Of a stretch of 44,425 nucleotides of DNA, positions 1-44,425 are shown piece after piece. Source of the DNA: Gammaproteobacteria bacterium (GTDB lineage Bacteria > Pseudomonadota > Gammaproteobacteria > SZUA-152). Below the pieces are notes generated by a model. The model was not told the DNA's origin and made no database searches. It saw nothing but the letters and a program-made list of their open reading frames with translations. The stretch's first letter is position 1. Each line of letters begins with the position of its first letter. The position numbers and the translations under genes were made by a program. The DNA lies in NCBI GenBank assembly GCA_032250735.1, contig JAVVEP010000024.1:1-44425 (forward strand), read 5' to 3'.

Positions 1-185
1 TCAAAACAAGTTGGGTTTCAGGCCTTCTTTCTTACTTCTTAACGGGACAGCAGTGAAAATCAATACAGCATAGGTTTTATTGGAGGTGCGATATTATCTT
101 ATCTTTTAATAGGTATATTGTTTACCATAGATTTAGCGTTAAAGGGGTCAGCGTTAAAGGGGTCAGAGCCCTTTAACAGGTTCCG
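1..185 (+). pseudogene. Decayed C-terminal fragment of a membrane protein (tentative)
   Basis: Reading frame 1 enters from the left edge, meets a TAA at 40-42, and then stays open to a TAA at 183-185. The second part encodes a glycine- and isoleucine-rich stretch (GFIGGAILSYLLIGILFTID) that looks like one membrane-spanning segment. Its last residues are encoded by the palindromic repeats at 138-185, so the tail is probably repeat-derived. No start codon or family is recognisable. I infer a broken gene remnant; it could equally be chance coding in AT-rich DNA. Confidence 0.2.
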
Positions 186-200
186 TTAAAGGGGTCAGAG
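138..200. repeat. Tandem copies of a TTAAAGGG-N7-CCCTTTAA palindromic repeat
   Basis: The 14-base unit GTTAAAGGGGTCAG occurs at 138-151, 153-166 and 185-198. The middle copy is a complete palindrome, TTAAAGGG (154-161) with CCCTTTAA (169-176) around a 7-base centre. The third copy is interrupted after GAG at 200 by the IS3 element and resumes at 1461-1471, again followed by CAGGTT. Short GGGGTCAGA-type palindromes of this kind are dispersed in many proteobacterial genomes; whether they are mobilised by a REP-type transposase here cannot be seen. Confidence 0.75.
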
Positions 201-264
201 TGAACCTCCCCCAGTTTAACGGACACTTTTAATCAGAGGCAATCGTCTCTCAAAGGAGTGTCTC

Positions 265-573
265 ATGACATCACAACGCAGACCCTATAAAACCTATCCC
301 GAAGCCTTTAAGCTTGAAGCCTTGCGCCTGTTGGAGGAATCCGACAGACCTGCCAGTGAGATTGCCAGGCAACTTGGCATCCGTAGAAATCAGCTTTACA
401 AGTGGAAGGAGCAGATGACCAAACAAGGCAAAGTGCCCACCGCTAAACGCGGGCGGCCGAAGAAGGAAGACCAGAGCGAAATGGCCACCTTGAGGCAGGA
501 GTTGAAACGGCTTCGGGAGGAAAACGAAATCCTAAAAAAAGCCGCGGCGTACTTTGCGAAGGAACTCAAGTGA
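265..573 (+). CDS. IS3-family transposase OrfA
   Basis: A 102-aa helix-turn-helix protein that binds the ends of its element. The N-terminal half (about residues 10-50) carries an HTH_Tnp_1-type fold, with a typical EIARQLGIRRNQLYKWK recognition segment, and the C-terminal third is a leucine-zipper coiled coil (about 70-95). A good ribosome site (AAAGGAG) precedes the ATG. Codons 91-92 lie in a run of seven A (534-540, read A AAA AAA G), the usual -1 slippery site of IS3 elements. The -1 frame from there is open into OrfB, so a fused OrfAB transposase can be made. Confidence 0.93.
   Translation: MTSQRRPYKTYPEAFKLEALRLLEESDRPASEIARQLGIRRNQLYKWKEQMTKQGKVPTAKRGRPKKEDQSEMATLRQELKRLREENEILKKAAAYFAKELK
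534..541 (+). promoter_or_regulatory. Programmed -1 frameshift site of the IS3 element
   Basis: Seven consecutive A residues followed by G, in the register A AAA AAA relative to OrfA. After a -1 slip, reading continues SRGVLCEGTQ and then the OrfB sequence without a stop. IS3 elements are known to make the OrfAB fusion transposase this way. Confidence 0.75.
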
Positions 574-1433
574 AGTACGCCTTTATCCGGGAACATCATC
601 ACCAGTACCCTTTGGCGAGGCTGTGTGCAGTGCTGGACGTCTCTCGTAGCGGCTACCATGACTGGCTGGATCGACCCGAGAGCGCACGATGCCGTGAAAA
701 CCGCAAGCTGACCGATAAGATCAAACAACACCACCGGCAATCGCGAGGAATCTACGGCTCACCGAAGATCCACAAAGACCTGGTCACGGAAGGCGAGGCC
801 TGTGGTGTTAACCGGGTAGCGCGCCTGATGAAAGAGGCGGCCATTCAATCAAAGATGGCGCGCAGATTTGTCATTACCACTGATTCGAAGAACACCGCGC
901 AGCCCGCACCTGATCTGCTACAGCGACAGTTTATCGTCAAACGGCCGGACACCGCTTGGGTCTCCGATACCACGTTCATCCCCACCCGCGAGGGATGGCT
1001 GTATCTCGCCGTGATTCTAGAGCTCTTCTCTCGTCAGGTGATCGGTTGGTCCATGGGGAATCGGAACAACACTGAGCTGGTGCAAGAGGCCCTGACGATG
1101 GCCATCTGGCGCCGTGGGCAAGTGCGTGACATCATCGTCCATTCCGATCAAGGCAGCACCTATGCCTCGGGTGCGTACCGGCAACAGCTGCGTGATAGCC
1201 AATTGCGTTGCAGCATGAGCCGCAAGGGCGAGTGCCTCGACAACGCGGTGGCCGAAAGCTTCTTCGGTACGCTAAAGAACGAGCTGGTGTATCACGAGGA
1301 TTACCATAGCCGAAATGAGGCCAGGCAAAGTATCTTTGAATACATAGAGGTGTTTTATAATCGGCAACGTCGTCATGCTTCGATAGACTACATGACACCG
1401 GTGGAATTCGAAGCACGATACGAGAGTAATTAA
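570..1433 (+). CDS. IS3-family transposase OrfB (DDE integrase domain)
   Basis: A 287-aa catalytic subunit with an rve-type DDE domain. The presumed triad is D133 (SDTTF), D193 (HSDQG) and E229 (AESFF), giving the D-35-E spacing typical of the family. The N-terminal part has the HTH_21-type segment (RGIYGSPKIH at 59-68). The frame overlaps the end of orfA (GTGA at 570-573) and lies in the -1 frame, so its functional product is expected to be the OrfAB fusion rather than a protein started at this GTG. No internal stop or truncation is seen. Confidence 0.95.
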   Translation: MKYAFIREHHHQYPLARLCAVLDVSRSGYHDWLDRPESARCRENRKLTDKIKQHHRQSRGIYGSPKIHKDLVTEGEACGVNRVARLMKEAAIQSKMARRFVITTDSKNTAQPAPDLLQRQFIVKRPDTAWVSDTTFIPTREGWLYLAVILELFSRQVIGWSMGNRNNTELVQEALTMAIWRRGQVRDIIVHSDQGSTYASGAYRQQLRDSQLRCSMSRKGECLDNAVAESFFGTLKNELVYHEDYHSRNEARQSIFEYIEVFYNRQRRHASIDYMTPVEFEARYESN

Positions 1434-1471
1434 ACCGTCCGTTTTATTGGGGGAAGCTCAGAGCCCTTTAA

Positions 1472-1975
1472 CAGGTTCGTGGCGATGCCATTATTAATGG
1501 TCGTTCCTCGCTAGACTTCTGGATGAGCTGTTGAAGGCGGAGTCTTTCGAGTTTCTGCTGCCTGAGAGGCCATCGGCAAACCGCCCTGCACCTTCGATGA
1601 CCGGATCAAGAGGGCGCCTGGTGCAGGCATAGCCAATCAGGTAGAGGCTGACAGGTGCCATTACGTTAGGCCTATCAGCAACGCACAAGCACATGAGCGG
1701 GAGTTCTCCCTAGATCCCTGGGGTGTTTTACCGAGCCTTCAGCACTCCATGAGTGCGGACTACGCTTAAACGCTTGTTTTTCACTGGATTTGAACTTTCT
1801 TTTCAACAGGCATATAGCGCCTCCTGTGCCATGCTTACTATGCGGTTCCTCAATCGTCTGTCATCTGCGAAGCAGCAATGCGCTTGAGCTGACGCCTGCA
1901 TGCTGGCGTGGCTCAGCTTCAATGTTGGCCGGCAGTGACTGCCAGATCAGCAATTCGCCAAGTTCAGGCAAAGAA
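1472..1975. other. Intergenic stretch without a recognisable gene
   Basis: About 500 bases between the insertion sequence and the first small membrane gene. A 66-codon minus-strand frame (1494-1694) and the upstream extension of the 1988 gene show no family resemblance and no convincing ribosome site. A small palindrome GCACTC-cat-GAGTGC lies near 1740-1755. I see no promoter, RNA gene or repeat worth naming. Confidence 0.5.
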
Positions 1976-1987
1976 AGGAGAAGCAAA

Positions 1988-2134
1988 ATGCTTGAGACCA
2001 TTGCAATCATTCTGGTTGTCCTCTGGCTACTGGGTTTTGTCACCTCGTACACCATGGGCGGATTCATTCATGTCCTCTTGGTCATCGCGGTTGTGGTGAT
2101 ACTGATTCGTGTCAGTCGTGGCCAACGCCTGTAA
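1988..2134 (+). CDS. lmo0937-like small membrane protein
   Basis: A 48-aa protein that is almost entirely hydrophobic, with two closely spaced membrane segments (about residues 3-20 and 27-43) and a basic C-terminus (RVSRGQRL). This pattern, including a GFVTSYTMGGFIHVLLVIAV-type core, matches the lmo0937/DUF5670 family of tiny membrane proteins, whose function is unknown. The start is fixed by AGGAG at 1976-1980, seven bases before ATG. The in-frame upstream extension has no ribosome site, so I exclude it. A short GCCAAC/GTTGGC hairpin spans the stop codon (2121-2144). Confidence 0.75.
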   Translation: MLETIAIILVVLWLLGFVTSYTMGGFIHVLLVIAVVVILIRVSRGQRL

Positions 2135-2270
2135 CGATGTTGGCGTGTTTCTATTTAGCGGGGCGCTAGGCAGAGCGGTTTGGTTGTTTGCGGCCCCGGA
2201 TTTAATAGTCAATTCCAGGCGCACTGCCCGTGCTAGGTGTTCAAGGGTTCATTAAATAGGAGTAGACGAA

Positions 2271-2492
2271 ATGAATGCAGTCAAAATTGCGGCACTCGTG
2301 TTGATCGTGGCCGGCGTCCTGGGATTGGTGTATGGAAGTTTTACCTACACGAAGGAGACCCATGATGCCAAGCTGGGACCGATTGAGCTGTCGGTAAAGG
2401 ACAAGCAGACGGTCAATGTTCCAGTCTGGACTGGCGTGGGGGCGATAGCGATTGGCGGTGTGCTCCTGCTTTTTGGCAGCAAAAACCACTGA
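2271..2492 (+). CDS. Small two-segment membrane protein
   Basis: A 73-aa protein with an N-terminal membrane segment (about 5-24), a polar central part predicted outside the membrane (about 25-50), and a second segment (about 52-70). AGGAG at 2258-2262 precedes the ATG by eight bases. Similar small proteins are common in environmental proteobacteria, often near stress-related genes, but I cannot name a function. The attC site 14 bases after the stop makes this gene the likely content of an integron gene cassette, though no second attC is seen upstream. Confidence 0.7.
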   Translation: MNAVKIAALVLIVAGVLGLVYGSFTYTKETHDAKLGPIELSVKDKQTVNVPVWTGVGAIAIGGVLLLFGSKNH

Positions 2493-2506
2493 CCTACGCA
2501 GCAGCC

Positions 2507-2572
2507 GCCCAACACTGCGCTTCAGCCGACGTCAGCGCTTATGCGCCTCCATGGCTGGGCTTGGTGTTAGGC
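2507..2572 (+). other. Integron-type attC recombination site
   Basis: A 66-bp imperfect palindrome with the diagnostic ends of attC: R'' GCCCAAC at 2507-2513 (RYYYAAC) and R' GTTAGGC at 2566-2572 (GTTRRRY). The flanks pair as GCC(C/T)AACAC and continue into complementary TTCAGCC / GGCTGGG arms with unpaired bases between, and the left arm runs into the CCGACG seen in many attC sites. Orientation implies that the upstream 73-aa gene is the associated cassette gene. No integrase gene, attI or second attC is visible, so this would be an isolated attC. Confidence 0.75.
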
Positions 2573-2592
2573 ACACAATTAAGGAGAAACAC

Positions 2593-3120
2593 ATGAAGCT
2601 AAAGAGCCCATTTATACTGATTCTTGCCGTTACCTGTCTTACATCGTTTTCTGCGTCAGCAGTACCGATTCAGCCAACAATCAAGAAAGGAGAAAGCTAT
2701 GATGGATGGACCGACCTCATATTGTTCAAATGGGAAACAATTGATTCCCATGACTTTCACGTTTTCTTAGAAGACTCGAGCAGAGTACATGCGTACGCAT
2801 GGAAGGTAACTGATGATCCAAATCAAGGATTACCTTACGTCACAATCACGAAAGATCTACTGGGCTATACAACCGACTGGACGCGTAGCCAAAATGAAAC
2901 ATTTAGTGCAGGGCTATACGTCCTAGATGAATATCTAGACGGAAAGTACACAGTTAACTGGTACCAAACCGATAATGCCGGGGCCAAGATCGCCGGAACC
3001 GAAGGAAAATATGCCGTCCCTGAACCGGGCTCCCTCTGGCTCACCGCCTTATTTTTGCCGCTCTTGTACCTATCCCGGCGCTCAACTCGGACGCTCCCCC
3101 AGCCAGCAAGCTTCGCTTAA
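2593..3120 (+). CDS. PEP-CTERM sorting-domain protein
   Basis: A 175-aa exported protein. It starts at ATG 2593 after AAGGAG (2581-2586), has a signal peptide ending near ASA-V (residues 22-25), and a C-terminal exosortase signal: VPEPGSLWL followed by a hydrophobic segment and RRS. Such proteins are cleaved and anchored by an exosortase (EpsH) in exopolysaccharide-producing bacteria. The central part (about 30-145) resembles no family I recognise. Base composition is clearly lower in GC than the core genes, and the gene directly follows the attC site, both suggesting acquisition. No exosortase gene is in the window. Confidence 0.85.
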   Translation: MKLKSPFILILAVTCLTSFSASAVPIQPTIKKGESYDGWTDLILFKWETIDSHDFHVFLEDSSRVHAYAWKVTDDPNQGLPYVTITKDLLGYTTDWTRSQNETFSAGLYVLDEYLDGKYTVNWYQTDNAGAKIAGTEGKYAVPEPGSLWLTALFLPLLYLSRRSTRTLPQPASFA

Positions 3121-3215
3121 TGGCGGAGCATCTCTCAACTTCGAAATTATGACTCACAACAAAGGGAATGTGCCGTAGCAAATAAACTCTGGTTACGATT
3201 AGCGTATGAAGAGTT

Positions 3216-3326
3216 ATGACTAATCAACAGGAAGCGGAACAACTATCCATGGAAGAACTGATAGGACGCGTATCCAAAGAAGAGAACTGGTGGTGGACCT
3301 GGAATCTGACTTCACCAAACCTTTAG
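3216..3326 (+). CDS. Possible 36-aa peptide
   Basis: An ATG-to-TAG frame encoding an acidic helix-like N-terminus (EAEQLSMEELIGRVSKEE) and a tryptophan-rich end (NWWWTWN). There is no clear ribosome site and I know no family. It could be the remnant of a longer gene. Listed because the composition is non-random. Confidence 0.2.
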   Translation: MTNQQEAEQLSMEELIGRVSKEENWWWTWNLTSPNL

Positions 3327-3333
3327 TCGCAAA

Positions 3334-3362
3334 AATGGTGGGTCGATTGCCGACCCACCATT
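3334..3362 (-). terminator. Rho-independent terminator of the cytochrome genes
   Basis: A perfect 12-bp stem (3334-3345 with 3351-3362, core TGGTGGGTCG) and a five-base loop. On the minus strand it is followed by T5, placing it immediately after the stop of the cytochrome gene at 3370. Confidence 0.85.
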
Positions 3363-3369
3363 GGCCTGA

Positions 3370-3675
3370 CTATTTCACACTGGAATAGAATGCGGCCAGA
3401 TCCTCGATATCGGCGTCGCTTAAACCGCTCACCATGGAACTCATCATGGGGTCTTTACGCTCACCATCACGATAGGCCTTGGTCGCCTTGATCAGATAGG
3501 CCTCTTTTTGTCCGGCCAGATTGGGATAATTCGGATTATTGCTTTTACCGTTCTTCCCATGGCAACCCGTACAATTGGCACTCTTTGCCTCGCCCGCGGC
3601 GGCATCACCGGCCTGGGCACTGATGGCAAAACACATTGCTGCTGCCGACATCAACACTACGATTGTTTTTTTCAT
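3370..3675 (-). CDS. Periplasmic class I cytochrome c
   Basis: A 101-aa soluble monohaem cytochrome. The signal peptide is residues 1-22 (cleavage after AQA), the haem motif CTGCH is at 35-39, and a methionine-rich DPMMSSM (76-81) before the C-terminal helix supplies the likely axial ligand, as in cytochrome c553/c4-type domains. The start chosen has an AGGAG ribosome site just upstream; a 16-codon upstream extension lacks one and would spoil the signal peptide. It follows the membrane cytochrome gene with a 57-base gap and is probably co-transcribed, so the two may exchange electrons. The oxidase or donor it serves is not in the window. Confidence 0.9.
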   Translation of the reverse strand: MKKTIVVLMSAAAMCFAISAQAGDAAAGEAKSANCTGCHGKNGKSNNPNYPNLAGQKEAYLIKATKAYRDGERKDPMMSSMVSGLSDADIEDLAAFYSSVK

Positions 3676-3732
3676 TTTTACTCTCCTTTTATAGTCACAA
3701 CGGACCGTTTCTGGGCACTCCATTATCAGGAC

Positions 3733-4494
3733 TTAAGAGACGACGCTACCCTTATCCTGAATCTCTTTTGGCAGGCGGTAAAACCACATCTGGTATACCG
3801 ATACCAGCCATTGAATCGCGAATGCCACGCCCATCAGCGCCCCGCTTCCCATTACTACCCAGGCGAATGGCGAATACAGTTTGGTGAGATACCAGGAACC
3901 GATGTCGAGGATAATCGCGATAAATGGCACGATGATGATGATGCACTTGAGCCACAGGGGTTTGATGTAGGCATGGCAAAATATGGTGCTGACAATAAAA
4001 AAGATAAAGGTGATGCCAAACAGGTGTATGTGGGAGACGCGCACCAGGGTAAAGATATCCATACCGGTATCCAGCTCCGCCGTCGCTTTCAGCCCCTCAA
4101 ACTCCTTGAAGCTCGGGATATGTGGATTCGACCCGTTATGGCAGGTGAGACAGCGCTTTTCGATGATTTGCTCTGCACCACTGCTGGCATAGGTTGCCTG
4201 CTCCGCGCCCGAACGTACCCAGGCGATGATCTGGTTCCGCTCTTCTCCCGGCAGCATATTGGCCATCGGCCCCTTTAACGCGGCCTCGAGACGTGTGTCC
4301 GATTTACTGCCGCTGTAGGCGATGATCAGATCATCTACCGACAAGGCGGGATTTCCATCCCGCCCGGCATGCGAGGAAAAGATATGGATCATGGCAAACA
4401 GATAACCAATACCCAGTACCACCAGGGTGCCTGTATACAGCACTTTCATGCCCATTGGCAGTGCGCTGAAGTGCATACAGTGCTGTTTATTCAT
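3733..4494 (-). CDS. Membrane-bound monohaem cytochrome c of unknown role
   Basis: A 253-aa inner-membrane protein with four predicted membrane segments (about residues 17-38, 153-173, 183-203, 211-235). A periplasmic loop of roughly 110 residues between the first two carries one CxxCH (CLTCH, 115-119). The histidine pair HIH (155-157) at the entrance of segment 2 could be a second metal or haem ligand. The family is not one I can name; it is not a cytochrome b or an oxidase subunit. A good ribosome site (CAGGAG) precedes the ATG. It heads a two-gene unit with the soluble cytochrome at 3370. Confidence 0.8.
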   Translation of the reverse strand: MNKQHCMHFSALPMGMKVLYTGTLVVLGIGYLFAMIHIFSSHAGRDGNPALSVDDLIIAYSGSKSDTRLEAALKGPMANMLPGEERNQIIAWVRSGAEQATYASSGAEQIIEKRCLTCHNGSNPHIPSFKEFEGLKATAELDTGMDIFTLVRVSHIHLFGITFIFFIVSTIFCHAYIKPLWLKCIIIIVPFIAIILDIGSWYLTKLYSPFAWVVMGSGALMGVAFAIQWLVSVYQMWFYRLPKEIQDKGSVVS

Positions 4495-5024
4495 TTTGTT
4501 CTCCTGTTATTCATCAGCGGATGTGTTCTGGCTTGAGGCCGTCAGTAATAACTCAAACTAGCTTGTTATCAGCTCGTTATTTTCAGTTTTTGGCGACCGG
4601 CCTTTTTTCCAGAAAGTATAGTCTATTCGGTTCATGCCACTCTTTGGCGCCTCTGCTACCAGGCAGGGTAACCGGCGGCGTCGTTAAATTGGCTTCTGCC
4701 CATAGAGATTATTTTTATTCCCCTGCCTTGCTCCCCCGATGGGGTGTGTCAGATACCGGCTTTTCCCGACCATCAGTACAAGCCCAGGCTGCACCACTTT
4801 TGTTACCTGATCTTTACGCTCATGTATATTAGCCTGCGCTAATATTTAGTGTAGTATGTGTCGAAAGAAATGCTACTCTTAAGTGAAAATGTTTTGTCGC
4901 ATCTTTACCAGATATTTGCAGCATCAACAGAACAGCCCGCAAGTGGCCCACGTCAATCTCGTGGCGGATCATATTCATTGTGTATGACGCTTGTATGACT
5001 CTAAATTGAACCAAGGAAAATGCC
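4495..5024. other. Divergent promoter region between cytochrome genes
   Basis: 530 bases between the minus-strand membrane cytochrome and the plus-strand lipoprotein cytochrome. A 103-codon plus-strand frame (4521-4832) has no ribosome site or family resemblance and I do not count it. The one clear element is the palindrome at 4826-4845. The sequence is AT-richer than its neighbours, consistent with promoters in both directions. Confidence 0.5.
4826..4845. promoter_or_regulatory. Operator-like palindrome ATATTAGC-ctgc-GCTAATAT
   Basis: A perfect 8-bp inverted repeat with a 4-base centre, 180 bases upstream of the lipoprotein cytochrome gene and 330 bases upstream of the membrane cytochrome. 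AT-rich palindromes with a TTAG/CTAA core resemble operators of dimeric winged-helix repressors such as the ArsR/SmtB group; the regulator is not in the window. Confidence 0.4.
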
Positions 5025-5426
5025 ATGCAAAACCGCAGCCTGACGATCGTCTATTCCCTGTTAGCATGTATTGCAACGCTGCTCGTGGCGGGTTGTGATG
5101 GCGGTGATAAGACGCAGCCCAAGGTTAGTTACTCCACAGACATTGTGCCTGTCCTCGAAAAACACTGTCTGGAATGTCACCTGCCGGATGCTCCGGGGCA
5201 GCTGGCCTCGGGGCTTGATATGTCCAGCTATGAATCCCTGATGAAGGGCACCCGATTCGGGCCTGTCATAAAGGCCGGGGACAGCCTTTCCAGCACCTTG
5301 ATCATACTGGTTGAGGGCCGCGCCGACCCATCCATCAAGATGCCGCACGGTGAGCGGCCATCCCTATCGGCCGCTGAGATTAAAACCCTGCGCCAGTGGA
5401 TCGATCAGGGCGCCGCGAAAAACTGA
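5025..5426 (+). CDS. c-type cytochrome lipoprotein (PSCyt1-like domain)
   Basis: A 133-aa lipoprotein. The signal sequence ends in a lipobox LVAG-C with C24 as the lipidated residue. The mature part has the haem motif CLECH (48-52) and the C-terminal KMPHG..LSAAEIKTLRQWIDQGA pattern of cytochrome C1-like domains first named in planctomycetes; M106 is a likely axial ligand. It would be membrane-tethered and face the periplasm. AAGGAAA precedes the ATG. It points away from the other two cytochromes across a shared regulatory gap, suggesting a common electron-transfer process, though the partner enzyme is unknown. Confidence 0.88.
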   Translation: MQNRSLTIVYSLLACIATLLVAGCDGGDKTQPKVSYSTDIVPVLEKHCLECHLPDAPGQLASGLDMSSYESLMKGTRFGPVIKAGDSLSSTLIILVEGRADPSIKMPHGERPSLSAAEIKTLRQWIDQGAAKN

Positions 5427-5453
5427 GGGCCTGTCCGTTTGTTCACGGCGTGG

Positions 5454-5867
5454 CTAGCCGCCCAGCACCATGATAGCGTCCATTTCCACCGGCACGTTTT
5501 TGGGCAGGCTCGCGACACCCACGGCGGCGCGAGCCGGATAGGGCGGCTGGAAATAATCCGCCATGACTTCGTTCACCAGGGCGAAGTGCGACAGGTCGGT
5601 CAGGAAGATATTCAGCTTCACTATATCCGCCAGGTCGCCGCCTGCCGCGCGCGCCACGGCCTGTAGATTATCAAACACCTGGCGGACCTGCGCCGCCATG
5701 TCACCCTCCACCACTTCCATGGTGTCTGCTCGCAATGGAATCTGTCCGGAAAGATAGACCGTATCGCCTACTTTTATTGCCTGTGAATAGGTGCCAATCG
5801 CCGCGGGCGCGGCATCGGTCTGAATCACGGTGCGTTTTTTATCGGTCTGCGCGGTGGCTGTATTCAT
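5454..5867 (-). CDS. ridA: RidA-family enamine/imine deaminase
   Basis: A 137-aa YjgF/YER057c/UK114-family protein that hydrolyses reactive 2-aminoacrylate-type intermediates released by PLP enzymes; the family forms trimers in the cytoplasm. The family pocket residues are present: Y27 (GTYSQA), R113 (PARAAV) and E128 (VPVEMDAI), plus LSGQIP (39-44). It is about nine residues longer than E. coli RidA at the N-terminus, but an AGGGAAA site precedes this ATG. It is the last gene of the gmk-rpoZ-spoT-ridA run, 35 bases after spoT, an order also seen in Pseudomonas. Confidence 0.93.
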
Positions 5868-5902
5868 GACTTTCCCTCAATCAATATCGAAATGTGTTCT
5901 GG

Positions 5903-8071
5903 TTATTTTGAACGGGCAATGCGGACGACGCTATCGATCGCTCGTACACGGCGGATGATGTTGGCGAGGTGTACACGGTCTCTCACCGATATCGTGAACA
6001 GCAATGACGAAAAGCGGCCATCGCGTTCGTCGATGGAGACGTTCTCAATATTGGCTTCCAGATCTGAGATCACCGCCGCCACGGTCGCCAGCACGCCCCG
6101 CTGGTTTTGGGTATCCACGCGGATCTCGACCGGATAGGTGCCCTCGACATTTTCCTCCCATTGCAGATCCACCCAGCGTTCCGGGTTATTCTGAAATTCC
6201 CGGATATTCTTGCAACCTCGCAAGTGGATTACTATCCCGCGCCCCGCACTGACAAAACCCAGAATCGGATCGCCCGGAATGGGGTGACAACATTTGGCAA
6301 AGGTCACGACCGAGCCTTCGGTGCCGCGGATCGCTAAGGGCTTGCTGCCCTGACGAGCGGAATTGGATTTGAGCCAGCCTGGGGCATAACGATTAAACAT
6401 GCCCTTCATGCCCGCGCCTTGTTTCGCCTGACCGCTGATGCCCAGACTGATATCCGCAATCTGCCGCGCCACCAGTGACGCTACGCGATTACCCAAACTG
6501 ATGTCCTGATACAGCGCCTCGCGTGATTTCACATTCAGCTGCTCGAGCAATTGGCCGACCCTCTCGGGCGGCACCTTGTCCCACGACATATCATTTGCTG
6601 CCAGGGCCTTGTCCAGCATGCGCTGACCCAGGCCGATGGCCTCATCCTGATGCAGATGTTTGAGGAAGTGACGTATATTCGCCCGCGCCTTTCCGGTGAC
6701 CACAAAATCCAGCCACACCGGATTGGGTTTGGCGCCCGGCGCGGTGATTACCTCCACCGTTTCACCGTTATGCAGCACATTGCGCAATGGCGCCAGACGC
6801 CGATTGATCATGATCGACACGCAAGAGTTACCGATGTCGGTATGCACCGCATAGGCAAAATCCAGCGCCGTGGCGCCACGCGGCAGGGTCATAATATCGC
6901 CGGCCGGGGTGAACACGTACACCGCATCCGGGAACAGATCGATCTTTACGTTTTCGAGAAACTCTTCGGAATTGCCTGCATTCTGCTGCAACTCCAGCAG
7001 GCCCTTGAGCCATTCCGTGGCATGGCCCGGGGTTGCATCGCCGGTCTTGTACATCCAGTGCGCGGCGATGCCCGCCTCGGCCACCCGCTGCATATCCTGC
7101 GTGCGAATTTGCACCTCGATGGGAATCCCGTAGGGGCTGAACAGAATCGTGTGCAGCGACTGATAGCCATTGGCCTTGGGTATGGCGATGTAATCCTTGA
7201 AGCGGCCCGGCACCGGTTTATAGAGATTGTGCACGATACCCAGGACCCGATAGCAGGTGTCCACCTTATCGACCACCAGCCTGAAGGCGAACACGTCAAA
7301 CACCTCGTTAAAGCTCAGGCCCTTGTTGCGCATCTTTTGATAAATGCTGTAAAGATGTTTTTCCCTTCCCTCGACCTGAAAATCCATGCCCTCGCTGTGC
7401 AGCCGCTCTTCCAGTGAGACGCGAATCTTATCGATGATCTCTTTTCGGTTGCCGCGCGACTGTTTTACCGCCTTTTCCAGAACCTGATAGCGCAGCGGAT
7501 AGATTGCCCTGAAGCATAAATCCTCTAACTCGAGACAGATGTTCTTCATGCCCAGCCGGTTGGCAATGGGCGCAAAGATTTCCAGCGTCTCACGCGCTAT
7601 GCGCCGTTTTTTATCCGGCCGCATCACACCCAGTGTGCGCATGTTGTGGAGTCGGTCCGCCAGCTTGATGAGGATGATACGAATATCCTTCACCATGGCG
7701 AGAATCATCTTGCGGAAATTTTCTGCCTGGGCTTCTGCCTTGCTGCCAAATTCAACCTGGGTGAGTTTGGTGACGCCGTCCACCAGGGTGGCAACCTCTT
7801 CACCGAACTCGCTGGCCAGTTGCTCGCGTGCGGTGGTGGTGTCTTCAATAACGTCATGCAGAAGGGCGGCGATGATGGTGTTGTAGTCCATCCGCATTTC
7901 GGCCAGGATTTTGGCCACTGCCAGGGGGTGATAGATGTAGGGCTCGCCCGTCAGGCGATGCTGGCCTTCGTGCGCCTCAGCGCCGAAAAGATAGGCCCGG
8001 TAGACTTCTTTAACCTGATCCGGTTCAAGATACCCTTCGAGCAGAGTACACAGATCATGGATTAAAAACAC
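5903..8071 (-). CDS. spoT: Bifunctional (p)ppGpp synthetase/hydrolase
   Basis: A 722-aa stringent-response enzyme that makes and degrades (p)ppGpp. Domains in order are: HD hydrolase (about 25-195, with H48 and H72-D73 in LLHDVIEDT), RelA/SpoT synthetase (about 240-350, with RFKDYIAIPKANGYQSLHT), TGS (about 385-445), a helical/zinc-finger-like linker (CCHP), and C-terminal ACT (about 645-720). Hydrolase motifs and a basic RFKD synthetase motif are both present, so it is expected to be bifunctional. Start is GTG 8071 with GAGGG seven bases upstream, aligning with the usual SpoT N-terminus. It lies 122 bases downstream of rpoZ. Confidence 0.97.
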   Translation of the reverse strand: MFLIHDLCTLLEGYLEPDQVKEVYRAYLFGAEAHEGQHRLTGEPYIYHPLAVAKILAEMRMDYNTIIAALLHDVIEDTTTAREQLASEFGEEVATLVDGVTKLTQVEFGSKAEAQAENFRKMILAMVKDIRIILIKLADRLHNMRTLGVMRPDKKRRIARETLEIFAPIANRLGMKNICLELEDLCFRAIYPLRYQVLEKAVKQSRGNRKEIIDKIRVSLEERLHSEGMDFQVEGREKHLYSIYQKMRNKGLSFNEVFDVFAFRLVVDKVDTCYRVLGIVHNLYKPVPGRFKDYIAIPKANGYQSLHTILFSPYGIPIEVQIRTQDMQRVAEAGIAAHWMYKTGDATPGHATEWLKGLLELQQNAGNSEEFLENVKIDLFPDAVYVFTPAGDIMTLPRGATALDFAYAVHTDIGNSCVSIMINRRLAPLRNVLHNGETVEVITAPGAKPNPVWLDFVVTGKARANIRHFLKHLHQDEAIGLGQRMLDKALAANDMSWDKVPPERVGQLLEQLNVKSREALYQDISLGNRVASLVARQIADISLGISGQAKQGAGMKGMFNRYAPGWLKSNSARQGSKPLAIRGTEGSVVTFAKCCHPIPGDPILGFVSAGRGIVIHLRGCKNIREFQNNPERWVDLQWEENVEGTYPVEIRVDTQNQRGVLATVAAVISDLEANIENVSIDERDGRFSSLLFTISVRDRVHLANIIRRVRAIDSVVRIARSK

Positions 8072-8193
8072 CGGGCCCTCACAATTTCACGGTTAGCCTC
8101 ATGCGAAGCGGAGTGATCAAAGATTACATTACGACGTTACGAACCGGGCCTATCACCAATGCCTGCCGCTAACATGAAACGGGGTAGTACGGT

Positions 8194-8472
8194 CTACTCT
8201 TCGTCGGTCAACTCAGGGGTCTCGAACGCCGCCTCAACCTCGGCAACCGCCCGCGCCCGCTTTTCTTCGCTGGCCATGTCTTGCAGGATTTTGCTGGTGA
8301 TCTTGCCTTCACCAATCTCACGCAGAGCAACCACGGTGGGCTTGTCATTTTCCCAGTTGACCAGGGGCTCTTTGCCGGCGGCCAACTGGCGGGCGCGCTT
8401 ACTCGCCAGCAACACCAGCTCGAAACGGCTCTCTACATTTTCCAAACAATCTTCTACGGTAACTCGTGCCAT
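8194..8472 (-). CDS. rpoZ: RNA polymerase omega subunit
   Basis: A 92-aa subunit that helps fold and retain the beta' subunit of RNA polymerase and is part of the ppGpp-binding site. It begins [20 protein letters not shown] and continues [10 protein letters not shown], the conserved core of the family, and ends in an acidic tail. Length matches E. coli (91). It lies between gmk and spoT, the standard gammaproteobacterial order. Confidence 0.97.
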
Positions 8473-8663
8473 GACGCCAAACTCCCAGTGATTTCACTAC
8501 AATGCTGTCTACTAGTATGAGGCTGTGGCCCGACCGATACGGATGACCACAGGGGCCAAAAAGTCTACAGAATCATGCCCGAAAAGGCCAGAAAAAACGC
8601 CGGTAAGCCCTTAAAAATCTTAAAAAATCCTGCCGCGGTAGATCGGCGATTTTGCTGCGCACC

Positions 8664-9344
<681 letters not shown>

Positions 9345-9405
9345 TTATTGCACTCCTAAATACCGTTAAATGTCGTTAAGTGTGCCGAACCAGCCCAGGC
9401 TGCGC

Positions 9406-10272
9406 TCACTCAATATTCTGGATCTGTTCGCGCATCTGCTCAATCAGTACCTTTAGCTCCACCGACACCCGGGTGGTATCGGTGTGTACCGATTTCGAAC
9501 CCAGGGTATTGGCCTCACGATTGAGCTCCTGCATCAGAAAATCCAGCCGTCGACCCACGGGCTCGTCCTGCGTCATTACCCGCCGGACCTCCTCCACATG
9601 GGCCTTGAGGCGCTCAATCTCCTCGTCCACATCCGATTTGTTGGCCAGCAGGACGATCTCCTGCTCTAGCCGCGCCGGGTCCAGCTCGCCGGCGATCTCC
9701 GCCAGCCGCCGTTCCAACCGGGCGCGCGCGGCCTGCTGGATCTCCGGCAGGCGCGATTCGACCACTTTTACCTGCTCGTCGATGGCGTCACAGCGCGCCG
9801 CGATCACCGCCTGGAGCTTTTCCCCCTCCCGCGCCCGGGTGTCGAGCAGCTCGGTCAACGCCAGATCCAGCAGGGCCAGGGCATCCGCCGCCAGCCGCTC
9901 GGGGCCCTTTTCCGGGGCCTTGAGCACGCCCGGCCAGCGCAGGACTTCCAGGGCGCTGATCGGGGCCGCATTGTATAAAATTTGATCAATTTCACGGGTG
10001 GCGTGGGCGACCCGTTCCACCAGCGCCCGATCCAGCTCCAGCGGCTGCTGATCCGCCACCGCCGTCTGATAGCGTAGGGTCGCATCGATCTTGCCGCGGT
10101 TTATCCGTTTGGCGATCTGCTCGCGAATCGTCGGCTCCAGAAACCGGCACTCCTCCGGTAACCGCAGGCTGACTTCAGAAAATCGGTGATTGACCGATCT
10201 TAATTCCCATGCAAGTTGCCCATTTTCGGTGTCACCCTCCTGGCGGGAAAAGGCTGTCATGCTGCGTATCAT
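9406..10272 (-). CDS. yicC: YicC-family endoribonuclease
   Basis: A 288-aa protein of the YicC/YloC family, reported to act as an endoribonuclease in E. coli. It begins MIRSMTAFSRQE, contains SVNHRF (residues 27-32), and ends with the conserved DUF1732 segment LNREANTLGSKS. The start at 10272 has GGAG eight bases upstream and gives the family length (287 in E. coli); a nine-residue upstream extension is possible but less likely. It precedes gmk by 112 bases in the same direction, a common neighbour pair. Confidence 0.94.
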   Translation of the reverse strand: MIRSMTAFSRQEGDTENGQLAWELRSVNHRFSEVSLRLPEECRFLEPTIREQIAKRINRGKIDATLRYQTAVADQQPLELDRALVERVAHATREIDQILYNAAPISALEVLRWPGVLKAPEKGPERLAADALALLDLALTELLDTRAREGEKLQAVIAARCDAIDEQVKVVESRLPEIQQAARARLERRLAEIAGELDPARLEQEIVLLANKSDVDEEIERLKAHVEEVRRVMTQDEPVGRRLDFLMQELNREANTLGSKSVHTDTTRVSVELKVLIEQMREQIQNIE

Positions 10273-10384
10273 CGTTAGTGCTCCAAAAAAGTGCTCCAAA
10301 AATTACACCAACCCGTCAAAGGATGGTGCAGTTTAACCGCAACTAAATGTAGGTTCCATTTACAAAAGCCCGGCTCTCCTATTT

Positions 10385-11314
10385 ATGACTCAATCCGACA
10401 TTGTCCTCCCCGCCGGCACTGAACTGGAACACTACCGGATCGACCAGACCCTGAATGCGGGCGGGTTTGGCATTGTCTACCTCGCCACCGATCTGCACGC
10501 CGAGCTGCGGGTGGTGATCAAGGAATACATGCCCAACAAGCTGGCCCAGCGACTGCCCGATGGTTTCGTCATGCCGCAGGGCGGTCAGCAGCAGGAACAC
10601 CACAATGAGGGCATGCGCCTGTTTCTGCAAGAAGCCGCGGCGCTGATCAAGCTCAAACATCCCAATATTGTGCGGGTGCTGAATTTCTTCCGCGCCAATG
10701 GCACCGTTTATATGGTGATGGAATATCGCCCAGGCAAGAACCTGCAGGGTTACATCAAGAGCCGCGACGGTAATCTCAGCGAGACCTTTTTAAAAACGAT
10801 CTTTCCGCCCCTGCTTGACGGTCTGCGGCTGGTGCATGAGACGGGTTTTCTGCATCTGGACATCAAACCCGGCAATATCCATCTCTGTCCCGGCGGCATT
10901 CCGCTGCTGCTCGATTTTGGCGCGGTGCATCCGCGCAACACCAGCCGTAAATTACAAGTCAGCCAGGTGGTCACCGCCGGATTTTCGCCGATGGAGCAAT
11001 ACAATCTTGGCGGCTACATCGGCCCCTGGACCGACATCTACGCGATTGGCGCCACCATGCGGGCCTGCATCGAGGGCTGCGCACCCCCGTCCGCCAAGAC
11101 CCGCAATGAAAAGGACAAATTACGCTCCGCCAAGTCCGCCTTTAAACGGCGCTATTCGGCCTCCTTGCTGGAGGCGCTGGATTGGGCGATGGAGATGGAT
11201 CCCCTGTTGCGGCCACAAACGGTCGATGAATTTCTGGCCGTCCTGCAGCGGGAAGATGCCGCCGAAGACAACCTGCTGGACAAGATCGTGCATACCCTGA
11301 CCCGGCCCCTATAA
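10385..11314 (+). CDS. Hanks-type serine/threonine protein kinase (HLD catalytic loop)
   Basis: A 309-aa cytoplasmic kinase with no transmembrane segment or sensor extension; the catalytic domain fills the protein. Visible motifs are the glycine loop NAGGFGIVY (24-32), K46, the presumed alpha-C glutamate E83, catalytic loop HLDIKPGN (157-164) with D159 and N164, DFG (177-179) and GFSPMEQY (199-206). The usual HRD arginine is replaced by leucine, so this is a non-RD kinase and may not depend on activation-loop phosphorylation. The gene ends one base before the PP2C phosphatase gene, so the two form an opposing pair. Targets are unknown. Confidence 0.93.
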   Translation: MTQSDIVLPAGTELEHYRIDQTLNAGGFGIVYLATDLHAELRVVIKEYMPNKLAQRLPDGFVMPQGGQQQEHHNEGMRLFLQEAAALIKLKHPNIVRVLNFFRANGTVYMVMEYRPGKNLQGYIKSRDGNLSETFLKTIFPPLLDGLRLVHETGFLHLDIKPGNIHLCPGGIPLLLDFGAVHPRNTSRKLQVSQVVTAGFSPMEQYNLGGYIGPWTDIYAIGATMRACIEGCAPPSAKTRNEKDKLRSAKSAFKRRYSASLLEALDWAMEMDPLLRPQTVDEFLAVLQREDAAEDNLLDKIVHTLTRPL

Positions 11315-11315
11315 C

Positions 11316-12158
11316 ATGAAGTATCAACTCAGCAAGACCACTCGCCTCGGTAATCGTGTTGTCAACGAAGACCGTATCGGTGTTGTCGAACACGACAATG
11401 CCGTGTTGCTGGTGCTTGCGGATGGCATGGGCGGCTATCGCGGCGGCCAGATTGCCTCCAGGTCGCTGGTCAATCGTATGTTGCGCCAATTTCAGCGTTC
11501 TACCTTACCGGTGGATGATCCTGGCGCCTATCTCAAGGAACTTATCGCGGATGCTCACCTCGCTGTGCTGCGTGCAGGCAATGAGCAGTACCCGCCCATC
11601 GAACCTCGTACTACCTGTGTTGTGTGTCTCATCCAGAATGGCTGCGCCTGGTGGGCGCATGTCGGCGACAGTCGCCTGTATCTGTTTCGCGGCGGCAAAC
11701 CGTGCATGCGCACCACCGATCATTCCCGGATCGAGGAGATGCGTCGCAAGGGTAAACTCAGCGTCGAGGAACTGGACAATCATCCCCAGCGCCATCTGGT
11801 CACTCGCTGTGTGGGCTATCAGAAACACCCCCCGATTCCCACCGTCAGCGAAAAGATTCCGCTGGAAAAATACGACATGATCCTGTTGTGCAGTGATGGT
11901 CTGTGGGGGCCATTAACCGAGGACAGTCTCGCCGATACCCTGAGCCAGAACACCCTGGATCAGGCAGTAGAGCGCATTGCCTACCAGGCCGAATTTCGCA
12001 GCTACCCGGCGGCTGACAACATCAGCCTCATCACCTTCCGCTGGATTTCCGATGAGATTACGCCGCCGCAAAAACCAGAAAAGGTCGACACTGAACCCGA
12101 TGAATTAATGCAGACGCTGGATGCGCTGGATCACGCCCTGGGCAAACAAGATTCCTGA
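11316..12158 (+). CDS. PP2C-family serine/threonine phosphatase
   Basis: A 280-aa metal-dependent phosphatase. Metal-binding motifs are complete: NEDR (D19), LADGMGG (D36), HVGDSR (D118), CSDGLWG (D194) and AADNISL (D234). A C-terminal tail of about 35 residues (from 246) is charged and probably flexible. It lies one base after the kinase stop, so translation is likely coupled, and it presumably reverses phosphorylation by that kinase. Convergent with radC, whose stop is 18 bases away. Confidence 0.94.
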   Translation: MKYQLSKTTRLGNRVVNEDRIGVVEHDNAVLLVLADGMGGYRGGQIASRSLVNRMLRQFQRSTLPVDDPGAYLKELIADAHLAVLRAGNEQYPPIEPRTTCVVCLIQNGCAWWAHVGDSRLYLFRGGKPCMRTTDHSRIEEMRRKGKLSVEELDNHPQRHLVTRCVGYQKHPPIPTVSEKIPLEKYDMILLCSDGLWGPLTEDSLADTLSQNTLDQAVERIAYQAEFRSYPAADNISLITFRWISDEITPPQKPEKVDTEPDELMQTLDALDHALGKQDS

Positions 12159-12175
12159 ACCCGTTGCGTCCCGCA

Positions 12176-12850
12176 TCAGATCAGACCCCGCTCGGCAAAC
12201 GACACCGTCGCCCCATCCCCCACCACTACATGATCCAGCACCCGCACATCCACCAGTGCCAGGGCGGCGGTTAGCTGCCGGGTAATCTCCCGGTCGGCGG
12301 CGCTGGGCTCCGCCACCCCGGAGGGATGGTTGTGGGCAAAGATCACCGCCGCGGCATTGTGCCCCAGGGCCTTTTTCACCACCTCCCGTGGATGCACACT
12401 GGCGCCATTGATGGTGCCCCGAAACAGCTCTTCAAACTGGATCACCCGATGCCGGTTGTCGAGATACAGACAGGAAAACACCTCAAAGGAATAGTCCCGC
12501 AGGCGCGCCATCAGATAGTCCCGGGTCTGTGCCGGATTTTCCAGGGCGCTGCCCCGCTGCAGGATTTCTGAAAAGTGCCGGCGCGCCATTTCCACGGTCG
12601 CCTGTAGCTGGGCGTACTTCGCCTGGCCCAGCCCCTCACCCTCGCAAAACTGTTTCAGGTCGGCATTCAGCAGTGCCCGCAGACTGCCAAACCGGGTCAG
12701 CAGATCACGCGCCAGATCGACCGCGGTTTTTCCCGGCACCCCGGTGCGCAGGAATATCGCCAGTAACTCCGCGTCCGACAGCGACGCCGCGCCGCGCTGC
12801 AACAGCTTCTCCCGTGGACGTTCCTGCAGGGGCCAGTCGGTAATCGGCAT
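12176..12850 (-). CDS. radC: RadC family protein (JAB/MPN domain)
   Basis: A 224-aa protein with an N-terminal helix-hairpin-helix region (about 20-80) and a C-terminal JAMM metalloprotease-like domain. The metal motif HNHPSG is at 173-178 with D186 (SAADREIT) completing the set. Despite its name, the role of RadC in repair is not established. ATG 12850 follows AAGGAG. It diverges from coaBC across a 151-bp gap that holds a long inverted repeat. Confidence 0.94.
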
Positions 12851-12888
12851 TACACGCTCCTTGTGCTTTTATCTTTATACCTGAATCC

Positions 12889-12917
12889 CTGAATCCGTGG
12901 CTTAACCGCGGATTCAG
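12889..12917. promoter_or_regulatory. Inverted repeat in the radC/coaBC divergent promoter region
   Basis: Arms CTGAATCCGTGG (12889-12900) and CCGCGGATTCAG (12906-12917) pair over 12 positions with one G-T wobble around a five-base loop. The left arm is preceded by a second CTGAATCC (12881-12888). The right arm overlaps a possible -35 (TTCAGA, 12913-12918) placed 17 bases before TATAAA (12936-12941), so it may be an operator for coaBC. Confidence 0.45.
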
Positions 12918-13001
12918 ATATTATCCGCCAATTCGTATAAAATAGGCCCCTCTAAAATATCAGGGTCTCCCTGCCAGTCCAGGCACTATGCACACACTCC
13001 G

Positions 13002-14219
13002 ATGAACAGCCTCAGCAACAAGCACATCCTACTCGGCGTTAGCGGCTCCATCGCCGCCTACAAGGCCGCCGAGCTGGTGCGCCAACTCAGGGCGGCGCAG
13101 GCCGAGGTGCGCGTGGTGCTCACCGAGGGCGGCGCCGAATTCGTTACCCCGCTGACCTTTCAGGCCCTGTCGGGCAACCCGGTACACACGGCCCTGCTCG
13201 ACACCGGGGCCGAGGCCGCCATGGGCCATATCGAACTGGCGCGCTGGGCCGACGCGGTGGTCATCGCCCCGGCCAGCGCCAATTTCATCGCCCGCCTGGC
13301 CCAGGGTCGCGCCGACGATCTGCTCAGCGCCCTCTGTCTGGCCACGGCGGCACCCATCGCCATCGCCCCCGCCATGAATCAGCAGATGTGGGCCAATCCC
13401 GCTACCCAGCAAAACCTGCGCCAGCTCGGCGAGCGGGGCATACACCAGTTCGGTCCCGACAGCGGCGATCAGGCCTGTGGCGAGGTCGGCCCCGGCCGCA
13501 TGCTGGAGGCGGAACCCCTGGCCAACCTAACCGCGGGTTTGTTTGAGAGCGGGTCGCTTGCCGGTCGCACCGTGCTCATCACCGCCGGCCCTACCCAGGA
13601 GGCCATCGATCCTGTGCGTTATCTCAGCAATCGCAGCTCCGGCAAGATGGGCTACGCCATCGCCCAGGCCGCTGCCGAGGCCGGCGCCACGGTGACCCTG
13701 ATCAGCGGACCCAGCGCGCTGGCCACACCGCCGCGGGTCAGGCGTATCGACGTGCGTAGCGCGCAGCAAATGTTTGATGCCGTCATGCAGCAAGCTAAAC
13801 ACAGCGACATCTTCATCAGCGCCGCCGCAGTGGCCGACTATCGACCCGTGCAGGTCGTTGGCCACAAAATCAAAAAAGACGCGGACAGTATCAACCTGCA
13901 ACTGCAACGCAATCCCGACATCCTCGCCGAGGTCGCCGCACTAAAACACGGCCCCTATACCGTCGGCTTCGCTGCCGAGACAGAGAACCTCGAACAACAC
14001 GCACGGGAAAAACTACAAAGAAAAAATCTCGACATGATTGCCGCCAATCTGGTGGCTGAGAATATGGGCTTTGAAAGCGACGACAACGCCCTGCTGATCA
14101 TCACGGCGGATAGCCTGCAGCAGCTTGCCACGGCATCCAAGACCAGCCTGGCCCGGCAGTTGATCGACGCCATCGCCCGCAACCTAACACCCGCACCTAC
14201 AGCCCATAACCTAAAATAG
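13002..14219 (+). CDS. coaBC: Phosphopantothenoylcysteine decarboxylase/synthetase
   Basis: A 405-aa bifunctional coenzyme A biosynthesis enzyme. The N-terminal CoaC flavoprotein half (about 1-185) contains VSGSIAAYK, the catalytic histidine H76 (MGHIELA), PAMN (N126) and the substrate flap cysteine C159 (QACGEVGPGRM). The C-terminal CoaB half (about 187-395) contains ITAGPTQEAIDPVRYLSNRS and a lysine-rich KIKKD segment. CoaB ligates cysteine to phosphopantothenate using CTP and CoaC decarboxylates the product. Length matches E. coli Dfp (406). It stands alone on the plus strand. Confidence 0.97.
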   Translation: MNSLSNKHILLGVSGSIAAYKAAELVRQLRAAQAEVRVVLTEGGAEFVTPLTFQALSGNPVHTALLDTGAEAAMGHIELARWADAVVIAPASANFIARLAQGRADDLLSALCLATAAPIAIAPAMNQQMWANPATQQNLRQLGERGIHQFGPDSGDQACGEVGPGRMLEAEPLANLTAGLFESGSLAGRTVLITAGPTQEAIDPVRYLSNRSSGKMGYAIAQAAAEAGATVTLISGPSALATPPRVRRIDVRSAQQMFDAVMQQAKHSDIFISAAAVADYRPVQVVGHKIKKDADSINLQLQRNPDILAEVAALKHGPYTVGFAAETENLEQHAREKLQRKNLDMIAANLVAENMGFESDDNALLIITADSLQQLATASKTSLARQLIDAIARNLTPAPTAHNLK

Positions 14220-14243
14220 GCGAATGTCTGGACCGTGTCATGG

Positions 14244-14262
14244 TGCCCCGTTAGCCGGGGCA
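14244..14262. terminator. Short GC-rich hairpin between convergent genes
   Basis: TGCCCCG (14244-14250) pairs with CGGGGCA (14256-14262) around TTAGC. It lies between the converging ends of coaBC and the epimerase-like gene. There is no T-run on either side, so it is at best a weak terminator. Confidence 0.35.
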
Positions 14263-14312
14263 TAGCGCTTATCCAGCGCCGCGTGATTAGCTGTGGATAA
14301 CGTAGCGTGTGC

Positions 14313-15206
14313 TTAAGTGTGCACCACTACATCAGAACATTCAGCCAGGCCCGCTGTCAGGTTCGGATAGCGCAACTCCACTCCCAACTCAGCCAGCAAC
14401 TTATGGTTATCCAGCCGGCGTGATTCCTGCAGATAGGACAACATCCCCGCACTCATCACCTTTTCCGCCTCGGCCAAACTTACCTCCGGCGGCAGCGGCA
14501 GACCATGGGCCCGGGCGATCGCCTTGAAATAGGCCGACATGGTGCCGGGTTGACCATCGGCGACGTTGTATACCTCACCCGCAGTACCGCGCTCGGCGGC
14601 CGCCACGCAGATCCGGGCCAGGTCATCCTGATGGATGCGATTGGTATAGGGAGACTCCGCCTCGTTCAGAATAGGCAGGCCCTGTCTGATACGCTCGATG
14701 GGCAGGCGGCCGGGGCCGTAGATGCCGCCGACCCGCAGGATGACCACCGGCACCCCGGTCTGTTGTGACCATTCACCCGCAAGCTGTTCCGCATCCAGCC
14801 GGCGCCGGCCCCGTGCGGTTTGCGGGTTGACCGGATGCGACTCGTTGATCCAATCACCCTGGCAGTCGCCATATACGGCGGTGGTACTGAGCAGCACCAG
14901 TTTTTCCGGCAGGGCATTCGCTGCAATACCCGCCAGAAACTGGCGCAACAGCGGATCGGTATCCCCCTCATTCGGCGGTGGGGCCAGATAAAACACCGTG
15001 GCCTCCGCCGTGGGTAACGCCGGTTGTGTAGCCAGACCGGACCGTTGGCCGAGATCGGCCTGTAGCGGTGTGATCCCCGCCTGCTGCAATCGGTGCACGC
15101 TCTCCGCGCTGCGCACCAGTCCCACCACCGATACGTTTTTCTGCCGGTATAATCCGGCGATACGCTCGCCGATATCGCCACAGCCCACAATAAGCACAGT
15201 TTTCAT
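14313..15206 (-). CDS. NAD(P)-binding epimerase/dehydratase-like protein (YeeZ-like)
   Basis: A 297-aa Rossmann-fold protein of the extended short-chain dehydrogenase type. The nucleotide motif GCGDIGERI is at residues 8-16, and the central STTAVYGD and VGGIYGPGR segments are typical of sugar-epimerase-like proteins. The usual YxxxK pair is not obvious, so catalysis is uncertain; E. coli YeeZ is similar and uncharacterised. It overlaps nothing and is divergent from the reductase gene at 15264 across 57 bases. Confidence 0.83.
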   Translation of the reverse strand: MKTVLIVGCGDIGERIAGLYRQKNVSVVGLVRSAESVHRLQQAGITPLQADLGQRSGLATQPALPTAEATVFYLAPPPNEGDTDPLLRQFLAGIAANALPEKLVLLSTTAVYGDCQGDWINESHPVNPQTARGRRRLDAEQLAGEWSQQTGVPVVILRVGGIYGPGRLPIERIRQGLPILNEAESPYTNRIHQDDLARICVAAAERGTAGEVYNVADGQPGTMSAYFKAIARAHGLPLPPEVSLAEAEKVMSAGMLSYLQESRRLDNHKLLAELGVELRYPNLTAGLAECSDVVVHT

Positions 15207-15263
15207 AGGTGGTTTACGCCCCGTGTTTCACGCATAATCGCTGACCTTTTATACAATTCCGGG

Positions 15264-16313
15264 ATGTTCATGAGTTTTACAGTTCGAATTGAGCCCAGCG
15301 GCCACAGCTTTATCGTTGAATCCGACGAACCCATTCTAGATGCAGCACTGCGACACGGTTATGCCTTTCCCTACGGTTGTCGCGGTGGTGGCTGCGGCGC
15401 CTGTAAGGGCAGGCTGCTCAGCGGCACGGTGGATTATGGCACGAAACGCCCACCCGCCCTCAGCGACGAGGATATCAGCCGGGGCCTGGCGCTGTTTTGT
15501 CAGGCCCGCGCAATGTCGGACCTGAGCGTAGAGATCAAGGAGATCGGCGCGGCCGACAACCTGCCCGTCAAAATCCTGCCCACCAAGGTGCAGAAAAAGG
15601 AATTTCTTTCGCATGATGTGGTGCGGCTGTACCTGAAACTTCCCGACACCGAGCGACTGCAATTTCGCGCCGGGCAGTATATCGACATCCTGTTACCCGA
15701 TGGCCGCCGACGCAGCTTTTCGCTCGCCAATGCCCCTCACGATGATGCGCTGTTCGAGCTGCACATTCGGCACGTGGAGGGCGGGAATTTCACCGGCTAT
15801 GTGATGGATGAACTACACGAGAAGGATATCCTGCGTATTGAGGGTCCGCATGGCAGTTTCTTTCTGCGCGAAGAGGCCCAGCGTCCGCTTATCTTCATCG
15901 CCGGCGGTACCGGTTTCGCGCCGATCAAGGGCATTATCGAACACGCCCTGGCCGAGGGTCTGAACCAGCCCATGTATCTGTACTGGGGGGTGCGTGCCCA
16001 CAAAGACCTCTATCTTGAGGCGCTGCCACGCAAGTGGGCCAGGCACCTGCCACAGTTTCATTTTGTGCCGGTCTTTTCCGAGCCCGAGGCCGCGTCAGCC
16101 AACGGCAGCGCCCCTGCTGAGGGAATGCGTACGGGTTATGTGCACAATGCCGTGATCGAGGATTTTCCTGCAGGGCTGGCGGGCTTTGATGTGTATGCCT
16201 GTGGTCCGCCGGTAATGGTGCATGCTGCCCTTGATGCCCTCAAACCGCATGGCCTGAGAGAGGATCGCTATTTCTCGGATGCCTTTGAGTTTCAGACACC
16301 CAAGCCTGAATAG
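15264..16313 (+). CDS. Flavin reductase with 2Fe-2S ferredoxin domain (AscD/CDP-glucoseen-reductase-like)
   Basis: A 349-aa electron-transfer protein. The N-terminal plant-type 2Fe-2S domain has C39, C44, C47 and C79 (YGCRGGGCGACK ... LFCQ). An FAD-binding domain follows (about 100-195, with RRSFSLAN) and then an NAD(P)-binding domain (GGTGFAPIKG; CGPPVMV near the C-terminus). Proteins of this layout are usually labelled CDP-6-deoxy-L-threo-D-glycero-4-hexulose-3-dehydrase reductase, but no sugar-biosynthesis genes are nearby, so the true partner is unknown. An in-frame ATG at 15270 is an equally good start. Convergent with hemY. Confidence 0.88.
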   Translation: MFMSFTVRIEPSGHSFIVESDEPILDAALRHGYAFPYGCRGGGCGACKGRLLSGTVDYGTKRPPALSDEDISRGLALFCQARAMSDLSVEIKEIGAADNLPVKILPTKVQKKEFLSHDVVRLYLKLPDTERLQFRAGQYIDILLPDGRRRSFSLANAPHDDALFELHIRHVEGGNFTGYVMDELHEKDILRIEGPHGSFFLREEAQRPLIFIAGGTGFAPIKGIIEHALAEGLNQPMYLYWGVRAHKDLYLEALPRKWARHLPQFHFVPVFSEPEAASANGSAPAEGMRTGYVHNAVIEDFPAGLAGFDVYACGPPVMVHAALDALKPHGLREDRYFSDAFEFQTPKPE

Positions 16314-16342
16314 GCCAACGTATTTCCGACATCGCCGGCGGT

Positions 16343-17749
16343 CTATTTTTCGTCTTTTGTAGATGCGGCCTCGGCCGTCTCAATAGCGGTTCGGCTCTCA
16401 CCGGAAGTAGTGGTACGCAGACCGGCTACGGCCTTTCTCATCACCGTCTCTGATTCAGAAACGGCCTCATTCGACAGGGCAATCACCGGGTTCGCCGCCA
16501 GCTCCATACTGATCGGAGTGGACTGCTCACAGCCCGGCAGCAGACTCAGGCCGGCACGAAAACATTCCGCGGCTCCCACACTTTCGCCCATGCGCTCCAG
16601 CAGGTTGCCCAGCTCATTATAGGCCTCCGCATTCGGCTGCGCATTCACACTGGCCTCCAGATAACTGCGCGCCTTGCCCCATAATTTGTTACGCAGACTC
16701 AAACGTCCCGCCGTCAACAGGGCAACGGCATTTCGCGCATGGCTCAACAGCAGGGATTCCACCAGCGCCAATTGGCGAGCAGGCTCCGCGCCTTCTATTT
16801 TTCCGTATAGCCGCAGCAGGGGTTCACTAAACTGTCGATGCAATGCATGACGCAGCAATGGCTCGGCCAGATTACTTTCACCCATCTCCAGCAGGCGTGT
16901 TACATAGCTCGCCAGAATGGTTTCGGTTTCCCGATAGGGCTCGGGCATGCGCCTCCACACATCGGAGAGTTCGGAGAATGAATCCGCCGCCTGCAATAAC
17001 ATCAAATAGGCCTGTTCTGAAAGCTCGGTAACCGCGTCTGCCGACATCACTTTATGCCTGCGTAACAAGGGCGCTATTTCCAATACATGTTCCCAATCAC
17101 CCAGCCGCTTATAAAGCTTCGCCAGCGCCTGCAATACCTGCGGCTGTTTCGGTGCCAGCTGCTGCAGATGTCGTAGCGTTGCCAGCGCCTGTTCCAGTTG
17201 ATTCTGCTTAAGCTGCAATTCCGCCTGGGTCAGACCCACCGCAATATCCGCCGCTGGGTGATTCTCATGCGCCAGTTTCAGATAGTGGTCACGCCGCTGA
17301 TCTGCGCCCTGTGCCTGGGCGGCACGCGCCGCCGCCAGATAATTGAGTAATGTCGCCTCACCTGATATAGAGTCCCTGGTGGAGCCTTTGGCCGGGTAAC
17401 GGTTATCGCTCACCGACACGTATTTCAGCACCTTCTTTTCCGCGGCTGCCCAATGCCCCTCCGCGAGATCAATCAGGCCACGGGTGAGTGATTTTAACGC
17501 CTGCTGTTCGCGGCGTTGTTTTCGCCACTGCCGTACGCCCTCGGGTACTGACAATACCCGCCGGGTTGCGCGGATACTGTAATAGAGCGTGACAAATACC
17601 AGCACGATGATCACCGCACTCAATGCCACGGTGGTCTCCACCGTCCAGCCTCCAACCGCGATCAGCATGTAGCCGGGATCTTCCATGGCGATCAGGGCGA
17701 CCACCACCGCTATTAATAATGTCACCAGGCTGATCAGCAGTATTTTCAT
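16343..17749 (-). CDS. hemY: HemY, heme-operon membrane protein with TPR repeats
   Basis: A 468-aa inner-membrane protein. Two N-terminal membrane segments (about 2-20 and 38-60) flank the conserved PGYMLIAVGGWTVET motif of the HemY N-terminal domain. The rest is helical tetratricopeptide-like repeat sequence. It is longer than E. coli HemY (398) because of a low-complexity C-terminal tail. It is the last gene of hemC-hemD-hemX-hemY and overlaps hemX by four bases (ATGA). Its biochemical role in heme synthesis is unproven; it is not protoporphyrinogen oxidase. Confidence 0.93.
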   Translation of the reverse strand: MKILLISLVTLLIAVVVALIAMEDPGYMLIAVGGWTVETTVALSAVIIVLVFVTLYYSIRATRRVLSVPEGVRQWRKQRREQQALKSLTRGLIDLAEGHWAAAEKKVLKYVSVSDNRYPAKGSTRDSISGEATLLNYLAAARAAQAQGADQRRDHYLKLAHENHPAADIAVGLTQAELQLKQNQLEQALATLRHLQQLAPKQPQVLQALAKLYKRLGDWEHVLEIAPLLRRHKVMSADAVTELSEQAYLMLLQAADSFSELSDVWRRMPEPYRETETILASYVTRLLEMGESNLAEPLLRHALHRQFSEPLLRLYGKIEGAEPARQLALVESLLLSHARNAVALLTAGRLSLRNKLWGKARSYLEASVNAQPNAEAYNELGNLLERMGESVGAAECFRAGLSLLPGCEQSTPISMELAANPVIALSNEAVSESETVMRKAVAGLRTTTSGESRTAIETAEAASTKDEK

Positions 17750-18951
17750 TCTGTTGTGCCCTGCTTGCTATCGACCCGCGTCGCGGTTCGTTGCTGCTGC
17801 ATGACTTCTCGTAGCAGACGCAGCGATGCACTCACATCCGGCATCGTCGGCCGCAGTTCACTATCGGCCAGCGTGTCCAACGTCGTCAGCGCATTGACCA
17901 CCGCCGCGGATTCGGCCTCAAAATAATGCCGTATCCAGTCCTCTGCCTCCGTGAGGTATTGGTGGAATAGCGCAGTGTCACGTTGCAGCACGGCGAGGCG
18001 TGCCTGTTCGAGCTTGAGGCTGAGATTCTGATAGAGGTGTCGAGTCTGGTCTGGCGGCAGTAACGGCTCGGTTGGCTGCTGGTGACGGCGTACCTGCACC
18101 AGGCTTTTGAGATCGTTCCACACGGCCAACGCAAACTGCTGCCAGTCGGCCGGCGGTGTTTCTGCGCTAGTCTCCCGGGTTGCGGCGGCGATGCGGTTTT
18201 TATCCCGCAGGGGTAACTGTTCAACACTGTCGAGCAGGCTGCCGACGCGCAGCGCCAGTCCCGCAACATCCACTTCAGGCAGCGCGCGCAGGGCCTGTAA
18301 TTCGTCCGCTATTGCCTTGCGCACCTTCAATAACGAGGTGTCACCAATCGCCCTGATGCGCTCATCGGCGGTCTCAAAAATCGCGATTGCGGTTTCACGG
18401 TCCTGTGCCAGGATCAGGCGGTGATTCGCCACCGTCAATAGATACTCGACCTCCGCCATGCGCCAGGCCACGGTGCTGCGGCCCAGGCTGGCCGACAGAT
18501 CCTGCATCGCCGTGCCCAGCGTCTGCAGTTCATCCTCTACCACCTGCTGTGCACGCGTCTGCTTCGTCAATTCTGCGCGGCTGAGCTGCAAGCCCTGTTC
18601 CAGCTGGGCGACCTGTGTCTGCAAGGCAGCCTGGGTTTTCACCAGCTGCGCGCCGAGGGGCACCTGTATCTGTAACAGCCAGAGCCCATAACCGGCGGCA
18701 CCCGCGGCGAGCAGGGCAATCAACATCGCCAGCAGGGATAGCGGGGAGCGATGGCTGTCTGTCCTCTTTTTCGCCGCCGGCTGGTGTTTGGCCGTCTCCG
18801 TCGGCTTTGTGGCGGCGCCAGCCGCAGGCCCAGCCTTCGCGGTCGATTCCTGGCTGATACCGGCTTTCGTGGCATCGGCATTCGCGGCCTTGGGTTTCGC
18901 GGCCTCGGGTTTTGCTGGCTCGGAATTCGCTGTTACGGGTTTATCGCTCAT
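17746..18951 (-). CDS. hemX: HemX, uroporphyrinogen-III C-methyltransferase-like membrane protein
   Basis: A 401-aa single-pass membrane protein. A cytoplasmic N-terminus rich in alanine, lysine and proline (1-68) precedes a membrane segment (about 70-92), a coiled coil (about 100-140) and a conserved periplasmic helical domain. The annotation as a methyltransferase is historical; the sequence lacks SAM-binding motifs and probably acts as a scaffold. The start at 18951 follows GGAAGAG and overlaps the end of hemD by 11 bases (ATGAGCGATAA); a start 14 codons earlier would overlap more deeply. Confidence 0.9.
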   Translation of the reverse strand: MSDKPVTANSEPAKPEAAKPKAANADATKAGISQESTAKAGPAAGAATKPTETAKHQPAAKKRTDSHRSPLSLLAMLIALLAAGAAGYGLWLLQIQVPLGAQLVKTQAALQTQVAQLEQGLQLSRAELTKQTRAQQVVEDELQTLGTAMQDLSASLGRSTVAWRMAEVEYLLTVANHRLILAQDRETAIAIFETADERIRAIGDTSLLKVRKAIADELQALRALPEVDVAGLALRVGSLLDSVEQLPLRDKNRIAAATRETSAETPPADWQQFALAVWNDLKSLVQVRRHQQPTEPLLPPDQTRHLYQNLSLKLEQARLAVLQRDTALFHQYLTEAEDWIRHYFEAESAAVVNALTTLDTLADSELRPTMPDVSASLRLLREVMQQQRTATRVDSKQGTTE

Positions 18952-19747
18952 GTCTCTTCCACCACTTGATGGCCGACAAAAGGGCCTCATCACTTGCCGT
19001 TTTTGCCACCACGGGTTTTTGTTTAAATCCCAGCGACTCAGCCAGGTCTACTGCGCGCTGACTGACGACAATCAGCGGCGACTTCAGGAGTGATTGTAGA
19101 TGAGACTCACCCACCATTGCATGCAGGTTTTCCAGGCCCTCATTACTGGTCACCACAATCGGCACTCGCACAGCCGCCTCCCATAACTGGAACAATGGGC
19201 TCATGTCTGTGGCCGGCGTTACGCGCTGATAACACTCCGCGTATTCCACCGTCGCGCCTCGCGCCTGTAATGTGTCGCCGAGCCATTCTCGCCCCCCCTT
19301 GCCACGGAAGATGATCACGCGCTGGCCCTGCAGGTTCTGCATCGGCTCCAGGCTCAGCAGGGCCTCACTATTGTAGGGTTCGGGGGAGACCAGCGATACC
19401 ACCAGTCCGTGGGCGCTTCCTTGTGCGTTGATCGCCCGGGCGGTGGCCTGACCCACGGCGGCGATCGCGACCGTTGCCGGCCAGACTTGTCCGGGTGGCA
19501 GCTGTTGCAGAGTGGCGGAAACGGCGTTGGCGCTGATGAAGATGGCCAGCTGATATTCGTCGAGCCGGCGGAGCTGTTCCGCCAGCCTCTGCGCATCGGC
19601 AGCCGTACAGGGGCCGATGGCGATCACCGGCAGACGTAACGCGGTGCCGCCCAGGGCCTGGATGGAGTGACAGAGGGATTCTGCCTGGTGCGCCGGCCGG
19701 GTGACGGCGACCGTGATACCCGACAGATCCGTCTCGGGGGTCGACAT
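18941..19747 (-). CDS. hemD: Uroporphyrinogen-III synthase
   Basis: A 268-aa enzyme that closes hydroxymethylbilane to uroporphyrinogen III. It starts after ATG 19747 with the usual SGITVAVTRPAHQAESL and shows FISANAV, GQATARAI, FRGKGGREWLGDTL and VVTSNEGLENL, all hallmark stretches of this otherwise variable family. It follows hemC after three bases and overlaps hemX, indicating one operon and translational coupling. Confidence 0.94.
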   Translation of the reverse strand: MSTPETDLSGITVAVTRPAHQAESLCHSIQALGGTALRLPVIAIGPCTAADAQRLAEQLRRLDEYQLAIFISANAVSATLQQLPPGQVWPATVAIAAVGQATARAINAQGSAHGLVVSLVSPEPYNSEALLSLEPMQNLQGQRVIIFRGKGGREWLGDTLQARGATVEYAECYQRVTPATDMSPLFQLWEAAVRVPIVVTSNEGLENLHAMVGESHLQSLLKSPLIVVSQRAVDLAESLGFKQKPVVAKTASDEALLSAIKWWKRHER

Positions 19748-19750
19748 TTC

Positions 19751-20674
19751 TTAGGAATAGACTTCCTGTAATATCTCGCGGGCGCCGCGGGACAACAGGT
19801 CATCCGCCAGGGTGGTGCCCAGAAATTCCGCCTCTTCGGCCCGCCCGGCAATCTCACCCCGTACCATCTCGGTACCATCCGGGCGACCCACCAGTCCCCG
19901 CAGCAGCAGAGTGTCGCCGTCCAGTTCGGCGAAACCGCCAATGGGTACCTGGCAGCCGCCTTCCAGGCGATGATTCATGGCCCGCTCGGCCCGCACCCGA
20001 ATCGCCGTCGCCGAGTGATTGAGCGGTGCGATCAGGCCATTGATGAAAGGATCGTCAATGCGGCATTCAATACCCACCGCGCCCTGGCCGATGGCCGGCA
20101 GGCTGAAGCCCGGATCCAGGTGGGTGCGTATCCGCTCACCAAACTCCAGGCGCAGCAGACCGGCACAGGCCAGGATGATTGCATCATACTCACCGTCATC
20201 CAGCTTTCTCAGCCGGGAATTCACATTGCCGCGCAGGTCCAGAATCTCCAGGTCGGGCCGCCAGGCGCGAATCTGGCAGGTGCGGCGCAGGCTCGAGGTA
20301 CCCACCCTGGCGCCCTGCGGCAGGTCCTCGATAGTGTTATAGGTATTCGAGACAAAGGCATCACGCGGGTCTTCGCGCTCACAGATCACCGCCAGGTGCA
20401 GGCCCTCGGGAAACTCCACCGGCACGTCCTTCATGGAGTGCACCGCAATATCGGCCTCACCGCGCTGCATGCCCTGCTCCAGCTCTTTGACGAACAGGCC
20501 CTTGCCCCCCACCTTTGCCAGCGGGGTATCGAGGATCTTGTCGCCCTGGGTGACCATCTTTACCAGCTCCACATTGAGACCTGGATTGGCGGCCAACAGA
20601 CTGGCGCGCACAAATTCGGCCTGCCACAGGGCCAGGGGGCTTTTACGGGTGGCGATACGGACGGTTTTTGTCAT
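19751..20674 (-). CDS. hemC: Hydroxymethylbilane synthase (porphobilinogen deaminase)
   Basis: A 307-aa enzyme that joins four porphobilinogens into hydroxymethylbilane. It begins with [18 protein letters not shown]83 (HSMKDVP) is the catalytic aspartate and C241 ([10 protein letters not shown]) anchors the dipyrromethane cofactor; VGTSSLRR and LRGNVNSRL bind the substrate carboxylates. It is the first gene of the minus-strand heme operon; its promoter must lie in 20675-20800. Confidence 0.97.
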
Positions 20675-21100
20675 CTCGGTTCTCTTCTTGATCGGTCAAT
20701 GCGGGAAATCCGGCATATGCTACGGGCTGCACTGGGAGCAGGCAACTATTAAACGGGAACGGTGGCCGCTGGGTTGGCAGAATCCCCCGTATTTAAAATA
20801 AAGACGGGGGTGTGCTAGAATGGTCGGCTTTTCCGCCGCGCGTGGGCCGGCCCGGCGGGGTTTTCCACCTCTGTCAGGCTGTGACTATCCGCTCCGGCGG
20901 GCGGTATTTACCGGGCAGTGTGGTGGTGCGGTTCGCGGCCACTTTTGGGGTCTGTTGTCACAGTGTCACACGCCATCGGCAGACTTGCACAGCCGCCAAA
21001 CCATGGCTGAATTATGGCAAAACCATGGCTGAACTCTGACCGGGCGATTACGAACCGAACCATTACGAATTTTGATCAAAAACTAGAACAGGAATAGACA
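20675..21100. other. Divergent hemC/fbp intergenic region
   Basis: 426 bases without a convincing gene; two short plus-strand frames around 20812-21039 have no family resemblance. Contents are the CCCCCGT/ACGGGGG inverted repeat (20784-20810), an extended -10 just after it (20813-20821), a TGTCACA direct repeat near 20955-20970, and a direct repeat ACCATGGCTGAA near 21000 and 21022. AGGAATA (21090-21096) is the ribosome site of fbp. A transcript from the extended -10 would give fbp a leader of about 270 bases. Confidence 0.45.
20784..20821 (+). promoter_or_regulatory. Inverted repeat plus extended -10, possible fbp promoter
   Basis: CCCCCGT (20784-20790) and ACGGGGG (20804-20810) flank a 13-base AT-rich centre. 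TGCTAGAAT (20813-20821) is an extended -10. No good -35 is present, as expected for extended -10 or activator-dependent promoters; the inverted repeat covers the -35 region. Confidence 0.4.
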
Positions 21101-22108
21101 ATGCATACTGGCGAAACGATTACCCAATTTATCATCGAGGAACAGCGTAACTCTCCCTCGGCCTCCGGCGACTTTACTGCGCTGCTCAACGACGTGGTCA
21201 CGGCCTGCAAGGCCATCTCCAGCTGCGTCAACCAGGGCGCCCTGGTGGGTGTACTGGGTTCCGCGGGGAGTGAAAACATCCAGGGCGAGACCCAGAAAAA
21301 ACTGGATATCCTCTCCAACGACATCTTTCTCAAGGCCAACGAATGGGGCGGTCATCTGGCGGCCATGGCCTCCGAGGAAATGGACGATATCTACCCGATT
21401 CCTGCGCAATACCCTAAGGGCAAGTACCTGCTGACCTTTGACCCCCTTGATGGCTCGTCCAATATCGACGTCAACCTGTCGGTGGGCAGTATCTTTTCCA
21501 TTCTGCGCTGCCCCGAGGGCGTCAAGGACGCCACCGCAGAAGACTTTCTCCAGCCGGGTACCCAGCAGGTGTGCGGCGGTTTCACCCTGTACGGCCCCTC
21601 CACCATGCTGGTATTGACCACCGGCAAGGGCGTGAATGGCTTCACCCTGGATCACAACGTCGGCGAGTTCATCCTCACCCATCCCGGTATGACCATCCCG
21701 GAGGATACCGCGGAGTTCGCCATCAACATGTCCAACCAGCGCCACTGGGAGGCGCCGATGCAGCGCTATGTGGATGAATGTATCGCCGGCACCACCGGTG
21801 CGCGCGACAAGGATTTCAACATGCGCTGGGTGGCCTCTATGGTCGCCGAGGTCTATCGCATCCTGATGCGTGGCGGTATCTTCATGTATCCCAAAGACAC
21901 CCGCGACCCCAGCAAGCCGGGCAAGCTGCGCCTGATGTACGAGGCCAACCCGATGGGTTTCATCGTCGAGCAGGCCGGCGGGGTCTGTTCCACCGGTCGC
22001 GAGCGCATCATGGAGATCCAGCCCGAGGGCCTGCACCAGCGCGTGCCGGTGGTGCTGGGTTCTAAAAATGAGGTCGAGCGGGTGATCCGTTACCACCAGG
22101 AGGCGTGA
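21101..22108 (+). CDS. fbp: Class 1 fructose-1,6-bisphosphatase
   Basis: A 335-aa enzyme hydrolysing fructose 1,6-bisphosphate to fructose 6-phosphate in gluconeogenesis and, in autotrophs, the Calvin cycle. The metal-binding signature [11 protein letters not shown] lies at 113-123, with E92-E93 upstream (ASEEMDD), and the C-terminal [16 protein letters not shown] is the active-site helix. An AGGAATA ribosome site precedes the ATG. It is a single-gene unit between the heme operon and gyrB. Confidence 0.97.
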
Positions 22109-22163
22109 ACCGGGCGACCGACGAGACGCTGACCACCGGCTCGTTACCTCCGCATCTCTGAGG

Positions 22164-22200
22164 CTAGTACTCCTTCAATGTAATAATGAAGGAGTACTAG
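22164..22200. repeat. Perfect 14-bp inverted repeat downstream of fbp
   Basis: CTAGTACTCCTTCA (22164-22177) and its exact complement (22187-22200) flank a nine-base AT-rich loop. No T-run follows on either strand. It stands just before the strong terminator, so it could protect the fbp transcript end or be a protein-binding site. Confidence 0.8.
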
Positions 22201-22211
22201 ATCCTCGCTAC

Positions 22212-22249
22212 AAAAAAGGCGGCAACCTCTCCAGGTTGCCGCCTTTTTT
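22212..22249. terminator. Bidirectional rho-independent terminator (fbp / gyrB)
   Basis: A 17-bp perfect stem including A6/T6 arms: core GGCGGCAACCT (22218-22228) pairs with AGGTTGCCGCC (22233-22243) around CTCC. T-runs flank it on both strands, so it can end both fbp and the minus-strand gyrB transcript. Confidence 0.95.
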
Positions 22250-22381
22250 TATCTTCTGTCGCCAAACGCCGGGGTTCACAGACAGGGTAGCGGACCGGCC
22301 GATACCCCCTCACCGGGCATCATTACCTTCTACCTATTTACGGCGCAATGGCTGCATTGTATGTAAATACTTACTTACAAT

Positions 22382-24814
<2,433 letters not shown>

Positions 24815-24918
24815 TCATGTCAGGAAGCCGCTAGTGTACCATTTTTAGCGGTAAAGTGCCGTTGCATTCAGCCTATCGCCCCGGTGACGACCCTTCCCGC
24901 GATATCACCAGCATCTGG

Positions 24919-25986
24919 TTATACGGGTCGCAACCGACCATGTTCCACGTGAAACACCCCCGCCGCTGACGGTCGCGTCGCAAAGTGGGTGGGGTCGGTG
25001 GAGGTCAAAAAAACCTGGGCCTGGGAATTCTGCAATAACTCCAGCAGAATCTCCCGGGTGCCGGCATCCAGCTCGGCAGGCAGATCGTCAACCAACACCA
25101 CCGCCGAGATATTCTGTGCCGTCATCTGCCGACACTGGGCAAGGATCAGATTCGCCACCAGGATCTTCTGCTGGCCTCGGGAGAGGAAGTCCCGCGCCTC
25201 TACGCCTTCGATGCGGATCCGAAGGTCCGCGCGATGGGGGCCGAACTGGGTAAAGCCCCGCTCTCGATCGGAGAGATAGTGGGCAGATAGATAGGAGAGA
25301 TAGTCCTCTCCCTCACGCCAGCCTTGCAAATAACGGATATCGATCCCCGCGACGGCCGGAAACGCGACAAGGAACTCGCGGACAAAAGGCAGCAGCCTCT
25401 CCAGATAGGCGCGACGCGCCCGATCCAGCTGACCGCCTGCTGCCGCCAGCTCCTGGTCCCAGTGGGCAATGGCCTGTTGGGACCACCCCGCCCGCAGAGC
25501 CGCGTTGCGCTGGGCCAGGCAACGACGGTAGTTATTCCAGATCCCGTTGAAAGCGTGTTCCACGTGGAACACCCCCCAGTCCAGGAATCGTCGGCGCAGG
25601 TCCGGTCCCTCCTCCATCAGGCGATGGAGTCCAGGGTCGATCACGGCAATGGGGAGAACCTCGGTCAGCTCGCTGATGCGGGTGATATTGTGGCCGTTGA
25701 GGCGGATTTGGCTGTGGCCCGCGGAACGCTGCATACCAATAGTGATGTTCCGTCCCTTTTGTCGAATCCTGCCGACCACGGTAAAGGCCTGGGAATGCTC
25801 ATTGATAAGCAGATTGGTTTTGTGGGTGCGAAAGGACTTGCCGCGACCCAGACAGTGGATCGCCTCCAGCAGGCTGGTTTTGCCGCTGCCGTTGGCCCCA
25901 AACACAAAATTGAGGCCTGGTTGCGGCGAAATGACAAGATCGGTGAGATTACGGAGATGCTGGATCTCCAGTGTCTGAATGGCCAT
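24919..25986 (-). CDS. recF: DNA replication/repair protein RecF
   Basis: A 355-aa SMC-like ATPase that helps load RecA at gaps. Walker A GANGSGKTSLLEAI is near residues 31-44, the ABC signature is FLSRGQQKIL and Walker B is VVLVDDLPAELD. Two copies of the peptide FHVEH are present, in the middle (WGVFHVEH) and near the C-terminus (AGVFHVEH); both are encoded by parS-like sequences, an unusual overlay of a segregation site on a coding region. Located between dnaN and gyrB, the ancestral order. Confidence 0.97.
   Translation of the reverse strand: MAIQTLEIQHLRNLTDLVISPQPGLNFVFGANGSGKTSLLEAIHCLGRGKSFRTHKTNLLINEHSQAFTVVGRIRQKGRNITIGMQRSAGHSQIRLNGHNITRISELTEVLPIAVIDPGLHRLMEEGPDLRRRFLDWGVFHVEHAFNGIWNNYRRCLAQRNAALRAGWSQQAIAHWDQELAAAGGQLDRARRAYLERLLPFVREFLVAFPAVAGIDIRYLQGWREGEDYLSYLSAHYLSDRERGFTQFGPHRADLRIRIEGVEARDFLSRGQQKILVANLILAQCRQMTAQNISAVVLVDDLPAELDAGTREILLELLQNSQAQVFLTSTDPTHFATRPSAAGVFHVEHGRLRPV
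24941..24956. other. parS-like ParB binding site (copy 1, in recF)
   Basis: TGTTCCACGTGAAACA, differing from the consensus TGTTTCACGTGAAACA at one position. It lies in the 3' part of recF, about 2.3 kb from the proposed oriC. Confidence 0.8.
25556..25571. other. parS-like ParB binding site (copy 2, in recF)
   Basis: TGTTCCACGTGGAACA, a perfect 16-bp palindrome identical in type to parS sites of Pseudomonas. It lies in the middle of recF, 600 bases from copy 1 and about 1.7 kb from the proposed oriC. Confidence 0.85.
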
Positions 25987-26051
25987 TGGCCTTAAGTACG
26001 CAGGTTAATCAACATAGGTACTGCTGGGCGGACAGCTGTCCGCCGGACGCG

Positions 26052-27158
26052 TTAGAGTCGCATGGGCATGATGACGTAGGTACAGCTGCTGTCTTCCTGG
26101 GGACGGATCACACAGCTGCTGTTGGCATCCCCGAGTTCAATGGCCACGGAGTCATCATCAATGGTGGCCAGGGCATCGAGAAAATAGCTGACATTGAATC
26201 CGATCTCCAAATCAGCACCGGAATAGTTGACCTCGATCTCCTCCTCCGCCTCTTCCATTTCGGGATTGTTGGCCTGGGCCTGCAACAGATTATTGGACAG
26301 CCGCAGACGGATACCACGGTACTTTTCATTGGACAGGATCGAGGTGCGCAGCAGGGCATGGCGCAGCAGCTCACGTTCGGCCGAAATATGTTTATCTGAG
26401 TTTTTGGGGATCACCCGTTCGTAATCCGGGAAGCGGCCATCAATCAGTTTTGAGGTGAAAATAAAGTCATTGAGCCTCATCTTGATGTGATTATTGCTCA
26501 CCTGGATCTGCACCGGCGCATCGCTATCCTCAAGCAATTTGACCAGTTCGGCCACACCCTTGCGGGGCACAATGATCTGCAGTGTATCAGCAGGGCTGAC
26601 ATCACAGTCGTGTGAACACAGGGCCAGGCGATGCCCATCGGTGGCCACGGCACGCACCTTGCCCTTTGAGATCTCAAGCAACAGGCCATTCAGGTAATAA
26701 CGTACATCCTGTTGGGCCATGGCAAAGCTGGTTTTCTCGATCAGACGCTTGAGAATATTTTGGGGAAGCGAGAAATCAAACTGGCTGGTGATTTCGTCTA
26801 CGCTGGGGAAATCGCTGACCGGAAGGGTGGTGAGATTAAACCGGCTCTTGCCCGAGCGCACGGTGACCCGTTGTTTATCGGTATCGAGGGCGATCTGTAC
26901 GGTGGCGCCATCGGGAAGGGCACGGCAGATATCGACGATCTTGCGTGCGGGAATCGTGATATCCCCCGGCACTGCACCCTCCAAAGCCACCGTAGCGATC
27001 ATTTCCACCTCAAGATCGGTGGCCGTCATGGACAACTTATCCGGGCTTACTGCTACCAGGATGTTGGATAATACCGGCAGGGTCTGACGACGCTCGACAA
27101 CACCGACAATCGTCTGCAGAGGCTTGAGCAAGGTTTCTCGTTGTATGGAGAATTTCAT
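26052..27158 (-). CDS. dnaN: DNA polymerase III beta sliding clamp
   Basis: A 368-aa ring-forming processivity clamp of three similar domains. It begins MKFSIQRETLLKPLQ and ends with the conserved YVIMPMRL that borders the protein-binding cleft; PDYERVIP and NHIKMRL are other family stretches. Length matches E. coli (366). It lies 330 bases downstream of dnaA; the gap holds the likely replication origin. recF follows 65 bases later. Confidence 0.98.
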   Translation of the reverse strand: MKFSIQRETLLKPLQTIVGVVERRQTLPVLSNILVAVSPDKLSMTATDLEVEMIATVALEGAVPGDITIPARKIVDICRALPDGATVQIALDTDKQRVTVRSGKSRFNLTTLPVSDFPSVDEITSQFDFSLPQNILKRLIEKTSFAMAQQDVRYYLNGLLLEISKGKVRAVATDGHRLALCSHDCDVSPADTLQIIVPRKGVAELVKLLEDSDAPVQIQVSNNHIKMRLNDFIFTSKLIDGRFPDYERVIPKNSDKHISAERELLRHALLRTSILSNEKYRGIRLRLSNNLLQAQANNPEMEEAEEEIEVNYSGADLEIGFNVSYFLDALATIDDDSVAIELGDANSSCVIRPQEDSSCTYVIMPMRL

Positions 27159-27173
27159 GTTGTTCTTATCCCA

Positions 27174-27377
27174 TCTATTTAAATAAAGTATTATTTAAAG
27201 AAGTTATTATTACTATTATTAGGCTTACGCACAACTGTGGATAACTCTATTTATTATTTATATTCAATGAGTTATCTCGTTTCAAACCCGCTTGATAAGG
27301 CCGGTATCGATGCCCCAAATCCTGTGGGCAAAATGTGGATAAGTTTGTGAATCTATTGTTTTAAAAAGTTATCCACA
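27174..27377. other. oriC: Probable chromosomal replication origin (oriC)
   Basis: The dnaN-dnaA gap (27159-27488) contains three perfect 9-mer DnaA boxes: TGTGGATAA at 27236-27244 and 27334-27342, and TTATCCACA at 27369-27377; TGTGGGCAA (27323-27331) is a weaker one. Next to the first box is an AT-rich block (27174-27221), rich in TTA/TAT triplets, and another follows (27245-27275), suitable for unwinding. Genes on both sides are transcribed away. A fourth box lies upstream of dnaA at 29008, so part of the origin may be there. Confidence 0.85.
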
Positions 27378-27488
27378 GTCTGTACCCAGGATTTGGACCG
27401 AGCTTTTACGAGGATCATTTGTGTCGTTTTCCGTATCAATATCGATCCATTATTGCCCATTATGTGTGTCAGGTGGTGGAGAAAGACA

Positions 27489-28868
27489 TTAACTGGACAG
27501 GGTCCGCATAATGTTCGAATAGTCCTCCATGATGCGTGGCTCCGTTATTTTTAAGTCCGCCACCTTGCGACAGGCATGTAATACGGTGGTGTGATCACGG
27601 CCGCCAAAGGCATCCCCAATCTCAGGCAGGCTGTGATTGGTCAGTTCCTTGGCGATCGCCATGGCGATCTGTCGGGGCCGGGCAATGGATCGGGTTCGCT
27701 TTTTGGACAATAACTCTGCGACGCGTATTTTAAAATACTCTGCGACAGTTTTCTGTATATTTTCGATCGTGACCAGCTTGTCCTGTAGGGCGATGAGATC
27801 CTTGAGGGCCAGTTTTGCAAAATCCGGGGTGATGGGCTGGCCGGTAAACTTGGCGTTGGCGGTGACCCGGCGCAAGGCCCCTTCCAGCTCTCGAATATTG
27901 GAGCGGATCCGCTTGGCGATAAAGAAGGCGACATCCTGCGGTAGTTCCACCCCCATTTGGGCGGCCTTGGTCATCAGAATAGCGACCCGTGTCTCCAGCT
28001 CCGGCGGTTCGATCGCCACGGTCAATCCCCAGCCGAAACGCGATTTCAGGCGTTCTTCCAGTCCCGAAACCTCCTTGGGATAGCGATCACAGGTGAGGAT
28101 GATCTGTTGCTGACCTTCCAGTAACGCATTGAAAGTATGGAAGAATTCTTCCTGCGACCGTTCCTTGCCGGCAAAAAACTGGATGTCATCGATCAACAGG
28201 GCATTGACGGAACGGTAATAGCGCTTGAAGTCGTCGATCGCATTGTGCTGCAGGGCCTTCACCATGTCCTGCACAAAGCGCTCGGAGTGCAGGTAGACGA
28301 CCTTGGCGGCCGGGTTGCGCTCCACAATGAGGTTGCCCACGGCATGCATGAGATGGGTTTTTCCCAGCCCCACCCCGCCATAGATAAACAGGGGGTTATA
28401 GGCGCCGCCCGGATTTTCGCCGATCTGGTAGGAGGCCGCACGGGCCAGTTGGTTGGATTTGCCTTCGATAAAGTTTTCAAACGTGGCGCTGAGATTGAGG
28501 CCGCTATTGTGCGAGACCTTGCTGTTGCGCTGCCGGTCATTGCCCCGTTGCACCGGCATGGGGCCGGCACTACCGGCCGCGCGCTCGCGGCGGGCGGTCT
28601 GGTTGAGGCTGGGAGAGGAACCGCCGATCTCCAGGATGACGTCGTGACGGATGCTGTCGTCACCGGTCTCCTTGACCATCGCCTCGATGCGCTCGAGGAG
28701 CCGCGTGTTGACCCAGTCCAGCACAAAACGATTCGGCGCCAGCAGGCGTAGCTGGGTGTTGTCCTCCATCACCTGCAGGGGCCGAATCCAGGTATTGAAC
28801 TGCTGGGAGGTCAGTTCGGCCTCGAGACGGACCAGGCACTGCCGCCAGATCTCGGTAAACAGGCTCAA
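27489..28868 (-). CDS. dnaA: Chromosomal replication initiator DnaA
   Basis: A 459-aa AAA+ initiator that binds 9-mer boxes and opens oriC. Domain I is residues 1-85, a variable linker rich in R/S/G follows (about 86-125), Walker A GGVGLGKT is at 164-171, Walker B is LLIDDIQFF, and domain IV carries the DnaA-box helix [15 protein letters not shown] near the C-terminus. The start appears to be TTG at 28868, with GGAG eight bases upstream; there is no in-frame ATG that fits the family N-terminus ([15 protein letters not shown]). A rare start codon could limit expression. Confidence 0.97.
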
Positions 28869-29007
28869 GACAGACGCTCCACGAGGGAGAGGCTGCGGTA
28901 ACCGACATGAAGGGCGAAATAGGTCATGATGTGCAGTGAAGGTCCAAGCGCTACGCTTGAAAACGAGTTGCCATAAAGATCGCCGAGTTTACCCGTGCCG
29001 GGGAAAG

Positions 29008-29016
29008 TTATCCACA
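29008..29016 (+). promoter_or_regulatory. DnaA box upstream of dnaA
   Basis: A perfect TTATCCACA 140 bases upstream of the dnaA start. Such boxes commonly allow DnaA to repress its own promoter and may also act in origin function. Confidence 0.75.
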
Positions 29017-29060
29017 CCGGTGGACAAATATCTCTTATCGCCGTTAGAGGGGGTAATCGC

Positions 29061-29090
29061 TTGACACAACAGGCCTTTTTAAAGTAATCT
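29061..29090 (+). promoter_or_regulatory. Sigma-70 promoter of the rpmH operon
   Basis: TTGACA (29061-29066) and TAATCT (29085-29090) are separated by 18 bases. It points toward rpmH-rnpA-yidD-yidC and is the best promoter match in the gap. Confidence 0.65.
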
Positions 29091-29372
29091 GCGCCGCTTT
29101 TTACGGGTATAAGGCCCTGGGTTTTAGGGCCGGATTTAGCGGATCACTTTTTGTGGAACCCCATACTCCTCATAGAGTAGTTCGTAAAAAATAAGTCAGT
29201 AAAAAAGACCTGTGGTAAAGACCCGGTGCTAAAAGGTCCGCCGCCAGAGGCGACCGGCAAAGTGAATCAAAAATCTACACTCAAGGGTGTCACTGCTCTT
29301 TCCGGACCCGGGACATCGGGTAGGGACTAGCAATGCACCGCGACATAATTAAAAACTTCGGAAGATAGTGCT

Positions 29373-29507
29373 ATGAAAAGAACCTTTCAACCCAGCAATT
29401 TACGCCGTGCGCGTACCCATGGCTTTCGTGCCCGTATGGCCACAAAATCCGGCCGCAAGATCATCAGCGCCCGTCGCGCCAAGGGCCGTAAGCGCCTAAG
29501 CGCGTAA
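29373..29507 (+). CDS. rpmH: 50S ribosomal protein L34
   Basis: A 44-aa, strongly basic ribosomal protein. [20 protein letters not shown] followed by [10 protein letters not shown] and a C-terminal [11 protein letters not shown] is the canonical L34 sequence. Length is typical (44-46). It is the first gene of the rightward run rpmH-rnpA-yidD-yidC; 171 bases separate it from rnpA. Confidence 0.98.
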
Positions 29508-29678
29508 AACAGACGCGCCAACCGATGGCTCAGGATGAGACGATCGGGGGCCGTTTGCGGATCTGGGCTCACCTGACGTGAGCTCCCCTTAAGAAGGTCC
29601 AGCAGAAGATCCAGCCTGTTTTCCGTCGAACAGACGTGGGATAAGCCGCTGAACTCATCACTACTGAAAGCAGGTTCA

Positions 29679-30104
29679 ATGGTATCGCAGATGGCGAATC
29701 AGCCAATGGCGGAAGATGAGACGGATGGCCATGCCGAAAAATGCACGGGCCAGTGTTTTCCGAAGACTTATCGCCTGCTCAGTAGTGCCGATTTTCAATG
29801 CGTGTTCAAGGCAACGGAATGCCGCTCCTCGGATAACGCCCTCACCGTGCTGGCGCGACACAATGGGTTGGATCATGCCCGTCTTGGTATGGCCATCAGC
29901 AAACGTTTCATCAAAACCGCGGTGGGACGTAATCGCGTCAAACGCCTGATCCGCGAGAGTTTCAGGCAGCATTACGCCATACTGTCGGGACTGGATATCG
30001 TGGTGTTGAATCGGGACGCGGCACACACGACGAGCAACCCGGACCTGACAAAGGCACTGAAGGCACACTGGCGAAGAGTCGCAAAACGATGCGAAAAATC
30101 CTGA
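29679..30104 (+). CDS. rnpA: Ribonuclease P protein component
   Basis: A 141-aa basic protein that assists the RNase P RNA in maturing tRNA 5' ends. The signature GRNRVKRLIRESFR lies at about residues 83-96, after YRLLSSADFQCVF at the N-terminal side, which contacts the pre-tRNA leader. The first ~25 residues (acidic, MANQPMAEDETDG) exceed the family length, so a later start is possible. It overlaps yidD by 16 bases. Confidence 0.96.
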   Translation: MVSQMANQPMAEDETDGHAEKCTGQCFPKTYRLLSSADFQCVFKATECRSSDNALTVLARHNGLDHARLGMAISKRFIKTAVGRNRVKRLIRESFRQHYAILSGLDIVVLNRDAAHTTSNPDLTKALKAHWRRVAKRCEKS

Positions 30105-30367
30105 TCCTCATCATCCGTGCGTATCAATATCTGCTGAGCCCCCTGCTCGGTCCGAGTTGCCGTTTTTATCCCAGTTGTTCCTGTTATGCCCAGGAGGCCC
30201 TGCAACAGCATGGCGTGATCAAGGGGGGCTGGTTGGCCCTGCGGCGCCTGCTGCGCTGCCACCCCTGGCACCCGGGCGGCATCGATCTCGTTCCCGGGCA
30301 GGACGCCCCGGGCGGTACCCATTCACAGCAACATCATCACAAGTGCGCCGTAAAAAATAATGGATAA
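30089..30367 (+). CDS. yidD: YidD, membrane protein insertion efficiency factor
   Basis: A 92-aa membrane-associated protein that assists YidC-dependent insertion. The conserved core is YQYLLSPLLGPSCRFYPSCS followed by CYAQEAL, GGWLALRRLLRCHPWHPGG and DLVP. The C-terminus is histidine-rich (HSQQHHHK). It overlaps rnpA upstream (16 bases) and yidC downstream (8 bases), the classic order, and is likely translationally coupled to both. Confidence 0.96.
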   Translation: MRKILILIIRAYQYLLSPLLGPSCRFYPSCSCYAQEALQQHGVIKGGWLALRRLLRCHPWHPGGIDLVPGQDAPGGTHSQQHHHKCAVKNNG

Positions 30368-32021
30368 TCAAAGACTGGTTTTATTTATCGCCCTCTCGTT
30401 GGTCATTTTGATGATCTTCACCGCCTGGCAGGCGGAAAATCAACCGCCCGCCCCGGCGGTGGTCGAGACCAGCGGCCCCGGTGTGGCGGGTGAAACGGCG
30501 TCCGTCCCGCCCGCCGATACCCCGGCCGTGATCCCGAGCCTGCGCGATCCCGCCAGCAGCAGCCAGGCCGATGCGGCGCCCGGCATCACCAGGATGGGCG
30601 GTGAGTCGATCAGCGTGACCACGGATATGTTGAAGGTGACGATCAATACCGCCGGTGGCGAGATCAGTCAGGTGGCCTTGCCCCGGTATCCGGCTGAACA
30701 GGATACGCCGGAGGTCCCGATCCAGTTATTGAATGACCGCATGCCGCGCTATTTTGTGGCGCAGTCCGGCCTGCTCGCCTCACAGGGCAAGGCCCCCGAT
30801 CACCATGCACTCTATCGCGCCGAGCAAACCGACTATGTGCTGACCGAGGGTCAGGACGAGCTAAAGGTGGCCCTGCGCTGGCAGAGCGATGACGGTATCG
30901 CGGTCACCAAAACCTACACCTTCCAGCGCGACAGCTATGTCATTGCCATCGATGTAGAGGTACACAATGCCAGTCAGGAGATCTGGAAGGGTCGCAGCTA
31001 CGAGCAGTTTCAGCGCACCGAGATGGCGCGCGAGTCCATGTTCATCTACACCTACACGGGTGGCGTGGTCTCCAGCAGCTGGGACCCCTACGAAAAGGTG
31101 GAATTCAGTGACATGGCGCAATGGAAGCCGGAGCAGAGTTACAACACCGGCGGCTGGATCGCCATGTTGCAGCACTACTTTCTGGCCGCCTGGATTCCCC
31201 CGGCCGATGCCGCCAGCCACTTTTACACCAAGGCCCTGGCCGATGGCCGTTACCTGCTGGGCCTCTCCGGTGAGGAGCGCGTCGCCGAGCCGGGTGGCCG
31301 CGCCCATTTCGGCACACGGTTTTTTGCCGGCCCGAAGGACCAGCATCGCCTGGAACAGATCGATCCCAATCTGCGCCTGACCGTCGACTATGGGGTACTG
31401 GATATCCTCGCCAAGCCCGTGTTCTGGGTAATGGAAAAGATCTATAGCGTGGTGGGCAACTGGGGTCTGGCGATCGTCTTCGTGACCCTGATCATCAAGC
31501 TGATCTTCTATCCGCTGTCCGCCGCCAGTTACAAGAGCATGGCCAACATGCGCCGTCTGACCCCCAAACTGAAGGCTCTCAAGGAGCGTTACGGGGATGA
31601 CCGGCAGAAGATGAGCCAGGCGATGATGGAGATCTACAAGAAGGAAAAGATCAATCCCCTGGGCGGCTGCCTGCCGATCCTGGTGCAGATCCCGGTCTTC
31701 ATCGCGCTGTACTGGGTGCTGCTGGAGAGTGTGGAAATGCGCCAGGCGCCCTTCTTCCTGTGGATTCAGGACCTGTCCGCCAAGGACCCCTATTACGTGC
31801 TGCCACTGTTGATGGGCATCAGCATGTTCATTCAGCAAAAGCTCAACCCGCCGCCGATGGACCCCGTGCAGCAAAAGGTGATGCAGGCCCTGCCGATCAT
31901 CTTTACCGCCTTTTTTGCCTTCTTCCCGGCCGGGCTGGTGTTGTACTGGGTGGTGAATAACTGCCTGTCCATTGCCCAGCAATGGTATATCACCCGCCAG
32001 GTCGAGGCGCAGGCCAGCTAG
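30360..32021 (+). CDS. yidC: Membrane protein insertase YidC
   Basis: A 553-aa inner-membrane insertase. An N-terminal membrane anchor (about 4-23) is followed by a proline- and alanine-rich linker (about 25-70), the large periplasmic beta domain (about 75-340), and five C-terminal membrane segments starting near NWGLAIVFVTLIIKLIFYPL with the coiled cytoplasmic C1 loop (MRRLTPKLKALKERYG). Length matches E. coli (548). Located after yidD and before mnmE. Confidence 0.97.
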   Translation: MDNQRLVLFIALSLVILMIFTAWQAENQPPAPAVVETSGPGVAGETASVPPADTPAVIPSLRDPASSSQADAAPGITRMGGESISVTTDMLKVTINTAGGEISQVALPRYPAEQDTPEVPIQLLNDRMPRYFVAQSGLLASQGKAPDHHALYRAEQTDYVLTEGQDELKVALRWQSDDGIAVTKTYTFQRDSYVIAIDVEVHNASQEIWKGRSYEQFQRTEMARESMFIYTYTGGVVSSSWDPYEKVEFSDMAQWKPEQSYNTGGWIAMLQHYFLAAWIPPADAASHFYTKALADGRYLLGLSGEERVAEPGGRAHFGTRFFAGPKDQHRLEQIDPNLRLTVDYGVLDILAKPVFWVMEKIYSVVGNWGLAIVFVTLIIKLIFYPLSAASYKSMANMRRLTPKLKALKERYGDDRQKMSQAMMEIYKKEKINPLGGCLPILVQIPVFIALYWVLLESVEMRQAPFFLWIQDLSAKDPYYVLPLLMGISMFIQQKLNPPPMDPVQQKVMQALPIIFTAFFAFFPAGLVLYWVVNNCLSIAQQWYITRQVEAQAS

Positions 32022-32081
32022 GAGGCGGTCGGTAGTAAGGCCGGCCTCGCCCCGGGGCGGAAAACGCGCAGTGAGCCGACG

Positions 32082-33506
32082 GTGGAAATAGTGCAAGCCT
32101 CAGTGCAAACCAGATTGCAAACCAAAGTGCAGACCCGTGACGCGATCAACCGCAACAGCGCTTTAGAGACCATCGCCGCCCTGGCCACCCCGCCGGGACG
32201 TGGCGGGGTGGGCATCATCCGTATCTCCGGGCCCCTGGCCGGCGCCATCGCCGCGCAGATGGTCGGCCATGTGCCCGCCCCGCGCCAGGCGGAATACCTC
32301 CCCTTTCGGGCCGCCGATGGCGCAGCGCTCGACACCGGCCTGGCCCTCTATTTCCCCGCCCCCCACTCCTTTACCGGTGAAGATGTGCTGGAACTGCAGG
32401 GCCACGGCGGTCCGGTGGTGATGGACATGCTGCTGCAGCGCTGCCTGGGCCTGGGGGCCCGCGCGGCCCGCCCCGGCGAGTTCTCCGAGCGGGCCTTTCT
32501 CAATGACAAGATGGACCTGGCCCAGGCCGAGGCGGTGGCCGATCTCATCGACAGCGCCTCCGCCCAGGCGGCGCGCCTCGCGTTGCGCTCCCTGCAGGGG
32601 GCCTTTTCCGAGCGGGTGCACGAGCTAGTGGCGGCGCTCACCGAGCTGCGCCAGTACGTGGAATCCGCCATTGACTTTCCGGAAGAGGAGATCGATTTTC
32701 TGGGCGACGGCCAGGTACAGGCCCGGCTGGAGGCGGTGCAGGCCCGGCTGGCCGAAACGCTGGCCAGCGCCCAGCAGGGGAACCTGCTGCGCGAGGGGAT
32801 GACCGTGGTGATCGCCGGCCGCCCCAACGCCGGAAAATCGACCCTGCTCAATGCCCTGTCCGGCCGCGACACCGCCATCGTCACCGCCATTCCTGGCACC
32901 ACCCGGGATGTGCTGCGGGAGCAGATCCAGATCGATGGCCTGCCCCTGCACATCATCGATACCGCGGGTCTGCGGGATAGCGACGACGCCGTAGAGCAGG
33001 AGGGCGTGCGCCGCGCCTGGGCGGAGATCGCGGCCGCCGATCGCATCCTGTTCCTGCATGACGTGACCCAGCCGTTCGACGCCCCGGAGCAGGACCTGCT
33101 GGCCAGACTGGCGGATGCCGGACCGGCGATCACGGTGCTGCAGAACAAACTCGACCTGCTGGGCGCGGCGCCGGTGGAGCCGGCGGTGACGGGATTCGAG
33201 ACCCTGGCGGTCTCGGCCCAGACCGGTGCCGGCCTGCCCGCCCTGCGCGAGCATCTCAAAACCTGTGTCGGCTATGCGGCCAGCGGTGAGGGCCAGTTCA
33301 TGGCGCGCCGCCGTCACCTGGACGCCCTGTCCCAGGCCCAGCAACACCTGGCGCATGGGCAACGACAGCTGCAGGACTACGCCGCCGGTGAGCTGCTGGC
33401 GGAGGAGCTGCGGCAGGCCCAGCAGGTGCTGGGCGAGATCACCGGCACGGTCACCGCCGACGAGCTGCTGGGAAAGATCTTCGCCAGCTTCTGTATTGGC
33501 AAATAA
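32082..33506 (+). CDS. mnmE: tRNA uridine-5-carboxymethylaminomethyl(34) synthesis GTPase MnmE
   Basis: A 474-aa GTPase that with MnmG modifies wobble uridine in tRNA. It has a tetrahydrofolate-binding N-terminal domain ([20 protein letters not shown]), a helical domain, and an inserted G domain: GRPNAGKS (246-253), GTTRD, DTAGLR and NKLDL. It ends with the catalytic cysteine motif FCIGK. There is no ATG near the family start; possible GTG starts are 32082, 32091, 32103 and 32127, and this region is a 12-bp tandem repeat. I keep 32082, but 32091 has the better ribosome site (GGTGGA). mnmG is not adjacent. Confidence 0.95.
32091..32138 (+). repeat. Four tandem 12-bp repeats at the start of mnmE
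   Basis: Units GTGCAAGCCTCA, GTGCAAACCAGA, TTGCAAACCAAA and GTGCAGACCCGT, in frame with mnmE, encode [16 protein letters not shown]. Three units begin with GTG, creating serial potential start codons. Confidence 0.85.
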
Positions 33507-33513
33507 GCACGAC

Positions 33514-35772
33514 ATGCCCGCGAGACCCCGCCTGGCCCATAGTGCACACCGCGTCGCAGTGGCGACGGCGGCTATGGCCGGCGCCCTGCTGCTGTGCGCC
33601 CCGGCGCTGTCGGCGGCGGAGATACCCTGGCAACACTGCCGCACACCCTTTGTCGACATCGCCCCGCCATACCCGGCGCCAGCGGGCACCGACCAGCCGG
33701 GCTGGCGCTTTAGCGCGGACCAGGCAGTAATCGAAAAAAATCAGTACCGGCTGGAGGGCAAGGTGGTGGGCCGCCAGGACGGGCAGCGGCTGTGGGCGGA
33801 CCGCCTGCACTACGACGAACAGACCGAGACCGTGCAGGCCGACGGCCAGGTGCGTTACGAAAACGGGACCCAGGTGTTGACCAGCGACAGCGCCCGTCTG
33901 GACCTGGCGACCGACAGCGGCGATTTCAGTCCCGCCCGCTTCTGGCTGACCGACCAGCATATTCGTGGCCAGGCCGACAGGCTGGAGCTGCTGGGCCCCA
34001 CCCGCACCCGCCTGCAGGCGGCCCGCTTCACCACCTGCGATGAAGGCAATGAGATCTGGCTGCTGAGGGCCTCCAGCCTGGAGCTGGACACGGCGGCCAA
34101 TGAGGGCGTCGCCCGCCACGCCCGCGTCAGTTTTCTGCACGTGCCGATCTTCTATTTCCCCTACCTGAGTTTTCCGCTGGCGGGTCGCAAGACCGGTTTC
34201 CTGGTGCCCTCGATCGGTGAGACCTCGGTGGCGGGCACGGAGGTGGCGGTACCCTGGTACTGGAACATGGCGCCGCAGCGGGATGCGACCCTGACCCCAC
34301 GGCTGATGACGCGCCGCGGCACCTTGCTGGAGGGCGAGTTTCGCTACCTGAATGAAAACAGCCGCGGCCAGCTGGATCTGGGCCACATCAGCGATGACCG
34401 GGTGTTCGGAGAGGAGCGCAGTGCGCTGAAGTTTAGCCACGCCGGCACGCCGGCGGCGGGATGGCGGACCCAGATGGACTACCGCTTCGCGTCGGACAAG
34501 GACTATCTGGATGACTTTGGCGGTGACCTGGCGACCACCAGCGTGACCCACCTGGAGCGCCGGGGTGAGGTGGAATACCGTGGCGAGGCCTGGCGCGCGA
34601 ACCTGCTGTTGCAGGGTTATCAGACCCTGGATGAAAGTCTGCCGGTCAGCGCCCGCCCCTATCAGCGCCTGCCCCAGCTGCGGCTCTCCAGCCGCGAATG
34701 GGTGGCGCCGGCGGGACTGACCCTGAGCCTGGCGGGTGAGGCGGTGCGCTTTGATCGCGCCGAGGGTGTGGTGGGCAGTCGGCTGGATCTGCAGGGCCAG
34801 CTGGGCTGGCCGCTGCGCGGGGCGCCAGGCTTCCTGTTGCCGAGGCTGTCCTTCCGCCACACCCAGTATGCCCTGCAGGAGTCGCGACACGAGGTGGATC
34901 CCGGCGTCGATGCCAGCCCGGCGCGCAGCCTGCCCCTGTTTAGCCTGGATGGCGGGCTGGTGTTCGAACGTGAGCTGGAGGGCTGGGGCCGGGCCCGACG
35001 CCAGACCCTGGAGCCACGCCTCTATTATCTGTACGTACCCAAACGGCAACAGGATGAGCTGATCGTCGATACGGCCGGCGTGTCGCGGGTGTTTGACAGC
35101 AGCCTGTCGCTGTTCGGTTTTGATCAGCTGTTTCGGGAAAATCGCTTCAACGGGGCCGACCGTGTCGGCGACGCCAATCAGCTGAGCCTGGCGCTCAACA
35201 CCCGCTTTTATGATGAGCGCGGCCGGGAACTGTTGAACGCAGGCCTGGGTCGTATCCTCTATTTTCGTGACCGCGAGGTGACCCTGCCGGGGCAGAGCGT
35301 GGAGACCGAGGCGCAGTCGGACTGGCTGGCGATGCTGCGCAGTCGCTGGACACCGACCCAGAGCGCCAGCGCCAGCTGGCAGTGGAATGACCGCGAAGAG
35401 AAGACCGAACGGGGCACCCTGGACTGGCGCTATCAGAAGGATCAGCGCCGGGTGCTGCGGCTGGGCTATCGTTATGAACGCGACATCCGCAAGCAGGTGG
35501 ATATCGCCGGGATGTGGCCGGTGACCGCGCGCTGGTCGGTGGTGGGCCGCTGGCTGCGCGCGCTGGAAGAAGAGGTGACGCTGGAGTCGCTGGCCGGCAT
35601 CGAGTACCAGAGCTGCTGCTGGTCGCTGCGCGTGGTGCAACGCCGTTACCGGGTGGATGTCAGCGAGGCCGAGCTGAGCGACTCCCTGTGGCTGCAACTG
35701 GAGCTGAAGGGCCTGACCAGCGTGGGCCGTAAGGTCGAGGATCTGCTGGCACGTGATATCCTAGCGCCCTGA
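33514..35772 (+). CDS. lptD: LPS-assembly protein LptD
   Basis: A 752-aa outer-membrane beta-barrel that, with LptE, places lipopolysaccharide in the outer leaflet. The signal peptide ends near ALSA (31-34), a periplasmic OstA/beta-jellyroll domain follows (about 60-215, with AGRKTGFLVPSIG soon after), and the rest is barrel. Four mature cysteines, C42, C175 and adjacent C701-C702, match the E. coli disulphide pattern (C31, C173, C724, C725). The start at 33514 is seven bases after mnmE; upstream in-frame extension lies inside mnmE and is excluded. First of lptD-surA-pdxA-rsmA. Confidence 0.97.
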   Translation: MPARPRLAHSAHRVAVATAAMAGALLLCAPALSAAEIPWQHCRTPFVDIAPPYPAPAGTDQPGWRFSADQAVIEKNQYRLEGKVVGRQDGQRLWADRLHYDEQTETVQADGQVRYENGTQVLTSDSARLDLATDSGDFSPARFWLTDQHIRGQADRLELLGPTRTRLQAARFTTCDEGNEIWLLRASSLELDTAANEGVARHARVSFLHVPIFYFPYLSFPLAGRKTGFLVPSIGETSVAGTEVAVPWYWNMAPQRDATLTPRLMTRRGTLLEGEFRYLNENSRGQLDLGHISDDRVFGEERSALKFSHAGTPAAGWRTQMDYRFASDKDYLDDFGGDLATTSVTHLERRGEVEYRGEAWRANLLLQGYQTLDESLPVSARPYQRLPQLRLSSREWVAPAGLTLSLAGEAVRFDRAEGVVGSRLDLQGQLGWPLRGAPGFLLPRLSFRHTQYALQESRHEVDPGVDASPARSLPLFSLDGGLVFERELEGWGRARRQTLEPRLYYLYVPKRQQDELIVDTAGVSRVFDSSLSLFGFDQLFRENRFNGADRVGDANQLSLALNTRFYDERGRELLNAGLGRILYFRDREVTLPGQSVETEAQSDWLAMLRSRWTPTQSASASWQWNDREEKTERGTLDWRYQKDQRRVLRLGYRYERDIRKQVDIAGMWPVTARWSVVGRWLRALEEEVTLESLAGIEYQSCCWSLRVVQRRYRVDVSEAELSDSLWLQLELKGLTSVGRKVEDLLARDILAP

Positions 35773-35841
35773 GCCGCCGCATGCGTACGCCGGGTGCCCA
35801 CCGAAAACCGCCAGCCAATAGCAACCGAGAGAGCCTTTTCC

Positions 35842-37176
35842 ATGAAGCAAGTTGTAAGCAACAACCGAAGCCTGGGCATGATAGTAACGCTGGCGATGAT
35901 GGCCAGCCTGATCACACTGCCCCTTACCGGCCCCTCGGCGCAGGCCGCGCTGACAATTGCCGATCCGCTGGATCGCATCGTGGCGGTGGTCAATGATCAG
36001 GTGATCACCGCCCTCGAGCTGGACAAGGAGATGCAGCTGATCAAACAGCAGCTGCGTCAGCAGAACACCCAGCTGCCCCCCGACGCGGTGCTGCAGCGCC
36101 AATTGCTGGAGCGCCTGATCCTGCGCAACATTCAGTTGCAGATTGCAAACCGCGGCAGCATCCGGGTGGATGAGGAGACCCTCAATCGCACCGTGGAAAA
36201 TATCGCCGCGCAGAACCGCATGAGCCTGGGCCAGTTCCGTGACACCCTTGCCAGAGAGGGGCTGGACTATGAAGACTTTCGCGAAAACATGCGTGAAGAG
36301 ATCACCATCAATCGTCTGCAGCAGAGCCAGGTAACCAACCGGATCGTCATCACCCAACAGGAAATAGACACCTTTATCAGCAACCAGGCATTGCGCAGTG
36401 GTGTCGATAAGGAATTCCATCTCGGCCATATCCTGATTTCCGTACCCGAAGCGGCGAGCGCGGAGAACATTGCCGCGGCCCGGGCAAAGGCCGAAAAGGT
36501 GGTTGCCGAACTGCGTGCCGGCGCCGATTTTTATCAGACTGCGGTGTCGGTGTCTGACGGGCAGCAGGCGCTGGAAGGCGGCGATCTTGGCTGGCGTCGG
36601 GCCGCCGCCCTGCCGACCCTGTTTGCTGACTGGGTGCTCTTGCAACAAGACAACAGCATCAGCGACGCCCTGCGCAGCCCCAGTGGTTTTCACATCATTA
36701 AATTGCTGGACCAGCGCAGCCCCGAGGCCCGGCATGTGGTGACGCAGAGCCATGCCCGCCACATCCTGATTCGCCCGGAGCTGGGAGAGGACAATGACCA
36801 GGCCCTCGCACGGCTGCACGAGATCCGCCGGCGTCTGCTGGACGGAGAGGATTTTGCATCGCTGGCCAGGGCCGAATCCAAGGACCCCGGTTCCGCCGTC
36901 CAGGGCGGCGACCTGGGCTGGGTGAATCCGGGTGAGATGGTGCCCGAGTTTGAACAGGCGATGCAGGCCCTGGCAGTGAATGAGATCAGCCAGCCGGTAC
37001 GCACCCAGTTTGGCTGGCATGTACTGCAGGTGCTGGAACGCAGAGACCACGACAACACCGCAAAGGTGCAGCGTGAAAAGGCCCAGGAGGTGCTGCGCGC
37101 GCGTAAAACAGACCCGGCCATGCAGGCGTGGATACGCCGCATCCGTGATGAGGCCTTTGTCGAAAATCGCCTCTAA
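35842..37176 (+). CDS. surA: Periplasmic chaperone/peptidyl-prolyl isomerase SurA
   Basis: A 444-aa chaperone for outer-membrane proteins such as LptD. The signal peptide ends at SAQA (about residue 35), the N-terminal chaperone module begins [13 protein letters not shown], and two parvulin domains follow (about 205-305 and 315-415; LGHILIS and ARHILIR, each with GGDLGW). A GTG start 16 codons upstream would disrupt the signal peptide and has no ribosome site. Standard position between lptD and pdxA. Confidence 0.96.
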
Positions 37177-37235
37177 CTAACAGCCGGACCACGGCGACAA
37201 CCACACAATTGACCATCCCCACGATACAGGCAGCG

Positions 37236-38291
37236 ATGAATCGATTCATACAGCGACTGGTGATCACCGCCGGCGAACCCGCCGGCATCGGGCCGGACCT
37301 GTGCGTGCAACTGGCGCAACAGGATCACGCCTTTGCGCTGGTGGTCATCGCCGATGCGCGCCTGCTGGCCGAGCGCGCTGCCGCCCTGCGCCTGCCGCTG
37401 GAGATTATTCCGTTTGCAGAAATGCAGCACCAGCCGCGCGCACCGCACCGCGCCGGCCGCCTGCTGGTCTGGGATATCGCCCTCGCCGCTCCGGTGCAGG
37501 CCGGTGTCCTCAATCCGCTGAATGCCCCCTATGTGCTGCAGACGATTGATGCGGCGATCGATGGCTGTCAACGCGGCGTGTTTGATGCGCTGGTCACCGG
37601 GCCGGTACACAAGGCTGTGATCAATGAGGCCGGCATCGCCTTTTCCGGGCACACCGAATACCTGGCCCAACGCACCGGCGGGCATCCGGTGATGATGCTC
37701 GCCACCGAAGGCCTGCGTGTCGCGCTGGTGACCACCCACCTGCCGCTGACCGCGGTGCCGGCCGCGATCACCCCGCAACGGCTGACCGAGGTGCTGGAGA
37801 TTCTATATCGTGAACTACAGACCCGGCTGGGGATTGATGCCCCCCGCATTCTGGTCTGCGGCCTGAACCCGCACGCCGGAGAAGACGGCCATCTGGGGCG
37901 CGAGGAGATCGAGGTGATCACGCCGGCGCTGGATGCCGTGCGCGCACGCATCGCCCAGCAGGCGCGGCCGGGCAGTATCGAAGGCCCGCTGTCGGCAGAC
38001 ACACTATTTACGGTTAACAATCTGGCGCGCGCGGATGCGGTGCTGGCGATGTATCACGATCAGGGACTGCCGGTGCTCAAGCACATGGGTTTTGGTGAGG
38101 CGGTGAACATCACCCTCGGCCTGCCCATTATTCGCACCTCGGTGGATCATGGCACGGCGCTATCCCTGGCAGGCACCGGCCAGGCCAAAGCAGATAGTTT
38201 CTTGTATGCCCTGCGCATCGCCAGCGAGATGGTGACGCATGTCTTGTCGCATCAGGCAGAACATAAATCAGAAGATAAACCAGAACAGTAA
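37236..38291 (+). CDS. pdxA: 4-hydroxythreonine-4-phosphate dehydrogenase
   Basis: A 351-aa NAD-dependent enzyme of pyridoxal phosphate synthesis. Family stretches are [50 protein letters not shown] and [13 protein letters not shown], which include the zinc-ligand histidines. I chose ATG 37236 over an in-frame TTG at 37209. The C-terminus ends in a charged tail, and the following 45 bases repeat the AACAG/AACCAGA motif. Third gene of the lptD operon. Confidence 0.96.
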
Positions 38292-38336
38292 CCCGAACAG
38301 TAACCAGATGATAAACCAGAGACGGATCAAACCACG

Positions 38337-38378
38337 ATGACGGAGACAAATAATCCGCAGGCACACCCCGTCGCATGA
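38337..38378 (+). CDS. Possible 13-codon leader peptide overlapping rsmA
   Basis: ATG 38337 to TGA 38378 encodes MTETNNPQAHPVA. Its stop overlaps the rsmA start as ATGA. A weak GAGACGG site precedes it, whereas rsmA itself has no clear ribosome site, so translational coupling is plausible. It could also be chance. Confidence 0.3.
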   Translation: MTETNNPQAHPVA

Positions 38379-39214
38379 AGGGTTCTTCCAACAAGCCATC
38401 CACCGGCCCCGCCACGCATCGCGCCCGCAAGCGTTTCGGGCAGAACTTTCTGGTGGACCCGTATATCGTGGCGGGCATTGTGGCCGCCATCCATCCGCAG
38501 ACCGACGATCACCTGGTGGAGATCGGCCCCGGCCTGGGCGTGCTGACCGAGGCGTTGTTGCCCTGCGTAACGGCGATGGATGCCATCGAACTGGACCGGG
38601 ACATCATTCCCAAACTGGCGGCAAACTGTCGTGACAAGGGTCAGCTGCAGATCCATGCGATTGATGCCCTGCGCTTTGATTTCGCCTCGCTGGCGGGCGA
38701 TGGCCGTCCCTTACGCATCGTCGGCAATCTGCCCTACAACATTTCCACGCCGCTGATGTTTCATCTGCTGGAACGGCATGAAGTGATTAAGGACATGCAC
38801 TTCATGTTACAGAAGGAGGTGGTAGACCGGCTCGCCGCCACGCCAAACACCAAAAGCTACGGCCGGCTAAGTGTCGCCATGCAGTACCACTGTCGGGTTG
38901 AGTCGCTGATGGATGTGCCGCCGGAATCCTTTTCTCCGGCGCCCAAGGTCCATTCCGCGGTGGTGCGACTGGTGCCGTATCAACAGCCGCCGGTGGCCGT
39001 GGATAACACAAGGGTGTTCGAGACGCTGGTGACGCAGGCCTTTTCCCAGCGCCGCAAAACCCTGCGCAATACCCTCAAGCCGATGATCAGCGCAGAGCGG
39101 ATGGAGGCGGTGGGCATCGATCCGCAGCGACGGGCAGAGACCCTGAGCCTGCAGGAATTCGCCACGCTGGCCAATGCGGTTGCCGCTCACGGTAGCGGGC
39201 GCACGGAAGCATAA
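38375..39214 (+). CDS. rsmA: 16S rRNA dimethyladenosine transferase
   Basis: A 279-aa enzyme that dimethylates two adjacent adenines (A1518/A1519) in the 3' loop of 16S rRNA. Motifs are FGQNFL (21-26), SAM-binding EIGPGLG (49-55) and catalytic NLPYNIS (118-124), with a C-terminal helical domain (SQRRKTLRNTLK). No Shine-Dalgarno is seen before ATG 38375, but a 13-codon frame ends ATGA across it. Last of the conserved lptD-surA-pdxA-rsmA run; apaG/apaH, the usual next genes, are absent. Confidence 0.97.
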   Translation: MKGSSNKPSTGPATHRARKRFGQNFLVDPYIVAGIVAAIHPQTDDHLVEIGPGLGVLTEALLPCVTAMDAIELDRDIIPKLAANCRDKGQLQIHAIDALRFDFASLAGDGRPLRIVGNLPYNISTPLMFHLLERHEVIKDMHFMLQKEVVDRLAATPNTKSYGRLSVAMQYHCRVESLMDVPPESFSPAPKVHSAVVRLVPYQQPPVAVDNTRVFETLVTQAFSQRRKTLRNTLKPMISAERMEAVGIDPQRRAETLSLQEFATLANAVAAHGSGRTEA

Positions 39215-39216
39215 GC

Positions 39217-39993
39217 ATGGCGGTGGGCATCGGCGGTGTGCTGGAACAACTCATTTTACCGCCGGGTGGTTTTATTATTGCAGCCCTGCTGGGCCTGCTG
39301 CTGATGCCGCGCTACCCGCGCAGCGGACGCCATATAGCATTAAGTAGTCTTGCCTTGCTGTATCTCGTCAGTCTGCCCATCAGTGCCACGCTATTGTTGT
39401 CCTGGCTGGAGCCCGTAACTGCCCTCTCACCGAAGGTAGTCAGCGAGACGACAGAACAGCCCCCGCAGGCGATCGTGATTCTGGGTGCGGGTCGGCGTCA
39501 CGACAGTCCCGAATATGGCGGCGACATACCCAATGCGATGGCGCTGGAACGGATACGTTACGGGGTCTGGCTGGCGCGCCGCAGCCTGTTACCGGTATTG
39601 GTAAGCGGCGGTCTGGGTGATGACGAACATCCGTCCGAGGCACAGATGATGCAGCAACTCATCGAAGAGGAATATGCCCTGGCCGTGCGCTGGCACGAAA
39701 CGCAGAGCCACACCACCTATGAAAATGCAAAATACGCGAGCGACATCTTAAAGGCAGAAGGCATCACCTCGATCTACCTGGTCACCCATGCCCTGCACAT
39801 GCCGCGCAGCGTAAAATCCTTCGAGAAGTTCGGGATCATCGTGCATCCCGCCCCCACCGCCTTCGGCGGTAGCAGTCAACGCGAACTGGAGCTGTCGGCC
39901 TTTCTGCCCAGCGCCAGGGCACTGCATCAGACCAGCATGGTCTTCCACGAGTGGGTGGGTATGCTGTGGTATCGCCTGCGTTACGGCGTCTAG
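39217..39993 (+). CDS. YdcF/ElyC-family membrane protein (DUF218)
   Basis: A 258-aa protein with two N-terminal membrane segments (about 13-30 and 40-63) and a DUF218 domain (about 84-240; AIVILGAGRR, VSGGL, ETQSHTTYENAKYASDIL, LVTHALHMPRSVKSFEKFGI). E. coli ElyC, of the same family, affects peptidoglycan and envelope precursor metabolism; the substrate is uncertain. It starts three bases after rsmA and is probably in the same transcript. Confidence 0.88.
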   Translation: MAVGIGGVLEQLILPPGGFIIAALLGLLLMPRYPRSGRHIALSSLALLYLVSLPISATLLLSWLEPVTALSPKVVSETTEQPPQAIVILGAGRRHDSPEYGGDIPNAMALERIRYGVWLARRSLLPVLVSGGLGDDEHPSEAQMMQQLIEEEYALAVRWHETQSHTTYENAKYASDILKAEGITSIYLVTHALHMPRSVKSFEKFGIIVHPAPTAFGGSSQRELELSAFLPSARALHQTSMVFHEWVGMLWYRLRYGV

Positions 39994-40072
39994 ATTTTTA
40001 CATCGCCAACCCGGGTCATAACACCCCGTCCCTCATGCAAGCCGTTTGTGATTGGGTAATAATCCCGCGCCA

Positions 40073-40101
40073 TTGACGAGCGCATTTTCCTCTACTATAT
40101 C
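40073..40101 (+). promoter_or_regulatory. Promoter of the S8-peptidase cassette
   Basis: TTGACG (40073-40078) and TATATC (40096-40101) are 17 bases apart. It lies about 120 bases before the first gene of the cassette, giving it an independent transcription start. Confidence 0.55.
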
Positions 40102-40221
40102 TCTAGCCTTGCAAAACACTTACCGAAAAGGATTACTGCGTCAGGCTTGTACTGACGTGCATACCCACAATCGGAATGGACTAGAAATGCACAGGAGTGC
40201 ATCGGGAGCGCACAAAATAAC

Positions 40222-40518
40222 ATGGAAGTTATCATTGAATTAAGCCCGGAGGTCGCGCATCAGTTTCAGGTGCAGGATCAATCCGCCCCCATGGTCAGGC
40301 AACTGACGACCACCATCGATGCGTTACACGTCATCATCAAGCCTCAATATTCAAACCAGCAACCAGGTCACGAAAAAGGAAAGGCCGAAAATTATTTTTT
40401 TGTGATTGAAGCCGGAAATTGGGAAGAGTGCCAGCGTATTGCCACGGTGCTTGACCAACTGCCCGCCGTCAGGGCGGCGTATTGTAAACCCGAGGCAGAA
40501 CCTGCCTCTTTACCTTAA
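40222..40518 (+). CDS. Free-standing subtilase-propeptide-like protein
   Basis: A 98-aa protein without signal peptide or membrane segment. Its C-terminal half (FFVIEAGNWEEC ... LPAVRAAYCKPEAEP, about 54-95) resembles the propeptide-like part of the peptidase next door (YYKVEAPEDKLE ... CGAVEAAYVKPPATP). Both fit the beta-alpha-beta pattern of inhibitor I9/subtilisin prodomains. It may act as an intramolecular-chaperone-like partner or inhibitor in trans. It precedes the peptidase by 23 bases. The ribosome site is weak (GGGAG, 13 bases from ATG). I cannot name a family. Confidence 0.7.
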   Translation: MEVIIELSPEVAHQFQVQDQSAPMVRQLTTTIDALHVIIKPQYSNQQPGHEKGKAENYFFVIEAGNWEECQRIATVLDQLPAVRAAYCKPEAEPASLP

Positions 40519-40541
40519 ACCACTGTCAGGAGGACACGATC

Positions 40542-42338
40542 ATGGCGAGAAAGAAGTCAGCGGAAAAAGGCTCGGCGTTTGCCGAGCACTCTTATGAATT
40601 ACCGCCCAGCGAACTCATTGTAATGGCGAAGAAGGGAGCGGAGCTGCGCTCGCATCAGACTACGGTGAGCTCGCTGTCGGGGGCCGACGTCAAGGACCTG
40701 AGCGCGATCTTGAGCAAGGAAGGGATCACCATGGCGCCGCTGTTTGGTGACAGCGAAGAACAGTTGCAGCAGGAGATGAGCTCAATGGCCGCAGCAGCGA
40801 CCCTCGACGAGGCAATGATGGCTGAGCTGCCCGACCTGTCGCTGTACTACAAGGTGGAGGCACCGGAAGACAAACTGGAGGCACTGGCCGCGAAACTGTG
40901 CGGTTGCGGAGCCGTGGAGGCCGCCTATGTAAAACCACCGGCGACCCCCAGTGAGACGCGCGCCGAATCCATGGCGGAGGAGGCCCCGGAGTTTATCAAC
41001 ATGATGAGTTCCATTGCGGAGGAGGCCGAACCGGCCACCATCAATTTCACGGCACGCCAGGCCTACCTCGGTCCTGCGCCGGCGGGCATCGATGCATACT
41101 ATGCCGCGACACTCAGCGGTGGGCGCGGCGCAGGTGTCGGTATCTGCGATATCGAGGGTGCCTGGCGCTTTACGCATGAAGATCTGCGCGTCAATCAGGG
41201 GGGCGTGGTCGGCGGTACACCGTCAAGCGATATGGGCTGGCGCAATCACGGCACGGCCGTCATCGGCGTGCTCAGCGGTGATCGAAACAGTTTTGGTATT
41301 ACCGGCATTGCCCCCGATGCGCGGATACGCGGCATTTCCATTTTTGGCGGCATGGGCACGGCGGGGGCGATTCGACGCGCGGCACAGGTCTCCAGAAAGG
41401 GCGACATCATCCTGCTGGAATTGCATCGCCCCGGGCCACGTTTTAATTTTCAGGGTCGCAGCGATCAAAAGGGCTATATTGCGATCGAGTGGTGGCCGGA
41501 TGATTTTGCCGCTGTCCGTTATGCCGTCACCATGGGCATGATCGTGGTGGGTGCCGCGGGCAATGGCGCGGAAAATCTGAATGCCTCCATCTACAATACG
41601 CGGCCGGCCGGCTTTCCGAACAGCTGGCGCAACCCCTTCAACCGCAGTGCGGCCGACTCCGGCGCCATCCTGGTGGGCGCGGGCGCCCCGCCGCCCGGCA
41701 CTCACGGTCGCAATCACGGCCCCGACCGCTCCCGCCTGGATTTTTCCAATTACGGTTCGGCGGTGGACGCCCAGGGCTGGGGGCGTGAGGTCACGACCAC
41801 CGGTTACGGGGATCTGCAGGGCGGCAGCAATGAAGACCTCTGGTATACCGATCGCTTCAGCGGCACCTCGAGCGCATCGCCCATCGTGGTAGGCGCACTG
41901 GCCTGCGTACAGGGGGTACTCAAGGCGCGGCGCCGTCCGGTACTGAGTCCGGCGCGGGCGCGCAGTCTGTTGCGCAGTACCGGCAGCGCGCAGACCAGCG
42001 CGACGGGTCGGCCCAGTACACAGCGTATCGGTAGACGCCCCAACCTGCGCCAGCTCGTGCAGTCGGCGTTGTATGAGAATAAATGGATCGGGGTGCAATT
42101 CACGGGGCCGGTGGCGGCGAATGCGACCCAGCGATGGTTTACCCACAGCTGGCCCGAGCATTGGCATGTGGTGTGGAATGTTGTGCCACTGACGCCACGA
42201 TCCGGCGGACCACAGATCGATTTTGATGTGCAGGTGGAACGCGCCAGTGACCAGCATATTACCTACTGGATCACGGTGAAAAACCTGACCAATCAGGCGG
42301 TCAACATCGAGGCACGCTACGCCATTCTGGGCTGGTAA
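40542..42338 (+). CDS. S8-family (subtilisin-like) serine peptidase
   Basis: A 598-aa peptidase. The triad is D203 (GICDIEGAW), H236 (RNHGTAV) and S443 (GTSSASP), with oxyanion N341 (AAGNGA). The N-terminal 180 residues include a flexible basic start and a propeptide-like segment (about 96-135). After the catalytic domain (about 180-510) a beta-rich C-terminal domain of roughly 85 residues (WIGVQFTGPV ... ARYAILGW) matches nothing I recognise. No signal peptide or Tat motif is visible, unlike most secreted subtilases, so it may act in the cytoplasm or leave by another route. An AGGAGG ribosome site precedes the ATG. It lies between the free propeptide-like gene and a 75-aa peptide gene. Confidence 0.93.
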   Translation: MARKKSAEKGSAFAEHSYELPPSELIVMAKKGAELRSHQTTVSSLSGADVKDLSAILSKEGITMAPLFGDSEEQLQQEMSSMAAAATLDEAMMAELPDLSLYYKVEAPEDKLEALAAKLCGCGAVEAAYVKPPATPSETRAESMAEEAPEFINMMSSIAEEAEPATINFTARQAYLGPAPAGIDAYYAATLSGGRGAGVGICDIEGAWRFTHEDLRVNQGGVVGGTPSSDMGWRNHGTAVIGVLSGDRNSFGITGIAPDARIRGISIFGGMGTAGAIRRAAQVSRKGDIILLELHRPGPRFNFQGRSDQKGYIAIEWWPDDFAAVRYAVTMGMIVVGAAGNGAENLNASIYNTRPAGFPNSWRNPFNRSAADSGAILVGAGAPPPGTHGRNHGPDRSRLDFSNYGSAVDAQGWGREVTTTGYGDLQGGSNEDLWYTDRFSGTSSASPIVVGALACVQGVLKARRRPVLSPARARSLLRSTGSAQTSATGRPSTQRIGRRPNLRQLVQSALYENKWIGVQFTGPVAANATQRWFTHSWPEHWHVVWNVVPLTPRSGGPQIDFDVQVERASDQHITYWITVKNLTNQAVNIEARYAILGW

Positions 42339-42357
42339 TCTTAAGGAGGAATAAGCG

Positions 42358-42585
42358 ATGAGAATCACTATTGAAACGCAAAATGAAGGACGGATTCAGC
42401 TGGAATCGGAAACGCTCAGTGAAACACAGACGCAGCAGCAGGCAACCCAGGCCGCCGCGATTGATGGGGGTGGGCCCAGTGATGTGCTGCTGAGCGCCAT
42501 CGCCGGTGCGGCGGGATTCACTGAGGGTGAGGCAGAGGAAGGCGAAGAGATGTTGAGCATGGAGGAGACCTCCGCGTTTCACTGA
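42358..42585 (+). CDS. 75-aa acidic peptide with GGGP segment, candidate peptidase substrate
   Basis: A small protein with a polar, Gln/Glu/Thr-rich N-terminal half (1-33), a central AIDGGGPSDVLLSAIAGAAG segment (34-53) and a strongly acidic C-terminus. The layout, leader then a glycine-rich point then a short hydrophobic core, resembles ribosomally made peptide precursors, but no modifying enzyme is present. A near-perfect ribosome site AAGGAGGA (42343-42350) suggests high expression. It follows the S8 peptidase by 19 bases and ends before a strong terminator, so it belongs to that unit. No family recognised. Confidence 0.7.
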   Translation: MRITIETQNEGRIQLESETLSETQTQQQATQAAAIDGGGPSDVLLSAIAGAAGFTEGEAEEGEEMLSMEETSAFH

Positions 42586-42614
42586 GCCGCAGTAACGGGA
42601 AGTATGTCTTTAAT

Positions 42615-42649
42615 AAAAAACCCTGGGCCAGGTGGGTCCAGGGTTTTTT
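42615..42649. terminator. Bidirectional terminator of the S8 cassette / ppnN
   Basis: AAAAAACCCTGG (42615-42626) pairs with CCAGGGTTTTTT (42638-42649) around an 11-base loop; T-runs flank both strands. It lies between the converging 75-aa peptide gene and ppnN. Confidence 0.93.
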
Positions 42650-42672
42650 TATGGGTGCAATGCGTGAGGCCG

Positions 42673-44043
42673 CTATTTTATGATGCGATAACACGGCACA
42701 TATTGGGTACCGGGCAGTTTCATGCGGTGTTGCTCGACGAAAGAGGCCAGCAGGGCATCGACGGGCTCCATAATGTCGGCATCGCCATGAATCTCGAACA
42801 GCCCATGCTGTTCCACGGCGCGGATACCGTCGTCTTTCACATTGCCGGCGACAATTCCGGAGAAGGCACGCCGCAGGTTGGCCGCCAGGGTATGGTTCGG
42901 CAGGCTCTTGTGCAGCACAAGATTGCGCATATTGTCATGCGTCGGTTCAAACGGCTGCTGGAAGTCCTTGTCGATCTTCAGCAGCCAGTTGAAATAATAG
43001 GCATCGCCATGGGTGCGGCGAAAATCGCGCACCTCCTGAATGCCGGCGTGCATCTCGCGCGCCACGCGGGCGGGATCATTGATGATCACCTTGTAACGCT
43101 GTTGCGCCTCGATGCCGAGGGTGTCGGCAATGAACTGATTGACGCCGATAAAAAATGCCTCGGCACTCGCCGGCCCGGTGAGGATGAGGGGAAAGGGGAG
43201 ATCCTTGTTGGCGGGGTGCAGCAGAATACCCAGCAGATACAGCAGCTCTTCCGTGGTACCGGCGCCGCCGGGAAACACCACGATGCCATGCCCGGTGCGC
43301 ACAAAGGCCTCAAGCCGTTTTTCGATGTCCGGCATAATCACCAGATCATTGACGATAGGGTTGGGGGATTCGGCGGCGATGATGCCCGGCTCGGAGATGC
43401 CGAGGTACTGGCCGTCATCAAGCCGCTGCTTGGCATGGCCGATGGTCGCGCCCTTCATGGGGCCCTTCATGGCGCCAGGGCCGCAGCCGGTACAGATGTC
43501 TAGACCGCGCAGGCCCAGCTCATGGCCCACCTCCTTGGTGTAATCGTATTCCTTGCGGGTAATCGAATGTCCGCCCCAGCACACCACCAGATTGGGGTTG
43601 GTGTTGGGCCGCAGGATATTGGCATTGCGCAGGATATGAAACACGGCGTTGGTGATGCCGTCGGAGCAGTCCATATCAAACTTCGGATTATCGTTGATCT
43701 CATCACTGACATAGATCACATCGCGCAGCACCGAAAACAGGTGCTCACTAATGCCGCGGATCATCACCCCGTCGACAAAGGCATTGACCGGCGCGTTTTT
43801 CACCTCCAGCTTGATGCCGCGGGCCTGTTGCACCACGCGAATGTCAAAGCTCTTATAGCGCTCCAGCAGCTGCTTGCCGTCATCCATCTGGTTGCCGCAA
43901 TTGAGCACCGCCAGCGAACAGTTGCGGAAGATGTTGTATAGCCCGCCCTGGCTGGTATCCAGCAGCTTGCCAACCTCGACCTTGGACAACACATCCAGAC
44001 GACCTTCCGGGGTAATGCGTGCATCGATGACAGCTGGCTTCAT
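42673..44043 (-). CDS. ppnN: Pyrimidine/purine nucleotide 5'-monophosphate nucleosidase
   Basis: A 456-aa cytoplasmic enzyme of the LOG-like family (E. coli YgdH, 454 aa) that splits nucleoside monophosphates into base and ribose 5-phosphate and is controlled by ppGpp in E. coli. The N-terminal regulatory domain begins with DARITPEGRLDVLSKVEV; the catalytic LOG motif is PGGAGTTEELLYLLGIL, with ICTGCGPGAMKGPMKGA upstream forming the nucleotide pocket. Starts at ATG 44043 and stands alone on the minus strand. Confidence 0.95.
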   Translation of the reverse strand: MKPAVIDARITPEGRLDVLSKVEVGKLLDTSQGGLYNIFRNCSLAVLNCGNQMDDGKQLLERYKSFDIRVVQQARGIKLEVKNAPVNAFVDGVMIRGISEHLFSVLRDVIYVSDEINDNPKFDMDCSDGITNAVFHILRNANILRPNTNPNLVVCWGGHSITRKEYDYTKEVGHELGLRGLDICTGCGPGAMKGPMKGATIGHAKQRLDDGQYLGISEPGIIAAESPNPIVNDLVIMPDIEKRLEAFVRTGHGIVVFPGGAGTTEELLYLLGILLHPANKDLPFPLILTGPASAEAFFIGVNQFIADTLGIEAQQRYKVIINDPARVAREMHAGIQEVRDFRRTHGDAYYFNWLLKIDKDFQQPFEPTHDNMRNLVLHKSLPNHTLAANLRRAFSGIVAGNVKDDGIRAVEQHGLFEIHGDADIMEPVDALLASFVEQHRMKLPGTQYVPCYRIIK

Positions 44044-44425
44044 GGTATCTCTCTGTTAATGTAGCGTATCTTATATAACATACCACTGGCAGCGACTCTC
44101 GGCGACTGGCGATGGTGCGAGTTGCGCCATATGCTGCAAAGGCGGATCAGATTATATCAATTGATTAAGTGGTCAATGGGTCCATGTATTGCAAACGAAA
44201 AGCGGCATAGGTTGCATATTTCACCAGATATTGACGCATAGGCTGTAATAATTTTTAAACTGATAATTTTTTGCTAAGGTCTGAAATGCAGTGCGATTTC
44301 AATCATTGAGCAAATATCAGAGGCCCTTACAATTAAGTACATTTTTTGGGCAGTGTTCAAAATGTTTTTCGAGGGCGTTCAAAATTCTGTGTCAGCCTAG
44401 GCGGTTAGATTTCCAGAACGCCATC
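44044..44425. other. AT-rich right edge, possible end of an insertion sequence
   Basis: 382 bases without a gene. The ppnN promoter should lie in the first 100. From about 44351 the sequence contains GTTCAAAAT twice (44356 and 44380), and the second, read on the minus strand, gives CACAGAATTTTGAAC, similar to terminal repeats of IS256-type elements. A short minus-strand frame ending MAFWKSNRLG crosses the right edge. The window stops too soon to decide. Confidence 0.3.

What the first reader, a model, noticed from the sequence alone, without database searches (positions are those of the whole stretch)
40073..42649. Self-contained cassette: free propeptide-like protein, unsecreted S8 peptidase, acidic small peptide
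Three co-oriented genes with gaps of 23 and 19 bases have their own promoter (TTGACG-N17-TATATC) and a strong terminator. The peptidase triad is complete but it has no signal peptide, its first partner resembles a subtilase propeptide, and the last gene is a small peptide with an excellent ribosome site. A peptidase encoded with both a possible inhibitor/chaperone and a possible substrate suggests a dedicated maturation, signalling or conflict system. I know of no described system of this layout.
Basis: partly seen in the sequence, partly recalled or inferred. Interest (0 to 1): 0.75.

Follow-up and report, generated by a model that had tools for sequence, protein, structure and literature searches.

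The report
Protease cassette with separate inhibitor copy
A small, mobile gene cassette found in scattered bacteria and archaea encodes a subtilisin-type protease that is not exported, a free copy of its own built-in inhibitor domain and a short repeat-bearing peptide; they travel together, which makes an undescribed self-regulated protease system likely.

Summary
The three genes, their gaps (23 and 19 bases), the triad (D203/H236/S443), the missing signal peptide and a strong terminator hairpin are real; the promoter is not better than chance. Free relatives of the 98-aa protein (A) lie within 700 bases of the peptidase in 44 of 81 loci and nowhere else in the flanks; in 23 genomes all 43 profile matches are at the peptidase locus. 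The 75-aa peptide (C) belongs to one sub-type whose peptidase ends in an 85-aa beta-sandwich ("JR"): found in 14 of 14 JR loci (one by eye, one by motif only), 0 of 68 others. A, S8-JR and C together: 11 of 14. C carries 1-5 copies of a D[AG]GxPP/S-like motif. Best reading: a horizontally moving zymogen held by a cis prodomain and a trans inhibitor, with JR binding C. Whether C is substrate, tether or signal is unknown. In some lineages A looks exported though the peptidase does not, so an effector-immunity reading stays open.

The parts
   Evidence: 5/6 and 4/6 to consensus by eye; not listed by the scan, 1.6 sites expected by chance
40222..40518 (+). gene A: 98-aa free prodomain-like protein (trans copy), predicted inhibitor/chaperone of S8
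40542..42338 (+). gene S8: 598-aa subtilase without signal peptide
   Evidence: PF00082 61.3 bits; model pLDDT 89.0, pTM 0.84
40611..40946 (+). fused prodomain of S8, residues about 24-135, homologous to A
41037..42077 (+). S8 catalytic domain, residues 166-512; D203 at 41148, H236 at 41247, S443 at 41868
42081..42335 (+). JR domain: 85-aa C-terminal beta-sandwich; a free copy follows S8 in 11 of 14 JR-type loci (not in the window)
42358..42585 (+). gene C: 75-aa acidic peptide, MRITIE start
42463..42501 (+). conserved motif of C, DGGGPSDVLLSAI (residues 36-48)
42615..42649 (+). hairpin with U-run, likely rho-independent terminator
   Evidence: not listed by the scan

Best explanation
The cassette is a self-contained, horizontally moving protease module. 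S8 is made in the cytoplasm as a zymogen whose own N-terminal prodomain sits on the active site (modelled). Gene A supplies a second, free copy of that prodomain; its C-terminus stops where the fused chain would run on through the cleft, so it looks like an already processed, product-like tail and should act in trans as a folding helper and tight inhibitor that caps any processed S8. The C-terminal JR beta-sandwich is a recognition module (in relatives replaced by hemopexin, FG-GAP or other modules, in several cases with a free copy in the next gene). Peptide C, an acidic, probably disordered chain with 1-5 copies of a D[AG]GxPP/S-like motif, is the dedicated JR ligand: it tethers S8-JR (and free JR) and is the first candidate for cleavage when inhibition is released. 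Shown by computation: gene linkage, homology of A to the fused domain, predicted docking of the fused domain, JR-C linkage. Inferred: inhibition by A, JR-C binding, cleavage of C, any trigger.
For: A-like ORFs outside S8 in 44 of 81 loci, all within 700 bases, none further off in the flanks (21 of the 44 are in the profile itself). In 23 genomes all 43 matches at E<=0.01 are the free A or the fused domain. A against fused domain: probability 98.7, E 3e-16. The S8 model aligns over 23-511 to unprocessed pro-Tk-subtilisin (2z2z: Z 32.6, 337 residues, 3.2 A) and over 23-507 to pro-subtilisin E (3whi_A: Z 32.0, 333 residues, 2.9 A). A tails end 5-6 residues after Y-x-K-P in 19 of 22. C profile (built from 9 of the loci): 13 of 14 JR loci at E<=0.01, Haloferax by eye, 0 of 68 non-JR loci. 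In 13 genomes/records, the 11 with a C match at E<=0.01 have it at the S8 locus and nowhere else. JR is found only at S8 loci in samples of 398, 301 and 247 genomes (1, 3 and 1 genomes with a match). Motif 29 times in 14 peptides, shuffles mean 0.48, maximum 4 in 2000. One motif in each of the 3 loci without free JR, two or more in 9 of 11 with it. No further gene family shared by the JR flanks was seen except an ABC ATPase in 3 loci (four members shown per cluster). The JR label needs at least 3 changes on the S8 tree, and C goes with JR each time.
Against: No biochemical test; no complex could be modelled. A reaches no Pfam profile at E<=1. No A in 37 of 81 loci, among them Streptomyces, Nocardia and Paenibacillus (at least five are contig ends), so S8 can do without it. 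In Chloroflexi and some Bacteroidota A has a lipoprotein-like or hydrophobic start although S8 has none, which does not fit a cytoplasmic inhibitor there. The motif was defined after seeing the sequences; the motif-number/free-JR link is p 0.027 uncorrected and 0.055 with close lineages merged. C in L043 rests on the motif alone (E 0.0015, 0.0106). JR fold matches are borderline (best Z 8.0). Base composition gives no clear sign of import (A 50%, S8 62%, C 58%, flanks 61 and 58% GC).
Confidence: 0.5

Rival explanations
1. Effector-immunity pair: S8 acts outside the producing cell's cytoplasm (released by lysis or an unrecognised route), its C-terminal modules bind target surfaces, and A is the immunity protein that protects the producer.
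For: A relatives carry lipoprotein-like or hydrophobic starts in about 10 of 44 loci by eye (Chloroflexi L035, L036, L099; Bacteroidota L100-102, L104, L106, L108; gammaproteobacterial bin L111). A strict lipobox pattern flags 4 (L035, L036, L099, L102), and in the three Chloroflexi its first match lies upstream of the coding start, the lipobox in the leader being read by eye. S8 has no signal there (not testable in L111, whose S8 start is cut off). C-terminal modules are of binding type: hemopexin, FG-GAP, DUF5648. Patchy, horizontally moving distribution. Subtilisins are listed as processing proteases in polymorphic toxin systems (PMC3482391, passages).
Against: A of the window has no signal (by eye). 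No trafficking domain found on S8. Contractile sheath PF04984 is absent from 8 of 13 JR genomes, the window's among them. No PADLOC match at E<=1.
Confidence: 0.2
2. Peptide maturation: C is a precursor with repeated core motifs and S8 is its dedicated protease, as in RiPP systems with S8 leader peptidases; A only keeps S8 quiet until C is made.
For: C has a conserved leader-like start (MRI-IE) and a motif repeated up to 5 times; in a sister S8 group a RimK-like ATP-grasp gene follows S8. S8 proteases process lanthipeptides and cyanobactins (passages of PMC10885120).
Against: No modifying enzyme shared by the JR loci was seen; window neighbours look like core genes (by eye). C follows JR rather than the S8 domain. 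No exporter in the cassette.
Confidence: 0.17
3. Ordinary intracellular subtilisin for stationary-phase protein turnover; A is a redundant prodomain and C a small accessory of no specific role.
For: S8 is unsecreted; intracellular subtilisins with inhibitory pro-regions are known (PMC6220982, start of abstract in listing).
Against: No match in the 11 other genomes of the genus searched, several incomplete; in a class sample strong relatives (E < 1e-30) in only 4 of 368 other genomes, so not housekeeping; A and C are tied to the S8 locus across phyla.
Confidence: 0.1

Closest known systems
Stand-alone subtilisin-propeptide-like inhibitors: SUB1-ProM of Plasmodium, TgMIC5 (passages of PMC6993865); yeast Pbi2 and POIA1 (recalled; POIA1 complex 1v5i appears)
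   Same: free prodomain fold acting in trans on a subtilase
   Different: here the free copy is bacterial/archaeal, encoded beside the protease whose own prodomain it resembles, and the protease keeps its fused copy
Bacillus intracellular subtilisin (ISP) with its inhibitor IPI (starts of abstracts of PMC6220982 and PMC3901451 in listing)
   Same: unsecreted subtilase with regulated activity and a separate inhibitor
   Different: ISP has a short LIPY-type extension (recalled) and IPI an Ig-like fold; here a full prodomain in cis and in trans, plus JR and C
Pro-Tk-subtilisin and pro-subtilisin E (PDB 2z2z, 3whi)
   Same: prodomain-catalytic domain arrangement
   Different: secreted enzymes (recalled) without trans copy, JR or C
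RiPP systems with S8 peptidases (NisP, ElxP, PatA/PatG; PMC10885120 passages) and graspetide branches 7/8 with peptidases (PMC8939145 passages)
   Same: S8 or other peptidases beside short peptides or ATP-grasp enzymes
   Different: no modifying enzyme seen in JR loci; C has no Pfam or NCBIfam match at E<=1

Membership tests
Peptidase family S8 (subtilases) | PF00082 over curated cut-off | tested here: met
   61.3 bits against 21.8
Peptidase family S8 (subtilases) | D-H-S triad and oxyanion Asn in a subtilisin fold | tested here: met
Inhibitor family I9 (subtilisin prodomain/inhibitor) | sequence profile match of A | tested here: not met
   0 Pfam families for A at E<=1
Inhibitor family I9 (subtilisin prodomain/inhibitor) | prodomain position and fold (fused domain of S8) | tested here: met
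   model residues 23-511 on unprocessed pro-subtilisins; A homologous to this domain; A itself was not modelled
Inhibitor family I9 (subtilisin prodomain/inhibitor) | inhibition of the cognate subtilase by A | not testable with these tools
   needs enzyme assay
Intracellular subtilisin (ISP) | no signal peptide | tested here: met
   window protein by eye; relatives' N-termini listed
Intracellular subtilisin (ISP) | short N-terminal pro-extension with LIPY-type motif instead of a prodomain (recalled) | tested here: not met
   a full prodomain is fused; no LIPY at the N-terminus of the window protein
T7SS mycosin | NCBIfam TIGR03921 over cut-off | tested here: not met
   31.7 bits against 278.75
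RiPP biosynthetic cluster | precursor with a modifying enzyme in the locus | tested here: not met
   no extra gene family shared by three or more JR lineages apart from an ABC ATPase in 3 loci (frames of 60 aa or more, blastp E<=1e-6, four members shown per cluster)
RiPP biosynthetic cluster | peptide cleaved by the locus protease | not testable with these tools
   needs mass spectrometry
Effector-immunity (polymorphic toxin-like) | adjacent cognate inhibitor gene | tested here: inconclusive
   A lies beside S8 in 44 of 81 loci, but that it inhibits is not tested
Effector-immunity (polymorphic toxin-like) | recognisable export route for the effector | tested here: inconclusive
   no signal peptide; sheath PF04984 in 5 of 13 JR genomes, not in the window's; T6SS sheath family not tested
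Known anti-phage defence systems | match in PADLOC-DB | tested here: not met
   0 families at E<=1 for the 3 proteins

The most novel reading that the evidence does not exclude
A cross-domain, mobile protease system of a new kind, in which both ends of a non-exported subtilase are duplicated as free genes: the prodomain as a trans-acting inhibitor or immunity protein, and the exchangeable C-terminal recognition module downstream. A dedicated multivalent peptide (C) assembles fused and free modules through a repeated D[AG]GxPP/S-like motif and is the signal or substrate that is released.
Probability: 0.27. Interest if true: 0.82.

Novelty: new variant of a known kind. Interest (0 to 1): 0.6.

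Why it matters
It gives a bacterial and archaeal case in which a protease keeps its cis prodomain and also has a free copy in trans, so the roles of the propeptide as chaperone and as inhibitor can be separated genetically. The strict pairing of an unnamed beta-sandwich domain with a motif-bearing peptide predicts a specific domain-peptide interaction that can be tested with two small proteins. If the exported-looking A proteins are immunity proteins, it would be a subtilase effector guarded by its own prodomain.

Tried and rejected
Phage origin: 8 stretches of viral contigs matched a pattern of the S8 alignment, none encodes a relative. JR paralogues in the window's genome: none. Relatives of A in plasmids by tblastn: none at E<=1. 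RNA families at 39000-44425: none at gathering score. JR against PDB sequences: one match, E 0.95. A profile against PDB sequences: best E 0.0089, a designed binder; N-domain profile: best 0.035, then ribosomal S6 chains; neither named a family. JR fold: GOLD domains, the Tk-SP C-terminal domain, H-type lectins and tail fibres at Z about 5-8, too weak to name a family. The first test for free copies of the C-terminal module missed the JR copies in L035, L038 and L099 because frames overlapping the S8 end were left out; the JR profile search is the one counted. Of the 79 genome loci, 46 went with the window into the 47-row alignment, the model and the tree; left out were proteins over 700 aa, cut-off ones, 5 whose frame my script could not call (L073, L078, L081, L090, L112) and 8 dropped by hand from the 54 (L064, L067, L074, L075, L080, L086, L088, L094). 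The scan that found the loci used six peptide patterns of the window protein, one of them in JR, so the share of JR loci (12 of 79) is no prevalence. The eCIS survey PMC8213781 (passages) names hemopexin among predicted eCIS effector domains and holds no 'subtilisin' in its text.

Full report
OBSERVATION. The window (contig C24 of a 3.43-Mb genome) carries A (98 aa), S8 (598 aa) and C (75 aa) with gaps of 23 and 19 bases. The hairpin at 42615-42649 folds far better than shuffles although the consensus scan does not list it; the promoter is not better than chance. The neighbours look like core genes by eye (surA-, pdxA-, ksgA- and DUF218-like on one side, ppnN-like on the other; names recalled). 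Of six relatives whose ppnN region I fetched, one (G011) keeps ksgA and DUF218 beside ppnN; its slot holds other genes (cupin-like and histidine-kinase-like by eye) and no S8; in the other five these neighbours are not in the stretch. None of 11 other genomes of the genus has an S8 match. So the cassette is accessory. Its base composition gives no clear sign of import.

RELATIVES. One scan of the species genomes gave 79 loci from many bacterial phyla and two methanogenic archaea, best segments 41-70% identical; 17 plasmid records have a match, two covering at least 80% (Haloferax 58%, Nostoc 62%). I worked with the 79 plus those two plasmid loci (L113, L114), 81 in all. A tree of 47 catalytic domains pairs a Methanotrichaceae archaeon with a Bacteroidota species at 100/100 and a Nitrospira with a Methanosarcina at 99/91: horizontal movement, with the caveat that several are metagenome bins.

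GENE A. A profile from 22 sequences (window and 21 loci) finds A-like ORFs outside S8 in 44 of 81 loci at E<=0.01: 28 upstream on the same strand, 9 downstream on the same strand, 7 on the opposite strand; none further than 700 bases away in the flanks held (at most about 6-7 kb). Genome-wide in 23 genomes, most of them behind loci of that profile, there are 43 matches at E<=0.01, all at the S8 locus: the free A and/or the domain fused in S8. Profile-profile comparison of A with the fused domain: probability 98.7, E 3e-16. In the 22 sequences the chain ends 5-6 residues after Y-x-K-P in 19, 8 residues in 2 (the window and L048) and 13 in 1; the fused chain runs on there to the catalytic domain. 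My inference: free A mimics a processed propeptide tail.

THE PEPTIDASE. The model (47 rows, pLDDT 89.0, pTM 0.84) aligns with unprocessed pro-Tk-subtilisin over residues 23-511 (Z 32.6) and with pro-subtilisin E (Z 32.0), so the fused N-domain is placed as a prodomain; the highest Z (StmPr1, 34.3) is to a catalytic domain alone. At the junction P132 is invariant and A128, Y129 and K131 nearly so.

C-TERMINAL MODULES. The last 85 residues (JR) form a confident six-stranded beta-sandwich (pLDDT 93.7) without a clear known relative. JR ends the S8 in 12 of the 79 genome loci, in Haloferax and in the window: 14 (the scan favoured it, see Tried and rejected). A free JR gene follows in 11 of 14; not in the window, L034 or L043. 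Other S8 relatives end in FG-GAP repeats (L045, L065), hemopexin repeats (L100, L104), DUF5648 (L057) or DUF6623 (L042), or K/E-rich tails. Free downstream copies of non-JR C-terminal modules were found in L049, L052, L060, L091 and the Streptomyces loci L066, L067, L074, L080, L089; most other module types showed none.

PEPTIDE C. A profile built from 9 of the loci finds it at E<=0.01 in 13 of 14 JR loci (L069 and L043 weakly; L043 has the motif but not the MRI-IE start) and in 0 of 68 other loci. In Haloferax it is a frame with five motif copies, read by eye (E 0.057). Of 13 genomes and records searched, 11 have a match at E<=0.01, each at the S8 locus only; L043 (0.0106) and Haloferax lie just above, also at the S8 locus; weaker unlinked matches begin at E 0.02. 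The motif [DN][AGV]Gx[PAS][PSA] occurs 29 times in the 14 peptides against 0.48 in shuffles (maximum 4 in 2000); I defined it after seeing the sequences. The three loci without free JR have one copy each; of the 11 with free JR, 9 have two or more (hypergeometric 0.027; 0.055 after merging close lineages). A, S8-JR and C together: 11 of 14; L040 and L113 lack A, and L043's contig starts 294 bases before S8.

WHAT SPEAKS AGAINST. A is not seen in 37 of 81 loci. In Chloroflexi (L035, L036, L099) and several Bacteroidota, A starts with a lipoprotein-like or hydrophobic leader (about 10 of 44 loci by eye) and S8 does not. There A cannot be a simple cytoplasmic partner, which keeps the effector-immunity reading alive. 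Contractile sheath genes are absent from the window's genome.

LITERATURE. Stand-alone propeptide-like inhibitors are described in parasites (PMC6993865, passages). Ten searches of the open-licence library gave no bacterial cassette of this layout; not all were aimed at it, and the library lacks most subscription journals. The graspetide survey reports ATP-grasp branches 7 and 8 tied to peptidases of several families without known precursors (PMC8939145, passages).

Noticed in passing
L047:7947-9598, L061:7805-9366 (similar first genes after S8 in L046, L053, L056): Downstream of S8 with a K/E-rich C-terminal tail lies a two-gene unit whose second protein is a RimK-like ATP-grasp (L047 and L061). 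It may be branch 8 of the graspetide survey, which lacks known precursors; the charged S8 tail (KDxKDxE) could be the missing substrate.
   Followed up: partly
L113:7017-7658: Haloferax mediterranei reading frame (213 aa; motifs counted in its first 163) with five [DN][AG]G-x-x-P motifs, a relative of C; the PLSDB gene table lists only its last 50 residues.
   Followed up: partly
L066, L067, L074, L080, L089 downstream of S8: Streptomyces S8 relatives are followed by a glutamine-rich protein that matches the S8 C-terminal 74 residues.
   Followed up: no
L079:4494-5324: S8 is followed by an acidic repeat protein (GPDLPTEML-like repeats) and then A, in another order than in the window.
   Followed up: no
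window 570-1433: IS3-type transposase (by eye) near the left end of the window.
   Followed up: no
window 10385-12158: Adjacent protein kinase-like and PP2C phosphatase-like genes (by eye).
   Followed up: no
L058:5489-5886: A short lipoprotein-like ORF overlaps the start of A in another frame in Lunatibacter; frameshift or separate leader gene unclear.
   Followed up: no
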